Below are positions 1-64,000 of a stretch of DNA of 64,000 bases, in pieces. The stretch's first letter is position 1, and each line of letters starts with the position of its first letter. The DNA is from Planctomycetaceae bacterium (GTDB taxonomy: Bacteria > Planctomycetota > Planctomycetia > Planctomycetales > Planctomycetaceae), in the NCBI GenBank assembly GCA_021732845.1, contig JAKFUF010000132.1, positions 1-64,000 of the forward strand, written 5' to 3'. The position numbers and the translations under genes are program-made. The notes beneath the pieces are model-generated. The model searched no databases. It worked only from the letters and a program-made list of their open reading frames with translations, and was not told the origin of the DNA.

Positions 1-358
1 GCCCACCCTGTCCCTGACCCTGACCGCCGATGCCGCCCCCCCCGGCTCCACCGAAGCCCTGCTTCAGCACCTGCACGGCGACCACAGCCTTTGGCAGCTT
101 CACGGAGATCGGCTTGTCGGTTTTGTTCTCGATGAACACATTCCCTTCGAGCGAACTCTTGGGAATCATGAACACGTTGAGCTGATCGCTTTCGATCCCA
201 TCGAACAGGGCGACTTCCGTCGCGCTGGGGTCGTAGGAGAGTTTTTTGAGGGGTCGCTTCACACCACCGGTCGCTCCGAAAGCGGTCGCGACGACGATGC
301 AGGTCGCCACCAGCCCCAGCCGGGCACGGGTGGTAATCGTCTGAGTCCGATTCGGCAT
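1..358 (-). CDS. Secreted or anchored planctomycete protein of unknown function (3' end outside window)
   Basis: Minus-strand frame open from an ATG at 358 to the window edge; 119 residues are visible. The N-terminus (MPNRTQTITTR) is followed by a hydrophobic segment at about residues 12-30, which fits a signal peptide or anchor. The middle contains VFMIPKSSLEGNVFIENKTD followed by KPISVKLPKAV, a pattern I associate with small planctomycete secreted proteins in which an IENKTDKPL-like motif precedes a Gly-rich tail. That Gly/Gln-rich tail starts at about residue 102 and runs off the window. No enzymatic motif is visible and I assign no function. The coding assignment rests on codon coherence, the signal-like N-terminus and a family resemblance from memory. 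Confidence 0.75.
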   Translation of the reverse strand, partial: MPNRTQTITTRARLGLVATCIVVATAFGATGGVKRPLKKLSYDPSATEVALFDGIESDQLNVFMIPKSSLEGNVFIENKTDKPISVKLPKAVVAVQVLKQGFGGAGGGGIGGQGQGQGG

Positions 359-877
359 GACAACGGTTCCTTGTGGCGCAGAGAAGCGATTGGAAGAAGG
401 GCCGCAATTGGTCTTGGTGGGGTTTGCCGCGGTTGTCTGCTGATAAGATCGACCGAAACACCAAGTCACAGTGATACTCTAACCGTCAGCAAGCCAGTTG
501 CAAGAAAATGTTCGCCGCGCGAACGAATTTTTCTGCAAATTGTCTGTCACAGGGCTTAAAGTCAAACTAACGACTGTGCCTGAGGCAGCTTTTTCTCCGA
601 ATTTTCCGGCACTTTCCGGAGAATTGGCGGTCGGCTCGGGGTGCGGTTGGGGTTGCGCGCCGCGGAATTGCACCCGACAGGCCAGATTCCGCCTCCACAA
701 CGAAGCTGTCACAACGAACTCCACGACGCTCGAAAACCGGCGCGCCTCGCCAAATCTCTGGCGATTGCTGTAACGCTTCCCAATCCATCGGGTACAATCA
801 ATAAGAGACGACATTGCCAATACCCGATCCGACCGTGTTGCAAGTCACGACCGATTTGCCTTCCAAGTGAGGCTTCG
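359..877. other. Intergenic region between divergent genes
   Basis: About 520 bases between the divergent starts at 358 (minus) and 878 (plus). Reading frames here overlap on several strands and look like chance ORFs. Promoters for both flanking genes must lie here, but I cannot point to a convincing -35/-10 pair. Confidence 0.5.
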
Positions 878-1654
878 ATGCGCGTTATCGCTTTCTCCTG
901 GACCACACTGACTGTCCGATCTGCGGGAATGGCGTTGGCGCTTCTATGCGTCTCGCTGTCCGCGATACCAGCCAATGCACAGCAGAGCAGCCTGTTCGGT
1001 GGAGGAAGCTCCAGCACATCGGCTGGGCGGGGCACGGGGGGGACCTCCGGCGGGTCAGCCACAGGTGCCGGCGGCGGCATCGGTGCCAACAACCTGGCGC
1101 AAACAGGGACGTTGAACCTGGGTGGCACGGGGACGATTCAACCGGGTCAGGCCCGACAGGGCGGTTTCGTGGGGCGCTCTGACAATTCAGGACGATTCGT
1201 CGGGCAGTCGATGGCTGGGCAACAGACCGGCGGAGCGACGAGCGCCGGGCGGGGCGGCTCGACCCGCCGCACGGGCAGCAACGGCGGGTTCGGCGGAAAC
1301 AACGGCGGCTTTGGTGGTGGCTTCGGCGGGCAGTTTGGCAACCAGTTCGGAAATCAATTTGGCGGCGCGGGCACGACTGCGGCCCGGGTCATCCGCCCGC
1401 AACAGCGCGTCGCCTTCGAGTACAATGTGCCCGAGACCGCGGTTGTCCAAGAAACGATCACCACGCGCTTTCAATCGCTCCCGACGCCCCTGATGCGCGG
1501 ACTGACCATTGCACCAGAAGCGGATGGGGTCTTCGTGCTGCGTGGAGAAGTGAAATCTGTTGCCGAGAGCAAACTCGCCGCCGCGATGCTCCGGCAGGAG
1601 CCAGGCGTTAAAACAGTCCGCAATGAACTTTCGATCACCCCGGTCAATCCGTGA
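878..1654 (+). CDS. Secreted Gly-rich protein with C-terminal BON-like domain
   Basis: 258 residues. The frame stays open upstream, but ATG 878 is chosen because it is preceded by GAGG at a 5-base spacing and begins a clear signal peptide (hydrophobic core about residues 16-31, cleavage likely after ANA at 34). Residues about 40-170 are low-complexity Gly/Ser/Gln/Asn sequence with GGFGG and GNQFG runs. The last 70 residues contain LRGEVKSVAESKLAAAMLRQ followed by EPGVKTVRNELSI, the usual layout of a BON domain (a small fold that often contacts membranes or peptidoglycan). An exported envelope-associated role is inferred. It stands alone ahead of the phosphoesterase gene. Confidence 0.8.
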   Translation: MRVIAFSWTTLTVRSAGMALALLCVSLSAIPANAQQSSLFGGGSSSTSAGRGTGGTSGGSATGAGGGIGANNLAQTGTLNLGGTGTIQPGQARQGGFVGRSDNSGRFVGQSMAGQQTGGATSAGRGGSTRRTGSNGGFGGNNGGFGGGFGGQFGNQFGNQFGGAGTTAARVIRPQQRVAFEYNVPETAVVQETITTRFQSLPTPLMRGLTIAPEADGVFVLRGEVKSVAESKLAAAMLRQEPGVKTVRNELSITPVNP

Positions 1655-1698
1655 AGCGCGATGGGACCGTTCCTGAGGCTTGAAGGTTCAAACCCTGC

Positions 1699-2205
1699 AT
1701 GCGACTTGGCATCCTCTCCGACACGCATGACCATCTGAAGCGGACCAGCCGCGCGGTCCAGATGCTGCGTGACGCGGGTGCCGAAGCTCTCGTCCATTGT
1801 GGAGATCTCACGGGCACAGATATTGTGTTCGCCTGCGCCGTGGGGTTGCCGGTCTGGTATGTTTACGGGAACAACGATGCCGACGCCGTTTCCGAACTGC
1901 ACCTGGCGATGACGGACGCTGGAGCGACCTGTCTGGAATGGGGCGGGCTGTTCGAATTGTCTGGCAAATCGATCGGCCTGACGCACGGCCACATGGACAC
2001 GGACATGCGGCGGATCATGGCCGCCCAGCCGAACTATCTCTTCTCTGGCCATTCGCATCTGCGCGAAGATCGCCGCGCGGGACCGACCCGCCGGATCAAC
2101 CCCGGAGCGTTGCATCGCGCGCCAGAGTACACCGTCGCCTTGCTCGACCTCGAAACGGATGAGTTGAGTTTTTTGACGGTTCCCAAATCGAAGCTGTTTC
2201 AGTAA
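1699..2205 (+). CDS. YfcE/MJ0936-family metallophosphoesterase
   Basis: 168 residues, the usual length of the small YfcE-type phosphodiesterases. The metal-binding motifs appear in order: SDTHDH (residues 7-12; Asp and His ligands), HCGDLT (about 34-39), GNND (about 56-59), LTHGH (about 94-98) and SGHSH (about 115-119). It is predicted to be cytoplasmic and to hydrolyse phosphodiester bonds with Mn2+ or a similar dinuclear metal centre; the natural substrate is generally unknown for this family. The gene follows the BON protein after 44 bases and is followed by the hairpin repeats at 2213-2379. Confidence 0.93.
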   Translation: MRLGILSDTHDHLKRTSRAVQMLRDAGAEALVHCGDLTGTDIVFACAVGLPVWYVYGNNDADAVSELHLAMTDAGATCLEWGGLFELSGKSIGLTHGHMDTDMRRIMAAQPNYLFSGHSHLREDRRAGPTRRINPGALHRAPEYTVALLDLETDELSFLTVPKSKLFQ

Positions 2206-2212
2206 AGAAACC

Positions 2213-2379
2213 GTAGGATGGCCTTCCCAGGCCGTCCGGTGGAACGGAAGTCGACCCATCGACCGGACGGCCAGGGAAGGCCATCCTACGACAAAAACCA
2301 ACACGTGTAGGATGGGCTTCCCAGCCCGGAGCAAGGGGAGTCGATCCTCACACCGGACGGCCTTGGAAGGCCGTCCTAC
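2213..2379. repeat. Two tandem GTAGGATGG hairpin repeats
   Basis: Two imperfect palindromes lie side by side, 2213-2289 and 2307-2379. Each opens with GTAGGATGG and closes with a complementary CC[AG]TCCTAC; the inner arms contain GGCCGTCCGGTG-like and CACCGGACGGCC-like sequence. They sit between the phosphoesterase stop and the DUF58 start, so they may act as a terminator or RNA-stability element, but the duplication and shared ends look like a dispersed repeat family. Confidence 0.8.
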
Positions 2380-2398
2380 CGGGGGGGGCGTTCTGATC

Positions 2399-3358
2399 AT
2401 GCCACCAGTCGAAAAAAACGCGAAATCCGCCACTCACCCTCGCGGCTCATTTCTCGACCCCGCCGCGCTCATGCGGATCAAAAGTCTGGAGCTGCGGGCG
2501 CGGCTGGTGGTGCAGGGGTTTCTGAGTGGACTTCATCGCAGTCCGTATCATGGATTCTCGGTCGAATTCACGGAGTATCGGCAATACACGCCGGGAGATG
2601 ACCCGCGATATCTGGACTGGCGGTTGTATGCCCGCAGCGACAGATATTATCTGAAACGATTCGAAGACGAGACGAATCTGCGGTGTTATCTGCTTGTCGA
2701 CTTGAGCCGGTCCATGGGTTATGGATCGCTGGAGTACACCAAGGCAGACTACGCCAAGACCGCCGCGGCAACCGTGGCTTACTTCCTGTCAAAGCAACGC
2801 GATGCCGTCGGGCTGGTCACATTCGACACCCAGATTCAGGAAATCCTGCCGGCCCGGTTTCGACCGGGTCACTTACACCGATTGTTCTTGGCGCTGGAAC
2901 GCTCACCAGCAGGGAAGGGGACCGACCTGACCGCACCGCTCGAACAAGTCGCCCGCACTGCGCGAAAACGGGGGTTTGTGGTGCTGCTGTCCGACCTGCT
3001 GGCGCCGCCGGAATCGTTGGAACTACGGCTGGGATACCTGCGGTCTCAAGGGCACGAGGTGGCGGTGCTGCGGGTCTTGGATCCGGCGGAGATCGACTTC
3101 CCATTCAACCAGGCGGCGATGTTTCACGATGTCGAGACGGACCGCGAACTGTACATCGACCCGGTCTTTGCCAGGCAGCAATATCAATCGCGGTTCGCGG
3201 AACATGCCGCGGCCGTGCGGTCACTGTGTACGCGGCTGGGGGTGGATCTGTATGATCTGCCGACGTCGCAACCGTTGGAACATGCCCTGTTCGACTTGTT
3301 GAATTCGCGAATGCGGCGCGGCCGGCAGGTCGCCCGCAAAGCGGGCGTGTCTCGATAG
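2399..3358 (+). CDS. DUF58 domain protein (MoxR-associated)
   Basis: 319 residues. The frame is open into the hairpin repeat, but ATG 2399 lies just after it and gives the usual DUF58 length. The family hallmark YTPGDDPRYLDWR (about residues 63-75) is followed by YYLKRFEDE and VDLSRSM (about 100-106), a vWA-like MIDAS segment. DUF58 proteins normally work with MoxR AAA+ ATPases and BatA-type vWA proteins in poorly understood envelope chaperone systems. Here the next gene is BatA-like and starts 20 bases later, so the two are probably cotranscribed. No MoxR gene is visible in the window. Confidence 0.92.
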   Translation: MPPVEKNAKSATHPRGSFLDPAALMRIKSLELRARLVVQGFLSGLHRSPYHGFSVEFTEYRQYTPGDDPRYLDWRLYARSDRYYLKRFEDETNLRCYLLVDLSRSMGYGSLEYTKADYAKTAAATVAYFLSKQRDAVGLVTFDTQIQEILPARFRPGHLHRLFLALERSPAGKGTDLTAPLEQVARTARKRGFVVLLSDLLAPPESLELRLGYLRSQGHEVAVLRVLDPAEIDFPFNQAAMFHDVETDRELYIDPVFARQQYQSRFAEHAAAVRSLCTRLGVDLYDLPTSQPLEHALFDLLNSRMRRGRQVARKAGVSR

Positions 3359-3378
3359 CGTTCGGCGGGAGGCCGCTG

Positions 3379-5583
3379 ATGGGGATACTGGCGCCACTGT
3401 TTTTCGCCGGGCTGGCTGGGCTGGCGCTGCCACTCATCTTTCATCTCGTGCGGCGCATCCCGCGCGGCCGGCAGGAATTCAGTTCGCTGATGTTCCTGAG
3501 CCCTACGCCGCCGCGGCTCACGCGCCGCAGTCGCCTCGACCAGATCGCCCTGCTCCTCATGCGTCTGGCCGCCCTCTCGCTGCTCGCCCTGGCTTTCACC
3601 CGCCCGTTCCTGCGTGAATCGGCCCTCCTCTCGCTGCAAGATTTGCCCCGCCGCCGCGTGGCGATTCTCGTCGACACCAGTGCCAGCATGCATCGTGGCA
3701 CACTCTGGCAGCAGGCACTTCAGCAGGTTGAGAAGGAACTGGAGGGGCTCGCTCCTCAAGATGACCTTGCCCTGTATGCCTTCTCCGACCGGTTGGAAAG
3801 GCTGGCGGATTTCGCCTCGAACAAAGGCGACAACGCTGGCGAAGCGCAGGCCAATGTCCCTGCCGCGGAGCTGGTGCGGCCACGGATCAAGGAATTGAAG
3901 CTGACCTGGGCCACAAGCAACCTTGGGCTGGCCTTGCGGAGAGTGGCCGAGGAACTCGACGCGGCAGCCGATGTCCAGCAGTCACTGGCTGAGCCACAGT
4001 TGGTGGTGATCAGCGATTTTCAAAAAGGGAGCCGCGTTGAGGCCCTGCAGGGTTTCGAATGGCCCAAACGGCTGCAACTGATCGAACGACGGTTGGAGAC
4101 TCCCAAGCCTACGAATGCCTTTGCCCAGCTTCTGGCCAGTGACGAGGCTGCTCCCGATGAAGTTCGAGTCCGTTTGGTGAACGCCGCCGATTCGACGGGA
4201 GACCAGTTCTTCGTCCGCTGGGCCGACGCGTCGATTGCTGAGGCTGCCACCAAGACTGCAGCGAAACTGGATCCCCGCCGCGCTGTCGAGGGCGAAACGG
4301 CAGTGTATGTTCCACCCGGCCAGAGCCGCGTGGTCAAGCTGCCGCGACCGCCGAAGCTGCTGGCCGACCGTCTCTTGCTGCGCGGAGATGAACACGAGTT
4401 TGACAATACGTTCTACGTGGTGCCGCCGCGCAAACAGGAGATCACCCTGGTTTACGCCGGGGATGAGGCCGACAACGATCCTCAGGCCATGCGCTACTAC
4501 TTAAAGCTGGCCACGACGGGGGATCCTCTGCGCGAGGTGCAGCTTCCCGCGCTCAATCCGCAACAGCCAGACGCCAAGTTGCTGGAAGCGATGCGAGGCC
4601 CGTTGCCGCCGCAATTGGTTGTGGCGGTCGAGGCCGGCTCCGCCGAGTGGCAGGCCGCGCTCAAGACCTACGTCGAACAGGGCGGAACGCTGCTGTTTGT
4701 GCCACGCGACCAGAAGGAGTTGGCATCCCTGCCGCAACTCTTTGACGGACTGGAGATCTCCGACGCAACCCCGCGTCGCGGGGAGAACGACTTCGCACTG
4801 CTCGGTGAGATCGACTTCACGCACCCTTTGTTCGCGCCGTTCGCCAATCCGCGTTACAACGATTTCACAAGGATCCATTTCTGGAATTCCCGGGCGGTCA
4901 AGTTGAAAACTCAACCCGTCAAAGACGAGCCGATGAACCCGGCCACGCCGCATGTTCTGGCCCGCTTCGATGATGGCCAGCCTTGGATTCTGGAACGGTC
5001 GATGGGCCAGGGGCGGATCTTGGCGCTGACCAGTGGCTGGCAGCCGGATGACAGCCAGTTTGCCGTTTCGACCAAGTTTGTCCCCTTCGTCATTAGTCTG
5101 CTCGACCTGGCCTGTGGCACAACTCAGCCACTGGCGGGCGTTGTGGTCAATGAGCCGGTCCCGCTTCCCACCCTGCTCGCCGACAAGCGAACCACGCCAT
5201 TGACGGTGCAGACCCCCGATGGTCAGAAGCTTCTGCTGGCCGTGGGGGAGACAAAATTCGAGCAGGCGACCATGCCCGGGGTGTATACTGCCGGAAGCGG
5301 AACGGATGAGCTGCGGTTCGCGGTGAATCTGGCGGAAGCGGAAAGCGATACGGCTTCCCTGCCCAAGGAATCCTTGGAGCAGTTGGGCGTGCGGATGGGA
5401 CGGGATGTGACACGGGCTCAGGAATTGAGCCACATGAGGCAGCAACGGGACACAGAGTTGGAGAGCCGTCAGCAGACATGGCGGTGGTTGCTCGCAGGGT
5501 GTGTGGGTGTTCTGATTCTCGAAACTTGGTGGTCGAGCCGCGCAGCGCGGGTCGAGCGTCAATCCGCGGAGGCCGTGGCATGA
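3379..5583 (+). CDS. BatA-like membrane protein with vWA domain
   Basis: 734 residues. ATG 3379 is preceded by GGGAGG at a 6-base spacing. An N-terminal BatA-type segment has a hydrophobic helix at residues 3-22 followed by LVRRIPRGRQEFSSLMFL, then a second helix at about 56-74. A vWA domain follows with a MIDAS motif DTSAS at 99-103. A long periplasmic-type region with a GATase-like glutamine/beta structure follows, and a C-terminal membrane helix sits near residue 710. The architecture matches the BatA/aerotolerance-type proteins frequent in planctomycetes. Its stop overlaps the next start (ATGA), so the two are translationally coupled. Confidence 0.9.
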   Translation: MGILAPLFFAGLAGLALPLIFHLVRRIPRGRQEFSSLMFLSPTPPRLTRRSRLDQIALLLMRLAALSLLALAFTRPFLRESALLSLQDLPRRRVAILVDTSASMHRGTLWQQALQQVEKELEGLAPQDDLALYAFSDRLERLADFASNKGDNAGEAQANVPAAELVRPRIKELKLTWATSNLGLALRRVAEELDAAADVQQSLAEPQLVVISDFQKGSRVEALQGFEWPKRLQLIERRLETPKPTNAFAQLLASDEAAPDEVRVRLVNAADSTGDQFFVRWADASIAEAATKTAAKLDPRRAVEGETAVYVPPGQSRVVKLPRPPKLLADRLLLRGDEHEFDNTFYVVPPRKQEITLVYAGDEADNDPQAMRYYLKLATTGDPLREVQLPALNPQQPDAKLLEAMRGPLPPQLVVAVEAGSAEWQAALKTYVEQGGTLLFVPRDQKELASLPQLFDGLEISDATPRRGENDFALLGEIDFTHPLFAPFANPRYNDFTRIHFWNSRAVKLKTQPVKDEPMNPATPHVLARFDDGQPWILERSMGQGRILALTSGWQPDDSQFAVSTKFVPFVISLLDLACGTTQPLAGVVVNEPVPLPTLLADKRTTPLTVQTPDGQKLLLAVGETKFEQATMPGVYTAGSGTDELRFAVNLAEAESDTASLPKESLEQLGVRMGRDVTRAQELSHMRQQRDTELESRQQTWRWLLAGCVGVLILETWWSSRAARVERQSAEAVA

Positions 5584-8500
5584 TTCAGCGTCATTTGCTC
5601 GAGCAGCTCAACAAGGTGGCCCGCCGGCACCGCACATTGCGGATGTGGCAGACACTTTCCGTGGTGTGGCTGCTGACTGCACTGGCCGCTGGACTGGTTT
5701 GGATGTGGCAAGTGCGGACGGGGACACCGCTGGACGCTGCACTGCCTGTTCTGGGCGTTTCGGCCGGAATTCTGGCTGTGCTGGCATTGTGGTTTTCGGG
5801 GCGTCTGGCACGCAATCCCGCCTGGGTCGCCCACAGGATTGAAACCGCTTTCCCCGACTTGGAAACACGCCTTCTCGCGGCCGTCGAACAGTCGCCAGAG
5901 GCACCAGAAGGAAAGCTCGGCTTCCTGCAGGCGAGCGTCATTCGCGACGCTTTGGAACATGCCCAAGAGCACAATTGGCCCAGTCTGATTTCTAGCCGCC
6001 GACTGACACTCGCGGTGCTGGCAAATCTCGTGGCATTCACGTTGTTCGGGGCGACTTTGATTGGTGCGTCCCGCGTGCAGGCGCGGGCGTCGTCCATTTC
6101 GGAGATCAAGCGCACAACTTCGGAAGCCGCCGCGCAGGTCACGGTCACCGTTGAACCCGGATCCGTCGAAGTCGAGCGTGGCTCAAGTTTGCTGGTCCTG
6201 GCCCGGATTCAAGGGCCGATGCCCACGGATGCGACGCTGGTCTATAAGTCGCATCCGGCAACGGGCCAGACACCATCCCCGGTGTCACTGCCGATGCCCT
6301 CCAGCCTGAACGACCCGGTGTTCGGCGTTCGCATCCCGATGGTCGAAGATCCCCTAGAATACCTTGTCCAGCTTCCCGGCCGCACCACGCCGACTTACAA
6401 GGTCACGGTGTTTGAGTTTCCCCGTCTGGAGCGGGCGGACGTGCTGCTGGCCTATCCGTCCTACACCGGATTGGAAGACAAGCTGATCGAAGACGTTCGC
6501 ACCGTCTCGGTTGTTGAAGGCACGAGGGTCACTTTGCTGTGCCGCTTAAACAAGCCGGTCGTGAGCGCGTTGCTGACATCCGTTCCAGGCACGGCCACCA
6601 CCGCCGATTTCAAACTGGCGGCCGCTGTGGCTGAGCCACAGGTTTACAAGACGACGCTCGTCGCCGAGAAGTCGCTGCGGCTGCAGTTGGATCTCGTGGA
6701 CGACGCGGGAAGAAAGAACAACAAACCGATCCAATTTTCGCTGAATGTGCTGCCCAACAGTCCCCCGTCGCTCAAGCCGGTCTTCCCCGCGCGTGACCTG
6801 GAGGTGTCGGCCCTCGAAGAACTGGATGTCAAAGCCCAGGTCACAGACGACCATGGCGTGGCCCGCATGGGCCTGAGTTTCGAACTGGCAGGAAAGCCAC
6901 CACTGGAGGTGGTCGTTCTGGAGAAGGGTGCCGCCCGGCAGAAGCATGACGTGGCTCACCAGATCCGCCTCGAATCCCTCAAGGCCGAACCCGACCAGTT
7001 GCTGTCGTATCACTGGTGGGTCGAAGATTTTGATGCCAAGGGACAGATCCGACGAACCGAAAGCGACATGTATTTCGCCGAAGTCCGGCCGTTTGAAGAG
7101 ATCTTCCGGCAGGGTGAACAGCCACCCGGTGGCTCACAGCAGCAGCGCCAGCAACAGAACCAACAGGGCCAGGGCCAGAACGAACGCCAGGCCCAGGAGT
7201 TGGCGAAACTGCAGAAAGACATCATCAACGCCATCTGGAAACTGATCCGCCGCGAAACGGGCGAAAAACTGACGGACGCCTTCGCACCGGATATTGAACA
7301 GGTCCGCACATCGCAGCAGACCGCCGGACAGCAAGCGACGGCCCTGGCGGAGAAAGTCGAGGACGAACAGTCGCAGGCACATGTCGAAGCCGTTCTGCAG
7401 CAAATGAGTGCGGCCACCGCCGCGCTGGAGGCGGCCGAACAGGGACCGGCCAGAGAGCCCTTGCGGCCGGCGCTGGCGGCGGCACAGTCGGCCTATCAAT
7501 CGCTGCTGAAGCTGCGGGCGCGTGAGCACGAAGTCGTGCGGCAACAGCAGCAGCAGCAACAGTCACAGCAAAGCCAAAGCAGCGCCCGTTCTCAGCAGCA
7601 GCGCGAACAGTTGCAACAACTCGACCTGCGCGAGGAAGACAACCGCTACGAGACGCAGCGGCAGGCGCAGGAACAGCAGCAGGAAACGGCCGAGGAACGC
7701 GAGAACCGGCAGGTGCTCAACCGGTTGCGGGAATTGGCACGCCGACAGCACGACTTGAACGAACGCTTGAAGGAGATGCAGGCCTCGCTGGAGGCTGCCA
7801 AGACGGAGCAACAGAAGGAAGAAATCCGCCGGCAACTGCAACGACTGCAGGACGAACAGCGGCAGATTCTGCAGGACACGGACGAATTGCAGTCGCGGCT
7901 CGATCAACCGGAGAACCAGGAGAAGAACGCTGAGCAACAGCAGCAGTTGGCCGAGACACGCGACCAGGTCCGCCGGGCGTCCGAGGCTTTGCAGCAGGAA
8001 AAGGTGTCCCAGGCCGCGGCGGCGGGAACACGGGCCGAGCAGCAGTTCGACGAACTGCGTGAAGAGTTCCGACGACGGGCCTCCGGCCAGTTCAACGAAG
8101 AGATGAAGCAGATGCGCGACACGGCGCGCGAGCTGGAACAAAAGGAGAAGTCACTGGCCGAACAGCTCGAGCAGGCCACGAAGCCCGAAGAGGGTCCGCC
8201 GAGCCTGCAGTCGAAGGACCCGCGCGAAGGCGTGCTGGAAGAAATAGGTGAGCAGCGAAAGCGGCTGGCGAATCTTGAAGAGCAAATGCGCAATACCATC
8301 GAGCGGGCGGAAGCCACCGAGCCGATTTTGACTGAACGCCTGTATGACACCGCCCGCAACCTGCGGGACCAGTCGATCCAGCGTTCACTGCAAACCACAG
8401 AGCGTTCCGTGCGGCAGGGGCTGCTCGATGATGCGAAGCAGCAGGAGGCTCCCGCCAACGCCGGAATCCAGAGATTGCGGGAGAATATCGAGCGCGCGGC

Positions 8501-9716
8501 AGAAGGCGTTCTGGGCGATGAGACGGAAGCTCTGCGTCGGGCTCGGGAAGAGCTGCAAAACCTGTCGCAGGAATTGAATGACGAACTCGAACGCAACGCG
8601 CCGAGTCCCGAGGGTCAGCCGCAGGGACAACAGCCTGGACAGCAACGAGCCCAACAGGGGCAACTGCCCGGTGCGCAGGCTGGACAGCGACAGAACGGGG
8701 AACAACAGCCAGGTCAAACGCAGCCGGGCCAAGCGGGCGAGCAGCCGCGCGAAGGCGAGCCTCAACCAGGTGAGAACCGCGAGGGTGAACCGGACCAGCA
8801 GGAGAATCAACCGGGTCAAGCCGGTCGACAACAAGGTCAACGGCCGGGACAGCAGCGGGGAAGCCAGCCCGGCCAGGGAGAGCAACGTCCTCAAGATGCC
8901 GGTCGACAACCCGGAGAGATTCCCGATGGCGAACCCGGTCAGCAGCCCGGCGAGCAACCGCAACCGGGAGAGCAGCCGGGGGAACAACCCAGTCAACAGC
9001 CGGGACAGCAGCCCGGTCGAGGTCAACGCGGCCAGCGTCAACCGGGCCAAAGGCAACCAGGCCAGGGTCAACCGGGACAACGCGGAATGGGTGAGGGTCA
9101 GCAGCCGGGCGAGAATCCTGAAGGTGAACCCGGTCAGCAGCCTCAGCCGGGCGAACAACCGGCAGGCCAGCTCGGAGAGCAACCTGGACAACAGCCCGGA
9201 CAAGGTCAGCGCGGCCAAGGCCAAGCCGGCCAACAGCCTGGCCAGCCACAGGGTCAGCAGCCAGGTCGCGGGCAACAGCGCGGCCAGCGTGGTCCCCGGG
9301 GCGCGGAGCTGGGAGGTGGTCTGACTGGTCCCAACGACGACCAGGAGACGGCCGTCGACATGACGCGGCGGAATTCGAATCCACTGACGGGCGACAATTT
9401 CCGGGAGTGGTCGGACCGGCTGCGGGATGTCGAAGAGATGGTTTCCGATCCCGAACTGCGGGCTGACGCGGCGCGGATTCGCGAGCGGGCCAAGAACCTG
9501 CGGGCCGAGTTGAAGCGGCACTCCGCCGTGCCAACCTGGGACCTGGTTCGGTCGCAGTTGGCCGGGCCGCTGGCCGAACTGGAAAATCGAGTGGGCGAAG
9601 AACTCTTGCGGCGGACATCGAAGAAGGCCCTGGTTCCACTGGACCGCGATCCTGTGCCGCCACAGTATTCGGAGAAATCCCGCCGCTACTACGAACAACT
9701 CGGGAGCGGCAAGTAA
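5580..9716 (+). CDS. DUF4175-like giant membrane protein with coiled coil and PGQ repeats
   Basis: 1378 residues; ATG 5580 shares ATGA with the upstream stop. Three membrane helices lie in the first 170 residues (about 22-42, 55-75, 140-160). A region to about 510 contains beta-rich sequence and YHWWVEDFDAKGQIRRTES, typical of DUF4175-like proteins. Then come a Gln/Glu/Arg-rich coiled coil (about 520-1000) and a low-complexity Pro/Gly/Gln region built on PGQQPGQ, PGEQPGQ and related units (about 1010-1250). A charged C-terminal domain closes the protein. It sits between the BatA-like and second vWA genes, so it is probably part of the same envelope complex. The biochemical role is unknown. 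Confidence 0.88.
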   Translation: MIQRHLLEQLNKVARRHRTLRMWQTLSVVWLLTALAAGLVWMWQVRTGTPLDAALPVLGVSAGILAVLALWFSGRLARNPAWVAHRIETAFPDLETRLLAAVEQSPEAPEGKLGFLQASVIRDALEHAQEHNWPSLISSRRLTLAVLANLVAFTLFGATLIGASRVQARASSISEIKRTTSEAAAQVTVTVEPGSVEVERGSSLLVLARIQGPMPTDATLVYKSHPATGQTPSPVSLPMPSSLNDPVFGVRIPMVEDPLEYLVQLPGRTTPTYKVTVFEFPRLERADVLLAYPSYTGLEDKLIEDVRTVSVVEGTRVTLLCRLNKPVVSALLTSVPGTATTADFKLAAAVAEPQVYKTTLVAEKSLRLQLDLVDDAGRKNNKPIQFSLNVLPNSPPSLKPVFPARDLEVSALEELDVKAQVTDDHGVARMGLSFELAGKPPLEVVVLEKGAARQKHDVAHQIRLESLKAEPDQLLSYHWWVEDFDAKGQIRRTESDMYFAEVRPFEEIFRQGEQPPGGSQQQRQQQNQQGQGQNERQAQELAKLQKDIINAIWKLIRRETGEKLTDAFAPDIEQVRTSQQTAGQQATALAEKVEDEQSQAHVEAVLQQMSAATAALEAAEQGPAREPLRPALAAAQSAYQSLLKLRAREHEVVRQQQQQQQSQQSQSSARSQQQREQLQQLDLREEDNRYETQRQAQEQQQETAEERENRQVLNRLRELARRQHDLNERLKEMQASLEAAKTEQQKEEIRRQLQRLQDEQRQILQDTDELQSRLDQPENQEKNAEQQQQLAETRDQVRRASEALQQEKVSQAAAAGTRAEQQFDELREEFRRRASGQFNEEMKQMRDTARELEQKEKSLAEQLEQATKPEEGPPSLQSKDPREGVLEEIGEQRKRLANLEEQMRNTIERAEATEPILTERLYDTARNLRDQSIQRSLQTTERSVRQGLLDDAKQQEAPANAGIQRLRENIERAAEGVLGDETEALRRAREELQNLSQELNDELERNAPSPEGQPQGQQPGQQRAQQGQLPGAQAGQRQNGEQQPGQTQPGQAGEQPREGEPQPGENREGEPDQQENQPGQAGRQQGQRPGQQRGSQPGQGEQRPQDAGRQPGEIPDGEPGQQPGEQPQPGEQPGEQPSQQPGQQPGRGQRGQRQPGQRQPGQGQPGQRGMGEGQQPGENPEGEPGQQPQPGEQPAGQLGEQPGQQPGQGQRGQGQAGQQPGQPQGQQPGRGQQRGQRGPRGAELGGGLTGPNDDQETAVDMTRRNSNPLTGDNFREWSDRLRDVEEMVSDPELRADAARIRERAKNLRAELKRHSAVPTWDLVRSQLAGPLAELENRVGEELLRRTSKKALVPLDRDPVPPQYSEKSRRYYEQLGSGK
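8600..9310 (+). repeat. In-frame PGQ/PGE low-complexity coding repeat
   Basis: About 700 bases of degenerate short repeats (core CCGGGACAGCAGCC and variants) encode PGQQPGQ-type units inside the DUF4175-like gene. The repeat also opens spurious long frames on other strands. Confidence 0.85.
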
Positions 9717-12067
9717 TGCTGCTGGGCAACATTATTCTCGGTGCCGCAGGGTGGCTTCCGCTGGCAGCCACCCTGGCCGCCGTCGCGCTCGCCGTTCTGG
9801 GGTGGAGCTACTCTCGCACCAGCACCACCACTGTGCTGCGTGCTGTGTGCCTGCTGCTCAAGGCAAGTGCTTTTGTGCTGCTGGCCCTGTGTCTGGTGGA
9901 CCCGTTGTATGTCGGCTCGCGGCCTCGTCCGGGCAGCAACCTGTTCTTGGTGCTCGCCGACAACAGCCGCAGCCTGCAACTGAGCGATCAGGGCCAGGGC
10001 AAAAGCCGTGGCTCGGCACTCCACGCGCGGCTTAACGAAAAAGAGGGCTGGCTGACGCGCCTGGCCCAGGACTTCGATGTCCGCCAATACAAATTCGACA
10101 CGACCCTGCACTCCATGCAGGACTATTCGACGCTGGCTTTCGATGGCGAGGCCTCGGCGCTTGCGCAGTCGCTGCCGGCAATGGTCGAACGGTACAAGGG
10201 ACAGCCGGTTGCCGGGATTCTGTTGTTCAGCGACGGCAATGCCACGGACCTCGTCGATCAGCAGATCAACTGGAAGAACCTGCCCCCCGTGTTTCCCGTG
10301 ACAGTGGCATCGGCCTCGCCGGCGCTCGATGTGGCGCTCACGCAGGTGGCTGTCAGCCAGACGAATTTCGAAGCGGCACCCGTGAAGATTGAAGCCACGG
10401 TCGTGGCTCAATCCGTGCAGCAGCGAAAGGTTATCGTGCGCGTCCTGAACGAGGCCGGCACCGAGGTCGAGCGACACCAGTTTCCCACCGCTCCGAATGG
10501 TGAGCCACAGGTCCACCGGTTTCTCATCAAGGCCGAAAAGCCCGGCGTGAGCTTCTACCAGGTGCAGGCCGCGCTGGAAGGCGAAGAGGCGTTTAAGGCC
10601 GGCGACAAATCGCAGGAGGCCACGCTGGCCAACAATCGTCGCATCGCCACCGTCGATCGTGGCGGCGGCCCCTACCGCGTGCTGTACATTTCCGGGCTGC
10701 CCAACTGGGAGTTCAAATTTCTGCGCCGGGCTGTCGAAAAAGACGACGAAGTCGACCTGGTGGGGCTGGTGCGGATCGCCCGCCGCGAGCCCAAGTTCAC
10801 GTTCCTCTCACGCGATGGCGAAAGCACCAACCCGCTGTTCCGTGGCTTCACCAACCAGAAGGACGAGGATGCCCAGCAATACGACCAGCCGGTGCTGCTG
10901 CGGTTGGGGACTAAAGACAAGGACGAACTGCAGGGAGGGTTCCCCAAGGATGCCGAAGAGCTTTACAAGTATCACGCGGTGATTCTGGACGACATCGAAT
11001 CCGCGTTTTTCACGCAGGATCAGATGTCGCTGCTGCAGCAGTTCGTCAGCCAGCGTGGCGGCGGACTGTTGATGATGGGCGGCAAGGCCTCCTTCGCCGA
11101 GGGGGGGTACATCCGCAGTCCGGTGGCTGAGATGTTGCCGGTCTATCTCGACCGGACCGCTCCCGCTGTCAGCAACGGCGGGTATCGGCTCAAGATCACG
11201 CCCGAAGGCAAGCTGCAGCCGTGGGTGCGGCTGCGTCCCAATGAAGAAGACGATGACAAGCGATTCACGGAAATGCCCGGGTTTCATGCCCTGAACCGGA
11301 TTGATGCCATCAAGCCGGCGGCATCCGTTTTGCTCTCGGCAGAGGCCGCCGACGGCTCGACGCGGCCGGCGCTGGCAGTGCAGCCCTTTGGTCGCGGCAG
11401 GACGGCCGCGCTGTTGATCGGAGACCTGTGGCGGTGGGGCCTGCGGCGTCCCGATGCGACGCAGAACGACCTGGAACGCTCCTGGCGGCAAACGGTGCGG
11501 TGGCTCGTGGCGGATGTGCCCCAGCCCGTGGAACTCGAAACCAAACGCTCCACCGGCGCGGGGCTGCCGGCGGTCGAGATCGTGGTGCGGGCCCGCGACA
11601 AGAAGTTCTCGCCGCTCGACAACGCCAGCATCACCTTGAACATCAAAACACCCGACCAGCGTGAGATTCAGCTTGCCGCGGAAAGCAGTTCCGGGGCGGC
11701 GGGCGAATACCACGCGCGCTTCACACCCCGCACTCCGGGTGCCTACCGTGTCATGGCGACGGCGGCCGCTCCCGATGGCAGCCCGGTTGGCCAGCGCGAA
11801 ACGGGCTGGGCCGTCGAACCCGAGACGGAAGAATTTCAACAACTCAACGGCAACACGGCGTTGTTGGAGCGAATCGCCGCCGACTCGGGAGGCGAAGTCA
11901 TCGCCCTCAATCAGTTGGACCGTTTTGTCAGCAGCCTGCCCAATCGCAAACTGCCGATTGTGGAACGCTGGACCTACCCGCTGTGGCATCAATGGTCGGT
12001 ATTGGCCGCCGCCATGTGTTGCCTGATTGGCGAGTGGGGGTTGCGGAGGTGGAAGGGGCTGCCTTGA
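9716..12067 (+). CDS. vWA/GATase-like membrane protein of the DUF58-BatA cluster
   Basis: 783 residues; the start overlaps the upstream stop by one base (TAATG). Two membrane helices at about 12-30 and 45-62 precede a vWA-like segment with a degenerate MIDAS (ADNSRS, 81-86) and LLFSDGNATD. A central part holds VLYISGLPNWEFKFLRRA and a GGGLLMMGGKASFAEGGY loop, the layout of the glutamine-amidotransferase-like fold often fused to such proteins in planctomycetes. A C-terminal helix (WSVLAAAMCCLIGEWG) gives a BatA-like topology. It is likely a partner of the preceding three proteins. No catalytic Cys-His-Glu triad is evident, so enzymatic activity is not claimed. Confidence 0.88.
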   Translation: MLLGNIILGAAGWLPLAATLAAVALAVLGWSYSRTSTTTVLRAVCLLLKASAFVLLALCLVDPLYVGSRPRPGSNLFLVLADNSRSLQLSDQGQGKSRGSALHARLNEKEGWLTRLAQDFDVRQYKFDTTLHSMQDYSTLAFDGEASALAQSLPAMVERYKGQPVAGILLFSDGNATDLVDQQINWKNLPPVFPVTVASASPALDVALTQVAVSQTNFEAAPVKIEATVVAQSVQQRKVIVRVLNEAGTEVERHQFPTAPNGEPQVHRFLIKAEKPGVSFYQVQAALEGEEAFKAGDKSQEATLANNRRIATVDRGGGPYRVLYISGLPNWEFKFLRRAVEKDDEVDLVGLVRIARREPKFTFLSRDGESTNPLFRGFTNQKDEDAQQYDQPVLLRLGTKDKDELQGGFPKDAEELYKYHAVILDDIESAFFTQDQMSLLQQFVSQRGGGLLMMGGKASFAEGGYIRSPVAEMLPVYLDRTAPAVSNGGYRLKITPEGKLQPWVRLRPNEEDDDKRFTEMPGFHALNRIDAIKPAASVLLSAEAADGSTRPALAVQPFGRGRTAALLIGDLWRWGLRRPDATQNDLERSWRQTVRWLVADVPQPVELETKRSTGAGLPAVEIVVRARDKKFSPLDNASITLNIKTPDQREIQLAAESSSGAAGEYHARFTPRTPGAYRVMATAAAPDGSPVGQRETGWAVEPETEEFQQLNGNTALLERIAADSGGEVIALNQLDRFVSSLPNRKLPIVERWTYPLWHQWSVLAAAMCCLIGEWGLRRWKGLP

Positions 12068-12540
12068 CCACGGAACCCTTTGCTCCAGGTGACGATGGCA
12101 CGCAGCCGCAATCTGCCGAGCACAGAAGTGAAGCGCCACCATCACCCGTGAAGGTGCCCCACCGTATCAGCCTGATCACAATTCTGTCGATCATCGCCTG
12201 CGGGATGGTGGCATTTTGGGTCCTGTTGGAATTTCCACCGTATGAGGCGCGGCGGGCACTCTTAAGCTGCGTTCATTGTGGGAACACCCGTCAGGTTCTC
12301 GTCATCCAGCGCTGGTGGCATGTCAAAGGGGTGCACGTTTCCGACTCCCATGACTATCCCATTCGCGCGGGCCATGCGCATTCGTGGTTTCAATACAATT
12401 CCAAGCGGGAAACGACATGGCACTATGAGGGATGGACACGCGACAGGTATGAGACGGGAGGCTGGCAGTGGGAGGGCCCGCCAACTCCCGACAAACTGAC
12501 CCGCCCTGCCGACAAGATGCGCGAGAGCTGGCTGCCATAG
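12064..12540 (+). CDS. Small single-pass membrane protein, unknown function
   Basis: 158 residues if translation starts at TTG 12064, which overlaps the upstream stop as TTGA; an ATG further upstream (11983) would lie inside the vWA gene. One membrane helix (ITILSIIACGMVAFWVLLEF) follows a Pro-rich acidic N-terminus. Downstream there is a CVHCG pair (a CxxC that could bind metal or form a disulfide), then a His/Trp/Tyr-rich region (GHAHSWF, WHYEGW). No family recognised. Coupling to the vWA operon is inferred from the overlap. Confidence 0.65.
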   Translation: MTTEPFAPGDDGTQPQSAEHRSEAPPSPVKVPHRISLITILSIIACGMVAFWVLLEFPPYEARRALLSCVHCGNTRQVLVIQRWWHVKGVHVSDSHDYPIRAGHAHSWFQYNSKRETTWHYEGWTRDRYETGGWQWEGPPTPDKLTRPADKMRESWLP

Positions 12541-12720
12541 GGAACCGCGCAGCTTGATCTGCCATGATGCGGCAAGAACTTCTCTGCCGTGGGTGTGCCG
12601 CTTGGCTGGTGGGGGATTCATGAAGAGAGACAGACGCTCCTGCAAATAATTGCAGATTTGACGTGTCCGACAAAAGCCAATTCCAGACAAGTTTTCCTTC
12701 ACCTGCGAATGGAATCGACC

Positions 12721-13104
12721 ATGATCCGCGGATTTATGACTGTTGTCGGGGCTGCCTACATCGTATTGGCCCTCTGGTGTGCCATCATGCCCGCTCAGAC
12801 GGCCGAGTCGGTGGGATACAAGCTGCAGCCCGGTTCCGGCCAGTCTGAGTATTTCGTGCTTTATGGCGGCGTGCAGATGGCCCTGGGCCTCGCCTTTCTG
12901 TGGCCGTGGTTCCGACCGCAGGACCTGTCCTTCGTCAACGCTCTCGCCCTGTGTCTCATCGTCCATGGAACCATCGTGCTGTTCCGCACTGTCAGCTTCG
13001 GCATGTACAAGGGGATTGGCAACACCACCCTGATCCTGGCAGGCGTCGAATGGGCGATCTTCCTGGCGTCGGTGGGAGTGGCGGTGGTGTCGCGGAAGGG
13101 GTGA
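12721..13104 (+). CDS. DUF4345-like four-helix membrane protein
   Basis: 127 residues from ATG 12721; an in-frame ATG at 12709 would add four residues. It is almost entirely hydrophobic with four predicted helices. MPAQTAESVGYKLQPGSGQS between helices 1 and 2 resembles the conserved loop of the DUF4345 family, and YGGVQMALGLAFLW follows as the second helix. The family is of unknown function. It stands alone between the small membrane protein and the ABC exporter. Confidence 0.8.
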   Translation: MIRGFMTVVGAAYIVLALWCAIMPAQTAESVGYKLQPGSGQSEYFVLYGGVQMALGLAFLWPWFRPQDLSFVNALALCLIVHGTIVLFRTVSFGMYKGIGNTTLILAGVEWAIFLASVGVAVVSRKG

Positions 13105-13193
13105 GTGTCATGGGGTGCCGGCGTTTCAAACGTCTGATTCCCGCCGAAAAGCGACTGATGGCAATCGCAACCGGAGTTGCATAACCTTAGCAC

Positions 13194-15194
13194 ATGGCCA
13201 AGCATCCCCTGCCGCAGGCAGAAAACTCAGCCGGAGGCGCGAATTCCGAAGCCAGCCGCGCCCGGTTTGAGCTGTATCGCGCAAAAGTGAAGCGGAAAGA
13301 ACTGCCCAAAGGCAGCTTCCATTCGAACGACGACCGCAGCCCCAAGCCACGCGTGCGCTCGGTCAAGACACTCGTTTGGCAGTTCCTGGGCCTGCTGACT
13401 CCGTATCGAGTTCCCATCTTCTGGGTGCTCGCGTCGGCCACGGTGTCCACGCTGATCGGCCTGCTGCCGCCGGCGGGCACCAAATTCATCATCGACTATG
13501 GGCTGACGGGCCGGACACTGCCGCCCACGATCCTGCAGTGGTTTCCCTCGCTGGCGAACAGCCGGCAGTTGCTCCTGGCGACGGTGACGGCGGTGTCGCT
13601 GATTGCGCTCGTCAAGATCCTGATTCACATCTTTGGCCGGTGGTATGCCACGAAGATCACCAAACAGATTCAGTTGAACCTGCGGCGGCGTGTGTTTGAG
13701 CATGCCGTGCGGCTGCCGTTGCACCGAATCCAGGAAATCCGCTCTGGCGGCGTGGCCTCGATCCTCCGCGAAGATGGCGGCAGCGTGGGCGAACTCGTCT
13801 TCGGCATGCTGTTCAACCCGTGGAAGGCGATCATTCAGCTTCTGGGCAGCCTGGCCATCCTCGCGTGGGTCGACTGGACGCTGCTGTTGGGGGCAATCCT
13901 GCTGCTGCCATCGGTGTTCCTGACGCACCGGGCCTGGATCAACAGCATCCGCCCGCAGTTTCGCGTGATCCGCAAGCAGCGGGAACTGATCGATGCGAGC
14001 GCCACCGAGGTCTTCGCCGGCATGCGGATCGTCCGCGCCTTCAGTCGCCAGAAGCGCGAAGCCGTGCGTTTCACCACCGAAAACAATCTGATGGCGCGGC
14101 AGGAACTGTATGCGTGGTGGTGGATGCGCATTGTTGAAATCGTCTGGGAGGCTCTTATTCCCATCGCCACTTCGGGGCTTTTGCTGTATGGCGGCTGGCG
14201 CGTGCTGGACGGCCACATGACCGTGGGTGACCTGATGATGTTCATGGTCTACCTGCTGATGCTGCTGGAGCCTTTGGCGACGCTGGCGCAAAGCGCCACC
14301 CAGCTTCAAAACAGCCTGAGCGGTCTGGATCGAGTGCTGGATCTGCTGGGTGAGCCACGGGAAATGCCGTCGACGAGCAGTTCCCTCAAGGCTGACCGCG
14401 GACAGGTCACCGGAGCCATTTCCTTTGAAGAGGTCTCGTTCACCTACCCCGGCTCAGCCTCCCCGGCCGTGCATGAGATCAACCTCACGGTCCGCGGTGG
14501 CCAAACCGTGGCACTTGTCGGTCCCAGCGGCGCGGGCAAAACCACCTTGTGCAATCTGGTGGCCCGGTTTTATGACCCCACGGTGGGCCGCGTCACGCTC
14601 GATGGCCGCGACCTGCGCGACTACGAGGTGGAATCGTTCCGGGCGCTGCTGGGTGTCGTTGAACAGGACGTGTTTTTGTTTGATGGAACGATTCAGCAAA
14701 ACATCGCGTACGCGCGGCGCGAGGCAACAGAGGCGGAGGTCCGGGCGGCGGCCGAGGCGGCCAATGCCCTGGAGTTCATTGACAAGATGCCGCACGGTTT
14801 CATGACCGTGATTGGTGAACGGGGAGTGCGGCTCAGCGGCGGCCAGCGCCAGCGGCTGGCGATTGCCCGCGCCATCCTGGCCGATCCGCGCGTGCTGATT
14901 TTGGATGAAGCCACGAGCAATCTGGATACCGACAGTGAGCGGCTCATTCAACAAAGCCTGACGCGGCTGATGCACGGCCGTACCAGCTTTGTCATTGCCC
15001 ATCGGCTGAGCACGATCGCCGGTGCCGATTTGATCGTGGTGGTCGAGAACGGCCACATCAGCCAGACCGGCACGCACGCCGAACTGATGGACAAGGGCGG
15101 AAAATACCGGACGATGGTGGAGCAGCAGGTCAAGATGACATTGGGCACGATGGCCGGACCGAATGTTCAGCCGGTCCCACACCATCACCATTGA
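13194..15194 (+). CDS. MsbA/LmrA-type ABC exporter (fused permease-ATPase)
   Basis: 666 residues. A charged N-terminal extension (about 60 residues) leads into a six-helix ABC exporter domain (about 60-340). The nucleotide-binding domain shows Walker A GPSGAGKTT (about 443-451), signature LSGGQRQR (about 547), Walker B VLILDEATSNLD (about 566) and the switch histidine in IAHRLST. Half-transporters of this type homodimerise and export lipids, peptides or drugs; the substrate here cannot be deduced. The natural C-terminus ends in HHHH. It is the only ABC ATPase in the window, and lies 26 kb from the TolC gene. Confidence 0.95.
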   Translation: MAKHPLPQAENSAGGANSEASRARFELYRAKVKRKELPKGSFHSNDDRSPKPRVRSVKTLVWQFLGLLTPYRVPIFWVLASATVSTLIGLLPPAGTKFIIDYGLTGRTLPPTILQWFPSLANSRQLLLATVTAVSLIALVKILIHIFGRWYATKITKQIQLNLRRRVFEHAVRLPLHRIQEIRSGGVASILREDGGSVGELVFGMLFNPWKAIIQLLGSLAILAWVDWTLLLGAILLLPSVFLTHRAWINSIRPQFRVIRKQRELIDASATEVFAGMRIVRAFSRQKREAVRFTTENNLMARQELYAWWWMRIVEIVWEALIPIATSGLLLYGGWRVLDGHMTVGDLMMFMVYLLMLLEPLATLAQSATQLQNSLSGLDRVLDLLGEPREMPSTSSSLKADRGQVTGAISFEEVSFTYPGSASPAVHEINLTVRGGQTVALVGPSGAGKTTLCNLVARFYDPTVGRVTLDGRDLRDYEVESFRALLGVVEQDVFLFDGTIQQNIAYARREATEAEVRAAAEAANALEFIDKMPHGFMTVIGERGVRLSGGQRQRLAIARAILADPRVLILDEATSNLDTDSERLIQQSLTRLMHGRTSFVIAHRLSTIAGADLIVVVENGHISQTGTHAELMDKGGKYRTMVEQQVKMTLGTMAGPNVQPVPHHHH

Positions 15195-15478
15195 AGCACG
15201 AGTTGTAGCGAAATGGCGCGAGCCCTCCGGTGAGCCACGCAGGTCGGTCCCCATTCACCGGACGGCGCGCGTGGGCTGAAGTCCGCGCCACTTGAGAAGA
15301 ATTTCGGAAATCGCATGTCAAGATTGACTTGCGAAATCTTTTGCGGATATACGCCTTCCACCGAAGGGTGTGCCAACGCGGTCTGTCGTCCCCAGAACGG
15401 CCGGCCGGCGAACGCACTGCACGGAAGTGGCCCGACGGAAACGGTTCCGCACGTTTCGTTTCTGACAAGGAGGTTTGC

Positions 15479-17698
15479 ATGCGCACGCTGGTCCTGATGA
15501 CTGCGTGTCTGGTGGTTGTGATGAGTTCCCTGCTGGTGGCTCAGCCACCGCAGAAGCGGAATTCGCCCCCGGATTTCTTTTTCGTGCCGCTGATCCAGGA
15601 AATCTCCGACGGCGAATCTTCCTCGCCCTCGCGGGCGGTTCGCGCCGCGCAGAAGATGTACTCGGCCCCCGCCGCCTCCTCCGCCTCCGACATGCATTTC
15701 GTCAAAGTTGAAGTTCCCGTGCTGAGGGCGGGTTATGCGCCTCCCGCCAGCCGTCCCAGGCCGGTCGGAGCGGTCAAAAAGGCGATCTCGTCCACGATCG
15801 GACAGATGAAGAAACCCGATGCCGACATGGCGGGAGTCTTCGCCGACGAAGAGGCGGTCGACCGCCAAGCCAAGGCCAGTGGATCGGAAGAGGCGTTCGA
15901 TTACTTCAGCTACGATCTGCCAGAGTCACCAATCCAAGAAATCGTTGCCGGGACAATCCTTGGGACCGAGGACCAGCATTTCGTCCCGGTCTTCACCCCG
16001 ATTCTGCAGGCGGGCTACGGCCCGCCAGCCAGTCGCCGCAAGCCCCTGGGTGTGGTCAAGCAGCCCCACGAAGCGGTGGAGATCACGGAAGACGGCGAGC
16101 CCAAAGCGTTCCCCGGCCTGCTGGCCGACGACGCCAAGGTGGATAACAGCGATGCGATGCGCGGCGAATTCATTACGTCGAGCGGCGTGAAACGCGTGGG
16201 ATATGAGGTGGAGGCCACGAAGACAATCAAGCCAGATTCCGGTCTCAAGGAGCTGGAAGGTGACGCTCCGGCGGACTCCAGCGGGAGTGATCTCAATACG
16301 GCCTTGCTTCCGCCACCTGTTAAGTACATTCACTTTTCTGAGGCATCCGCGACCGAAGCCGAGCAGCCCCAACTTGAGTTGGACTGGCTGCCATTCCTCG
16401 CCGAAACCGTGCTGGACCTCGCCTTTGGTTCCATCGGCGGCATGTCAGACTGCGAACCGGCGGACTTTCTGTTCACGACAAACGACGTGCAGATCATTCA
16501 TTGGCCCGCTTCCAACAGTGACGGCATCCAGCGAATCGGTGTGGACTTCGACTTCGACATCCCCAGCAATCAGGCGCGGGCCGACGGTCAGCCACCGGTG
16601 CGGATGGACACACTGCACAACGACCCGGACGCCTACGTCCGTGCCAGCACAACGCAAAGCGTTCCGGTTCTCGACAAGGTGCCGTATGTCAGCCGACTGT
16701 TCAAGAACACAGGCGTGGCTCACCAACTGAAGTTTGAAGCGAATGACGACCATGCCGAGCACCTGCTGCACGCCGCCGGTCACCTGAATTCCGCCGCGAT
16801 GCCCCAGGACGCCCTGCGGATCAAGAACCGGGCTCTGTCCATCAAGGTGGAACTGCTGCATCAGGCTTACCTGGACCAGTTCAACCAGGCCCTCGGCCTG
16901 CGGGAACAGGTGGCTTTGCTGGAACGGAACGCGAAGGACGCGGCTGTCGCCGCGCAGCCAAAGTCGGTCGGCCTGGTGACGGTCTTCGCGGCTCAGCCCG
17001 AAACACGCGTCAACGTCCTGTTGCATGACAAGACGGTCACTGGGAAGGTGCCTCATATTGGGGACCGGGTTTGGGGTATCGATTCTGGCGACGCTGATGG
17101 CGCCTGCCTTGCACCGGCACCGAGCGTGACGAAGGCGAGCGGGGCATGCGCTTCGTGCCTCAAAGCGGGTACCGCCTGCACCACCAACTGCTGTTCGGCC
17201 GAGACGAATGTGACGCAGGTCGCGGTCACTCCGGCCCACGCTGTTCGCTACCACGCGATCCAGACGCATGCCCGTGCGTTGTCGATCTGTGCCAATTCGA
17301 ACACCACCGGCCGGCTGATCCGGTCGCACACGGAAGAAAGCCTGGCCCCGGCATCGATCCCGACTCCGGTCGATTCGACGGAGGCCAGTTCGGCCGCAGC
17401 AGCGGGTGCCGTCAAGGCCGCCAGCCACCGCAGCCCGTTTGGAAAAGCACCGGTCATCGAACGGGCGAACTTCCTCAACCTGTCGGCCGAACTGACGGTT
17501 CGCCAGAACCGTGGCTACGACAACCGCCGGGTGATTCTCCTGTCCAAGAAGCACTTCAGCGCCGACGAGATCATCGACCTGCTGACCCGGCACGCGGAAG
17601 ACTCGGAATTCGATGTCTCGCCCGAGGCGATTCAAGAGATGAAGGAAAGCGGCGTCAACGAAGCCGTCATCGACACGATTCGCAAGCTGGCCAAGTAG
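15479..17698 (+). CDS. Large secreted protein with paired repeats, unknown function
   Basis: 739 residues. ATG 15479 is chosen because it follows a strong AAGGAGG and begins a signal peptide (VLMTACLVVVMSSLLVAQPP). Two related blocks recur near residues 77-100 and 160-190 (pattern F-V-x-V-x-x-P-[VI]-L-x-A-G-Y-x-P-P-A-S-R). Around 395-415 the sequence VPVLDKVPYVSRLFKNTG resembles the C-terminal signature of secretins (VPLLGDIPYLGRLF), yet no secretin domain is present. A Cys-rich patch (CASCLKAGTACTTNCC) lies near 560, and the C-terminus has EMKESGVNEAVIDTIRKL. I do not recognise a family. Confidence 0.8.
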   Translation: MRTLVLMTACLVVVMSSLLVAQPPQKRNSPPDFFFVPLIQEISDGESSSPSRAVRAAQKMYSAPAASSASDMHFVKVEVPVLRAGYAPPASRPRPVGAVKKAISSTIGQMKKPDADMAGVFADEEAVDRQAKASGSEEAFDYFSYDLPESPIQEIVAGTILGTEDQHFVPVFTPILQAGYGPPASRRKPLGVVKQPHEAVEITEDGEPKAFPGLLADDAKVDNSDAMRGEFITSSGVKRVGYEVEATKTIKPDSGLKELEGDAPADSSGSDLNTALLPPPVKYIHFSEASATEAEQPQLELDWLPFLAETVLDLAFGSIGGMSDCEPADFLFTTNDVQIIHWPASNSDGIQRIGVDFDFDIPSNQARADGQPPVRMDTLHNDPDAYVRASTTQSVPVLDKVPYVSRLFKNTGVAHQLKFEANDDHAEHLLHAAGHLNSAAMPQDALRIKNRALSIKVELLHQAYLDQFNQALGLREQVALLERNAKDAAVAAQPKSVGLVTVFAAQPETRVNVLLHDKTVTGKVPHIGDRVWGIDSGDADGACLAPAPSVTKASGACASCLKAGTACTTNCCSAETNVTQVAVTPAHAVRYHAIQTHARALSICANSNTTGRLIRSHTEESLAPASIPTPVDSTEASSAAAAGAVKAASHRSPFGKAPVIERANFLNLSAELTVRQNRGYDNRRVILLSKKHFSADEIIDLLTRHAEDSEFDVSPEAIQEMKESGVNEAVIDTIRKLAK

Positions 17699-17738
17699 GC
17701 ACAGCCGCTGTGGGTCTGAGTGAAACTGCAAAAGCAAC

Positions 17739-17767
17739 ACTGCCGGCGGCTGTTACCGCCGGCAGTG
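17739..17767 (+). terminator. Candidate intrinsic terminator hairpin
   Basis: An 11-base perfect stem (ACTGCCGGCGG / CCGCCGGCAGT) with a six-base loop lies 41 bases after the stop of the secreted protein. The T-run after it is short (GGCGTTTTG), so efficiency is uncertain. Confidence 0.6.
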
Positions 17768-17817
17768 GCGTTTTGATCGCTCAAAGCGCCCATGCGTTGA
17801 TCATTGTGACAAAAATT

Positions 17818-17968
17818 AATTTCAAATTTCAAATTTCAGATTTCACAGTCTGTACGGCAACGTCGAACTGTCGGCAAAATCTCGGTCGAAGGTGAACCCC
17901 CCGGCCTGCCAATTGAGCATCGCAAAAACTCTTTTTACTGTGAAATTTGAAATCTGAAATTTGAAATT
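17818..17968. repeat. AT-rich inverted repeat pair
   Basis: Two 30-base arms, 17818-17847 and 17939-17968, are near-complementary and built from the heptad AAATTTG/CAAATTT (left AATTTCAAATTTCAAATTTC..., right TGTGAAATTTGAAATCTGAA...). They differ at a few positions by a CTGA/TTGA swap and bracket 91 bases of ordinary GC-rich DNA. They stand out strongly against the surrounding composition. They lie between 17698 and the lipoprotein start, where no gene is seen. Confidence 0.75.
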
Positions 17969-18042
17969 CTTCTGAGCGGCGAACCGACTCTCGTCGGACG
18001 TGGCTCTGTATTTGACCTAAGAACGGAGATTTGGAGGACCAG

Positions 18043-18243
18043 ATGGCGGGCGAACAGCAGATTGTTCGGGCATACCTGCGGCGCGTGGCATGGGATGCTT
18101 TGGTGCTGGCATTCGCGAGCGGGGTGGCCGGCTGCGCCTGGTCGAGCGCGCCCGCTCCTGGTTTTAGCAGTTCCCACCACAAGTACGAGCAGGAACAGTC
18201 GTCTGTCGCTCCGCAATCGGTTCCGCCGCAGGCTGAACCGTAA
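18043..18243 (+). CDS. Small putative lipoprotein
   Basis: 66 residues from ATG 18043, preceded by GGAGG at a 5-base spacing. An N-terminal AYLRRVAWDALVLAFASG ends in VAGC, a lipobox with Cys at about residue 31. The rest is Ser/Pro/Gln-rich with SSHHKYEQEQ and no folded domain. The lipoprotein call is from the motif only; no family is recognised. Confidence 0.65.
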   Translation: MAGEQQIVRAYLRRVAWDALVLAFASGVAGCAWSSAPAPGFSSSHHKYEQEQSSVAPQSVPPQAEP

Positions 18244-18289
18244 CCGTGGCACAGCGAACGGATGCTGAGCCACGGTCCGGGGAATTTGA

Positions 18290-19912
18290 TTATTCCTTGA
18301 CGACAAACTTCGAAGGCGAGGCGGAGAACGTGTTCAGCGACGCTTCGTTCGAGAACATGTACAGCCGGCCCTTGTACCACACGGCGTAATCAAGGCTGCC
18401 TTCAGCCTCGCCGCCTCCATCCTCCAGGCGGACCACATCCCTGCCGGCGAGGGTCGGGACGTAGCTGGCCGGGGCGGCGTCAAATGCCGCCTTGGCTTCG
18501 GCCGAGGCAAACGTGTAGGTGTGCTGCATGTATTCCGACTTGTGTTCAGACAGGGTCAGCACCAGTTTCCGTTCGTTCTTGAGGGTCACCAGGCAGTAAC
18601 CCTTCAGGCCGGCAATCTCGGTCTTGCCCGACAGCCTGGTGACGCGGCTCCCCGGAGCACCGGTGGCCATGCCGATCTGGGTGGAGGGCTTGTTGGCCTG
18701 GGAGGCGATGCCCAGTTCCTTCGATTCGGCGTCCAGCTTCAGTCCCGTGAAGGGCGAAGCCACTTCTTCGACCGGATTCAGCTTGGGTGTCGTGGGACTC
18801 GGAGGAAGCGGCTCGGCAGCAGGGGTGTTAAGTTTTGCTCGCTCCGGAACCCCTGGCGCGGATGAGCGGCTTGCGCCGCCTTCTTCATCCGCTATCGGGG
18901 TTCCTCGCTCGCGGGTCAGTTTTGCTCGCTCCGGAACCCCTGGCGCGGATGAGCGGCTTGCGCCGCCTTCTTCATCCGCTATCGGGGTTCCTCGCTCGCG
19001 GGTGGTGCCCTTGGGTGTGATCTTGGGCTTGCCGCCGAGGTCGGGCTCTTGATCGGTGAAATAGGTCTCTTCAGCGTCAAGCGCGTTTTCCAGCTTCGGA
19101 ACAGACTTCTCCTTGACGGGCGCCGCTTCGGGGGCTTTCGCTTCCGGCGTGGATTCAAGGGTATCCAGCAGGGCACCCAGGTCCTCTGTCTTGGCCCGCG
19201 AACCTTCCCGCAGAACAGGCTCGGCCGGGGCGTTCAGCGGGATCCGGAAATTGCCGGGACGCTGTGCCGTCGCCGTCTGCGGAGTCGAACGGATGCCCTT
19301 TGGCTGTTGTGACTGTGGCTGACCATTGGGGAACGCACCAGGGAATGGAGCCGGCGGCTGGACGGCCATGGCCGGAGCCTGTGGTTGCTGGTACGGCTGC
19401 GGAGGACGCTGCAACTGTGGACGTTGTGGGGGTGCCTGAACGGTCGGCTGCTGCGGAGCCTCGGACTTCCGCATGAAGCCGGGAACCAGACGGTCGAAGA
19501 AGCCACGCTTGCGCGGCGGCTGTTGCATGGGGGCGGCCGTCTGCCCGTTGGCCGGTCCCGAATTTTGCATGTTGGCGGCAGGCGGGCCTTGAACCGGCAT
19601 CTGCTGCAGGTTCATGTTGGGCATCTCCCGGCCATCCCGGTCGTAGAGTTCCTGCAGCCGCTTCTGAACGGCCGCCGACTGCTGGGCCGGCTGCACGGGC
19701 TGTTTGCTGGCAACCTGCAGGATTTCACTCCGCGAGCGGTTCGCGCCGACGGCGCCGGAGGGGCTCGAAGAGGGGAACGCGGACGAACGCGCGGCGGCCG
19801 GCTCTGCGCCAACGAGTGGATTGCCTTGCGCAACCCAGACTCCGCTGGAATTGAGAACTCCCAGCGCGGTGAGCAAACAGGCTCCTGCGCGAACGTGAAT
19901 CCGTGGGGTCAT
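18290..19912 (-). CDS. Secreted Pro/Gln-rich protein with in-frame repeat, unknown function
   Basis: 540 residues. ATG 19912 follows AAGGAG at a 7-base spacing. A signal-like N-terminus (ACLLTALGVLNSSG) precedes a long Pro/Gln/Ala-rich region. A perfectly duplicated 29-residue block (TRERGTPIADEEGGASRSS... twice) lies at about residues 305-362. The C-terminal part (about 420-540) is folded-looking, with GLKGYCLVTLKNERKLVLTL and DYAVWYKGRLYMFSNEASLN, a pattern also seen in YHS-like secreted planctomycete proteins (tentative). It faces the small lipoprotein convergently. Confidence 0.8.
   Translation of the reverse strand: MTPRIHVRAGACLLTALGVLNSSGVWVAQGNPLVGAEPAAARSSAFPSSSPSGAVGANRSRSEILQVASKQPVQPAQQSAAVQKRLQELYDRDGREMPNMNLQQMPVQGPPAANMQNSGPANGQTAAPMQQPPRKRGFFDRLVPGFMRKSEAPQQPTVQAPPQRPQLQRPPQPYQQPQAPAMAVQPPAPFPGAFPNGQPQSQQPKGIRSTPQTATAQRPGNFRIPLNAPAEPVLREGSRAKTEDLGALLDTLESTPEAKAPEAAPVKEKSVPKLENALDAEETYFTDQEPDLGGKPKITPKGTTRERGTPIADEEGGASRSSAPGVPERAKLTRERGTPIADEEGGASRSSAPGVPERAKLNTPAAEPLPPSPTTPKLNPVEEVASPFTGLKLDAESKELGIASQANKPSTQIGMATGAPGSRVTRLSGKTEIAGLKGYCLVTLKNERKLVLTLSEHKSEYMQHTYTFASAEAKAAFDAAPASYVPTLAGRDVVRLEDGGGEAEGSLDYAVWYKGRLYMFSNEASLNTFSASPSKFVVKE
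18831..19003. repeat. Tandem palindromic element inside a coding region (87 bp x2)
   Basis: Two identical 86-87 base units (18831-18917 and 18918-19003) lie in frame in the 540-residue secreted protein gene. Each contains a palindrome: GGAACCCC[T]GGCGCGGATGA on one side, TCATCCGCTATCGGGGTTCC on the other, with an inner GCGGC/GCCGC stem. Each unit is 29 codons, so copy number can change without shifting frame. The arms match the 90-base elements at 60046-60225. Confidence 0.85.
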
Positions 19913-20332
19913 TACCCATCTCCTTGGTCACGGCAGGCCGGGCAGCCACGCTCCGTGACATGGACTCTGTGCGGGACTCTTAGCGACCGGCCGCTGTGCG
20001 GGCGGACCGTCATCATGGGGAACGATCTGGGGTCGTTCCGCGTCTTTAGGCGTTGTGCGTCAAACTCGATTCGGATGCCGCGCGTCGCTGGGACTGTCGG
20101 ACAAGTCCGAATCGCTGACATATTCATCGGAGACCGGTCGCACCGGATATGACGAGTCTGCGATCCGTCACGACTGAATCCCGTGACGAATGATTACAAC
20201 CGCTACAACCGAAAATGTTGTACTGAATTTCCCAAAACCCCAAGTCGTGGGGTGGGCAGACTCACCCCACCGAAATCTGGGAGCTTTGCGATGCTTGAGG
20301 CAACTCTGCGGGCGGGCGGAGCACCAAAAGTC
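19913..20332. other. Intergenic region with candidate terminator hairpin
   Basis: About 420 bases between the secreted protein start (19912) and the sialidase stop (20333), both on the minus strand. The only clear structure is a hairpin at 20247-20270 (GTGGGGTG stem, 8-base loop) about 63 bases past the sialidase stop, which could terminate its transcript. No credible ORF. Confidence 0.5.
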
Positions 20333-21424
20333 TTATGGCTTGGGGAGCCAATGGTGGGCGAAGCGGGCGAACACGATCCGTTCGTACGGACTGCGGTCAC
20401 CACACTCGTAGAGGCATCCGAGGGTGCCATCTGGCAGCGGCGTGAGGCAGGAATAGGCCGCCGGACCAGCATGCAAAACCTTGGCATAGGGCCAGCTTCT
20501 GCCATTGTCGAGGCTGAGTTTGACGGTCATATTCTCCCGGCGCGTGCTGGCGGGGTTGGAAAAGACCAGTGTCGCCTTTTCCTGGGGCAGTTTGAGGATG
20601 CTGGCCTGGCAGACAGGCTCGACCAGCACGGGATCCACGAACAGCTCTCCAAAAGACTCTCCGCCGTCCGCGCTGTGGGCCACGAGACGGCCTTTGGCAC
20701 CACGGTAGCTGCGAATGTTGAGCGCCAGCCGTCCGTCGCTCAACTCCACGATCTGACACTCGTTGCAATCCGGTCCGACCACGCCACCCAGTTTCCAGGT
20801 CTGTCCGGCGTCGTCACTGAAGATCACATGCGACTGGCGGGCCTTGGTGCCGGCCACATAGTTGTCGCAGGGGATGACCAGCCGCCCACTTTTGAGTTGA
20901 ATGCCGATCCCCGGGCCGGTGGCGTACCAGGTCCATTCCGGCTTCTTGACATCGGCGGTGATTTCCCGCGGCGCGGTCCAAGTCTCGCCGTCGTCGGTGC
21001 TGTGCGACACCCAGACGGTTCGCGTCCCCTTGGCGGTTTTGTCGAGGATCATCGCCTCGGAATCCTGGCCGAGGTTGTGCGTCAGCAGCAGCCAGATCGT
21101 GCCGGTCTTCGCATCCACCACGGGACACGGGTTGCCGCAGGTGTTCTCGGCGTCATCCCACACCACCTGCGTCTTGCCCCACGTTTTCCCTCCATCAATG
21201 CTGCGCTTGAGCAGCAGGTCGATGTTGCCCGCGTCGCCCCGGCCAGCCCGTCGTCCTTCGCAGAATGCCAGAAGCGTGCCCTTGGAGGTCAGGATGGCGG
21301 CGGGGATGCGATACGTGTGGTAGCCATCCTGCCCGCCGACGTAGACGGGCTCCTGAATCAGTTCCGCTGCGCCTGCCACAGAAGCGAGGAGACACATTCC
21401 CAAGGCGATGCCGAACAAGCGCAT
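20333..21424 (-). CDS. Sialidase-type BNR-repeat glycosyl hydrolase (GH33-like)
   Basis: 363 residues from ATG 21424 (GGAG about 8 bases upstream); an in-frame TTG at 21430 would add two. A signal peptide (LFGIALGMCLLASVAGA) is followed by the sialidase YRIP motif (HTYRIPA) and five Asp-box-like repeats: SIDGGKTW, STDDGETW, SDDAGQTW, SADGGESF and SLDNGRSW. Conserved ECQIV and AYSCL segments fit the catalytic Glu and Tyr regions. It is an exported exo-sialidase-like or neuraminidase-fold enzyme that probably trims glycans; the exact sugar is uncertain because planctomycetes carry many sialidase-fold paralogs. Confidence 0.9.
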   Translation of the reverse strand: MRLFGIALGMCLLASVAGAAELIQEPVYVGGQDGYHTYRIPAAILTSKGTLLAFCEGRRAGRGDAGNIDLLLKRSIDGGKTWGKTQVVWDDAENTCGNPCPVVDAKTGTIWLLLTHNLGQDSEAMILDKTAKGTRTVWVSHSTDDGETWTAPREITADVKKPEWTWYATGPGIGIQLKSGRLVIPCDNYVAGTKARQSHVIFSDDAGQTWKLGGVVGPDCNECQIVELSDGRLALNIRSYRGAKGRLVAHSADGGESFGELFVDPVLVEPVCQASILKLPQEKATLVFSNPASTRRENMTVKLSLDNGRSWPYAKVLHAGPAAYSCLTPLPDGTLGCLYECGDRSPYERIVFARFAHHWLPKP

Positions 21425-21569
21425 GTTCAACGCTCCAAACTGCTGAACGCGAAACGCATTAGGAATTGGACAGGATCAAAAAGGATGCAAAAGGATTTGA
21501 TTCCTTCAACAGCATCCTCTTTCATCCTTTTTCATCCTGTCCAAATTCCCTGTCACAGGGGTTCATTCT

Positions 21570-24500
21570 CTACGGCGTGACGAAACTCAGCGGTGCCCGG
21601 GCTTCGATCGAGACGATCAAGCCGCTGCCGCCATTGCCCTGGTCGAGCTTGAGCAGCAACGGGTTCTTGCCCTGCTTGAGCTTGACCTTGACCATGTCCT
21701 GGCTGGGAGCCACGGGTCGGGCGATGAAGTGCTCGTGAACCTTGCCGCCATTCAGCCAGATTTGAATGCCGTCATCGGAACCGATGTGCAGCGTGGCCTC
21801 CTGATCGGCCGTCGATTCGATCTCTGTATGGAAGTAGTAAATGATGTTGTCGGTGGGGGCCTTTTGCTGGGTGGCCAGTTGCACCAGATCGACCACGGGA
21901 ACGCCCGCGGGTCCGATGGGGACATTGACCTTTTCCCAACCATAGGACTTGGCGCCGCGGCCCTCGTACTTGGCCCCCAGATCAATCTTGCCCGCGTTCT
22001 TCGCCGCGTAGGCTTCCGGTCCAAAATCCTGCTTGAGATTCTCCGGGCGGACATTCGCGAACGGACCCACCGCGCGGAAGCTGGAGGCATGCATCATCGT
22101 CGACTGCAGGCTGACGAGGTATGCCAGGAGGTCCGCCGCATCCTGCGCGGTGACGTTCTTCAGAACCAGTTCCGGCATCAGCGAGGTCTTTTGCTTGACC
22201 AGCTCTTCAATGTCGCCGCGTGGGATGTTCAGCAAATTGCCTTCGATCGTCTTGAGAACGACCTGCTGGTCGCTCTGCTCATGAATGAACCCGGCAAACA
22301 CCCGGCCCGCCTTCGTCTCCACCACGTATGGAATGTACTCGGGAGCAATGCCCAGGCTGGGGTTCATGATGGTTTCCAGGAGGGCTTTCTGCTCGTATTT
22401 CTTGCCGATCTGGCTCAGGTCGGGGCCGATGTCGGCCCCCTTGCCCTTCACCCGGTGGCACTTGTTGCAGCTTGCCGCGCCGCTCTGGGCAAAGATCATT
22501 TCGCCGCGACCGGCGTCACCTTTGAGCTTCAGGATCTCTTCCGCCTTGAACCCCTGGCCCAGGGTTTTGGGCCGCTGATCGGCGGGGATGAACTTTTCAA
22601 ACAACAGCCGCACGTTTACGTCCGGGTGATTGGCGGCAGTGGCGATGATCTGGTCGGCGACCGGCTTCTCCAGCGCCTTGTCCGTGTCAATCAGCCGCAA
22701 CAGGAAGATCGCTCCGTCGATGGTCTGGACCAATTGGCCGGCAAGTTCCTGACGCTGAGCCAAGGGCAGTGCCTGCGCGCCTGCCAGCATCGGCCGCAGC
22801 AGTTTGGGGTCGCGAAGCACCACCAGAGCCTTGATCGCCGCCGCCTGCAGGGCGGGGCTGGCCGGCGGCTGGCTGGCCAGAATTGCCTTGAGCCCCGGAT
22901 TGGCGGAGGCGAACCCGAGCCGGCTGGCCACCGCGATGCCGCTGAGCCGCAGGTCTTCCTTGGTGCCAATTTCGATCAGCTTCACCACGGCGGGCTCGAA
23001 GCTTTTCAGATTGGCCTCGCCGATCACGGCCAGGGTCTCCAGAACCAGCGGTGGTTCCTTCAGCGCGGCGGTCAATCCTTCGGTGACCTCAGCCGGGTTC
23101 AATCCGCTCCACGGACCATTGAGATTTTGCCGCAGTGCGTTGAGGGCGAGTTTCTTGATGTCCAGCGGAACCGGTTGCAGCAGCAGAGCGAGCATGCTCT
23201 TTCCGGCTTCCAGTGTCGGCACCCCAGAGAGGGCCGCGATCAGCGCCTGCTGCGAGGCTTCCGGCAACGCGGAGTTTCTGAGCTTCTCTGTCAAGTACTT
23301 GGTGGCGTCATCCGGCCGTAGAATGCGGACGATGTTCACCAACCGCGGGCTGACTTCCCGCGCGGCTTCGACCACCTGCTTGAAAACTTCCGCTTCGCGG
23401 CCCTTGGAGGCAATCGCCAGAGTTTCCAGCAGATAGCGGTCGTTGCCGTCATACCGGTCGTACGCCTTGATCAACGCCGCCGTGGCTGAGGGCGATGTCT
23501 GGCTGCGCAGGCTCAAGAGCAGCTCCTTCACGGTTTCGCCGTCGGTGTCCGTGGCCACCAGCGGCAGCAGGTCGGCTTCAACTTCCGCACCGTGGCGACG
23601 AAGAATCCGGACGGCGAGGGCGCGGAAGGCGGGATCTTTGGAGGCCAGTTCGGCTTTGACCGCGTCGCGGCCCGAGCCACCGATCCGGTCGAGGAGCCAC
23701 AGGGCGCGGGCCTTGAGGTTACGGTTCTCGCTCTTGGTGAGGTCCAGCAGGCCGGGCACCGCGGCATTTCCGCTGGCCAGCAACCGTTCGCGTGCCAGAA
23801 ACGTCGTGGCATGATTCGGGCTGGCCAGAGCCACGAGGGCGTCGGCATCAGTGGCGTAGGGTCCGGCCTTTCCCGTGCGGGCCAGTTTCTTGCCTGGAGG
23901 GTTGATGCGGTAAATGCGGCCTCTTGTGGGATCGTTGTAGGCATGTCCGCCCACGCCACCGTCATACCAGTCGGTGACGATCAGCGAACCATCCGGAGCC
24001 ACGCAGGGATCCACCGGGCGGAAGTAGCCATCGGAATTCGTGACCACGTTCTCCAAGTCGGCGGAATATCCCACACCGGGGAGCCGCTTGGGGAAATAGG
24101 CACGGATCTCGCGCGGTCCGGCGTCGCAGTGAAAGAGCTGGTTCTTGTACTTCGTCCCAAAGGCATCGCCTTCATAGAACGTCATCCCGCAGGGGGACCC
24201 GAAGCCAGTGATCAGCGTGTAGGGGACAAAGCCCGGTTTGTCGGCCCGCCAGTGGTGGATCGGGTCGAACGAGCCGTCGGCGTTGCGGATGTTTTCTGGA
24301 CCGCCAAACCAACCGTAGTTTCCACCTTCCAGAATCCAGCAGATGCGGACGCTCTTGAGGCCGTCGTTGTCGTTGTCGCTGCACCAGACATTGCCGAAGG
24401 AATCGACAGCGAGTTCCACTGGGTTGCGGAAGTTCACGGCGAAGTCGTCGAGCTGCGTGCCATCAGCCTCACAGCGGATCATCGCCCCCCATTTGAAGGC

Positions 24501-25082
24501 AATGGTCTTGCCGTCGGGGCCAGTCACGTTGTAGCCAGTGTCGCCATTGGTCATGTACAGCTTGTGGTCGGGGCCAAACACCTGGCTATGCACGCCATGG
24601 TCGTGGTTCTGCCCGCCGAAGCCGGTCAGCAGCACTTTTCGCGGCCCATCGGGAATCAGGTCGTTGTTCTTGTCCTCATAGACATAGAGGTTGGGCGACT
24701 CGGGCACATAGATCTTGGAACCCGCGACACAGATCCCCATCGCCGCGTTGAGGTCGCTGGCAAAGACGGTCACCTTGTCCGCCACGCCGTCGCCGTCGGT
24801 GTCCTCCAAGACCTTGATCTTGTTGTCAGGCGGATTGGCGACATTGCGGCGGTAGTTGACCCCTTCGGTCACCCACACCCGGCCATACGTGTCCACATCG
24901 CAGGCGATCGGGTTGACGATCATCGGTTCGCTGGCGAACAGCTTGACCTCGAAGCCTTCGACCGCCTGCATTCCGGCGATGGTTTCGGGGGGAGTCTTTT
25001 GTGCGAACGCAGGCCCGGCGGCCAGCAGGGAGATCGAGAATGACAACAACAGCGCCAGGCTGCGAACAGGACTCGAACCCAT
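21570..25082 (-). CDS. Planctomycete PVC-type dehydrogenase/HEAT/heme protein
   Basis: 1170 residues from ATG 25082 (a GTG codon at 25085 is equally possible; AAGGAG lies upstream). A signal peptide precedes a beta-propeller-type dehydrogenase domain (VEGFEVKLFASEPMIVNPIA, DGDGVAD, GQNHDHGVHSQVFGPD), then HEAT-like repeats in the middle. A c-type heme motif CNKCH sits near residue 870, followed by a conserved CHRVKGKGADIGPDLSQIG context. A C-terminal PA14-like or carbohydrate-binding-like segment contains YFHTEIESTADQEATLHIGS. These large periplasmic proteins are characteristic of the phylum and are thought to oxidise sugars or other polysaccharide products. It is divergent from the PSCyt gene at 25507. 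Confidence 0.92.
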   Translation of the reverse strand: MGSSPVRSLALLLSFSISLLAAGPAFAQKTPPETIAGMQAVEGFEVKLFASEPMIVNPIACDVDTYGRVWVTEGVNYRRNVANPPDNKIKVLEDTDGDGVADKVTVFASDLNAAMGICVAGSKIYVPESPNLYVYEDKNNDLIPDGPRKVLLTGFGGQNHDHGVHSQVFGPDHKLYMTNGDTGYNVTGPDGKTIAFKWGAMIRCEADGTQLDDFAVNFRNPVELAVDSFGNVWCSDNDNDGLKSVRICWILEGGNYGWFGGPENIRNADGSFDPIHHWRADKPGFVPYTLITGFGSPCGMTFYEGDAFGTKYKNQLFHCDAGPREIRAYFPKRLPGVGYSADLENVVTNSDGYFRPVDPCVAPDGSLIVTDWYDGGVGGHAYNDPTRGRIYRINPPGKKLARTGKAGPYATDADALVALASPNHATTFLARERLLASGNAAVPGLLDLTKSENRNLKARALWLLDRIGGSGRDAVKAELASKDPAFRALAVRILRRHGAEVEADLLPLVATDTDGETVKELLLSLRSQTSPSATAALIKAYDRYDGNDRYLLETLAIASKGREAEVFKQVVEAAREVSPRLVNIVRILRPDDATKYLTEKLRNSALPEASQQALIAALSGVPTLEAGKSMLALLLQPVPLDIKKLALNALRQNLNGPWSGLNPAEVTEGLTAALKEPPLVLETLAVIGEANLKSFEPAVVKLIEIGTKEDLRLSGIAVASRLGFASANPGLKAILASQPPASPALQAAAIKALVVLRDPKLLRPMLAGAQALPLAQRQELAGQLVQTIDGAIFLLRLIDTDKALEKPVADQIIATAANHPDVNVRLLFEKFIPADQRPKTLGQGFKAEEILKLKGDAGRGEMIFAQSGAASCNKCHRVKGKGADIGPDLSQIGKKYEQKALLETIMNPSLGIAPEYIPYVVETKAGRVFAGFIHEQSDQQVVLKTIEGNLLNIPRGDIEELVKQKTSLMPELVLKNVTAQDAADLLAYLVSLQSTMMHASSFRAVGPFANVRPENLKQDFGPEAYAAKNAGKIDLGAKYEGRGAKSYGWEKVNVPIGPAGVPVVDLVQLATQQKAPTDNIIYYFHTEIESTADQEATLHIGSDDGIQIWLNGGKVHEHFIARPVAPSQDMVKVKLKQGKNPLLLKLDQGNGGSGLIVSIEARAPLSFVTP

Positions 25083-25506
25083 CACTCGTGCTCCTTGGTG
25101 GCCGCCCGCCGATCGGCGGGCACGACTTTTCTGAGGATCTGCTGGTGCCAGATGATAACGGGTGTCCCCGCTGAATTCCCGTCACCGACCACCAGAACAG
25201 AGCAACTTCTTGTAACCCGTCAGCGAGGCATGGCGATTCATCGCGCTCGCTGATGCATTCGGGTTGCAAGGTGACTTCGCCATTTCCAAATACTCGCCAG
25301 CCCTGCCATTCAGAACGGCAGCCGTGTGCCGGCTGATTGGTGGAGCGAACTCCAGCCATGGCCACCGCCGTGGAGTTGCCCGGATTGATGGCGACTTCTG
25401 CGGCGCATGTCCATAATGCAATGGTTCGAAGCACGGCAGACGACGTCCTGCAGAATCGGTGGCTGCAGACGCGCCGCGGATGAAAAGTCTATTGGGGAAC
25501 TTTGTG
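25083..25506. other. Divergent promoter region
   Basis: About 420 bases between divergent starts at 25082 (minus) and 25507 (plus), so it must carry promoters for both cytochrome-type genes. Frames inside look spurious. I see no operator-like palindrome that I would defend. Confidence 0.5.
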
Positions 25507-28422
25507 ATGAGACTGCGCGGATCTCTGCTCGCACTTGGCGTCATCCTCGGTTCGATGAGCTGCCCGGCGCGGGGGCCAGCGCAGGAACCCGCCATCAATT
25601 CTCCCCAAAACCTCGAGTTCTTCGAGAAGCGCATTCGTCCGGCGCTGGCCCAGCACTGCTACGCCTGCCATCACCCGGACAAGAAGATCAAAGGTGGTCT
25701 GCGGCTCGACACGCGTGACGGGTGGGCCACGGGGGGGGATTCGGGCGCGGCCCTCGAACCTGGCAAGCCTGAGGAGAGCCTGCTGCTGGAAGCGATTCGC
25801 TATGACTCCAGTCTAAAAATGCCGCCAGCGGGCAAGCTTCCCGCCGAGGTGATCGCCGATTTTGAGCGTTGGATTCAAACCGGTGCCGCCGACCCGCGAG
25901 TGGCCGGGGAGAAGCCTCGCGACCCCAAGCCCGCCGCCGGGCTGGATCTGGATGCCGGACGCAAGTTCTGGGCGTTTCAGCCACCGCGTTCGGTCGAGCC
26001 TCCCGCCGTCCAGGACGCTCAATGGCCCCGCGGCGAGATTGACCGGTTCATCCTGGCCGCACTGGAAGCCAAGGGTCTCTCACCCGCGGCCGATGCGGAT
26101 CGGGCCACATTGTGCCGGCGGCTTTATTACGACCTGACCGGCCTTCCACCCACGCCCGAGGAGACGGAGGCGTTTGTGAATGACACCGGACCCGATGCGT
26201 ATCCGCGGCTCGTGGACAAGCTGCTGGCGTCACCCAGGTTTGGCGAACACTGGGGCCGGCACTGGCTGGATGTGGCCCGCTTCGCCGAATCGCTCACGCT
26301 GCGGGGCTTTGTCTTCAAGGAGGCCTGGCGCTACCGCGACTATGTCATCGATTCGTTCAATCAAGATCGGCCCTTCAACCGGTTCTTGGTGGAGCAGATC
26401 GCGGGCGACCTGCTGCCGGCGGCTTCGCTGGAGGACCGGCAGCGGCAGTTGATCGCCACCGCCTACCTGACGCTGGGCAACACCAACCTGGAGGAACAGG
26501 ACAAGGGCCAATTGCGGATGGATGTCGTGGATGAGCAGCTCGACACCATTGGCAAGGGGATGCTGGGGCAGACCATCGGTTGCGCCCGCTGTCACGACCA
26601 CAAGTTCGACCCCATACCCACCCGCGACTACTATGCGATGGCGGGAATCCTGCGGAGCACCACCACGCTCGAGCATGCCAATGTCTCCAACTGGCTGGAG
26701 CTGCCCCTGCCGCTGCCGCCCGCGGAAGAAGCAGTCCATCAGCAGCAGGAACAGGCAGTCGCGGCCCTGACGGAGAAGATCAAGCAATCTCAGGCCGAAC
26801 TGGCGGCGCTGACCAAGGACACGCAGACGGCCGCGGTTGTGGCCACGAGCGCGTTTCCGGGCATTGTGGTGGATGACGCGCAGGCGAAGAAGGTGGGCGA
26901 ATGGAAGGACTCGCAGCATTCCGGCCGGTACATCGGCACGGGGTACACCCATGATCTCGACCAGGGAAAAGGCACAAAAACGCTGACGTTTCAGCCTGCC
27001 TTGCCCCAGGCCGGAAAATATGAAGTCCGGCTGGCGTACACTCCCGGCGGCAACCGCGCCGACAAGGTGCCGGTGACCGTGTTCAGCGCTGACGGTGAGA
27101 AGACCACGCTGGTGAACGAACAGGTGGCACCGCCCCTTGACGGCCGGTTCGTCTCGCTGGGACAGCACCGTTTCGAGCAGAACGGACAAGGTTTTGTCAT
27201 CGTCTCCAACGAGGACACCAAGGGCCACGTGATCGCCGACGCCGTGCAGTTCCTGCTGGCGGATGGCGGCGATCCTGTCGCCAAACCCGCCATCGAATCT
27301 CCCCTGCCGAAGGATGCCAAGGCCGACAGTGTGGCTCAGGCCGTCGCGGCCGCGAAACAGGAGATCAAACGGCTTGAGGCCGAAATGAAGCAGTTGACGG
27401 AGAAAGGGCCGAAGCGGCCAGTGACAATGTCCGTGCGGGAAGATCCGGCTCCCGCGGACACAGCCATTCACATCCGTGGATCAGTCCACAACCTCGGCCC
27501 CATCGCGCCGCGCGGGTTCCTCCAGGTGGCCTCAAACAGTCCCGCCACCATTTCGACCGGTCAGAGCGGCCGGCTGGAGTTTGGCGAGTGGATTGCCCGC
27601 GATGACAATCCGCTGACCGCGCGCGTCATGGCCAATCGCACATGGCACTGGCTGTTCGGGACGGGACTGGTGCGAACGACCGACAACTTTGGCACAACGG
27701 GCGAACTGCCATCGCACCCCGAACTGCTGGACGCGCTCACGGTCCAGTTTGTGAGCCACGGCTGGTCGGTGAAGGCGTTGGTTCGAGAAATTGTGTTGTC
27801 CCGCACCTACCAACAATCCAGCCTTGCCAGCGATTCCAAGGCTGGGCTGGCCGCCGACCCTGAAAATCGCCTGCTGTGGCACATGCACCGCCGCCGCCTC
27901 GACGCCGATTCGCTGCGCGACACGCTGCTGATGGCGAGCGGACAGTTGGACCTGAGCACCGGTGGCTCAACCATCAAGCCCGGAGTCGCTGCTGATTACG
28001 GCTACATTGCCACCGAACTTCGCCGCAGCGTGTATCTGCCGGTGTTTCGCAACGCCATGCCCGAGATGCTCGAAGTGTTCGATGCCGCCGACCCCAGCAC
28101 GGTCACCGGTCGCCGCAACATCAGCACCGTGGCTCCGCAGGCATTGTTCCTGATGAACAGCCCGTTCGTCCTGCAACAATCCCAGGCGACCGCGCGGCGG
28201 ATCTTGAAGGAGTTGCCACAAGCCGACATTGCGACGCGGTTGATGCGGGCCTACCGGCTGATCTTGGGCCGCCCACCCACCGCCCGGGAAGTCGAAGTCG
28301 CGGCCAATTTCTTGAACGGTGACTCTGCCAGTGCTGCAGCATCGCCCGAGTTCGAGGAAAAGTCGTGGAGCCAGCTTGTCCAGACGCTGTTCGCCTCGCT
28401 CGACTTTCGGCATGTGAAGTGA
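25507..28422 (+). CDS. PSCyt1-DUF1549-DUF1553 cytochrome-type protein
   Basis: 971 residues from ATG 25507 (GGGGAA 8 bases upstream); in-frame ATG codons at 25459 and 25480 would add 16 or 9 residues ahead of the signal peptide. The N-terminal planctomycete cytochrome C domain (PSCyt1) has CYACH at 51-55. DUF1549 (PSCyt2) follows with KEAWRYRDYVIDSFNQDRPF and a second CARCH heme motif at about 359-363. A carbohydrate-binding-like insert with coiled-coil stretches fills 400-680. The C-terminal DUF1553 (PSD1) domain contains ANRTWHWLFGTGLVRTTDNF. Proteins of this class are abundant in planctomycetes and linked to periplasmic degradation of complex carbohydrates. Confidence 0.94.
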   Translation: MRLRGSLLALGVILGSMSCPARGPAQEPAINSPQNLEFFEKRIRPALAQHCYACHHPDKKIKGGLRLDTRDGWATGGDSGAALEPGKPEESLLLEAIRYDSSLKMPPAGKLPAEVIADFERWIQTGAADPRVAGEKPRDPKPAAGLDLDAGRKFWAFQPPRSVEPPAVQDAQWPRGEIDRFILAALEAKGLSPAADADRATLCRRLYYDLTGLPPTPEETEAFVNDTGPDAYPRLVDKLLASPRFGEHWGRHWLDVARFAESLTLRGFVFKEAWRYRDYVIDSFNQDRPFNRFLVEQIAGDLLPAASLEDRQRQLIATAYLTLGNTNLEEQDKGQLRMDVVDEQLDTIGKGMLGQTIGCARCHDHKFDPIPTRDYYAMAGILRSTTTLEHANVSNWLELPLPLPPAEEAVHQQQEQAVAALTEKIKQSQAELAALTKDTQTAAVVATSAFPGIVVDDAQAKKVGEWKDSQHSGRYIGTGYTHDLDQGKGTKTLTFQPALPQAGKYEVRLAYTPGGNRADKVPVTVFSADGEKTTLVNEQVAPPLDGRFVSLGQHRFEQNGQGFVIVSNEDTKGHVIADAVQFLLADGGDPVAKPAIESPLPKDAKADSVAQAVAAAKQEIKRLEAEMKQLTEKGPKRPVTMSVREDPAPADTAIHIRGSVHNLGPIAPRGFLQVASNSPATISTGQSGRLEFGEWIARDDNPLTARVMANRTWHWLFGTGLVRTTDNFGTTGELPSHPELLDALTVQFVSHGWSVKALVREIVLSRTYQQSSLASDSKAGLAADPENRLLWHMHRRRLDADSLRDTLLMASGQLDLSTGGSTIKPGVAADYGYIATELRRSVYLPVFRNAMPEMLEVFDAADPSTVTGRRNISTVAPQALFLMNSPFVLQQSQATARRILKELPQADIATRLMRAYRLILGRPPTAREVEVAANFLNGDSASAAASPEFEEKSWSQLVQTLFASLDFRHVK

Positions 28423-28583
28423 CGATGTGCTGGCGGGAGAGAGCAGGCGGTGCGGCAGGTTCATGTGCAATCTATTCAATTCGCGCATGCGTTAAAGCCG
28501 ATGTAATCATTAATGTCCGCTCATTCGGGCGGACACGCGCGCCGCGCCTCGACGCCATCGTCCACCATAACACCTGATCATCC

Positions 28584-30137
28584 ATGAACTTTCAGACGCT
28601 GCGTGCCAGCCTTGCGGTCTGTCTTGTCAGTCTCATCGCGCTTTTTCCGGTGAGCGGGTCGGCAGATGAGGGTGAGGAAGAACTGGCCGAGATGCGGGCG
28701 CGGATGGAGCGTCTGGAACAGCAGAACCGGGCACTGCAGCGACGGCTGGACCGCGTCGCGCCGCTCACCGACGACCCAGACGGAATGGTGGAGCCAAGCG
28801 ACGACCGTCTCGATGCCCGGTTCACAGCCGATGAGAAGAAGCCGGCTGCGACGAAAGCCCCAGCGGCACCAGAGCCCTATGAGGTCGGTTCGGACACAAA
28901 GATGAACGCCTACTGGAAGAATGGCGTCGAAATTGAATCGAAGAACAAGGATTTCCGTCTGCACATCGGCGGTCGGACGCAGATGGACTTGGGTGCCTAC
29001 AACGCCCCCGACAACGTCCAGTTCAATCCTGGCGGAACGGGTGCGATTCGGGATGGCTTCAACTTTCGCCGGGGCCGCCTGCGCGCCGACGGCGTGCTGT
29101 ATGACACGCTGGAATTCGTTGTTGAATACGACTTCATCAACTCGGCCGGTGCCGCTCAGGCCAACCCGGCTCCCACCGACGGGTATTTCACCTTCTCGCA
29201 GCTCCCGGCAGTGGGCAATTTCCGGATCGGCCTGCAAAAAGATCCCATTGGCTTCGAGCATCTGACGAGCAGCCGCTACCTGAGCTTCATGGAACGGTCC
29301 TTCAACCAGGACGCGTTCTATGGAGGTTTTAATAACGGCTTTGTGCCGGGCCTGACATTCTACAACCAGTACGCGGAGGAGCGCGGGACATGGGCCGCCG
29401 GCCTGTACAAGGTCACCACCAATGCGTTCCAGTTCAACACCGGTGGCGGCGAGTTCGCCTTTACCAGCCGTCTGACATACCTGCCCTGGTATGTGGCCGA
29501 GGGCCGGGGGCTGATTCATACCGGCGTCTCCTATCGCCATGCCGCCATGGATGACGGAATCGTCCGGCACCGGGCCCGCGGACCGGAGCGTTCCGGCCTG
29601 AGTTCCGCCTGGCCGGTCTATGCCAACACCGGCAACATCAACGGTGATGGGCAGGACCAGGTCAACGGAGAATTCGCCGCCGTGTTCGGTCCGCTGAATC
29701 TTCAAGCGGACTACATGGTCAGCATGATTCCCAACGCTTTTCTCACCGGGCAGGCACCTGGCGGGACAGCGGTTTATCACGGTGGCTACATCGAAGCCCT
29801 ATGGTTCCTGACGGGTGAACATCGCGTCTACAACAAGAAGTCGGCCGTATTTGAGCGGGTGACTCCGTTCGAAAACGCCTTCCTGGTCAAGACGGACTGC
29901 GGCCCGGCCTGGGGTCGCGGAGCGTGGCAGGCGGGTGTCCGTCTGAATCACCTCGACCTGAACAGCGAGGGGATCAACGGCGGCATTCTTGACGATATCA
30001 CGCTGGGCTTGAACTGGTTCTTGAACCCCAACCTCAAGCTGCAATCGAACTACAGCGTGACCCATCGGCAGTCAGCAGACCGGCAGAGCGACGGCATCAT
30101 TCAAGGCCTGGGATTCCGGCTGGCGCACGACTTTTGA
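28584..30137 (+). CDS. OprO/OprP-type outer-membrane porin
   Basis: 517 residues. A signal peptide (LAVCLVSLIALFPVSGSA) precedes a short coiled coil (EMRARMERLEQQNRALQRRL, about 35-54) that may bind the periplasmic side of the wall. The rest is a beta-barrel-type sequence of the phosphate-selective porin O/P family, with KDFRLHIGGRTQMDLGAY, FRRGRLRADGVLYDTLEF and GLQKDPIGFEHLTSSRY. The final residue is Phe (LAHDF), as expected of an outer-membrane barrel. Substrate, probably an anion, is not resolved. It lies 161 bases after the PSCyt gene with no overlap. Confidence 0.9.
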   Translation: MNFQTLRASLAVCLVSLIALFPVSGSADEGEEELAEMRARMERLEQQNRALQRRLDRVAPLTDDPDGMVEPSDDRLDARFTADEKKPAATKAPAAPEPYEVGSDTKMNAYWKNGVEIESKNKDFRLHIGGRTQMDLGAYNAPDNVQFNPGGTGAIRDGFNFRRGRLRADGVLYDTLEFVVEYDFINSAGAAQANPAPTDGYFTFSQLPAVGNFRIGLQKDPIGFEHLTSSRYLSFMERSFNQDAFYGGFNNGFVPGLTFYNQYAEERGTWAAGLYKVTTNAFQFNTGGGEFAFTSRLTYLPWYVAEGRGLIHTGVSYRHAAMDDGIVRHRARGPERSGLSSAWPVYANTGNINGDGQDQVNGEFAAVFGPLNLQADYMVSMIPNAFLTGQAPGGTAVYHGGYIEALWFLTGEHRVYNKKSAVFERVTPFENAFLVKTDCGPAWGRGAWQAGVRLNHLDLNSEGINGGILDDITLGLNWFLNPNLKLQSNYSVTHRQSADRQSDGIIQGLGFRLAHDF

Positions 30138-30241
30138 CCCAAGCTCAAGAAGTCAAACGTAACCTGCCCGGAACCGAGTTCGGCCGGGGTGTTCGATGAA
30201 TTGGCTTCTGCGGCAACAAAAACTCGACCTGCATCGATAAC

Positions 30242-30985
30242 TCACGGAAACAGCGGGCCGACCAACAGAGCCAGTGCGAACGGCAGAGTCACATTGTCGA
30301 GCCCCCGAGGCGAAAGCGCCTCCACGACCGCTGCGGCGACTCCCACCAACGTCGCTGCCGCGGCAAAGGTCAACCACTGTTGCAACCCCGGCCCTTCGCA
30401 AATGTAGACACCGGCCACCGCTCCTAGAAACACCGCCAGGCTGCCTTCGAGCGACTTGCGGGAGAATTGCCCTTTCGGCCACCCCAAGGCCGCATACCGA
30501 TGGCGACCCCAGCGCTTTCCCACCGGTTCCGCCAGTCCGTCGCCAAGTCCGACGATCATTCCGACCAGGCGGACAACGCGGATGTCATTGAGCCACGCGT
30601 CGACTGCCAGCAGCGCGGCAAAGCTCAATGCCCAGGAGGACCAGTAAAACAGGCAGGCGTGTGGTTGATCTTCCACGCGTGAGTTGCCCGCCACAAAGAC
30701 CCGCCACGGCCACCGCTCTGCCCGCAGGCAACTGAAAATCGCCAGAGTCACAAGGACGACGCCCACGGCAAAGGCGCTGGCCCGGGCGACAGACGAGGGC
30801 AGCCAGCCAAAGCAAAGTGCCAGGCCCACAAAGGCATAGATATGGTTGATCTTCCGGGCGTCTCCAGACTTCAGGATGCCGCGCAGAGTCGCCTCCCCCG
30901 TGATCCACCACAGTCCAACAATCGCCGCGACCATGCCGACAACACGCGGCACATCGACATTTTCGAAGTGAAGCCAGGCAGTCAA
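30242..30985 (-). CDS. SEC59/DGK1-like CTP-dependent lipid kinase
   Basis: 247 residues from TTG 30985, which overlaps the upstream stop as TTGA and has AAGGAG at a 7-base spacing; the longer frame upstream is only the shadow of the CDP-alcohol gene. Seven or more hydrophobic segments carry the family signature GLGDGLAEPVGKRWGRHRY followed by FSRKSLEGSLAVFLGAVAG and the C-terminal VEALSPRGLDNVTLPF. Known members use CTP to phosphorylate dolichol, phytol or diacylglycerol. Together with the adjacent CDP-alcohol phosphatidyltransferase it suggests a lipid salvage or membrane-lipid pathway. Confidence 0.82.
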   Translation of the reverse strand: MTAWLHFENVDVPRVVGMVAAIVGLWWITGEATLRGILKSGDARKINHIYAFVGLALCFGWLPSSVARASAFAVGVVLVTLAIFSCLRAERWPWRVFVAGNSRVEDQPHACLFYWSSWALSFAALLAVDAWLNDIRVVRLVGMIVGLGDGLAEPVGKRWGRHRYAALGWPKGQFSRKSLEGSLAVFLGAVAGVYICEGPGLQQWLTFAAAATLVGVAAAVVEALSPRGLDNVTLPFALALLVGPLFP

Positions 30986-31620
30986 GGGGCGACTCCTTGT
31001 CGCTGAGCATCCCGCCAGACATGCCAGCAACTGACCGTGTCCAGCGGCACCTGACGGGCAAAACACAAGATCAGCACGACATCCACATAGGCAGCGCTGC
31101 CCAGCAGGAAGGCCGTGAACAACAGGCACCCGCCGTAGCCAAAGCCAAGCAGCACGGTCAGGGAGACGGCCATGACAACCGACCACGCCTTGCAGGTCCA
31201 GGAATGCGTGGCGATCGCCAGCCCCCAACGCAGGTAATGCCACGCCTGCACGAGTAGCTCGACGGCCAGCAAGAACGCCAGCCACGGCCCATAGGGCCGC
31301 ATCTGCTCTGGCTCGAGGAGGAATGCGGCAATGACTGCCGCCAGGTAGAAGATGATGTCGGCCACCACGTCGTACCGTCTGAGCCACGGCGTCGCGATGC
31401 CGAGCCGCCGGGCAATGACACCATCGAGCCAGTCGCTCAGCAGGGCCCCGAGCACAATCAGCGAGAGCAACGGCCGCGGCCAGCCTGAAGCAATGAGGCC
31501 GAACAACACCGCCGCCAACCCGATGCGATAGGTCGTCAATGCGGCCGGCAGGAGTTTCAAGACTGGCGAATGTGTGCCCACGGACAGCCCACGGATCCTT
31601 TCCAGTAACGCGGATTTCAC
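30982..31620 (-). CDS. CDP-alcohol phosphatidyltransferase family protein
   Basis: 212 residues from GTG 31620 (no strong SD; internal starts possible). Six or so membrane helices. The diagnostic motif reads SDWLDGVIARR (first Asp and DG..AR) followed by YDVVADI (last two Asp), so the catalytic acids are kept; the Gly normally found four residues before the third Asp is replaced (LRRYD). The family exchanges CMP for an alcohol such as glycerol phosphate, serine or inositol. Substrate is not identifiable. The gene is translationally coupled to the lipid kinase that follows it. Confidence 0.87.
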   Translation of the reverse strand: MKSALLERIRGLSVGTHSPVLKLLPAALTTYRIGLAAVLFGLIASGWPRPLLSLIVLGALLSDWLDGVIARRLGIATPWLRRYDVVADIIFYLAAVIAAFLLEPEQMRPYGPWLAFLLAVELLVQAWHYLRWGLAIATHSWTCKAWSVVMAVSLTVLLGFGYGGCLLFTAFLLGSAAYVDVVLILCFARQVPLDTVSCWHVWRDAQRQGVAP

Positions 31621-32121
31621 TTGCTGAACAAGACGCAGTGGCCCGCGCCGCGCAACGGAAAACTCCTCAGGATCGCACCATCATTAAAGGGTGAACTTTA
31701 TTGTCGGTGCATTGATCTGCAGCCCCGCCCGTCAGCATGGCGGTGCCCCTTAGGCTGAGATTCCTGTCACGCGTGGGTTAAAACCCACGCTACGTGTGGT
31801 TTACATTGTTGCCGTGAGGAGGGACCGGCCGTTTCAGCGGGAGGTCTTGAGGCAAAGAAGTGCATTTCCTTGAAGTTTTTCCTATCATCACCCGAATAGC
31901 AGTAAGATCCGTCATTTCTGGAAGAATCCGAATTCTCATCAGCGCGGTTCGTGCCACGCGTGGCACTTTTCGAGGGGCTGTTCAGGAGTTGCAGTCGTGA
32001 GGCAGCCTGCTGTCATTGACGATTCCGTCGCGAACGCCGCCGCCCGATTTCATTGAATGCCAGGTGTTGCGTGTCGCGCCAAGCTGCCACCACGACTTCT
32101 TCCACAGCCAGCCCACCCGCC
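31621..32121. other. Intergenic region with two hairpins
   Basis: About 500 bases between divergent genes. Two clear palindromes: 31771-31790 (GCGTGGGTTAAAACCCACGC) and 31951-31966 (GTGCCACGCGTGGCAC, perfect, followed by TTTT). Either could act as a terminator or dispersed repeat. No gene is evident; the short ORF at 32016 is in another frame of the cyclase upstream region. Confidence 0.6.
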
Positions 32122-32952
32122 ATGCCCGTCGGTCGTGGGCGGCTGCGATTTCTGCCGCTCCTTGTCTGTGCCTGTTCCCTCGGTCTGATCTGTATGGCAC
32201 TCGCCTTCGCCCCTCCCAGTACCGTGACACCCCGCGACCTGCCCGTGACCTCGTCGTTCGAAATCGTGGCGGAGTTTCCCCACGACCCGGACGCTTATTG
32301 CCAGGGACTGGTGTTCGACGGCGGAAACCTGTTTGAAGGGACGGGGCTCAATGGCAAGTCTTCCTTGCGGCGGGTGGATCTCAAAACCGGCAAGGTGCTG
32401 AAGATCGTGCCGTTGGAAAAGCGGCTGTTTGGTGAAGGGATCACGGTCTGGAAGGACCAGATCATTCAAGTCACCTGGAAGACCGGCGAGGGGTTCGTCT
32501 ACGACAAGGAGTCCCTGCGGCTGATCAAGAAATTCCGCTATTCGGGCCAGGGCTGGGGACTGACGCACGATGACAAGCACCTGATCTTGAGCGATGGCTC
32601 AGCCACGCTCCGGTTCCTCGATCCGGAGACGTTCAAAGTCGTCAAGCGCGTGGACGTCCGATGTGCGGGACGCATGCCCGCGGCCGTGAACCAGCTCAAT
32701 GAGCTGGAATACGTCAACGGCGAGGTGCTGGCGAATATCTGGTACGAAGACGTGATCGCCCGCATTGACCCCGCATCGGGCCGCGTGCTGGGCTGGATTG
32801 ACCTGAAGCCACTGGTCGAAGCGAGCGGTCGCAAGGATGAACATTGTGTGCTCAACGGGATTGCCTGGGATGCGACCGACGAACGGCTGTTTGTGACCGG
32901 CAAGAACTGGCCGCGCCTCTACGAAATCCGCGTCAAACAGGCCAGGAATTGA
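32122..32952 (+). CDS. Glutaminyl-peptide cyclotransferase (bacterial type)
   Basis: 276 residues from ATG 32122; the frame is open to TTG 32053. A signal-anchor (LPLLVCACSLGLICMALAF) is followed by a beta-propeller enzyme with the family motifs YCQGLVFDGG, EGTGLNG, GEGITVW, GWGLTHD, LSDGSATL, NELEYVNGEVLANIW and LNGIAWD. It converts N-terminal glutamine to pyroglutamate on peptides, probably in the periplasm. It is monocistronic. Confidence 0.93.
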   Translation: MPVGRGRLRFLPLLVCACSLGLICMALAFAPPSTVTPRDLPVTSSFEIVAEFPHDPDAYCQGLVFDGGNLFEGTGLNGKSSLRRVDLKTGKVLKIVPLEKRLFGEGITVWKDQIIQVTWKTGEGFVYDKESLRLIKKFRYSGQGWGLTHDDKHLILSDGSATLRFLDPETFKVVKRVDVRCAGRMPAAVNQLNELEYVNGEVLANIWYEDVIARIDPASGRVLGWIDLKPLVEASGRKDEHCVLNGIAWDATDERLFVTGKNWPRLYEIRVKQARN

Positions 32953-33146
32953 CGCCAGACAAAGAATAAAAGCACGCTTGAAGATGCTGACCGAAGGCCG
33001 CACCGTTCTACCAGACTGACCAACAGCTTGATTCGTTGTCCCTAACGGCGTTCGCTGTTGACTATGGACATGAACGCCACAGTTATTGTTGCTGCATTCC
33101 TAAGTGACTCGTTCCCAGTCATGGAGTGACCAGACAACTTTGCGAC

Positions 33147-34373
33147 ATGTCGAACACCTCAGGGACCGTGCCGATGGCCAGCGAATTTGCCGGAGTCGAT
33201 TTCTACGACCTGGACGACCTGTTGACGCCCAGCGAGCGCGAGTTGCGGACGCGGACGCGGGAGTGGGTGACGCGGCGTTTCCTACCCGTCGTCGCCCGGC
33301 ACTATGCCGCCGGCACGTTCCCTCTGGAACTGGCCCCGGAACTTGCCGCCCTGGGTGCTTTTGGCGGCAGCATCCAGGGGTACGGCTGTGCCGGTTTGGG
33401 ACCAGTCGCCTACGGCCTGCTGATGCAGGAACTGGAGCGTGGCGACTCGGGACTGCGAACCTGTGCTTCCGTGCAGGGGGCCTTGGCGATGAACGCCATT
33501 CATATGTTCGGCAACGAGGACCAAAAGCAGCGGTGGCTGCCGCCCATGGCCCGCGGCGAGAAGTTCGGCTGCTTCGGGCTGACCGAGCCGGATTTTGGGT
33601 CCAACCCGGCCGGAATGCAGACGCGGGCCGTCAAGACGGACCACGGTTATGTCATAAACGGCCGCAAGATCTGGATCGGAGCCGCCACCTATGCCGATGT
33701 CGCGGTCATCTGGGCCAAGGTCGACGGGCTGCCGGGCATCGACCCCGACAGTCCGCAGGCGGTGCGGGGCTTCCTCGTGGAACGCGGAACGCCGGGCTTC
33801 AACCCGACGCTCATCGAAGGCAAACTCTCTCTGCGGGCGGCGTTCACCAGCCGCATCGAACTGCAGGACTGCCACATTCCCGCGACCGCCCTGTTGCCGG
33901 CATCGCAGGGGCTCAAGTCGCCCTTGTTGTGCCTGAATCACGCGCGCTACGGGATCGCCTGGGGCGTGCTGGGGGCGGCCATGGCCTGTTATGACGAGGC
34001 ACGCGACTACGCCGCGCGACGCGTGCAGTTTGGCAAGCCGATCGCGGGCTTCCAGCTTGTACAGCGCAAGCTGGCCCTGATGCTGACCGAACTGACCAAG
34101 GCCCAACTGCTGGTCTTCCGCCTGGCACAGCTCAAAGCGGCGGGCAAGGCCACACACGTGCAGATTTCGATGGCGAAGCGGAACAACGTCGCCATGGCGC
34201 TGGACATCGCCCGCACGGCGCGGGACATCCTGGGTGCTGTCGGGATCCTGGATGAATACCAGTGCTTTCGGCACATGTGCAATCTGGAGAGCGTCAAGAC
34301 CTATGAAGGGACGGATGACATGCACTTGCTCATTCTGGGAGAGAAAATCACGGGGTTGTCGGCTTTCAGTTGA
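33147..34373 (+). CDS. Acyl-CoA dehydrogenase, glutaryl-CoA dehydrogenase-like
   Basis: 408 residues from ATG 33147; ATG 33174 is the alternative. Features of the acyl-CoA dehydrogenase fold are present: GCFGLTEPDFGSNPAGMQT, INGRKIWIGAAT, ARYGIAWGVLGAAMACYDEA, RVQFGKPIAGFQLVQRKLA, and a TYEGTDDMH with the catalytic Glu at about residue 388. That position and motif are characteristic of glutaryl-CoA dehydrogenase, which uses FAD to oxidise and decarboxylate glutaryl-CoA to crotonyl-CoA in lysine/tryptophan catabolism. No partner genes of that pathway are nearby, so the specific substrate is an inference. Confidence 0.9.
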   Translation: MSNTSGTVPMASEFAGVDFYDLDDLLTPSERELRTRTREWVTRRFLPVVARHYAAGTFPLELAPELAALGAFGGSIQGYGCAGLGPVAYGLLMQELERGDSGLRTCASVQGALAMNAIHMFGNEDQKQRWLPPMARGEKFGCFGLTEPDFGSNPAGMQTRAVKTDHGYVINGRKIWIGAATYADVAVIWAKVDGLPGIDPDSPQAVRGFLVERGTPGFNPTLIEGKLSLRAAFTSRIELQDCHIPATALLPASQGLKSPLLCLNHARYGIAWGVLGAAMACYDEARDYAARRVQFGKPIAGFQLVQRKLALMLTELTKAQLLVFRLAQLKAAGKATHVQISMAKRNNVAMALDIARTARDILGAVGILDEYQCFRHMCNLESVKTYEGTDDMHLLILGEKITGLSAFS

Positions 34374-35009
34374 GGAACAGGTCCGGCACCCGCGGCCAGC
34401 AAGAATGAATACCGCAGAGTCACCTGTCGCTCTGCGAAAGGCATGCTGACCGAAGGCGAACGTCTTGGTCAAGTCGGCTGCGGATCGCGGCAACAATAAC
34501 ATGGTGAAGTTGCTTGGGATGGACGCTGATTCATCAGCCGGTACGCGTTAGCGCGCGTTAGCGTCCGGTTCGTGGCGTTGGCGTCTTCCGATGATCCTCC
34601 AACCGAGGGCCTTAGCCGGCTAAGGCCCTCCGGCTCATTGGCTGTACGGCTTGTCAAAAGTCGACAGTTATTCTTGCCGCGGTCCTGAAAAAGCAAAACG
34701 GCGAGTGGATCGTTCGGTTAGAAATTCACCACGACTTTTCACGAATAAGGATCGCCGCAAAAAAAACGTTCGATTTCGATTCGTTGATCCGCCAATGAGA
34801 CTGCTGGAACCGGACGCCAACGCGACCTAACGGCCTCCGGCTGATTCGAGATCCCCATCTTGCAAAACTCGCCAGCCCTGGTTTCCGAAGCCTGCGTGCG
34901 CGAGCATTCTGCCCCGCGCCTGCTATATTGAATGCTGCCCGTTGAAGTTGCACTCGATCCCTGTTTTCCTGTCATCCCCCAAGGTGACACAGTTTCGCAA
35001 GGTGGTGAC
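34374..35009. other. Intergenic repeat-rich region
   Basis: About 635 bases without a convincing gene. At 34540-34700 there is a repeat also seen at 37110-37210 (shared GCGTCCGGTT, CCGGCTCATTGG and an AGTT-A-TTG-CGC tail). Inside it, 34605-34630 is a perfect 26-base palindrome (GAGGGCCTTAGCC and its mirror). The promoter for the sugar-binding protein is expected near the right end. Confidence 0.7.
34605..34630. repeat. Perfect 26-bp palindrome
   Basis: GAGGGCCTTAGCC followed directly by its reverse complement, no spacer. It is embedded in a longer repeat-like region and is not followed by a T-tract. Confidence 0.85.
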
Positions 35010-36017
35010 ATGTCGCGTTACACACGCCGGGAATTTCAACAGATCCTGGCCGGTTCGGCGGCGGCGGCCATGTTAGGTCTGGCAGGCTGCGAGCAGCGGG
35101 CGGAACTGCCCGCCGGCGGTGCTGGTTCAGCCACGGGGCTGACCATCGGGATGATCGCCAAGAGCCAGTCGAACCCGGTCTTTCTGGCGGCCCGCAAGGG
35201 GGCCGAGAGCCGCGCCGCGGCCCTCTCCGCGGAGCTGAACATGCCCGTCAAAGTCGACTGGCGGACCCCCAACGACGAGGACGCCCAAAAGCAGGCCGAG
35301 TACATCGAGCAGCTCGTGGCGGGCGGCGTGCAGGCGATCACCATTGCCTGCAGCGATGCCAGCAAGGTCACCCGGGCCATTGATGACGCGGTGGCCAAGG
35401 GCGTGCAGGTGATCTGTTTCGATTCGGATGCGCCGGAATCCAAACGCCTGTGCTACGTCGGCACCGACGACACCGAAGCCGGACGTCTGGTGATGCAAAA
35501 CGTGGCCGAACTGCTGGGTGACAAGCCCGGGACGATCGCCATCCTGGCGGGAAACCAAACCGCCACGAATTTGCAGAAGCGTGTGCATGGGGCCGAGGAG
35601 GAGCTGAAGAAGCACTCCAACCTCAAGCTCAAACAGGTCTATTACCACAAGGAGACACCGCAGGACGCCTATGCGCAGGTCGAATCCGTGCAAAAGGCGA
35701 ACCCCGATGTCAACGGCTGGGCAATGATCGGAGGCTGGCCGCTGATGACGGAGAAGCACCTGCCCTGGAAAGATGACGAAGTCGTCTGTGTCAGCATGGA
35801 CACGCTGCCCCCGCAGCTCAAACACCTCTCCATGGGCGACGTGGCCGTCCTGCTCGGCCAGCAGTACTTCTATTTCGGTGAACAGTGCGTGAACCTGCTC
35901 GTCGACAAGGTCAAGCACGGCAAAGACCCGGCCAAGCCGATCGACTTCGCTCCGCTGGACCGCGTGACCAAGGCGAATGTGGAGGAGTATGCGAAAAACT
36001 GGGAAAAGTGGTCCTGA
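35010..36017 (+). CDS. Sugar ABC transporter substrate-binding lipoprotein
   Basis: 335 residues from ATG 35010 (in-frame ATG 34932 lies in the upstream intergenic sequence). The N-terminus TRREFQQILAGSAAAAMLG ends in LAGC (Cys at about 27), a lipobox behind a twin-Arg. The rest is a periplasmic binding protein of the ribose/xylose (PBP1) class: TIGMIAKSQSNPVFLAA, QAEYIEQLVAGGVQAITIA, CFDSDAPESKRLCYVGTDD. It binds a sugar or a related ligand. No permease or ATPase gene accompanies it, so its translocator must be elsewhere. Confidence 0.9.
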   Translation: MSRYTRREFQQILAGSAAAAMLGLAGCEQRAELPAGGAGSATGLTIGMIAKSQSNPVFLAARKGAESRAAALSAELNMPVKVDWRTPNDEDAQKQAEYIEQLVAGGVQAITIACSDASKVTRAIDDAVAKGVQVICFDSDAPESKRLCYVGTDDTEAGRLVMQNVAELLGDKPGTIAILAGNQTATNLQKRVHGAEEELKKHSNLKLKQVYYHKETPQDAYAQVESVQKANPDVNGWAMIGGWPLMTEKHLPWKDDEVVCVSMDTLPPQLKHLSMGDVAVLLGQQYFYFGEQCVNLLVDKVKHGKDPAKPIDFAPLDRVTKANVEEYAKNWEKWS

Positions 36018-36246
36018 CGGACACACCTCTGCCAGCCGTGCCAGACGATCCGTTCTGGCAGCGAATGCAGGCCATTTGGGCGATGCCGCATACCACCCGC
36101 GATGGCGGCGAGGGATCACTTGCCGAGCTCCGCGCAGCGCGTGAGGAACGGGAGCTGGACCAAGAAGAATGTCCGGCCGCACGACAAAACGCGGACCAGA
36201 AGCCTCAATGAAACCGTTTCCCCCTCTCATCCGGGCCGAATATCTC

Positions 36247-37110
36247 ATGAAATACCTCACCCTTCTCGTCGCCGCCTTGGCGATTCATTCCAGCGTGCAG
36301 GCCCAGGAGGCGAAACTCAACATCCCGTATGTGGGGGGCGGCCACGAGCGGCATGTGCTGGATGTTTATGCCCCGGCCGGCGCGAAGAATCTGCCGGTGG
36401 TGTTCTGGATTCACGGCGGTGGCTGGCAGGCGGGCGACAAGAGCGATGTGCAAATCAAGCCCAAGATTTTCACGGAAAAGGGCTTTGTGTTCGTCTCCAC
36501 GAACTATCGGCTGCTGCCCAGTGTCGACATGGAGACGATCGTGCGCGATGTCGCCAAGTCGATTCATTGGACGCATGAGCATGTCAAAGAGTTTGGCGGC
36601 GATTCCAGCCGGCTGCTGATCATGGGGCATTCCGCCGGGGCCCAACTGGCGGCGCTCATCTGCACCGACGACCGCTATCTCAAAGCCGAGGGGCTGCCGC
36701 TGGGCATCGTCAAAGGCTGTGTCCCCGTCGATGGCGACACCTACGACATCCCGGCGATCATTGAGACGGCCGAGACTCGGCGGCGGGTGCATGGCCAGCC
36801 ACAGGCGAAGTTTGGACATCGCGAAAAATTTGGGAACACGCCCGAGAAGCACCGGGATTTCTCGGCCGTGACGCATGTCGCCAAGGACAAGTCGATTCCC
36901 CCGTTCCTCATACTGCACGTCGCCGATCATCCGGACAACGCCGCCCAGGCGCAGCGGTTCGGCACGGTCCTCAAGGACGCGGGAATTCCGGTCACCGTGT
37001 TTGGTGCCCGCGAGACCAACCACACTCGGATCAATGCCGAGCTGGGCCGGACCGATGACCCCTCCACGAAGGCGCTGTACACCTTTTTGGAAGAGGCGCT
37101 GAAAAAGTAA
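36247..37110 (+). CDS. Secreted alpha/beta hydrolase (esterase/lipase)
   Basis: 287 residues from ATG 36247, which begins a signal peptide ([17 protein letters not shown]); ATG 36208 and GTG-type starts upstream would add a non-signal stretch. The fold is that of the HSL/BD-FAE esterase class: oxyanion motif [10 protein letters not shown] (about 55-62), nucleophile [11 protein letters not shown] (Ser at about 129), an Asp in LHVADHPDN and a His in NHTRIN. It probably deacylates esters, perhaps sugar esters given the neighbouring sugar-binding protein. It lies 229 bases after that gene. Confidence 0.88.
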
Positions 37111-37210
37111 ACCACCACGCGTGAGCGTCTGGTTCTTCCATACGTCAAACCGGACGCTGACGCGTTCCGGCTCATTGGTTGAACCAGTCGAAAGCCGAAA
37201 GTTCTAGTTG
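37110..37210. repeat. Second copy of the intergenic repeat
   Basis: Sequence between the esterase stop and the glycosyltransferase start matches 34540-34700 in short blocks (GCGTC-GGTTC-TTCC, CCGGCTCATTGG, AGTT-A-TTGTCGCCG) but lacks the 26-bp palindrome. It overlaps the extreme 5' end of the glycosyltransferase frame, so the TTG at 37208 is an unlikely start. Confidence 0.6.
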
Positions 37211-37246
37211 TCGCCGTCCCCTTGGCAAAGCGTCCGGAAAACCCTC

Positions 37247-39595
37247 GTGCCCGCCGAACAGCCAACTCGCCGCCCCTCTCGACCATTGGGCGCGGTGCTG
37301 GTGGCGTTGTTGTGGATCCCTCTGTTCCTGTGGCTGTTTTTTGAAACGCCGCTCCAGAACAAAACCCTCGATGACGGCCGCACGCTGACGCGCTGGGTGA
37401 TGTGGGAGTTGGTCCCGTACATCCTGCTCAGCGTGGTGGACGAAGCCCGCCCGCATTCCGGCTGGATCTACCTGCCGCAGCGCGCCGACATGCTCGGCAT
37501 TGGATTGTTCATCGTCGCCTCCGCCTGGGGCCTGGGGCGGCTTCTCCTGCGCTTTTTGAAATCACACACCATCAGCCGCGAACAGCGCGACGCCGATGCC
37601 GTCGAGGATTTCGTGCTGGCGGCAGGGTTGGGGCTTTCTGGACTCTCGCTGCTGACGCTGGGTTGCGGCTTGCTGGGATTGTTGTATCGCCCGTTGTTCG
37701 GCGGCCTGTTGGGACTGACACTCGTCGCTGGCATTGCCGACTGGTGGCGTGCAGGACCATCGCTGAACATTTCCATTCCCAGGGGCCGCCTGCGCCAAAC
37801 GGCGTGGTTCATGCTCGCCGCGGGCCTGCTGCCGTTTTTGGTCTGCCTGGTGCTGGCGGCGTGCCTGCCGTCGACGGACTTCGACAGCAAGGCGTATCAC
37901 TATGTGGGTCCCAAAGAGTTCTATCAGAACGGGCGGATCAGTTTCCTCCAGCACAACGTGTACACCAACTTCCCATTTTGTGCGGAAATGTTGACGCTGC
38001 TGGCGATGGTGCTGCGGCAGGACTGGTTCCGCGGCGTGCAGGCGGGACAGGTCGTGCTGATGACCTTCGGTCCGCTGACCTCCCTCGCGCTGTACGCGCT
38101 GGGACGCCGTCTCGGCAACCCGCGGGCGGGGTTCCTGGCAGCCATCATTTATTTCACCACGCCCTGGATGTTCCGCGTCTCGACGGTGGCCCATGTCGAA
38201 GGGGCGCTGTGCTTCTATGTTGCCGCCACCCTGCTCGCGCTCCTGCGGGCGTGGGGTATGGGAGCGCCCAATTCAGTAGCTCCATCGTCCTCTAACATCG
38301 GCACCGGTTGGCGGGAGGTGTTCCTCGTCGGACTGTTCGCCGGCACGGCCATGGCGTGCAAGTACCCCGGACTGTTTTCCGTGGTGATCCCGATCGGTGC
38401 CGCCGTCATCCTCCATCCGTGGCTCAGTTCCTCCTCGGTTCATCCGGCATCACGATGGAAGTCCTGTCTGCAGACCCTGCTGATCTTTACTGTCGGCGTG
38501 TCGTGTACTATCGGCCCGTGGCTGCTCAAAAACCTGATCGAAACCGGCAATCCCGTCTACCCGCTGGCTTATAATGTCTTCGGCGGGCGTGACTTGGATC
38601 CCATGCTTTACGCGAAATGGCAGCGGGGCCATTCCTCGACGGATTTCAGCTTTCGGACGTTCGTTACCGGTCTGTGGGAGGTGACGGCCAGAAACGACTG
38701 GCTGAGCCCCGCCCTCTTCGCCCTCGCCCCGCTCACTCTGCTGCGGCTGCGCTGGCGCGATTCCGAAGGCCGCGCCCTGGTTGGCCAGTGGCTCTACCTT
38801 GGCTGGCTGTTCGCCACCTGGTGGGGACTGACACATCGCATTGACCGCTTCTGGGTGCCACAACTGCCGTTGGTCGCACTTCTGGCAGGGCTCGGAGCCA
38901 CCGTCGTGCAGCCCTTCCCGCCGGGGAGCGTTCCGCGGGGTGGATACAAGCCGCTGCGGAGCCTGCTGGTCATGCTCGTCCTGATCAGTTCCGGAGCCTT
39001 CAATCTGTCGTTGATTCTGGCTGGCATGGTGGGCAACAACCAGTTCTTTCTCGACCTGACCGTGGCCCGGCAGAAATCGGCCAATCGCAAGATTGCGTCC
39101 CTCAATGCCCAGTTGCGGCCGCTCATTGAGGCCGGACAACCAGTGCGGGTGCTGTGCGTGGGCGAGGCCGAGGTGTTCGATGCCGAGTTCCCGGTGGTCT
39201 ACAACTCCGTCTTCGACCGCTCGATCTTCGAGGAATGGTGCGCCAATCCACAACCCGGGGACAACCCAGCCACCCGCGCCATCCGGGACCCCGCCTCCAT
39301 CCGCCGCAAACTCGACGAGCAGGGCATCACCCACATCTACATCAACTGGCTGGAACTGCTCCGCTACCGCACGACCTACGGATACACCGATTTCGTCTCA
39401 CCCGAGCGGTTCATCCAGTTGCAGACCTCCGGCGTGCTCGGCGCCCCGTGGGAAATGCCCACCGAGCGGATTCTGGTCAAGGACCTAGGAATTCAAGCCC
39501 AGCAGGAAGTTCACACCTGGGGCCGCCGGCTGGTGCAGCCCACCACCATCGGTCCCGCCATCCCAACGATGGATCTGTTTCCGGTCAACCACTGA
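37247..39595 (+). CDS. GT-C/PMT-like membrane glycosyltransferase
   Basis: 782 residues from GTG 37247 (GGAAAA upstream); the frame is open to TTG 37208 inside a repeat. About 12 hydrophobic segments with a polar loop after helix 1-2. The sequence STDFDSKAYHYVGPKEF with its Asp resembles the acidic motif of PMT/ArnT-type GT-C enzymes that transfer a sugar from a polyprenyl phosphate donor. A long C-terminal soluble part follows (about 660-782). Acceptor unknown. It precedes tolC by 180 bases on the same strand. Confidence 0.8.
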   Translation: MPAEQPTRRPSRPLGAVLVALLWIPLFLWLFFETPLQNKTLDDGRTLTRWVMWELVPYILLSVVDEARPHSGWIYLPQRADMLGIGLFIVASAWGLGRLLLRFLKSHTISREQRDADAVEDFVLAAGLGLSGLSLLTLGCGLLGLLYRPLFGGLLGLTLVAGIADWWRAGPSLNISIPRGRLRQTAWFMLAAGLLPFLVCLVLAACLPSTDFDSKAYHYVGPKEFYQNGRISFLQHNVYTNFPFCAEMLTLLAMVLRQDWFRGVQAGQVVLMTFGPLTSLALYALGRRLGNPRAGFLAAIIYFTTPWMFRVSTVAHVEGALCFYVAATLLALLRAWGMGAPNSVAPSSSNIGTGWREVFLVGLFAGTAMACKYPGLFSVVIPIGAAVILHPWLSSSSVHPASRWKSCLQTLLIFTVGVSCTIGPWLLKNLIETGNPVYPLAYNVFGGRDLDPMLYAKWQRGHSSTDFSFRTFVTGLWEVTARNDWLSPALFALAPLTLLRLRWRDSEGRALVGQWLYLGWLFATWWGLTHRIDRFWVPQLPLVALLAGLGATVVQPFPPGSVPRGGYKPLRSLLVMLVLISSGAFNLSLILAGMVGNNQFFLDLTVARQKSANRKIASLNAQLRPLIEAGQPVRVLCVGEAEVFDAEFPVVYNSVFDRSIFEEWCANPQPGDNPATRAIRDPASIRRKLDEQGITHIYINWLELLRYRTTYGYTDFVSPERFIQLQTSGVLGAPWEMPTERILVKDLGIQAQQEVHTWGRRLVQPTTIGPAIPTMDLFPVNH

Positions 39596-39775
39596 GCGTG
39601 GCTCGTTCGCAGACGGCCTTCCAAATGCCGACGACAAGGGGACCTGTGGCACCCGACGCCAGGCGTGCCAAAGCCTCCAATCCGGCCTCAAACCTTGAAA
39701 TTGACGCGGATTGTGACTTTTGGTCTATTCCACCTCTCTCACCCCATTCCGCACAATTTGACCAACGCGGCACGG

Positions 39776-41584
39776 ATGCGCCCGTACAGCCTCCTCTGTC
39801 TGGCAGCCATCACAGGGATCCTCTGTGGGTGTCAATCTGCGCCCGTGCAGCCACCGCCAGAGTTTCGGACAGTCGGGGACAGTTTCCATACTCCACGTTT
39901 TCAGCCGACTCCCAGCCACGATCTAGTGAAACAAGCGGGGGCTTCGCAATCGGCAATGGGGCCGCCGACACCCCCTCCGCTTCCGCTGAGTTTGCGGAAC
40001 GCGGTTGTGCAGTCGTTGACGAACTCCGAAGTGGTGCGGCTGCTGGGACCAGGCGGTGTCACGGTCAGTTCGGCGACAATCTTTGATCCACAGATCACGG
40101 CGGCGCGGGCTCGCGCGGCGGAGGCCGGATTCGATCCGCGGATTGATCTGGGATATATTGGCAGCCAGATCAATGATCCTCCCAGTTCGTTTTTTGGGCC
40201 AGGCATTCCGACCAACACGCAACGGGATGAGGGCGATCTGGTGGCAACGCTCACCAAGCCCTGGTCCACCGGAGCCACGACTTCGCTCGCGTTTGACGCT
40301 CCGCTGAACTATCTGTTCTTTCCGGATGGCACCTCGGGACCATTCAACCCGGCGTACGAGACTGGCTTTGCGCTGGATGTTCGTCAGCCGCTTCTGAGGG
40401 GGGCAGGGTTTGCCGTCAATCTGGCGCCCATCCGCATTGCCAATCTGCGGACCGACCAGCAGGACTGGCAGGTCCGGCAGGCCACCATGGAGCAGATTCG
40501 CAGTGTCGAGGAGGCCTACTGGCAGCTTCAGGCGACGGTCGTTGCCAGGCAGTCGATTGAAGCCATCATCCCCTTGGCGGAGGAGACGGTCCGGATCCAG
40601 CGGAACCGTTTCGAGGGGCAGTTGGTGACCGAGGCGGACCTGGCACGGGCGGAAACCCAATTGGCCGAGTTTGGTCAGCGACGGAGCCGGGTACAGCTCC
40701 TGCAGCGGACAACCGAACTTCGTCTGCGGAACATTCTGGGACTGCCGGCACAGAACCTTCCCGGCCTCATTCCCATCGATCCCCCGACACAGAGGCTGAT
40801 TCCGCTGGACGTTGAGCAGTCCGTCGAGCTGGCATGGAACAACCGCCCGGACCTGATTCAAAAGCGGCTCGAGGTCGATATTCGCGGGCAGGAACTGCTC
40901 GTGGCTGAGAATGGCCTGAAACCAAAACTGGATGCCTTCGCCCGCTACAAAACCGGCGGCCTGGCGGACAGGCTGGACGCCTCGCTCGATCAGGCACTGA
41001 CCTTTGGCTACACCAACTGGACCCTCGGGACATCGTACTCGATGCCTCTTGGAAACCGGGCGCCGCGCGCCGCACGCGACGAAGCGCAGCTCAAAATCGC
41101 GAGGGAGCGGGCGCTGCTGCAGCAGATGGAGCACAATACCCGCTACCAAATCGCCGAAAACATCACGGCCATCCAGGCGACATGGGAGCAGTATGAGCTG
41201 GCACAGCGAAAGGCCCGGGAGTCCCTGAAGTGGGTGGAGATCTCGCGGACGCGGTTCTCCTACCCGCCGCCTGCAGAAGCAGGCGGGCAGGATCTGCTGA
41301 CGATTCTGCTCGTTGACTATCAGCAGTCACTGCAGGCCCATGTGGACGCTGTGACCGACGCCGCAAAACTGCTGGCTGATTACAATTCGCTGCATGCCCG
41401 CCTCGAAGAGGCGCAGGGGACGCTGCTCGCGCGGCGGCAGGTGTGGCTCAACGGCGACGACCCCGATCCCCAGGGATTCGTCCCCGAAAATCTTCCCAGC
41501 GGCCACTCCCTCGCGTTTCCCCCGCCGACCGGTTCGCCGCTCTCGCAGCCTGTCGGGAACGTCATGCCCACCCCCGGGAGTTGA
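39776..41584 (+). CDS. TolC-family outer-membrane channel
   Basis: 602 residues from ATG 39776, which starts a signal peptide ending in a lipobox-like LCGC (Cys19). The long helical part includes VEEAYWQLQATVVARQSIEA, FEGQLVTEADLARAETQLAE and a second half with ELAWNNRPDLIQKRLEVDIR, the two tandem TolC repeats. Typical length is 450-520; the extra residues are N- and C-terminal Pro-rich extensions. It forms a trimeric exit duct with an HlyD-type adaptor. The only adaptor near it is the convergent gene at 41588, whose stop lies 3 bp away. Confidence 0.92.
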   Translation: MRPYSLLCLAAITGILCGCQSAPVQPPPEFRTVGDSFHTPRFQPTPSHDLVKQAGASQSAMGPPTPPPLPLSLRNAVVQSLTNSEVVRLLGPGGVTVSSATIFDPQITAARARAAEAGFDPRIDLGYIGSQINDPPSSFFGPGIPTNTQRDEGDLVATLTKPWSTGATTSLAFDAPLNYLFFPDGTSGPFNPAYETGFALDVRQPLLRGAGFAVNLAPIRIANLRTDQQDWQVRQATMEQIRSVEEAYWQLQATVVARQSIEAIIPLAEETVRIQRNRFEGQLVTEADLARAETQLAEFGQRRSRVQLLQRTTELRLRNILGLPAQNLPGLIPIDPPTQRLIPLDVEQSVELAWNNRPDLIQKRLEVDIRGQELLVAENGLKPKLDAFARYKTGGLADRLDASLDQALTFGYTNWTLGTSYSMPLGNRAPRAARDEAQLKIARERALLQQMEHNTRYQIAENITAIQATWEQYELAQRKARESLKWVEISRTRFSYPPPAEAGGQDLLTILLVDYQQSLQAHVDAVTDAAKLLADYNSLHARLEEAQGTLLARRQVWLNGDDPDPQGFVPENLPSGHSLAFPPPTGSPLSQPVGNVMPTPGS

Positions 41585-41587
41585 GTG

Positions 41588-44008
41588 TCACCACCAGAAC
41601 TCGGTGCGAAATTCTTTCAGGAATCGCTGAGTCAGGATCATTCCCAACAGCTTTTTTCCCCGGCAGATGCGGGCGGCACCGGTCATCCCCGCTTTCAGCC
41701 GCCCCGCGGTGTTGTCGACGTGGCAGTGCACCTTGACCCGGCTGCGGCTTTGGTCCGCGGTCGCCGCACTGGGAGCAATGCGTTCGACCGTGGCATGAAA
41801 GGTTTCAAACGGCAGGGCACGGATCCGGAGTTCCACGCTCTGGCCAACCTGGACCCCCATGATCGAGTCCTCATCCACCTCAATTTCCACGGACAAGGTC
41901 GACATGTCCTCGACGACGCAGACGAGCGCCCCCTTTTCCAGCAGCATGCCGGACTTCTCCGCCATCCGGGGTGTTGAGACGACGCCGGTGGCGGTGGAGA
42001 CAACAGCCTGCTTGTCCCATTCCCCCTCCAGAAACTTCAGCTCCTCCTGGAGCCTGGCGAGCTTGGCGGATTCCGCGGCGATGTCCTCGGGCCGGCTTCC
42101 GGCATTCATCAGGGTGAGGGCCGACCGTGAGTCGGCGAGTTCCTTTTCGCGGCGGGCCAGCTCGGCCTCGGCCAGCCGCACACCCTCCACGGTTCGACCC
42201 TGCTTTTCCGCCTCGGCCTGCGCCAGCCGCGACTCAAGCAGCCGCACGCGCTTCTGCTCGGCGCGGAGCTGCTCTCCGGCAAATGCGCCCCGCTGGGAGA
42301 GAATGGTGGCCCGTTCGAGCGACTGCCGGGCATAGGCCAGTTCCGTTTCCGACTGCATGACCGCATGGCCCAGGTTTTTCAATCCATGCTCAAGGCTGAC
42401 CCTGGCCCGCGACAGGTCCGTCCGCGCCAGTTCAACCCAGTCCACCGCCCGCTGCACCCGGGCCTTCTGTTCCGCGATTTCCTCGGCCCGCGGTCCGATT
42501 TTGAGTTTGGCCAGCGTGGCGTCGCACTCGCGGATGTCGGCGCGTTTGCGGACGAGCAGACTTTCCAGATCTGGTGCATGAATCTGCCCGATGACCGTGC
42601 CTGCACAGACCGGAGACCCTTCCTCCACCGCGATGTCGCGGAAAAAGCCGGCCAGGGCGGCATGGATTTCCACCCGGTGTCCGGAGCGCACCAGCACCTC
42701 ACCCGTTGCCGAATGATTCAGGGGAACCCAGAACAGGATGGCAGGGACGCCAATGACCAGCATTGCCCAGAGGGCGGTGCGACGATGACGAGATTTGAAC
42801 ATCTTCACGAACTCGCTTGTCAACAGGCCTTTGAACACACGGCGGGACACAAAAATCAACAGGAGGCCGCTGACTGCCGCCCCGGGCAGGCCGAACTTCC
42901 CCAGCACGAAGTGGTACAGCCCCAGCGTGAGCAGGTTCAGGGTTCCCACGGCGACGAGCCACATGACGCCGCCATAAATCAGCAGCCAGCCACCACGCGC
43001 CGCGGCCGCTGGCCGGGTGCTCCCCCAGAAGAGCCACCGCGCATGAGCCATGAAGTAGTCCCGGGCGCGGACCCGCAGGTTGGGAATCTCCAGCCAGTCG
43101 CCCAGCAGATAGTAGCCGTCCAGCCGCAGCAGCGGATTCAGATTCAAAAACACCCGTGTGCCGCACGTCGTGAGCACCACCTGCGTCACATAGTGCAGCA
43201 GGCTGTCGGGCACGGTCACCCGCCACAAAAACACCGAACAGGCCCAGACGCACAGGTCCGAATAGCCGCCCGCGGCGGTGACCCACAGCCGCTGCGATTT
43301 CCGGGGAATGAGCCACGCATCGGTGACATCGCAATAGAAGCAGGGCATGAAGAAGATCATCAAGACCCCCATTTCATGCACTTCGCCCCCAAAATGCTTG
43401 CAGGTCAGTCCGTGGGCGAATTCATGGACCGTGGTGATAAGAACCAGAGTGCACCAGATCAGTGCGACTGTCTCCCAGCGCACGGCCTGCGGGAAGTTGC
43501 TCACCAGTTCCGCGCGGGCCGACCATAGCGTGAAGCCGGCCAGTCCAATGCAGGCCAGGGAGAGGGCCAGAAACCCTGGCGTCCAGAGAAACCTGACCCA
43601 CGGTTCAATGCGGTTCAGGATCCAGTCGGGATCGAACAGGGATTTGCGAAAGAACAGCCAGCTTTGCCCGTTGAGGTCCTGCAGTTCCTCATCGTCGGCA
43701 ACGCCGCCCGCCGAGGGCGTTGCGGCGGCGGTTTCCAGCAGGTTGCGGCCGCGGATCATGTCGACGAAATCGCCGAGTTCGTCGGGACTCAGGGGTTCGT
43801 TGAACTTTTCGGCGAAGGCGCGGCAGACGACTTCCGGCTGGGTCACCCCATCCAGGCGTTCCAGCAGAAAGCTCTCGACAGGGCCGATTCGGAAATACGC
43901 CCGAGTCCGGCGGTCCTTGACAACATATTCGTCGTTTCCCACGGGTTTGACAGAAACGTCGCTGCGCAGGCGGGGAATGGGAGTTCCGGGGCCGGCCATA
44001 TGACGCAT
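41588..44008 (-). CDS. PqqD-like (RRE), M50 protease and HlyD adaptor fusion
   Basis: 806 residues from ATG 44008 (GGAAAC upstream; ATG 43999 and TTG 44029 are alternatives). Domains in order: residues about 11-90 match PqqD (RAYFRIGPVESFLLERLDG...), the RiPP leader-recognition fold. Then a polytopic M50 site-2 protease with HEFAHG (about 195) and LNPLLRLDGYYLLGD (about 300), so the zinc ligands are intact. From about 430, an HlyD/biotinyl-lipoyl part (RSGHRVEIHAALAGFFRDI), a coiled-coil hairpin, and a beta-barrel (LSVEIEVDEDSIMGVQVGQS). It is likely an inner-membrane export/processing component that pairs with TolC. Confidence 0.92.
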   Translation of the reverse strand: MRHMAGPGTPIPRLRSDVSVKPVGNDEYVVKDRRTRAYFRIGPVESFLLERLDGVTQPEVVCRAFAEKFNEPLSPDELGDFVDMIRGRNLLETAAATPSAGGVADDEELQDLNGQSWLFFRKSLFDPDWILNRIEPWVRFLWTPGFLALSLACIGLAGFTLWSARAELVSNFPQAVRWETVALIWCTLVLITTVHEFAHGLTCKHFGGEVHEMGVLMIFFMPCFYCDVTDAWLIPRKSQRLWVTAAGGYSDLCVWACSVFLWRVTVPDSLLHYVTQVVLTTCGTRVFLNLNPLLRLDGYYLLGDWLEIPNLRVRARDYFMAHARWLFWGSTRPAAAARGGWLLIYGGVMWLVAVGTLNLLTLGLYHFVLGKFGLPGAAVSGLLLIFVSRRVFKGLLTSEFVKMFKSRHRRTALWAMLVIGVPAILFWVPLNHSATGEVLVRSGHRVEIHAALAGFFRDIAVEEGSPVCAGTVIGQIHAPDLESLLVRKRADIRECDATLAKLKIGPRAEEIAEQKARVQRAVDWVELARTDLSRARVSLEHGLKNLGHAVMQSETELAYARQSLERATILSQRGAFAGEQLRAEQKRVRLLESRLAQAEAEKQGRTVEGVRLAEAELARREKELADSRSALTLMNAGSRPEDIAAESAKLARLQEELKFLEGEWDKQAVVSTATGVVSTPRMAEKSGMLLEKGALVCVVEDMSTLSVEIEVDEDSIMGVQVGQSVELRIRALPFETFHATVERIAPSAATADQSRSRVKVHCHVDNTAGRLKAGMTGAARICRGKKLLGMILTQRFLKEFRTEFWW

Positions 44009-44073
44009 CCAGTTTCCGTGGTCAGACAAAAAACTGGCGTCTCAATCCTGAGACGCCAGGCGCGCGGCGACGA

Positions 44074-44466
44074 TCAGCACTTGGTCTGCTTAACCACGAC
44101 TTTGCAGGCGGTCTCTTTCTTCGCGGAACCACCCTTCTTGTGGGATCCACCCTTGTGCGACGATCCGCCCTTCTTGGAACCGCACTTGGCGGACTTGCCC
44201 TTCTTGTGGGAACCGCCCTTTTTCGACGAACCGCCCTTGTGCGACGATCCGCCCTTCTTGGAGCCACACTTGGCGGAACCGCCCTTGTGCGATCCGCCCT
44301 TGTGCGATCCGTGATGCGATCCGCCATGGTCGCTGCCGCTGTGGTTCGAACCGGACGAACAGGAGTCATCATGCCCGGTGTCACAGTAGAAGGCGCTGGG
44401 GGCGATTCGGTCTTCGAGGCGTTCGAACTGGAAGCGGGACTTCTTGCCGTCATTGTTCTGCGTCAT
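44074..44466 (-). CDS. LEDR-leader repeat protein, Lys/Gly/Ser/His/Cys-rich
   Basis: 130 residues from ATG 44466. The N-terminus is MTQNNDGKKSRFQFERLEDR followed by IAPSAF; then YCDTGHDDSC. From about residue 38 the protein is built of short units HKGGS, KKGGS, AKCGSKKGGSSHKGGS repeated, ending TKC. Six Cys in all. No classical signal peptide. The leader motif FERLEDR[IV]AP recurs in planctomycete exported proteins (recognised by me, family not named) and also heads the next gene. It lies 65 bp beyond the M50-HlyD start on the same strand. Proposed cargo of that system. Confidence 0.78.
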   Translation of the reverse strand: MTQNNDGKKSRFQFERLEDRIAPSAFYCDTGHDDSCSSGSNHSGSDHGGSHHGSHKGGSHKGGSAKCGSKKGGSSHKGGSSKKGGSHKKGKSAKCGSKKGGSSHKGGSHKKGGSAKKETACKVVVKQTKC

Positions 44467-44738
44467 GTTGTCTTTCACCGATGAGCGAAGGGGAATAAGC
44501 GAACGTTGACGGAAATATGTTTCACGAACTCGCCGTCCCCTGACCCCGACTGCCCGGCAGCACGTGAAAAAATCCAGTTTGCGGGGAGATTGCCGAAAAT
44601 GAGAATGACGCGGATTGCGCCGTTGGCGAGCAGATCCCACACGGCGATCCGAACCGGTTCTGGTTTCCCGCCGCTGGTGGCCGCGACGTGAGCTACGCTT
44701 GCGCTGGAGCCAGATCATGCTTCAACAGGACTCACCCA

Positions 44739-45257
44739 ATGACCGCCCAACCAGCGACACGCCGGCAGTTTCGGATGGAACGGCTCGAAGACCGGGTGGC
44801 CCCCAACAGCCTGCTGTGGCAGGGCGGACTCGTCGAAGTCCTCGTCGGCACCGGAGCGCTCAATGCAGGATTCCCCGCCCAGCCATTGGTTTCGGCGTCC
44901 ACGCGGATTGCCGCACTGCGCCTGAGAACTTCGTCTGCGTCTGAAACTGCGTCGCCAGCCGTGCCAACGCTCCCGCTCTGGGCGGAATCCCTGCTGCTCC
45001 AGATCGAACAAGAACTCGAAAAGGCTGCCGCCCCGGCCGGCGAACCCGTCAGCGTGGCTCAACAGGACCAGGCGGACCGGCTCGACGCCTTGATGGCCCA
45101 GGTCGATGAGGGGCTGTGCCACGCGGTGCGGCCGGCAGGCGAGACGATGCCCGCCTGGGCCGAAGATCTGCTGCTGGAGATCCAGCAGGAAGTTGCCCAA
45201 TCGGCGCGGTGCCGAACCTCCCGCCCGCGAGCCGGTATGGCCGTCAGCCTCCGGTAA
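44739..45257 (+). CDS. Second LEDR-leader small protein
   Basis: 172 residues from ATG 44739 (AGGA 8 bases upstream). MTAQPATRRQFRMERLEDR then VAPNSLLWQGG; the leader matches that of the neighbouring 130-residue protein position by position. The remainder is mostly helical with two related blocks, LPLWAESLLLQIEQELEKA and MPAWAEDLLLEIQQEVAQSA. No signal peptide, no known domain. It is transcribed divergently from the repeat protein. Confidence 0.72.
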   Translation: MTAQPATRRQFRMERLEDRVAPNSLLWQGGLVEVLVGTGALNAGFPAQPLVSASTRIAALRLRTSSASETASPAVPTLPLWAESLLLQIEQELEKAAAPAGEPVSVAQQDQADRLDALMAQVDEGLCHAVRPAGETMPAWAEDLLLEIQQEVAQSARCRTSRPRAGMAVSLR

Positions 45258-45386
45258 AAGTCGGCAGGCATCGCCTTCTGTGATGGGCAGTCAGAGTCGC
45301 GCAGCCACCCTCAGCGGCGGCGGTCATCAGGGAGCTGATGCGAATCCCACCCGTCTTTTTTGTCTGAACTTCGGCAGGGCAGCGAT

Positions 45387-45806
45387 TCAGCAGCAGGCGA
45401 TCAGTTCGGTCACGGGCGCGGGACTCTTGACCAGAATCCGCAGGCTTTCCTCTTCACTCAACACATGGATGAAGAAGGGCTTCCACAACTGCAGGCAACG
45501 GGCGGCGCGATGATTGCCGTCGATCAGCAGGTGGCTGTGGACCAGTTCGCCATCCGGGGTGGGGAACCAGAGGTGAGCCACGATGCCAGGATAGCGCGTG
45601 TGGACATGCTGGAGATGCGGCTGATAGATGCGGCTGTTGTCGACGCAGTGCCGCACATCGTCCACCTCCATCTCGACCGGGTCGCGCCCATCTTGCACGA
45701 TTGCGCGGGCCGCATCCACGTCAAAGACGTAACGGCCGGAAAGATAGCGGTAAGTCTCAGGACCGGTCCGGCAGTGGGGGCATTTGTTCCGTGCGCGCGA
45801 CTGCAT
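45387..45806 (-). CDS. ParB-like nuclease-fold protein with CPHC motif
   Basis: 139 residues from ATG 45806 (AGGA upstream); TTG 45824 is the alternative. N-terminal CPHCRTGPETYRYLSG includes a CxxC (possible zinc). The central and C-terminal part has PGIVAHLWFPTPDGELVHSH followed by LLIDGNHRAARCLQLWKPFF, in which IDGNHRAA matches the ParB/Srx-type nucleotide-binding segment. It may bind DNA or nucleotide. Function not assigned. Intergenic on both sides. Confidence 0.7.
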   Translation of the reverse strand: MQSRARNKCPHCRTGPETYRYLSGRYVFDVDAARAIVQDGRDPVEMEVDDVRHCVDNSRIYQPHLQHVHTRYPGIVAHLWFPTPDGELVHSHLLIDGNHRAARCLQLWKPFFIHVLSEEESLRILVKSPAPVTELIACC

Positions 45807-46326
45807 GTGAAATCCTCGTTCCAACGGTCAGAACCGCGCCGTGATCGGAAGAACAAACGCCTTGAATGACGCCGATGTCCGTCAGAAACTGGCACTGCTC
45901 ATCTCTAGCTCAGACTTCGCGGTCGGTCCGAAGATTTTCGACCGATTTCCCAGTGACCGCACAGCAACCCTCATTGTGCGAAACAATGTCAGAAATTGTC
46001 CCCGCTGACGACTCTCAGCACGTTATGGGTGTGCCCATTTTGGCTGGCGCGGTCTGGGTGATAATGGGCAGGCGTCTGTTGGTGGTGTTCTCAAGCAGTC
46101 CTTTGAGTGGGAGCAGGTGTCATGGCGCGGAGGGAACGACAAACACGAATGCACAACTCAAATTCGGCGGCGTACATGTGCCACACACAGAGTTCGCGTG
46201 GTATTGTACGCTTGCGGGTTGTTAAGCCGGGAAATACTCAGCCCCAATCCGGCCATCAGAACAGGAAATTGCCGAGCCACAGTCGGCAATCCACGTTGAT
46301 CCCACAACGCTGCCACTGGACCTCCA
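45807..46326. other. Intergenic region, no supported gene
   Basis: About 520 bases. A short frame at 45866-46225 has no recognisable features and poor composition. I see nothing else there. It precedes a kinase fragment, so part may be a degraded gene. Confidence 0.5.
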
Positions 46327-46794
46327 ATGCCGGCCGACGCCTCTGACTTGCAAGTGGCCCGTGTCGTTGACGCCTTGTGCGACAAATTTGAATGCGCCCT
46401 GGGTGCCAATCAACTCCCTGTCATCGAGACTTTCCTGGAGGAATTGCCGCCTGAAGTGCGGGCGGCGTTGTTGGTCGAACTGTTGGGGTTGGAACTTGAC
46501 TATCGCCTCGCGCGTGGACAACAACCAGACATTGCCGAGTACGCGGCTCGGTTCCCCGAATTCTCAACTGCGCTGCTTGAGGGCCTCTTCGACCTGGCGG
46601 CGCGAACTGCAAAAGCACCTCCCACTCCGATCGGGGCGGGCGTCGATTCAAAATTGCAGACGATGCTTTCGCCGGCGACTGTCGCGGCGGCTGGAGAGGA
46701 GACCTCAACCGGCGAGTTGAGGCGGGTGCTCGGAAAGAACGGTCTATCGAGACCTGGAAGTGCTGGAATTCTCGGGAGTCCCGTATTACCGTGA
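46327..46794 (+). pseudogene. N-terminal fragment of a planctomycete Ser/Thr kinase
   Basis: 155 residues. The region LPVIETFLEELPPEVRAALL followed by LDYRLARGQQPDIAEYAARF is the pre-kinase helical segment found ahead of the kinase domain in planctomycete Pkn proteins. The kinase domain itself (G-rich loop, HRD, DFG) is absent; after about residue 125 the frame enters a region that belongs to a different gene. The protein therefore ends in an unrelated tail (NGLSRPGSAGILGSPVLP). I read it as a broken gene. Confidence 0.65.
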
Positions 46795-47596
46795 CCTGAA
46801 TGACCATACGATTCGGGTGAGATCGGACTTTCGATTTCCCGTCTTAAGCCTGACCGACGATGAGATTCTCGGACAGGCAATGGCCACTGCGTTAATGCGG
46901 ACGCAGGGATTGGACAAGTCACAGGGAACAGCCCAAACAACGCGAAAGCTGGCGGCAACCTCTGGTGATAAGGCCAAGCAACTCTTCGAAGACGCCGCCC
47001 GACTGGTAGCCGTTCTGGACTTGAAGCTAGCAGATCACAGCCGCCATCATGACGCGATCAAGACTGTCCAGTTAGCGTTGGTACAGGGAAAGCAGCTTAC
47101 CGGCAATTATGAAAGCCCCTACGAATCGTCGCCGGTTAAACTCAGGCTCCATCCCTACCGGCTGTGCCTGATCAAGAACGCATGGTACATCATTGCGCGG
47201 CCAGTCGATGAAGAATCCCCACGGACATACCGCGTCGCTCGGTTCAAGAGCATTCGGATGCTGGACGACTCAGCAAATGTGCCGCAAGACTTCAGCCTGC
47301 GCGATTACTTCGGAAACGCATGGGCAGCCTTCCGAGGCACAGAATCACATGAAGTTGAGGTGCTTTTCACACCCATTGCTGCCCGAGTCGTCACCGAAAC
47401 CGTGAGGCACCACACGCAGTCGGCAACGACTCACAAGGACGGAAGTGTAACGCTCAAGTTCCGCGTGGACGGGTTGGAAGAGATTACCAACTGGGCGATG
47501 TCCTGGACGGGACAAATCAAAGTGGTCCAGCCCGCGGCGCTTCGTGATCGAGTGGTTGAGAGGCTGAAAGCAGCCCTCGCGATGAACGAAGAATAG
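46760..47596 (+). pseudogene. WYL-domain regulator lacking its HTH N-terminus
   Basis: 278 residues from GTG 46760. In-frame codons just upstream read ERTVYRDLEVLEFSGVPYY, the end of an HTH recognition helix and linker of WYL regulators, but the frame is closed by TGA at 46718-46720, so the rest of the DNA-binding domain is missing. The WYL region itself is present (LRLHPYRLCLIKNAWYIIAR with the core tyrosine/leucine pattern, YRVARFKSIRML). It overlaps the kinase fragment and they appear to be a recombination junction. It could still be expressed from an internal start. Confidence 0.65.
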
Positions 47597-47774
47597 GGCC
47601 AGTGTCTGAATTCTGGTCAGCGGAGAACCCAATCGCCAAACGAAATCTCCCAGTCTCGAGAGTGCTCTGTCCCACTGCTGCGCACTCCTTCGGGTATCTG
47701 GTGGTACGAGGTCGGGGAACCTCAAGGCGTCGTCGACTCGTCCCTGCCTTCAACCTCTGGACCGGAGAAGTTCT

Positions 47775-48179
47775 GTGAAAAGCTGGCAACTGGGAGCTGT
47801 TCTGTTCGTCGTCATGATGGTTGGATGTTCGTCCAATACCGAAGGGACAGAGGCTGCTGCCCGAAAGTATTTCGGCATCGAATTCAAGACGTGGATGGCA
47901 GGGGAAACCAGCACCGTCGCCACCAAGAGATCTCAACGGATGATGTTCGCCCCACCAATCAGCTACGACATCCGTAGCATCGTCTCCAGTGAGCCTGATG
48001 TCCTGGCCTGTCAGGACACCGCCAACCTGCCGAAGGATTGGAAAACGTGGCCAGCATTCAAACTGAACGCGGCCATCGAATGGAAGTCAGAGGATGGAAC
48101 TCCGTTGACCAAGGTCACGACCTACTTGCTGACGTGGAACACGGATGAGAAGCGTTGGTACGCCACCGAACAATTCTGA
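47775..48179 (+). CDS. Small putative lipoprotein
   Basis: 134 residues from GTG 47775 (GGAGAAG upstream). Signal segment LGAVLFVVMMVGC ends in a lipobox Cys at 18. The mature part has ISYDIRSIVSSEPDVLACQD and TTYLLTWNTDEKRWYATEQF. No family recognised. It lies just left of the cassette array and is on the opposite strand to the cassette genes, so it may not belong to it. Confidence 0.72.
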   Translation: MKSWQLGAVLFVVMMVGCSSNTEGTEAAARKYFGIEFKTWMAGETSTVATKRSQRMMFAPPISYDIRSIVSSEPDVLACQDTANLPKDWKTWPAFKLNAAIEWKSEDGTPLTKVTTYLLTWNTDEKRWYATEQF

Positions 48180-48249
48180 TCGTCCCCTTCAAAATCAGAG
48201 GCCAGCAGAATATCTGGCGGACCGGAACCGACTTTGACCCACAGATGCC

Positions 48250-48348
48250 GGCCCTCTCGTTCCCGCACCTGAAACAACTGCCGTGCCTTCGCGATGCCGA
48301 CAGCCGAAGCGCCGCGCACGCCACCCAAAGCGGCGATGCTGGCCTAAC
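48250..48348. repeat. Cassette-associated repeat, copy 1
   Basis: Sequence from CGTTCCCGCACCTGAAACAAC to the GCCTAAC core matches 53833-53933 closely (about 85 percent by eye). Both copies end at an attC core, which is why I regard them as cassette-related rather than general dispersed repeats. Confidence 0.7.
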
Positions 48349-48439
48349 GCCACGGTTAACCGGGCCGCGGCCAACCAATGTTGAATTCAAAATTCAAAAA
48401 CCGCGTGGCCCGCAGCTCCGGTTGATCGACTTTTGCATT
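48342..48439 (-). other. attC A (degenerate)
   Basis: Plus-strand GCCTAAC (48342-48348) CACGGTTAACCGGGCC and, toward the right, GGCCCGCAGCTCCGGTTGAT. The right core is diverged. It follows the stop of the 48479 gene. Confidence 0.5.
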
Positions 48440-48478
48440 TGCTTTCGAACTCACTGACGCGGTTATTCCGTCTTGCGT

Positions 48479-49042
48479 TCATTCTGCCGGACCAAGAAGA
48501 TTTCGTGATCGCAAAAGACTCAAGCGGTTCTCGGGAGCGCTGGCATTCAAGTCACCGAGATCATCGCAAAACGTATGCGAACCATCGGCTGGGAAGACGA
48601 CAAAGTCATCGGTTGCGGGAACGATGGCCGCCCAATCCAACGTGTTCAACTTTGCGGAGACGCGTTGGATCATTTCGCGAAAAGGTTGCAATTCCTCATC
48701 GTCGTCAAGATCGCATAGATAGTCGTACCAAAGGCCATATTGTTTGACCAATTCAGCGTTGTCTATCTGTACATTAAATGACTGGCCTGCATTGGTCGCC
48801 TCGTCGGCGCACCAAATGTAATACGGGGCCTCCTTTCGGTGCTCCAGGATGAACGACTTTCGAGTCGATTCTTTGACCAGCATCAGCCAAGGGACTGCGG
48901 TTTCGTCGCTGTCAGTGCCGTTATACCAAATTCGCAAACAGTAAACCGGCTCGCGAAGTCTGGCTGCCTTGACGACGTTGGGAATGTGCGAAACCAACAA
49001 CGCTTCGATTTTCAAGAGTACGCCTTCAATCCGTTTTGACAT
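48479..49042 (-). CDS. Cassette-encoded protein, unknown (187 aa)
   Basis: ATG 49042, stop 40 bp from attC A; the start is 50 bp from attC B. The N-terminus (MSKRIEGVLLKIEALLVSH) is followed by CLRIWYNGTDSDETAVPWLM and a highly acidic stretch (YDYLCDLDDDEELQPFREM). It resembles, loosely, small immunity or SMI1-like proteins but I would not assign a family. No signal peptide, so cytoplasmic. Position in the cassette array suggests a horizontally acquired gene. Confidence 0.75.
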   Translation of the reverse strand: MSKRIEGVLLKIEALLVSHIPNVVKAARLREPVYCLRIWYNGTDSDETAVPWLMLVKESTRKSFILEHRKEAPYYIWCADEATNAGQSFNVQIDNAELVKQYGLWYDYLCDLDDDEELQPFREMIQRVSAKLNTLDWAAIVPATDDFVVFPADGSHTFCDDLGDLNASAPENRLSLLRSRNLLGPAE

Positions 49043-49092
49043 GGCCCACCGTAGGAGTCTCGGGAGATTGGAAACTGGATGCGTCTTGCTTT

Positions 49093-49190
49093 ACCGAACG
49101 CCAAGGTTAACCCGCGTGTGCCGCGGGCGGGATTGAACTTACGGGAAAATGCCGCCTGCGGCACACGCCGGGTTGAACCGCTTGTTAGGC
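49093..49190 (-). other. attC B
   Basis: Plus strand ACCGAAC GCCAAGGTTAACCCGCG... inner GTGTGCCGC/GCGGCACAC stem ...CGGGTTGAACCGCTT GTTAGGC. Almost identical to attC E. Lies 95 bp from the stop of the 645-residue gene. Confidence 0.8.
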
Positions 49191-49285
49191 AAAGCGACCC
49201 TGTTGGACGTACGCGCGGACGACACGGCACGGGGTGAATGCTACCACGCGGCCACGGGGTTGGGAATGGTTTTGTAGGGAGGGGT
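49191..49285. repeat. Cassette-end repeat, copy 1
   Basis: Directly after attC B, 91 or so bases (GGACGTACGCGCGGAC..., GGGGTGAATGCTACCACGCG, CACGGGGTTGGGAATGGTTT) are more than 90 percent identical to 53465-53557, which follows attC E. The 3' end of the 645-residue gene cassette was therefore duplicated together with its attC. Confidence 0.8.
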
Positions 49286-51223
49286 TTAATCACCATTACT
49301 CACGAGCCATTTTTCCTCGTACTGTACTCGCGTCACGAGGTAAGAGTATGCCTTCGCGGGTGGTGTTTCCGTCTCCAGCCAGTCAGCCTGGGCCACGCCG
49401 ACCTCGTCAACGCGGAGGTCGTTGACCTCGGGTGGAAGCGGCCCGCGAAGTTCACAGACCGACTTGTCACCGCCACGTTCGACGAGCCGAGCGTCCAGCG
49501 TCCGGCCGCTGCCGTTGTACTTCACCTCGAAGCGGTACGGGCGGCCGGTGCCGATCCCGCCGCCGACCTTGGAGGCCCACACGCCTTCACCGCCTGCCAG
49601 TACGATCGAGACGTCTTTCGGGCCGCCGATTCGGAGGGCGAGGGACGAGCGATCCGCCGGGCGGTCGCTGTGAAACAGGCCGATGAGGATGGGCTTCTTC
49701 GGATCGGTTCCAAACGAGTCGATTTCGAACTCAAAGGCAGTCTCGAACGTGTGCGTCTGTGTCGCTTCCCGGATCGGCCGGACGTAGCGCCGGCGCTGCC
49801 GGTCGTGTTTGGTGGTTTCCTTGCCCTCGGGGCCGCGCGTCCAGGCGTTGCCGACGAGCAAGTGCTTCTTGTCCGGAACCCAGCAGTACGGCACACCTTC
49901 CCGCAAGAACACGGGCATCGCTTGATCCGGGCTCTTCTTTCGGGCCACGTCGAGCATGTCGAAGTCGAAGTACCACCCCTTCATCAACGGATCGGTCGCG
50001 AAGTCGTTGTCAAACCGCGTCACCGCTTCCTTGCCGGTGTTGAACGTCTGGTTCGTGAGCGAGGCGATGTAGGGGTTCAGTCCGGTCTGACCAGGGACCG
50101 GATCGGTGAGCGTGTGGAGGAAGTTGGTGTGTTCCGACCAGCACCAGACATATTCCTCACTCGTTGCCAGCGCCAAAGGCAGGTTCGACCAGATCGTATC
50201 CTTGGTGCCGCTCGGCCAACCGCTCCACAGGTTCCACGGGTCGCTTTCCAGCCAGGCGGCCATGCCGACGCGGACGTGTTTCGCGAACTTCTTCGTGTCG
50301 CTGCTGAACGAACTCCACTTCCGCATGGAGGCGACGGCTTCGTCGTAGCGGGTGCGGTCGCCGCGAAAGCCCTCCCTGGTGAAGCGGCTCCCCGGTCGCT
50401 GGCCGTAGTAGAACGTGTTCTCGTACCCGTGAACGAGCCGTGCCTTCCCTTCGATCGCGTCGAGCATTCCGTTGATGAAGTCCTTCACGCCGGCCAGGAA
50501 GCCTGCCTGATCGAGATCCGGTGCCCAGGCAAAAGTAAAAATAATGACGATGTCCGGGCATTCTTTCTGAACGGCTTTCATCCATGCACGCCCCCGCTTC
50601 TGCAGTACCTCGGCCTTCGCCTTGCCGAACGGGTAGTGCGACTTTGTGCCGGGAAACGAGCCGTACTGTTCCGTGTCGAACAGCAACCCCTTGAGACCAC
50701 TTTCCCTGCAGATGCGGGCCGCCAAGGCGGCGTTGTGTTCGATGACCTTCCAGTCGTCGTCGCTCTCCGGGTCTGCGTTCTTGAGTATCTTCGTCCCTCC
50801 CCGCAGGTTCCACCACAAGAAGTTGTCGGTGAGTTGGCCCCACTTCGCCCGCTTGAGATCCGCAACGGCGGGCGCAACGGCCTCGTGCGGAACCGCCAAC
50901 TTCTTCCAGACGACATCGTCGAACGCCAACCCGTCCTGCAACCCCTGCGTCTTGCACCAGTCGGCATCGAGCGGGATGCGCAGCGTGATACCGTCGAACG
51001 GGTGCGTCGTCGTGAACTCCGGGTGTTCGGCGAGCCACCGCGAGTTGATCTTCGAGTCCATCGTGTAGATGCCCGCGTCGATCAACTTCTTCGTGCGCAG
51101 TTCGGCAGGTTGCGGCCATTCACGGCCTGCAGCTACTTCCCGGGGCAGGTTCGAGTCTTGTGCAAGGGAGAAATTGGGCAGAAGGAGAGATGCCGCCATG
51201 CAAATAAGAAACAAGAGCCGCAT
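49286..51223 (-). CDS. Cassette-encoded secreted glycoside hydrolase-like protein (645 aa)
   Basis: ATG 51223 (GAGGAG upstream), 13 bp from the attC C core. A signal peptide (LLFLICMAASLLLPNFSLA) precedes a TIM-barrel-like protein with GLKGLLFDTEQYGSFPGTKS, FTFAWAPDLDQAGFLAGVKD, EEYVWCWSEHTNFL. The C-terminal quarter (FETAFEFEIDSFGTDPKKP, ...) looks like a beta-sandwich carbohydrate-binding module. Putative polysaccharide or glycoside hydrolase. At 1.9 kb it is unusually large for a cassette gene. The family is not certain; no GH catalytic pair is claimed. Confidence 0.75.
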   Translation of the reverse strand: MRLLFLICMAASLLLPNFSLAQDSNLPREVAAGREWPQPAELRTKKLIDAGIYTMDSKINSRWLAEHPEFTTTHPFDGITLRIPLDADWCKTQGLQDGLAFDDVVWKKLAVPHEAVAPAVADLKRAKWGQLTDNFLWWNLRGGTKILKNADPESDDDWKVIEHNAALAARICRESGLKGLLFDTEQYGSFPGTKSHYPFGKAKAEVLQKRGRAWMKAVQKECPDIVIIFTFAWAPDLDQAGFLAGVKDFINGMLDAIEGKARLVHGYENTFYYGQRPGSRFTREGFRGDRTRYDEAVASMRKWSSFSSDTKKFAKHVRVGMAAWLESDPWNLWSGWPSGTKDTIWSNLPLALATSEEYVWCWSEHTNFLHTLTDPVPGQTGLNPYIASLTNQTFNTGKEAVTRFDNDFATDPLMKGWYFDFDMLDVARKKSPDQAMPVFLREGVPYCWVPDKKHLLVGNAWTRGPEGKETTKHDRQRRRYVRPIREATQTHTFETAFEFEIDSFGTDPKKPILIGLFHSDRPADRSSLALRIGGPKDVSIVLAGGEGVWASKVGGGIGTGRPYRFEVKYNGSGRTLDARLVERGGDKSVCELRGPLPPEVNDLRVDEVGVAQADWLETETPPAKAYSYLVTRVQYEEKWLVSNGD

Positions 51224-51236
51224 CAACCACTCCTCT

Positions 51237-51329
51237 GCCTAACGCCCAAGGTAACCCGGCGGCGGCCAAGAACCCCTTTGATTTCAGAATCTGCCCGATC
51301 CGCCGCTTGGGTTGACCGCCTTGTTCGGC
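51237..51329 (-). other. attC C
   Basis: Plus strand GCCTAAC GCCCAAGGTAACCCGGCGGC... GCCGCTTGGGTTGACCGCCTT GTTCGGC. On the minus strand, GCCGAAC AAGGCGGT... CCTTGGGC G^TTAGGC, the canonical core of known attC sites. Best example in the array. Confidence 0.87.
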
Positions 51330-51353
51330 CACAGCGTTTGCGCCGACGTAAGC

Positions 51354-52754
51354 TCACTTCGCCTTCCAAAGGTAAACCACCGCGTGTCCCCGGAACGGGG
51401 CCGCCAAGGTTCGTTTACCACCGCCGGAAATGGTCTCGCCGGGCGTGATCGTCCCTTTCACGGGGTGCATCCATTCCGAGTTCAGCTTCCCATTCGCCGC
51501 TGTCAAATCCACCGTGACTGTGCCGCCAGAGGGCAAGTAAACCAGATACTCCCGTCCCGGATCGGCCAGACAAAACTCCGTCGACGAGAGGTCATTCTGG
51601 GGCGTCATCGCGGCGAGGTTGATCCGCTCGGCATAGGTGCGCGCATGCCCCATGGCGCTGCGAATGGGTTCCCACTCCGGCCCGCTCCACCAGTCCATCA
51701 CAATCGGATGATGACCTCGCAGGAATGCTTTCCAGACGAATTCAGGATCACTCCGCGTCGAGCCGTTGTGATCCGAGTCCAAGATGACGACCTTCATCCC
51801 CGTAGCAGCCGGGAATCCGCCTTTTGCCAAGCCGTTGGGCGCAACCGCCTCTGCGGGACTGGCGAAGAGGACGTCGATCAACACCCCGCCGCTATCGCCA
51901 CTCATGAGAACAGGGTGCTGCTTAGTCCGAGCGGCCTCTTCATCATGGATGAACTTAATCAGGTGGTATTGCCAATCCTTCGATTCGGCCCTGCTCTCGT
52001 TGGTGATCTCGTAGAGAACGTTGTCAAGGTCCCCTACGGTGTCGATCACCTTGCGGACATAGGTCTCATGCATCCGCGTGATCGCGGGAATCTGCAACGT
52101 GTGGTACTCCCGGCCCTGGCCGTCGCCGTTTGGGTCGCCGTCGATGCTGTTCACGTTGTTCGACTTGTGGAACGGATGATAGTCCCAGGTCTTGTTGAAC
52201 GGCGCGGCATAGCGGCTGGTCCCCCCGGCGTTGAACAGCATCACCGCGACGTACATACGCCGTTCACGTGCGGCGACGACCCGTTTCCGCAGTTCATCGA
52301 AATAGGCTTGATTTAACTTCTCCAAATCGAACTTCAGTCCGCCGTCGGTGGCCTTCCCGGGCCCGGTCCGGACATAGGGCTGCGGTTCAAATGGAGCCTT
52401 CGTGATCGGACTCCACGCGGTGTCGGCAATCCAGAGCCGGATGAAGTTGTGACGGTGTTTCTGGAGTACGTCGAGGTACTCGGCGAACGTGCCGGGCCGT
52501 CCCGCACGAAGTGTTCCGCCGATTGTAGTCCCCTCAAATCCGATCTGAAAAGTGTCCCAGTTGTGCGAGCCGGTGAGGTACACCGCCCTGCCAGAGCCGT
52601 CTGTGAAATACCGCGGGTTGGCCTTGAACACTGTGAGCGGCCCTAGTGCGGGCGTAATGCCGCCGTCGCTGGCATCCGCCGGCATCGCAAAAAGAATTAA
52701 CCCTACAAACACGCCAGACAACATTGCGCTTCCCATAACAATCACCGTCTTCAC
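51354..52754 (-). CDS. Cassette-encoded secreted GH-A/DUF4038-like hydrolase (466 aa)
   Basis: GTG 52754 lies 12 bp from the attC D core; ATG 52736 is possible. A signal peptide (LSGVFVGLILFAMPADASD) precedes a TIM-barrel protein with YLTGSHNWDTFQ (N-terminal strand), FIRLWIADTAWSP, YEITNESRAESKDW, which carries the ITNES pattern of the acid catalytic strand in clan GH-A. The C-terminus (TVTVDLTAANGKLNSEWMHP) matches the collagen-binding-like domain fused to DUF4038 proteins. Predicted exported glycosidase. Both large cassette genes act on polysaccharides. Confidence 0.82.
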   Translation of the reverse strand: MKTVIVMGSAMLSGVFVGLILFAMPADASDGGITPALGPLTVFKANPRYFTDGSGRAVYLTGSHNWDTFQIGFEGTTIGGTLRAGRPGTFAEYLDVLQKHRHNFIRLWIADTAWSPITKAPFEPQPYVRTGPGKATDGGLKFDLEKLNQAYFDELRKRVVAARERRMYVAVMLFNAGGTSRYAAPFNKTWDYHPFHKSNNVNSIDGDPNGDGQGREYHTLQIPAITRMHETYVRKVIDTVGDLDNVLYEITNESRAESKDWQYHLIKFIHDEEAARTKQHPVLMSGDSGGVLIDVLFASPAEAVAPNGLAKGGFPAATGMKVVILDSDHNGSTRSDPEFVWKAFLRGHHPIVMDWWSGPEWEPIRSAMGHARTYAERINLAAMTPQNDLSSTEFCLADPGREYLVYLPSGGTVTVDLTAANGKLNSEWMHPVKGTITPGETISGGGKRTLAAPFRGHAVVYLWKAK

Positions 52755-52766
52755 TCATCGAAAACC

Positions 52767-52860
52767 GCCCTACGTCCAAGGTAACCCGGCGGCGACCAAG
52801 AATCACCTTTGATCTGTGAAAACGCCCGGTCCGCCGCTCGGGTTAACGGCCTTGTTCGGC
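52767..52860 (-). other. attC D
   Basis: Plus strand GCCCTAC GTCCAAGGTAACCCGGCGGCG... CCGCTCGGGTTAACGGCCTT GTTCGGC. The left core is off-consensus (GCCCTAC for GCCTAAC), otherwise as in attC C. Lies 6 bp before the stop of the next gene. Confidence 0.75.
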
Positions 52861-52865
52861 AATCC

Positions 52866-53330
52866 TCACTTGCCAGAATTCGCATTACTCTTCTGAAAGC
52901 CGTTTGCACCAATTACGTTGAAGCCGCCATCATTATTGTCGTTGCTGAATCCATCATAAGCGTTCCGTGCTAGATACATGCGTATTGAGTCACGGTCTTT
53001 AGGCAACCCACGGTGTCCAGTTGTGCTTGGAGGAACGTCTCCCTTACCAATCCATTCGCGTTGCCAATAGCGAACATAGATCAATTCCCCGTTCTTGATG
53101 CCTTCGCCTTTGTCACTTTTGTCGACCCGCACTTCTGCCACGTACTTGGTGTATCTCCAATTGCCATGCGTCTCGGTACGTTCAAACACAGCAAGCACTT
53201 GGCCGTCGATGACATGTGTCGCTGTGTTGAGAAGCTGCGCTGGCGACAGGTCGACTTTCTCGGATTTTGCAATATTGACGATGGCCGCGATGATAATCAT
53301 AGGGCCAATGAGCCATTGTTTTCCGGACAT
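52866..53330 (-). CDS. Cassette-encoded small secreted protein, unknown (154 aa)
   Basis: ATG 53330; a longer frame upstream is only low-complexity noise through attC E. N-terminal MSGKQWLIGPMIIIAAIVNI is a signal anchor. The rest contains LLNTATHVIDGQVLAVFERT and VAEVRVDKSDKGEGIKNGEL, then a conserved-looking VRYWQREWIGKGDVPPSTTG. The hydrophobic start and Tyr-rich beta pattern suggest an exported beta-sandwich protein. No family recognised. The start is 36 bp from the attC E core. Confidence 0.75.
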   Translation of the reverse strand: MSGKQWLIGPMIIIAAIVNIAKSEKVDLSPAQLLNTATHVIDGQVLAVFERTETHGNWRYTKYVAEVRVDKSDKGEGIKNGELIYVRYWQREWIGKGDVPPSTTGHRGLPKDRDSIRMYLARNAYDGFSNDNNDGGFNVIGANGFQKSNANSGK

Positions 53331-53366
53331 GAGTGCGCCTTTCACATTTTGTGGAGAACAGCCTTT

Positions 53367-53464
53367 GCCGAACGCCAAGGTTAACCCGCGTGTGCCGCAG
53401 GCGGGATTGACTGCTAGGGAAAATGCCGCCTGCGGCACACGTCGGGTTGAACCGTTTGTCAGGC
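53367..53464 (-). other. attC E
   Basis: Plus strand GCCGAAC GCCAAGGTTAACCCGCG... inner GTGTGCCGCAGGCG and CGCCTGCGGCACAC stem ... CGGGTTGAACCGTTT GTCAGGC. About 90 percent identical to attC B. Confidence 0.8.
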
Positions 53465-53926
53465 AGAGCGGCCCTGCTGGACGTATGCGCGGACGGCACG
53501 GCACGGGGTGAATGCTACCACGCGGCCACGGGGTTGGGAATGGTTTTGCAGGGAGGGTGGAAGACGGACGAGCCCGACGGCACGGGCCGAGGCCGCGCCA
53601 GAACCGCGCAACTGCGGACTCTGTCAGAAACGCCCTGCTTTGCGACCGCAACGCCGGCACTCCCAGTCGCCGAATCGGCCGGCGTGGCTCCCGTGCGGAA
53701 CAGGCAGCGTGCCCCGGTCTCCGCGAAGTCACGAGGCTTGCCGATTGACCTGGTTCACCACCGGCACGGCCAGACCGATGACACGAGCGGTTGTGGATCC
53801 GCGGAGAAGCGCAGAACCATCGGCCTCCCAACAACACACCCGCGTTCCCGCACCTGAAACAACCGCCGCGGCCTCGCGATGCTGACAGCCGCAGCACCCC
53901 GCACGCCACCCAATGCGGCGATGCTT
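53465..53926. other. ORF-less cassette
   Basis: 462 bases between attC E and attC F. The minus-strand frame is open throughout but Arg/Pro/Cys-rich and unlike a real protein, so I do not annotate a gene. The left 92 bases copy the end of the 645-residue gene cassette and the right part (53833-53926) copies 48250-48341. It could carry a promoter, RNA or relic. Confidence 0.6.
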
Positions 53927-53933
53927 GCCTAAC
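53833..53933. repeat. Cassette-associated repeat, copy 2
   Basis: See copy 1 at 48250-48348. This copy ends in the GCCTAAC core of attC F. Confidence 0.7.
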
Positions 53934-54017
53934 ACCCACAATCACCCGGCTGTCGGCAAGAGATTTCGACCTCAGAGAACGCCGAATCGGAAACTTGGGT
54001 GCATTTTATTGTTCCGC
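53927..54017 (-). other. attC F (degenerate)
   Basis: Plus strand GCCTAAC ACCCACAATCACCCGGC ... and GGGTGCATTTTATT GTTCCGC. The long inner part is unpaired. Weaker than C, D and E. Confidence 0.6.
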
Positions 54018-54032
54018 CGTGTACTGTGTTAT

Positions 54033-54617
54033 TTAAGGGGCCTTGAGCAGTTCCGGCCGAACGAACAGTTGCTGGACACCGCCAATGGCGAGTTCAAAAT
54101 ACTGATTGCTTTGGCGTATTGAATGATATTGGTCGGTAGCAGTGTGTACAAAAGAGGCATCGTCAAGACAATCAAAGAATGCTCTAAATCGTTTTGTCGC
54201 TCTTCGTTCGTGGTCGATGAAAGTCCACCGGAGTGGCGAAAGAGTTTGGTCGCAATACGCGTTGAACCTTACGTATGACTCGAAGGAAGTCGCAACAGGC
54301 GTGTGTTCGTAGTAAATTACGCCGTTCTGGTCTAGTCGCAGCCGAATCTGTGTTCGGTTTTGAAGATCGCATCTTGCTAGCTGAAGTTCGCCCTGCTCAA
54401 TCCATCGTGGTTCGCCATTCCCTTTATCGTTCAACTCAACGATCCCGTAGATCACGTCTTCATCTGGGCGATACCCGCCAAATGCGGTCTGAAATTCCAC
54501 GAATGCTGGAAGCTGGGGGATTCCTGCTGCCGCTAACGCGGAAGCCGCCTCAGCCCGCGTCATCTTGAAGCTTCGCTTGTTGCGTCTGAGGTATCGGTAT
54601 TCAAAGTCAGTTAGCAT
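54033..54617 (-). CDS. Cassette-encoded cytoplasmic protein, SMI1-like in part (194 aa)
   Basis: ATG 54617, 12 bp from the attC G core; stop 16 bp from attC F. The segment AAAGIPQLPAFVEFQTAFGG resembles the start of SMI1/KNR4 (SUKH) proteins, which include immunity proteins. The remainder (IYGIVELNDKGNGEPRWIEQ and a Tyr/Phe-rich C-terminus) fits an alpha/beta fold. Similarity is weak and not proven. No signal peptide. Confidence 0.72.
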   Translation of the reverse strand: MLTDFEYRYLRRNKRSFKMTRAEAASALAAAGIPQLPAFVEFQTAFGGYRPDEDVIYGIVELNDKGNGEPRWIEQGELQLARCDLQNRTQIRLRLDQNGVIYYEHTPVATSFESYVRFNAYCDQTLSPLRWTFIDHERRATKRFRAFFDCLDDASFVHTATDQYHSIRQSNQYFELAIGGVQQLFVRPELLKAP

Positions 54618-54629
54618 TGGAAGTGTCGG

Positions 54630-54719
54630 CCTGACGGTGGCGGTAACCGGGCCGCCGCCAAAGGACTATGATTTCAAGACCCGCGTCATCGGCGGCTGCG
54701 GCTCACCGCTTGTGATTCA
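54630..54719 (-). other. attC G
   Basis: Plus strand GCCTGAC GGTGGCGGTAACCGGGCCGCC ... CGGCTGCGGCTCACCGCTT GTGATTC. The left core is GCCTGAC (R' GTCAGGC on the minus strand); the right core is off consensus. The arms match attC H. Confidence 0.6.
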
Positions 54720-54723
54720 CGAT

Positions 54724-55914
54724 TTAGATCTGGCCCCGTTGCCGAAGACGCTTGAACACTTCTGGCGCTTGTGCCTTAATGTCCTTCGCGGGATCTATCC
54801 CGCCAGTGTTGTCGACATACGCGATGACGAAATCGGGCGTCACGTTCATTATTTCAGACCACTTTATCTCACGAAGCAAAGTGACGATCTGGCGCAGCGA
54901 AAGTTTCATCGATGAAAGCCCATGACAGAGCATGAGCTGGGAATGGAGGCGGCAGAGATTGAGGAGTTCAGGATTTGAAAAGTGGATTTCAGCATTTCCC
55001 TTCATCGTTCGAAGTTCGTCAGGAGCCCATGCCAGGTACTTTAACTCGGATTTGGGACATTCCTTTGAACTGAGTGCTGATTCATTGGCGAGCAGCACAA
55101 ATGGAGGCCATCCCGCACCGGGATCTTCCGCACAGTAGCATATCAGCAACGCATAATAGGTTGCGTCCTTTAGTACGCTTTTTGCAACCAATGTTTTACT
55201 TTGGGCCGCAACAATCCTGGCAATGTCGTTAGCAATACTAGACGGGGTCATGCCATCAGGAACCCGCAGATAGACAACCCGACCGGCTGCGTCCATATCG
55301 ATTGTTCCATTTTTGTGGAAATACCTGTCTGCAATCTGGAACAGGCCCTGGTCATCGTACACATAGTCTTGCCGAATATGTGTAGGTGCCTCAATTTGGA
55401 TTTCATTCCAGTTTGTTTCCGGCGATTTCCAATTCTGTGTCCAGCTATACGACTCAACGCATTTAAGAACCCCGTTTTCCCAAGTGTACTCACGCTGGCA
55501 ACCATGGCCAGCGTAAAGAACATCTTGTCTGACCAGGCGGGCTTGTGCGTCGAACTCGAAGCGGCGTACGCATCTGTTGGGAATTGGTGGTGAGTGCCCG
55601 AAACGTAAAGCATGGGAGTCAGTGTATTCGAAGTGGCAGACATGCTCACCTTCCGGGGTTTCAACAAGTTGTAGTCTTTGATCGGCACCAAAGCCGTGCC
55701 GAAAGTCTCTCTTTCCCGGCTTAGCGTCTGCCTTTTTCCACTTTGCGTTGTCGCCGTGCAGTTCATTTCCGTAGGGTTCGGCGATGGACATGTCACCTGT
55801 GGCTAGCCGCCAAGTGATAACCCTCTTGGCTGCGGCATCATGCGATGCTGCAAAGGTTGCTGGATCGTCAATGACAGCGTAGGCGTCGTGAAGAAGATTA
55901 GGTTGAAAATGCAT
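54724..55914 (-). CDS. Cassette-encoded protein, unknown (396 aa)
   Basis: ATG 55914, about 12 bp from attC H; stop just before attC G. The N-terminus has YAVIDDPATFAASHDAAAKR; the middle YTDSHALRFGHSPPIPNRC and YTWENGVLKCVESYSWTQNW, with short aromatic/charged repeats reminiscent of YD/RHS-type modules. The C-terminus includes SSMKLSLRQIVTLLREIKWS and TPDFVIAYVDNTGGIDP. No signal peptide. Family unknown; an accessory or immunity role is only a guess. Confidence 0.75.
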   Translation of the reverse strand: MHFQPNLLHDAYAVIDDPATFAASHDAAAKRVITWRLATGDMSIAEPYGNELHGDNAKWKKADAKPGKRDFRHGFGADQRLQLVETPEGEHVCHFEYTDSHALRFGHSPPIPNRCVRRFEFDAQARLVRQDVLYAGHGCQREYTWENGVLKCVESYSWTQNWKSPETNWNEIQIEAPTHIRQDYVYDDQGLFQIADRYFHKNGTIDMDAAGRVVYLRVPDGMTPSSIANDIARIVAAQSKTLVAKSVLKDATYYALLICYCAEDPGAGWPPFVLLANESALSSKECPKSELKYLAWAPDELRTMKGNAEIHFSNPELLNLCRLHSQLMLCHGLSSMKLSLRQIVTLLREIKWSEIMNVTPDFVIAYVDNTGGIDPAKDIKAQAPEVFKRLRQRGQI

Positions 55915-55926
55915 GTGTGTTTTGTG

Positions 55927-56017
55927 AATGGCACTGGCGGTATCCGGGCCGCCGTCAAGAAAGTGTGATTGAACAAACTCGCGTCATCGGCGGCTCCGGT
56001 TCACCGCTTTGTTCGGC
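55927..56017 (-). other. attC H
   Basis: Plus strand AATGGCAC TGGCGGTATCCGGGCCGCC ... GCGGCTCCGGTTCACCGCTTT GTTCGGC. Right core good, left core diverged. The 3' end of the 56001 gene lies in it. Confidence 0.63.
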
Positions 56018-56267
56018 CATGGGTTTTCTTCTTTCGATATATGTACCCAAAGCCTTCGTGCCCCTCGTAATACGCAACGTTAGACGTCCAGGAATATACA
56101 CACCAGTCTGTCATTGAGCCGACGCAAGCCTGAAGCAGAACTTCAACATCATCAATTACACCATAGTCATGCACACCGCAGTTACCAACCAAGTACGCCT
56201 TCCCTGATACACCCAAGGCTGCCATTCGAGCGACAACGCCTTCCAGCAATCTGTCACTCCCAGCCAA
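56001..56267 (-). CDS. Cassette-encoded protein, 5' truncated or TTG start (88 aa)
   Basis: Frame open from a TAG just upstream of TTG 56267 to a TGA inside attC H, a common arrangement in cassettes. Sequence MAALGVSGKAYLVGNCGVHD and VLLQACVGSMTDWCVYSW, with a Trp/Tyr-rich middle. A VIEV leader sequence is present before TTG, suggesting the true N-terminus was lost. It is the last cassette on the right and has no attC core beyond it. Confidence 0.55.
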   Translation of the reverse strand: MAGSDRLLEGVVARMAALGVSGKAYLVGNCGVHDYGVIDDVEVLLQACVGSMTDWCVYSWTSNVAYYEGHEGFGYIYRKKKTHGRTKR

Positions 56268-56434
56268 AACTTCGATGACGGGCAGCGTCTATGTGTCGTG
56301 AATTATGTAGCAATTCATCCAAGAAGTCTGAATAACGCTTTTTCGATTGCAGAAGGCTCTTAAGCCGATCTTTGCGCTCGGCGGCGACAAACGAATGGAC
56401 AATGTCGGCCTCCCAACAACACCCCCGGCAGAGG

Positions 56435-57910
56435 CTACTTCACCTCAACTACCTCGATCTTCATCTTGCCGATGATCGACATCAGCGGCAGGAAGGCGTT
56501 GAGGCCGGAGGCATCGTCGGCGGCGAAGGTGGTGTTGGAGACCTTGATGTGGTCGGCCCCCACCCGGCCCTCGCCGAGCGTGGCGTCCAGCGGAACCCAG
56601 GTTCCCTGGATATTGACCTCCGTCCACATGTGGCCGCTGAACGCCTCAAGTTTGCGGACGTAGATCAAGCCGACCGCCACGCGGGAGGGGATGCCCCGCG
56701 CGCGGGCCATTGCGGCCAGCAGCATGCCGTGTTCGGTGCAGTCGCCCGAGAGGTCACGGGCCACTTCACCCGCCGAAGCGAGCAGCATGGAGAAGTTCTT
56801 CTTTTTGAGGTTCTTGAAAACCCACCGCTCCATTCGCAACGCCGACTTTAAGTCGTCCGTTTCAGTGCCCACGGCGGCGGCGGCCTGCTTTTGAATCAGG
56901 CTGTCATCGCTTTGCAGGTAGCTGTTCGGCTCAAGAAACTCCGCCCCCAGCTTGATCGTGCTCGCGCCGGGAAATTCGCCCGACGCAGTGACCGTCACCT
57001 CCGCCTGCGTGGCAGACAGTTTCTTGACCTGCTGCAGACGGCCGTTCGCCAACAGTTTTGCGGGATCCTCGCCTGGAGTCGTCACGCGATAGACAATCCG
57101 CCCCGCCGTGGCTGCATTCTTCAGACCCGGCACGCGGATCAGCATCGCCGCGCCGAGGTCCACCTGGCCTCCGGCCAGCGCCTTGAGCGCCTCGGCCTTG
57201 GAAGTCTGGAATGTCGCCATCCCTAAAAAATCCATCGTCTCCTGCCACACCACTCCCGTGCTGTCGAGGTAGTCATCGTAGGCCTGCATGGGGCCTGCTG
57301 TCGTATGCACCTTCAATAGCGACTTGGTCTGGCCGGACAGGAGTTTGACATCGGCATAAGCCACGGCCGCCTCCATCCGCACGGTCTGCACCTCGCCGGT
57401 TGAAGGTTCCAGCACCTGGAAGCTGCGTTTCTCACCCGGTTTGAGGGGCTGTTCGACCAGCAACCGGTCCAGCGCGACCGAGGCTTTCACCGCTGGATCC
57501 CAAGCCTTCTCGGTGGCCGAGATCTTGCCGTTGACCTCCAGTTCGGTGAGCAGCTTGCCGTCCTTGATGGCAGCCTTGCGGCGCAGCGGCGCGCCGGGCG
57601 GGTTGTGCATCTCGAATTCATAGGACTGCAGTTCGCCCGCCGCCGATTCCTCCACATGCTCGACCATGCGGGTGGAGACGCGGTCGTTGAGCCTCAGCAG
57701 GGAAAGCACATGCTCGCGCTCGGTGACCAGCACCTTTTCGCCACCCCGCGTCTGCATCTCGCTCCAGGTCCGCACGTAACCGACCCGCGCGCCGCCAATC
57801 TGCACGATCCGCCAGACTTCCTCGGCTTCTGCGGCGCAGAGCGGAACTGCGGCATGCAGTGCAACAGCAGCGACCAGAACGATCGTCCAGCGGGTGGGAA
57901 AGTCTCTCAT
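56435..57910 (-). CDS. Secreted transglutaminase-like protein
   Basis: 491 residues from ATG 57910, which starts a signal peptide (RWTIVLVAAVALHAAVPLC). A beta-rich N-terminal half leads to a transglutaminase/protease-like domain: catalytic Cys in LSGDCTEHGMLLAAMARARG, His in AFSGHMWTEVNIQG, Asp in WVPLDATLGEG. All three triad positions are present. Envelope function is inferred; the substrate is unknown. Borders the cassette array. Confidence 0.9.
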   Translation of the reverse strand: MRDFPTRWTIVLVAAVALHAAVPLCAAEAEEVWRIVQIGGARVGYVRTWSEMQTRGGEKVLVTEREHVLSLLRLNDRVSTRMVEHVEESAAGELQSYEFEMHNPPGAPLRRKAAIKDGKLLTELEVNGKISATEKAWDPAVKASVALDRLLVEQPLKPGEKRSFQVLEPSTGEVQTVRMEAAVAYADVKLLSGQTKSLLKVHTTAGPMQAYDDYLDSTGVVWQETMDFLGMATFQTSKAEALKALAGGQVDLGAAMLIRVPGLKNAATAGRIVYRVTTPGEDPAKLLANGRLQQVKKLSATQAEVTVTASGEFPGASTIKLGAEFLEPNSYLQSDDSLIQKQAAAAVGTETDDLKSALRMERWVFKNLKKKNFSMLLASAGEVARDLSGDCTEHGMLLAAMARARGIPSRVAVGLIYVRKLEAFSGHMWTEVNIQGTWVPLDATLGEGRVGADHIKVSNTTFAADDASGLNAFLPLMSIIGKMKIEVVEVK

Positions 57911-58164
57911 GGCGAATCCATTCCACGGGTGCATTTGATGCTTCGCCAACAGCCTCGGTCGCAGCGATCTTGGCTTGGTTGAACTTTCTCTTCGTTACCT
58001 TCGTTTGCTTCTGTTCCAAAATCACCGCGCAGAACCAGACTTGGGCGAATACATGCTGGCTGCGATGCACACAACCATTCGGCGATATGCGACAGTGGGA
58101 GATTGAATTTGAAAGGAAGGTAACAAAGGAAACGAAGTGTGTTTTGCTGACGCAAGGCCGTCGA

Positions 58165-59631
58165 TCACGTCAAAATCGGCAACAGCGACGAACTACCGTG
58201 CTGCACTTCCTGCGTCACCACCATCCCGAGGAGTGTGGTCGGGGTGCAGTCTGTCACATGGACGCGGGTCAGCGAGCCGATCAGGCGGCGGTTGCCTTCG
58301 AAGGCCACGATCCGGTCGCAGCGGGTGCGTCCGGAGAGTTGGATCTTTGCGGTCTGGAAATCCGCGGCGGCTTCGTCGGCTGAGCCACGCTTTTGTTCGT
58401 TCTTGCTGGCCCCCTCGACCAGGATCTCGAATTCTCGGCCGATCAGGCGGGCGTTGTCCTCTTCGCTGATTTCGTTTTGCAGGTCGAGCAATTCGTTGTT
58501 CCGCCGCCGCTTGACGTCTTCCGGGATGTCGTCCGGCAGATTGTCGTCGGCCTTCGTGCCCGGTCGCGGGCTGTATTTGAAGATGAAGCTGTTCTTGAAG
58601 CGGAACTCTCGGACGCAGTCCATGCTCTTCTGGAACGATTCTTCAGACTCGCCACAGAAGCCCACAATAAAGTCGCTGGAGACCGCGCAGTCGGGGACGA
58701 TTTCTTGAATCAGCCCGAACATGTCGCGGTACTGGCCGATGGTGTAGCCCCGCTTCATCCGCTTCAGGATCTCGTCGCAGCCTGACTGGGCGGGAACGTG
58801 CAGGTAGCGGGCGACCTTCGGCAGATCGCGCACCGCCTCCAGCAGGTCGCGCGTCATGTCGCGCGGGTAGTTGGTGACAAACTTGATCCGCTCCAGGCCC
58901 GGCGTGTCATGCATCGCCGCCAAGAGGTCGGACAGCCGCCACAATCGGCCGTCTTCCGTGTGCTTATAGCTGTTGACCGTCTGCCCCAGCAGGGTCACTT
59001 CCTTGACGCCCTCGTTCGCGAGTTGCCGGACCTCCTGCAGGATATGCTTCGGCGGGCGGCTCTGTTCGGGGCCGCGCGTCATCGGCACCACGCAGTAGGT
59101 GCAGAACTTGTCGCAGCCGATCATGATCCGCACGAACGCCTGATACGGCGAGGGCCGCATTTCCGGATCGCGCAGCGGGTCGAAACTCTGAAAACTGTCG
59201 CTGATTTCCCGCCGCGTGGCTTCCGTCCGGTCGAGGCTGATGGCGATCCGCGACTCGCGCTTCTCGCGCGACGCCGCAATCAAATCTGGAATCTGCGCGA
59301 GCTGCCCGGTGCCGACCACCAGGTCGACATGCGGCGCCCGTTTGAAGATCAGCTCCTGATCCTTCTGGGCCATGCAGCCGATGACGCCGATCACCTGTTG
59401 CGGCCGTCGCTTCTTGCTGTGCTTGAGCCGCCCGAGGGCACTGTAAATCTTGTGTTCGGCATGCTCGCGGACGCTGCAGGTGTTGAACAACACCGTGTCC
59501 GCCGCATCGACATCCGCCGTCAGCTCGAACCCCTGCTTGCGGAGCGCAGCCACGACCAGTTCGCTGTCCAGCATGTTCATCTGGCAGCCAACGGTTTCAA
59601 TGAACAGGCGATGGTTGTGGGGAGTGGTCAT
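58165..59631 (-). CDS. miaB: tRNA-2-methylthio-N6-dimethylallyladenosine synthase
   Basis: 488 residues, full length. N-terminal UPF0004 domain (LFIETVGCQMNMLDSELV, LFNTCSVREHAEHKIYSALG) with its three cluster Cys; radical SAM core with CDKFCTYC at about residues 174-181 (second 4Fe-4S cluster); and a C-terminal TRAM domain for tRNA binding. The enzyme adds 2-methylthio to i6A37 of tRNAs. The N-terminal Met and length fit MiaB over the related MtaB/RimO. Confidence 0.96.
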   Translation of the reverse strand: MTTPHNHRLFIETVGCQMNMLDSELVVAALRKQGFELTADVDAADTVLFNTCSVREHAEHKIYSALGRLKHSKKRRPQQVIGVIGCMAQKDQELIFKRAPHVDLVVGTGQLAQIPDLIAASREKRESRIAISLDRTEATRREISDSFQSFDPLRDPEMRPSPYQAFVRIMIGCDKFCTYCVVPMTRGPEQSRPPKHILQEVRQLANEGVKEVTLLGQTVNSYKHTEDGRLWRLSDLLAAMHDTPGLERIKFVTNYPRDMTRDLLEAVRDLPKVARYLHVPAQSGCDEILKRMKRGYTIGQYRDMFGLIQEIVPDCAVSSDFIVGFCGESEESFQKSMDCVREFRFKNSFIFKYSPRPGTKADDNLPDDIPEDVKRRRNNELLDLQNEISEEDNARLIGREFEILVEGASKNEQKRGSADEAAADFQTAKIQLSGRTRCDRIVAFEGNRRLIGSLTRVHVTDCTPTTLLGMVVTQEVQHGSSSLLPILT

Positions 59632-59824
59632 GCCTGGTGGCTCGAGAAATGCTCTTTGGAGATTCAGTATCGATGTGTTGAGCGAGAGTGAATTTCAGAG
59701 TTCAAAGTTCACAGTAAAATGTCTTTTTCCAGCGCTCCCTGACTCGAATTCGCCGCCTTCTGGGCTCAGTCGAAGACATCCCAAATCGTATGAAATTGGA
59801 CATCTTGTTCTCTTCTTCAGCTCT

Positions 59825-60031
59825 TCAACGCACTCCAGCACGCTGCTTCTTTGCCGCCTTCTCTGCGGCCTTCTGTTCGGCTTTCTCCTTGGCCCGAGCC
59901 TGCTCGGCCAGTGCCTGTTCATGCTCCAACTGCCGAAGTTGGCGGTTGCGGTGAGTGGTCATCAGGGTCGTCAACGACCGCAACGCGAACACAAACGCCC
60001 CGCCGTACAGCGCCATCCGCCAGACATCCAT
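59825..60031 (-). CDS. Small membrane-anchored protein, unknown (68 aa)
   Basis: ATG 60031 with GGAG 7 bases upstream. One helix (ALYGGAFVFALRSLTTL) and then a charged, Ala/Glu/Lys-rich helix (EHEQALAEQARAKEKAEQKA). Likely a real small gene by composition and start signal. The palindromic repeat at 60046-60225 lies just upstream. Confidence 0.72.
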   Translation of the reverse strand: MDVWRMALYGGAFVFALRSLTTLMTTHRNRQLRQLEHEQALAEQARAKEKAEQKAAEKAAKKQRAGVR

Positions 60032-60045
60032 GTCGTGGCTCCGTG

Positions 60046-60250
60046 TTTAATTGCCCGAATTCGGCACACCTGTCGCGGATTGGCTCGGCAGGCGAGCTTC
60101 CCAATCCGCTGCCGGTGTTCCGAATTCGTGCGGGGTTTAATTGCCCGAACTCGGCACACCTGTCGCGGATTGGCTCGGCAGGCGAGCTTCCCAATCCGCT
60201 ATCGGTGTTCCGAATTTGTGCGGGGTCTAATTGCCCGAATTCGTGCGGGT
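60046..60250. repeat. Tandem palindromic elements (90 bp x2 plus remnant)
   Basis: Two 90-base units start at 60046 and 60136, with a 25-base partial at 60226. Each carries TTAATTGCCCGAA, then a palindrome CACACCTGTCGCGGATTGG / CCAATCCGCTATCGGTGTTCC with an inner CTCGGCAGGCGAGC. The arms align base-for-base with the coding palindromes at 18831-19003 although inner stem sequences differ. Located between the efp stop and the small membrane protein start. Confidence 0.87.
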
Positions 60251-60256
60251 ATTCCG

Positions 60257-60826
60257 CTAGACTTTCACGCGTTCCACGTACTCGCCCGTGCGGGTGTCAA
60301 TCCGCACGGTTTCTCCCTGCTCGATGAACGCCGGAACCTGGATTTCGGCGCCGGTCTCGACAGTGGCCGCCTTCGTGATGTTGCCGGACGAATTGCCGCG
60401 CACCGCCGGCTCGGTATATGTGATCTTCAAATTCACGTGCGGCGGCGGGATGACCTCGATGACCTTGTCGTTCCAGTAGGTCAGCCCCACCGCCATGCCA
60501 TCCTGTAGAAACTTGCCGCCATCGCCGCAGATGGCCTCCGGAACGGTGTATTGCTCAAACGTGTCGGTGTCCATGAACACCATGCCGGTCCGGTCTTTGT
60601 ACAGGAACTGGCCGTCTTCTTTGCGCACGTCGGCGGCTTCCAACCCGTCTCCGCTTTTGTAGGTGCGGTCGATGATCGTCGCCTTGAGCAGATTCTGCAG
60701 GCGGCATTTGTAGAGCGCCTGGCCTTTGCCGGGCTTCACAAAGTGGCAATCCAGCATGTCATACGGATCGCCTTCGATGACAACCTTGACGCCCTTTTTG
60801 AAATCTCCGGCGTTGATCTGCGGCAT
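60257..60826 (-). CDS. efp: Elongation factor P
   Basis: 189 residues from ATG 60826 (the longer frame to 60868 is upstream sequence). KOW/EF-P domain with VKPGKGQALYKCRLQNLLKA, whose PGKG Lys34-type position may carry the beta-lysylation. Translation of Pro-Pro stretches depends on EF-P, a point of interest given the Pro-rich proteins in the window. No epmA/epmB genes are nearby. Confidence 0.95.
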   Translation of the reverse strand: MPQINAGDFKKGVKVVIEGDPYDMLDCHFVKPGKGQALYKCRLQNLLKATIIDRTYKSGDGLEAADVRKEDGQFLYKDRTGMVFMDTDTFEQYTVPEAICGDGGKFLQDGMAVGLTYWNDKVIEVIPPPHVNLKITYTEPAVRGNSSGNITKAATVETGAEIQVPAFIEQGETVRIDTRTGEYVERVKV

Positions 60827-61055
60827 GACGCGTCCATCTTTCCTGAGCAGTGAGCGATTCGGCAACAAAATTGCACGTCCGAGTCTGGACGCGCAACCTC
60901 AGCCGCCCCTGAAACCGGATCGCGGAGGATACCAGATGCTGCCAGAGGGGGGAATGGAGGTCTCAGCCGAGCCGCATTTCAGCGATTTGCCCGCGAATCA
61001 ATGTAGGCTTTCTCGAACTCCAGCATTTCCGGAGGGTTGATTTCCAGTTCCCACT

Positions 61056-61566
61056 CTAAGAGTCAGTCGGGCTTCTGACCGGCTTCGCGGTGGGCGTTTT
61101 CAGTCGCTCCGCAAAATCGCCCGCCAGTGTTCCGCGCTGCTCGTCGGGATTTCCCGGACGGATCTCAACGCGAAATTGATGCGGCCGGGGCTCCGTGGGT
61201 GACGACCGGAACCGTGTCTGCTGCAACGGCCGAAACTGGCTGAACTCTTCATCCAGCAATGCGTTGATTCATGATCCTGCTCCACATGGCATCAAACCAC
61301 AACCGCCGGGCGAGCACCCGCGGATCGCCAAACCGCTGCTCCACACGTAGCCACAGGGCAGCGCGGACGTTCTCCGAATCCTGGCTTCGGGCGTCGTCAC
61401 TGGCCTGTGACAGCAGGCCAGTCCGCATCCGCTCGCGGTTCCAGGCGCACGCCAGGTGATCGTTCAGCTCGTCCAGAATGTCCTGCCGCAGCGACGCCGG
61501 TTCGTCGTCATGCCCGGTCGGCAACTGGGCGGCGAGGATGGATTGAAAGTCTTGCGGTTCGTTCAC
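61056..61566 (-). pseudogene. Deleted paralog of the 587-residue membrane protein
   Basis: The N-terminal ~100 residues (from GTG 61566: NEPQDFQSILAAQLPTGHDD) match those of the 61635 gene, including DILDELNDHL and WFDAMWSRIMNQR. After MNQR the frame ends (IAG), and a second frame (61259-61056) carries the matching C-terminal piece (RVEIRPGNPDEQRGTLAGDF). The transmembrane and central ~420 residues are gone, so this is a deletion derivative with a frameshift. Confidence 0.8.
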
Positions 61567-61634
61567 GATCCGGAGCCTAGCTGTTTGCTTTAATCAGCAC
61601 GCGTCGAAAGCGTTCGCAATGCCAGCTGGGGACA

Positions 61635-63398
61635 TTACTCGGCCTTTTCACCGGGTTTGACTCGAGGAGGTAAAACCGGCTTGAGGCGGTCTTCGAAATC
61701 GGCAGGGAGAGTGCCGCGCTTGTCTTCCTCGCCTGCCGGGTGGATTTGGTATTTGAGCCTTGGCCCGGATGACGAATAGAGACCGCGGTTCGGCTTCGAG
61801 ACCTCCCGGAACTTTTGAAGTTCTTCCTTCGTTAAGTGGCAGAGAATGGCATAGGTCAGGACGCCTTGTGATGTGAACTGCACCCTTCGGCCGAAGAGTG
61901 GAACATTGGCTAGAACGACTTCGCGATCCAGGAGGATATCCAGGCGATCCGTTGGCAAGACGTGAGAGGCTGGACTGATGGCGACCGAACTGCTTCCCTC
62001 GGGCGTATTGACCAGAAATTCAACGAGATCCAGCTTTTTACGCGGGGCTTCGAGAATCCAGGTCTCCGTCGAAGGCCAGGTGACGAACCGGATCCCTTTC
62101 TCTTTGTCCGTTGGCTCATAGGGCTCCGACCGCCCTGGACGGACGATGCCCAAAGGCAGCGGGCGGAATGCAGGCTGTTCGGAAAAAATGAAAAACGCGC
62201 GCTCGGTCGGATCGCGGTCGTCCACAACGGCCACTCCGTCAAATCGGACCTGGTAGGCACCGAGTGGAAGTTCAAACCGCTCCATGGGCTGCGCTGTGGA
62301 AGACAGCGTTAACCGGCCCAAGGCAAATTCCGCCAGACTGGCGTCCGCGGGTCGGGGAACAGTCTCAACGTTCGCCCCCTGCCAAGGCTGTTCGTAATAC
62401 TGCTCTGCCAATGGTGTGTTGGCATCTCCAAATCTCCACATCCTGCCATCCGGATCAATGGCGATTGTGAGCTGGGTCTTGTTCGGTTGCACCAGCCAGT
62501 TTTCGCCTGCCTCGTGGCTGAGCGATTGAATCCGAAACTGATACCAGAACCGCTTTTTCATCGCCTCCGTCAAATGCACTTCCGGGGGCTTCAGTTGCAG
62601 CGGGACCTGGACGACTGCGTTGGGAGGCGGGCAGACAATCACTTCTTTCCGATCCTGCCCGGGATAGACAGAGATCTTGTAGGAGCGCTTGAGTTTGTCC
62701 GCGATGGACACTGTCAGGACGTACTGCCCGTAGAGAACCTGTCCGATTTCCGCCAGCCCCTGCTTGTCGGTCACGACAGTTTTGGGAGGCAGCCTGGACG
62801 ATGGCTCCGCATCGGCACAGGTCACCGAAATCCCCTCCAGTGGCTTGCCACCCGGTGTTTCAGAGACGCAGCGGATGAGCAACTGGTTCCACTCACGTGG
62901 CTGAGTCGAAACGGGGGCCACGACCGGAGCCACTGGCTGCCGCTCCACGATGGACCGCAGTTCCTTTAACAAATCTGCGTTTGCCGACTGAACTTTTTCG
63001 GCCAGTGCGCGGCTCGCTGCCAGCGACTGCCACGCGAGCGCCATCGACCCCAAACTCGTCGCCACCAGCAAACAGATCGCGGCCATGAGAAAACGCTGGT
63101 TCATGATCCTGCTCCACATGGCATCGAACCACAGCCGTCGGGCGAGTGCCCGCGGATCGCCAAACCGCTGCTCCACACGCTGCCACAAGGCAGCGCGGAC
63201 GTTCTCCGAATCCTGGCTTTGGGCGTCGCCACTGGCCTGTGACAGCAGGCCAGTCCGCATCCGCTCGCGGTTCCAGGCGCACACCAGGTGATCGTTCAGC
63301 TCGTCCAAAATGTCCTGCCGCAACGACGCCGGTTCGTCGTCATTCCCAGCCGGCAGTCGGGCAGAAAGGATGTGCTGAAAGTCTTGTCGATTGCCCAC
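61635..63398 (-). CDS. Membrane protein with cytosolic N-terminal domain, tandem family
   Basis: 587 residues from GTG 63398 (AGGG about 8 bases upstream); GTG 63404 and TTG 63422 are alternatives, but alignment with the deleted paralog supports 63398. N-terminal DILDELNDHLVCAWNRERMR region, one helix (FLMAAICLLVATSLGSMALA, about 103-122), a coiled coil, then a large periplasmic-type region with beta-rich modules (YPGQDRKEVIVCPPPNAVV). The C-terminus ends in RGTLPADFEDRLKP. Family and function not known; permease-associated or anti-sigma-like N-terminus is only a resemblance. Confidence 0.82.
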   Translation of the reverse strand: MGNRQDFQHILSARLPAGNDDEPASLRQDILDELNDHLVCAWNRERMRTGLLSQASGDAQSQDSENVRAALWQRVEQRFGDPRALARRLWFDAMWSRIMNQRFLMAAICLLVATSLGSMALAWQSLAASRALAEKVQSANADLLKELRSIVERQPVAPVVAPVSTQPREWNQLLIRCVSETPGGKPLEGISVTCADAEPSSRLPPKTVVTDKQGLAEIGQVLYGQYVLTVSIADKLKRSYKISVYPGQDRKEVIVCPPPNAVVQVPLQLKPPEVHLTEAMKKRFWYQFRIQSLSHEAGENWLVQPNKTQLTIAIDPDGRMWRFGDANTPLAEQYYEQPWQGANVETVPRPADASLAEFALGRLTLSSTAQPMERFELPLGAYQVRFDGVAVVDDRDPTERAFFIFSEQPAFRPLPLGIVRPGRSEPYEPTDKEKGIRFVTWPSTETWILEAPRKKLDLVEFLVNTPEGSSSVAISPASHVLPTDRLDILLDREVVLANVPLFGRRVQFTSQGVLTYAILCHLTKEELQKFREVSKPNRGLYSSSGPRLKYQIHPAGEEDKRGTLPADFEDRLKPVLPPRVKPGEKAE

Positions 63399-63443
63399 GG
63401 TCACTGCCCTTGGAAGAACCAACGATTGATCCGCAAGTGACCT

Positions 63444-64000
63444 TCAGATGGACTCATTGGGCGGTCGCGGCAGGTTCTTCAACTGCTCCTCGAAGTCAGC
63501 GGGCAGTGTGCCGCGTTGTTCCTCCGTGGTCCCTGGCCGAATGCGAACTCTGAACCGCTGAGCCACCGATGCTCCCCAACTCCCCTGCTGGATCTGCCGG
63601 AAGAGATCCACTTCCTGGACCAGGAGGGAGGCAAAGAGATAAATCTGTGGTGAAGGTATGTCATTCAAGACTTGCTGCGAGAAAACCGGCACTCCGCTGA
63701 GAATGACCTTGTCATCCAACAGGAAGTCGAGGTGATCGGATGCCGTGAGAGTGGGAACTTTTCTGCCTTGATAAGCCACAGAGATCAACGCCATGGGAAC
63801 GGCTTCTGCAGAAAATGTGCTCAAAAACTGGACATTCTCCAACTCCCGTGGCGAAACTTCGACCTTCCAGATATTCGGCGCGGGCCACTGGGCCTTGAAT
63901 AGATTGTCGTCGATCTGGATTTCGTGCGAGCCAGCCAATCTGATGGGTGCTGCAGCGGAGGGGCCGTTTGTGCTGTCGAAGTATAGGGTGGACAGCGCCA
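63444..64000 (-). CDS. Third paralog of the tandem family (5' end outside window)
   Basis: The frame is open from the window edge to a stop at 63444. The C-terminal motif EEQRGTLPADFEEQL is the same as in the 587-residue protein, and DHLDFLLDDKVILSGVPVFS matches its RLDILLDREVVLANVPLF. 21 bases separate its stop from the first candidate start of the next gene, so the two are cotranscribed. N-terminus unknown. Confidence 0.85.
   Translation of the reverse strand, partial: ALSTLYFDSTNGPSAAAPIRLAGSHEIQIDDNLFKAQWPAPNIWKVEVSPRELENVQFLSTFSAEAVPMALISVAYQGRKVPTLTASDHLDFLLDDKVILSGVPVFSQQVLNDIPSPQIYLFASLLVQEVDLFRQIQQGSWGASVAQRFRVRIRPGTTEEQRGTLPADFEEQLKNLPRPPNESI

Follow-up and report, generated by a model that had tools for sequence, protein, structure and literature searches.

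The 64,000-nt stretch of DNA analysed here (the window) carries a cassette that is probably a leader-directed protein export system: an RRE would bind an LExR tag on the cargo, an M50 protease would remove this tag, and an HlyD adaptor would export the product together with TolC. Recognition element, protease and adaptor are joined in a single polypeptide, to which we refer as the fusion. Given that the fusion lies beside tag-bearing genes in at least nine phyla, and that its relatives lie beside the giant LEPR-XLL proteins, it is probably an undescribed protein-export route.

Table 1. Features of the cassette, with positions in the window.
Feature	Position	Strand	Basis or remark
TolC-family outer-membrane channel, 602 aa, lipoprotein-type N-terminus	39776..41584	+	Pfam OEP
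Fusion: PqqD-like recognition element, M50 intramembrane metalloprotease and HlyD adaptor in a single polypeptide	41588..44029	-	
PqqD/RRE-like domain, residues 25-94, bbb-aaa	43748..43957	-	AlphaFold2; PqqD match in ortholog L046
M50 membrane protease domain, residues 135-434	42728..43627	-	NF041824 match; helices in model
M50 zinc motif HEFAH	43412..43426	-	
HlyD/MFP periplasmic adaptor, residues 436-794	41648..42724	-	Pfam, Foldseek
LEDR gene 1, putative small cargo/precursor 1, 130 aa	44074..44466	-	Leader + Gly/Ser/His/Lys/Cys repeats
Leader core ERLEDRIAPS of LEDR gene 1	44395..44424	-	
LEDR gene 2, putative small cargo/precursor 2, 172 aa	44739..45257	+	Divergent from fusion
Leader core ERLEDRVAPN of LEDR gene 2	44778..44807	+	
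CPHC / DG[NH]HRAARC protein, 139 aa, fifth cassette gene	45387..45806	-	Conserved neighbour of fusion

An earlier note on this DNA had listed the fusion, the TolC gene and two small genes with an ERLEDR[IV]AP motif, all of which were found in place (Table 1); its inventory was right for these four genes and overlooked the fifth, which encodes the CPHC protein. The TolC gene (101 bits with Pfam OEP, cut-off 22, 6.9e-29) and the fusion gene are convergent, with 3 bp between them. The fusion starts either at TTG 44029, giving 813 aa, or at ATG 44008, giving 806 aa, and ends in RTEFWW. LEDR gene 1 precedes the fusion in the same orientation with a gap of 44 bp, an arrangement consistent with an operon. 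In LEDR gene 2, the leader is followed by a body rich in Trp, Leu and Glu in which the motif [LM]P.WAE[SD]LLL[QE]I recurs. In both small genes the ERLEDR[IV]AP motif sits 13-15 residues from the start, and neither has a hydrophobic signal sequence ahead of the tag. Elsewhere in the window, two neighbouring ORFs on the reverse strand (61249-61566 and 61635-63422) are near-identical over an N-terminal stretch (NDDEPASLRQDILDELNDHL..CAWNRERMRTGLL), as would be expected after a recent local duplication.

The domains of the fusion are recognized with different ease. Its HlyD part scores 63.5 bits with HlyD_D23 (Pfam cut-off 30), and its best matches among solved structures are EmrA (2.5e-18 in Foldseek) and MacA. 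By Pfam alone, the window fusion stays below the cut-offs for both Peptidase_M50 (20.3 bits, cut-off 27.2) and PqqD (14.1 bits); in the ortholog L046, PqqD passes with 24.6 bits (cut-off 23.4). The NCBIfam model of the PqqD-M50 daptide protease (NF041824) matches residues 19-402 with 216.3 bits, which is below its curated cut-off of 300, and gives a comparable 212.6 bits in the fusion of locus L119. The AlphaFold2 model, built from 57 sequences, has a mean pLDDT of 86.6; in it, residues 25-94 fold into three strands and then three helices, which is the RRE topology, and a helical membrane M50 domain and the adaptor come next. The active site HEFAH...LDG is present in the window fusion; HExxH and the distal aspartate that define M50 proteases are both found within predicted membrane helices, and HExxH together with the LDG aspartate is intact in 81 of 81 fusions. 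Four further PqqD-M50-HlyD proteins are encoded in the window genome; at L029:6708-11312, one of these paralogs has as its divergent neighbours a gene for a MacB-like ABC ATPase and another that is MoxR-like.

Relatives of the fusion were sought in one genome per species across 84,980 species, and the best 80 of 170 relatives were kept. Of these 80 loci, 58 have, no more than 3.5 kb from the fusion, an ORF whose product begins with LExRIAP or a close variant, compared with a mean of 0.6 loci (maximum 4) for shuffled motifs. Of the 51 ORFs in the 80 loci that match the strict leader motif, 49 precede the fusion in the same orientation at a distance of at most 2.5 kb; over 200 permutations of the motif, the average was 0.025 and the highest value 2. 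The loci come from at least nine phyla, namely Planctomycetota, Acidobacteria, Verrucomicrobia, Nitrospirae, Nitrospinae, Gemmatimonadetes, Rokubacteria, Ignavibacteria and Proteobacteria, as assigned from record titles, in which the labels of metagenome-assembled genomes may be wrong. Many loci do come from such genomes, and linkage on the same contig protects against misbinning; genes were called with a simple script. Isolates, too, show this neighbourhood of leader ORF and fusion (Pseudogulbenkiania subflava, Adhaeretor mobilis and Rhodopirellula maiorica). Several loci carry two to five tandem leader genes with differing bodies behind the same leader (L079, L080, L085, L113, L114 and L119). 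Within the family of the window genome the distribution is patchy, a close ortholog of the fusion being present in 6 of 37 genomes, with a gene order common to the orthologs.

No leader was seen in the remaining 22 of the 80 loci, about half of which end at a contig edge. Loci for which the contig end offers no explanation are L052, L070, L097, L099, L102, L104 and L115. Three leaderless loci (L059, L066 and L074) have repeats of the GSSKKHGSS type, on either strand, that reach the contig end. In two others, from Zixibacteria and Ignavibacteria, a small zinc-ribbon membrane protein is encoded just 5' of the fusion (L099:7709-7915 and L104:7662-7916), and these fusions may use another partner or tag.

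The association was also examined from the leader side, by searching a degenerate DNA pattern of the leader, with reversed-pattern controls, in 294 genomes of Planctomycetota and 199 of Acidobacteria. Nearly all matches were judged in context, and those away from an N-terminus were discarded. True N-terminal LExRI[AV]P leaders remained in nine planctomycete and five acidobacterial genomes. The earlier note had held that LEDR proteins, if frequent in genomes devoid of the fusion, would speak against its proposal; genuine leaders were accompanied by the fusion in 14 of 14 genomes, against base rates of 32/294 in planctomycetes and 29/199 in acidobacteria (p=7e-10 and p=5e-5, respectively). Counting seven families instead of nine genomes, the planctomycete value becomes about 2e-7. 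Across 30 genomes with the fusion, the leader pattern occurred 37 times and the control pattern twice. Because few fusion candidates were scored per genome in the co-occurrence samples, absences are uncertain and the enrichment is conservative; likewise, absence of the fusion in the phylum-wide search (alignment A1) is weak evidence, as three candidates were scored per genome. Linkage and co-occurrence thus strongly support the earlier note's proposal of a functional pairing between the leader and the PqqD-M50-HlyD protein.

Across loci the leader is constant, with the core consensus (I/F)-x-x-L-E-x-R-I-A-P-S, and the body behind it is variable, consisting of Gly/Ser/Lys/His repeats or of short conserved cores (e.g. 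GLLGYEGQPGNQ, NNPPLNNTNNPGNEG and TPEVPVGAHPQPNP). Such cores, for instance GYEGQPGNQ and NNPPLNNTNNPGNEGTGGQVSTGG, also occur in clusters with multiple precursors. Leader and repeats of LEDR gene 1 are near-identical in L044/L054, L077 and L047. None of the small leader proteins tested matches an NCBIfam or Pfam family. As a search motif, the generic R[LF]EDR is not useful, since its 26 matches in the window genome do not exceed those of the control (29); at an N-terminus it is found there only in the two window genes, in one giant protein (L026) and perhaps in L018.

The tag is not restricted to two small planctomycete genes, a limit that proved too narrow: beyond its spread over at least nine phyla, it also heads proteins of 700-2,500 aa encoded away from the fusion (genomes G088, G132, G149, G110 and G114). 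In four of these genomes (G149, G132, G088 and G114; L130-L138 and L154), several proteins of ~700-2,500 aa per genome start with LEELEERIAPT, far from the fusion, and one planctomycete family seems to put the tag on many exoproteins. In genome G110, a 1,589-aa protein (L127:1348-6117, reverse strand) starts with LRLEQLEDRIVPS and has clostripain-like and T9SS-type sorting-domain-like matches. At another locus (L144:3704-10433, genome G081), the fusion is directly followed by a 1,491-aa LEDRIAP protein with a long, repetitive, acidic body and then by HlyD-like genes, a large-cargo version of the RIAP class. With these large leader proteins, use of the tag extends beyond small peptides.

A related tag heads giant proteins. 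In the window genome, giants start with SIEPLEPRVLL, VMVEPLEPRAML or LESLEDRRLLS; the LEPR-XLL model (NF012209, cut-off 17 bits) matches neither of the two window cargos, and in a search of the same genome with this model none passed the cut-off. Among 369 gammaproteobacterial genomes, the fusion is present in 24 of the 28 with clear LEPR-XLL genes and in 15 of the 341 others (Fisher p=1.4e-23); in most cases the two genes share an operon. A closer query recovered it in two of the four exceptions, which brings the count to 26 of 28; the same query in 18 LEPR-free controls gave no match at 1e-30 and a single one at 4.5e-18. Two genomes with the fusion that the LEPR model misses carry the variant tags LESQERRILFSAD and LESVEPRLLFSAG at the LEPR position. 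The recurring gammaproteobacterial operon encodes a GAF-HlyD protein, the PqqD-M50-HlyD fusion, an HlyD protein and the giant LEPR protein, whose body in L240 is adhesin-like (CshA, cadherin and DUF4347). The GAF-HlyD protein (L245:6153-7616, L240:5704-7491 and similar) is an unusual domain pairing in itself. A profile made from RIAP leaders only ranked LEPR N-termini at the top among 133 gammaproteobacterial genes. In a tree of the fusion (quick search, SH-aLRT 99), one arm holds the fusions with LEPR cargos and the window-genome paralogs, and the other those with RIAP cargos; leader class therefore matches fusion branch. One published LEPR-XLL giant carries RTX and seralysin domains at its C-terminus (PMC10868602), pointing to a type I route for at least some of these giants.

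Some 20 planctomycete loci have a convergent TolC relative beside the fusion, and a role of TolC as universal partner was rejected, since its gene adjoins the fusion chiefly among planctomycetes; the earlier note was right about the gene and its convergent orientation, and TolC as a fixed part is not supported. Its statement that no dedicated ABC ATPase is nearby stands: a scan for Walker A and LSGG motifs, which recovers the MacB-like ATPase in L029, flagged a candidate in a single one of the 80 RIAP-class loci, besides a distant gene of the window, and found none in the 20 gammaproteobacterial loci, so that such genes are near-absent from fusion neighbourhoods and none recurs. The CPHC protein adjoins the fusion in 23 planctomycete loci in addition to the window, that is, beside nearly every planctomycete fusion with enough flanking sequence, and in this branch only. 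Its AlphaFold2 model (pLDDT 91.6) has no significant match in the PDB, and the protein belongs to no Pfam or NCBIfam family; it has a ParB/sulfiredoxin-like motif and a weak match to sulfiredoxin (probability 0.25). It might represent a novel variant of a fold, or an enzyme specific to the cassette.

From the tag, the architecture and active site of the fusion, the linkage, the co-occurrence and the correspondence of leader class to fusion branch, we infer binding, cleavage, route and direction of transport as follows. Cargo would be made without a Sec signal and with a short N-terminal leader. On the cytoplasmic side of the inner membrane, this leader would be bound by the PqqD-like (RRE) domain at the N-terminus of the fusion. 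Once cut off from its leader by the M50 domain, the product would pass into the periplasmic HlyD tunnel and out via TolC, using the cassette's own copy in planctomycetes and presumably a housekeeping copy elsewhere. As the system has no ABC ATPase, transport would draw its energy from something else or be coupled to proteolysis. The giant LEPR-XLL exoproteins would be served by a sister branch of this machine. A point against this export model is that the passage of giants through an HlyD-TolC channel without an ATPase lacks an explanation. The sub-cut-off Pfam scores of PqqD and M50 in the window fusion, the missing TolC neighbour outside the planctomycete branch, the giant with RTX domains and the leaderless loci count against it as well.

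The main rival explanation is that the fusion only processes or retains LExR cargo, with the HlyD part as a periplasmic anchor or scaffold and with export left to different machinery, for example a type I system encoded at a distance in the genome. We consider this rather unlikely. It would fit the lack of a recurring motor protein in the cassette, the RTX domains, typical of type I secretion, at the end of some LEPR-XLL giants (PMC10868602), and the gammaproteobacterial operons that carry three different HlyD proteins without a transporter. However, neither a Sec signal nor an RTX region is present in the small cargos, and in most phyla the fusion alone recurs beside them. Moreover, the HlyD part is complete and matches the EmrA/MacA adaptors, and TolC is a conserved neighbour in planctomycetes. 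Alternatively, the cassette could be a RiPP pathway, in which the repetitive cores of the small precursors are modified by the CPHC/ParB-like protein or by an unlinked enzyme and the fusion matures and exports them. The leader-core layout, the RRE-like domain, a PqqD-M50 half whose closest matches are daptide and epipeptide proteases, and the multiple precursors per cluster with short conserved cores all point in this direction. Nonetheless, this seems distinctly improbable to us: the CPHC gene is limited to one branch, proteins as long as 700-2,500 aa start with this leader too, and in the inspected gene maps the neighbours of the fusion include no recognised modifier, be it radical SAM, YcaO, lanthionine, ATP-grasp or another. 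Since no modification enzyme recurs, the RiPP frame on which the earlier note drew is not supported.

M50 proteases frequently have a role in signalling, and the M50 domain might be a site-2-type protease in a regulated intramembrane cascade with the leader proteins as its regulators. The GAF domain in the gammaproteobacterial partner would be in line with this, but no sigma or anti-sigma gene recurs among the neighbours of the fusion, the HlyD and TolC partners indicate export, and the cargo bodies are repetitive or adhesin-like; we regard such a role as very remote. Finally, that leader and fusion are neighbours by chance, or through shared ancestry without function, is close to refuted by the permutation and reversed-pattern controls and by co-occurrence in three independent genome samples.

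Tentatively, and with somewhat less confidence than would make it our expectation, we propose a hitherto undescribed kind of ATPase-free, leader-directed secretion by one RRE-M50-HlyD polypeptide, which would read the LExR tag, cut it off and hand the cargo to TolC, and of which the LExRIAP branch would export small peptides with repeats or short cores in at least nine phyla and the other branch the LEPR-XLL giants. If so, the orphan LEPR-XLL tag would gain a receptor and a peptidase, and diderm bacteria an extra secretion route with its own sorting tag. The exit of small, repetitive proteins that lack a Sec signal, as well as that of very large LEPR-XLL exoproteins, from the cells of environmental bacteria would be accounted for, and a RiPP-type recognition domain would be at work in general protein export. 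The purpose of the LEPR-XLL tag becomes testable, with a named partner, an active site that can be mutated and a short peptide.

Several known systems resemble the cassette in part. Closest to the PqqD-M50 half of the fusion are RiPP leader proteases. The daptide protease MpaP (NF041824) likewise combines a PqqD-like domain and an M50 half with HExxH and acts on leader-bearing peptides; the fusion differs from it by its sub-cut-off score, an added full HlyD adaptor and another leader, and has no daptide modification enzymes beside it. Similarity to the epipeptide protease YydH/LiaK (NF058609) is weak, at 30.1 bits and far below the cut-off of 225; this model contains neither RRE nor HlyD, and the epipeptide radical SAM enzyme is absent here. 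RRE-dependent RiPP systems (PqqD, RRE-Finder; PMC7470986) share leader peptides and the predicted bbb-aaa recognition domain, and leader-core precursor genes lie beside the machinery here too, whereas no modification enzyme was found and cargo ranges from ~45 to >2,000 aa. M50 and HlyD go unmentioned in two RRE surveys. Type I secretion and microcin-type exporters (C39-peptidase ABC transporters) have in common with the cassette an HlyD-type adaptor, TolC and a leader-guided, protease-coupled logic; in contrast, the cassette has no dedicated ABC ATPase, and M50 and RRE domains stand in place of the C39 peptidase and ATPase. LEPR-XLL proteins (NF012209, LEPR-8K) carry a 24-residue N-terminal tag with an LExR core that the RIAP profile recognizes, and their genes are operonic with the same fusion family, whereas the window cargos have LExRIAP and small bodies; within the material reached, the model describes no function or exporter. 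No family model was found that describes the system, nor any paper among 5.39 million open-access ones. Because it has no ATPase as in type I secretion, no recognised modifier as in RiPP pathways, and sub-cut-off scores with the daptide and epipeptide proteases, we place the system outside these known kinds and rate it as new in kind, assembled from known domains, with export as its probable function.
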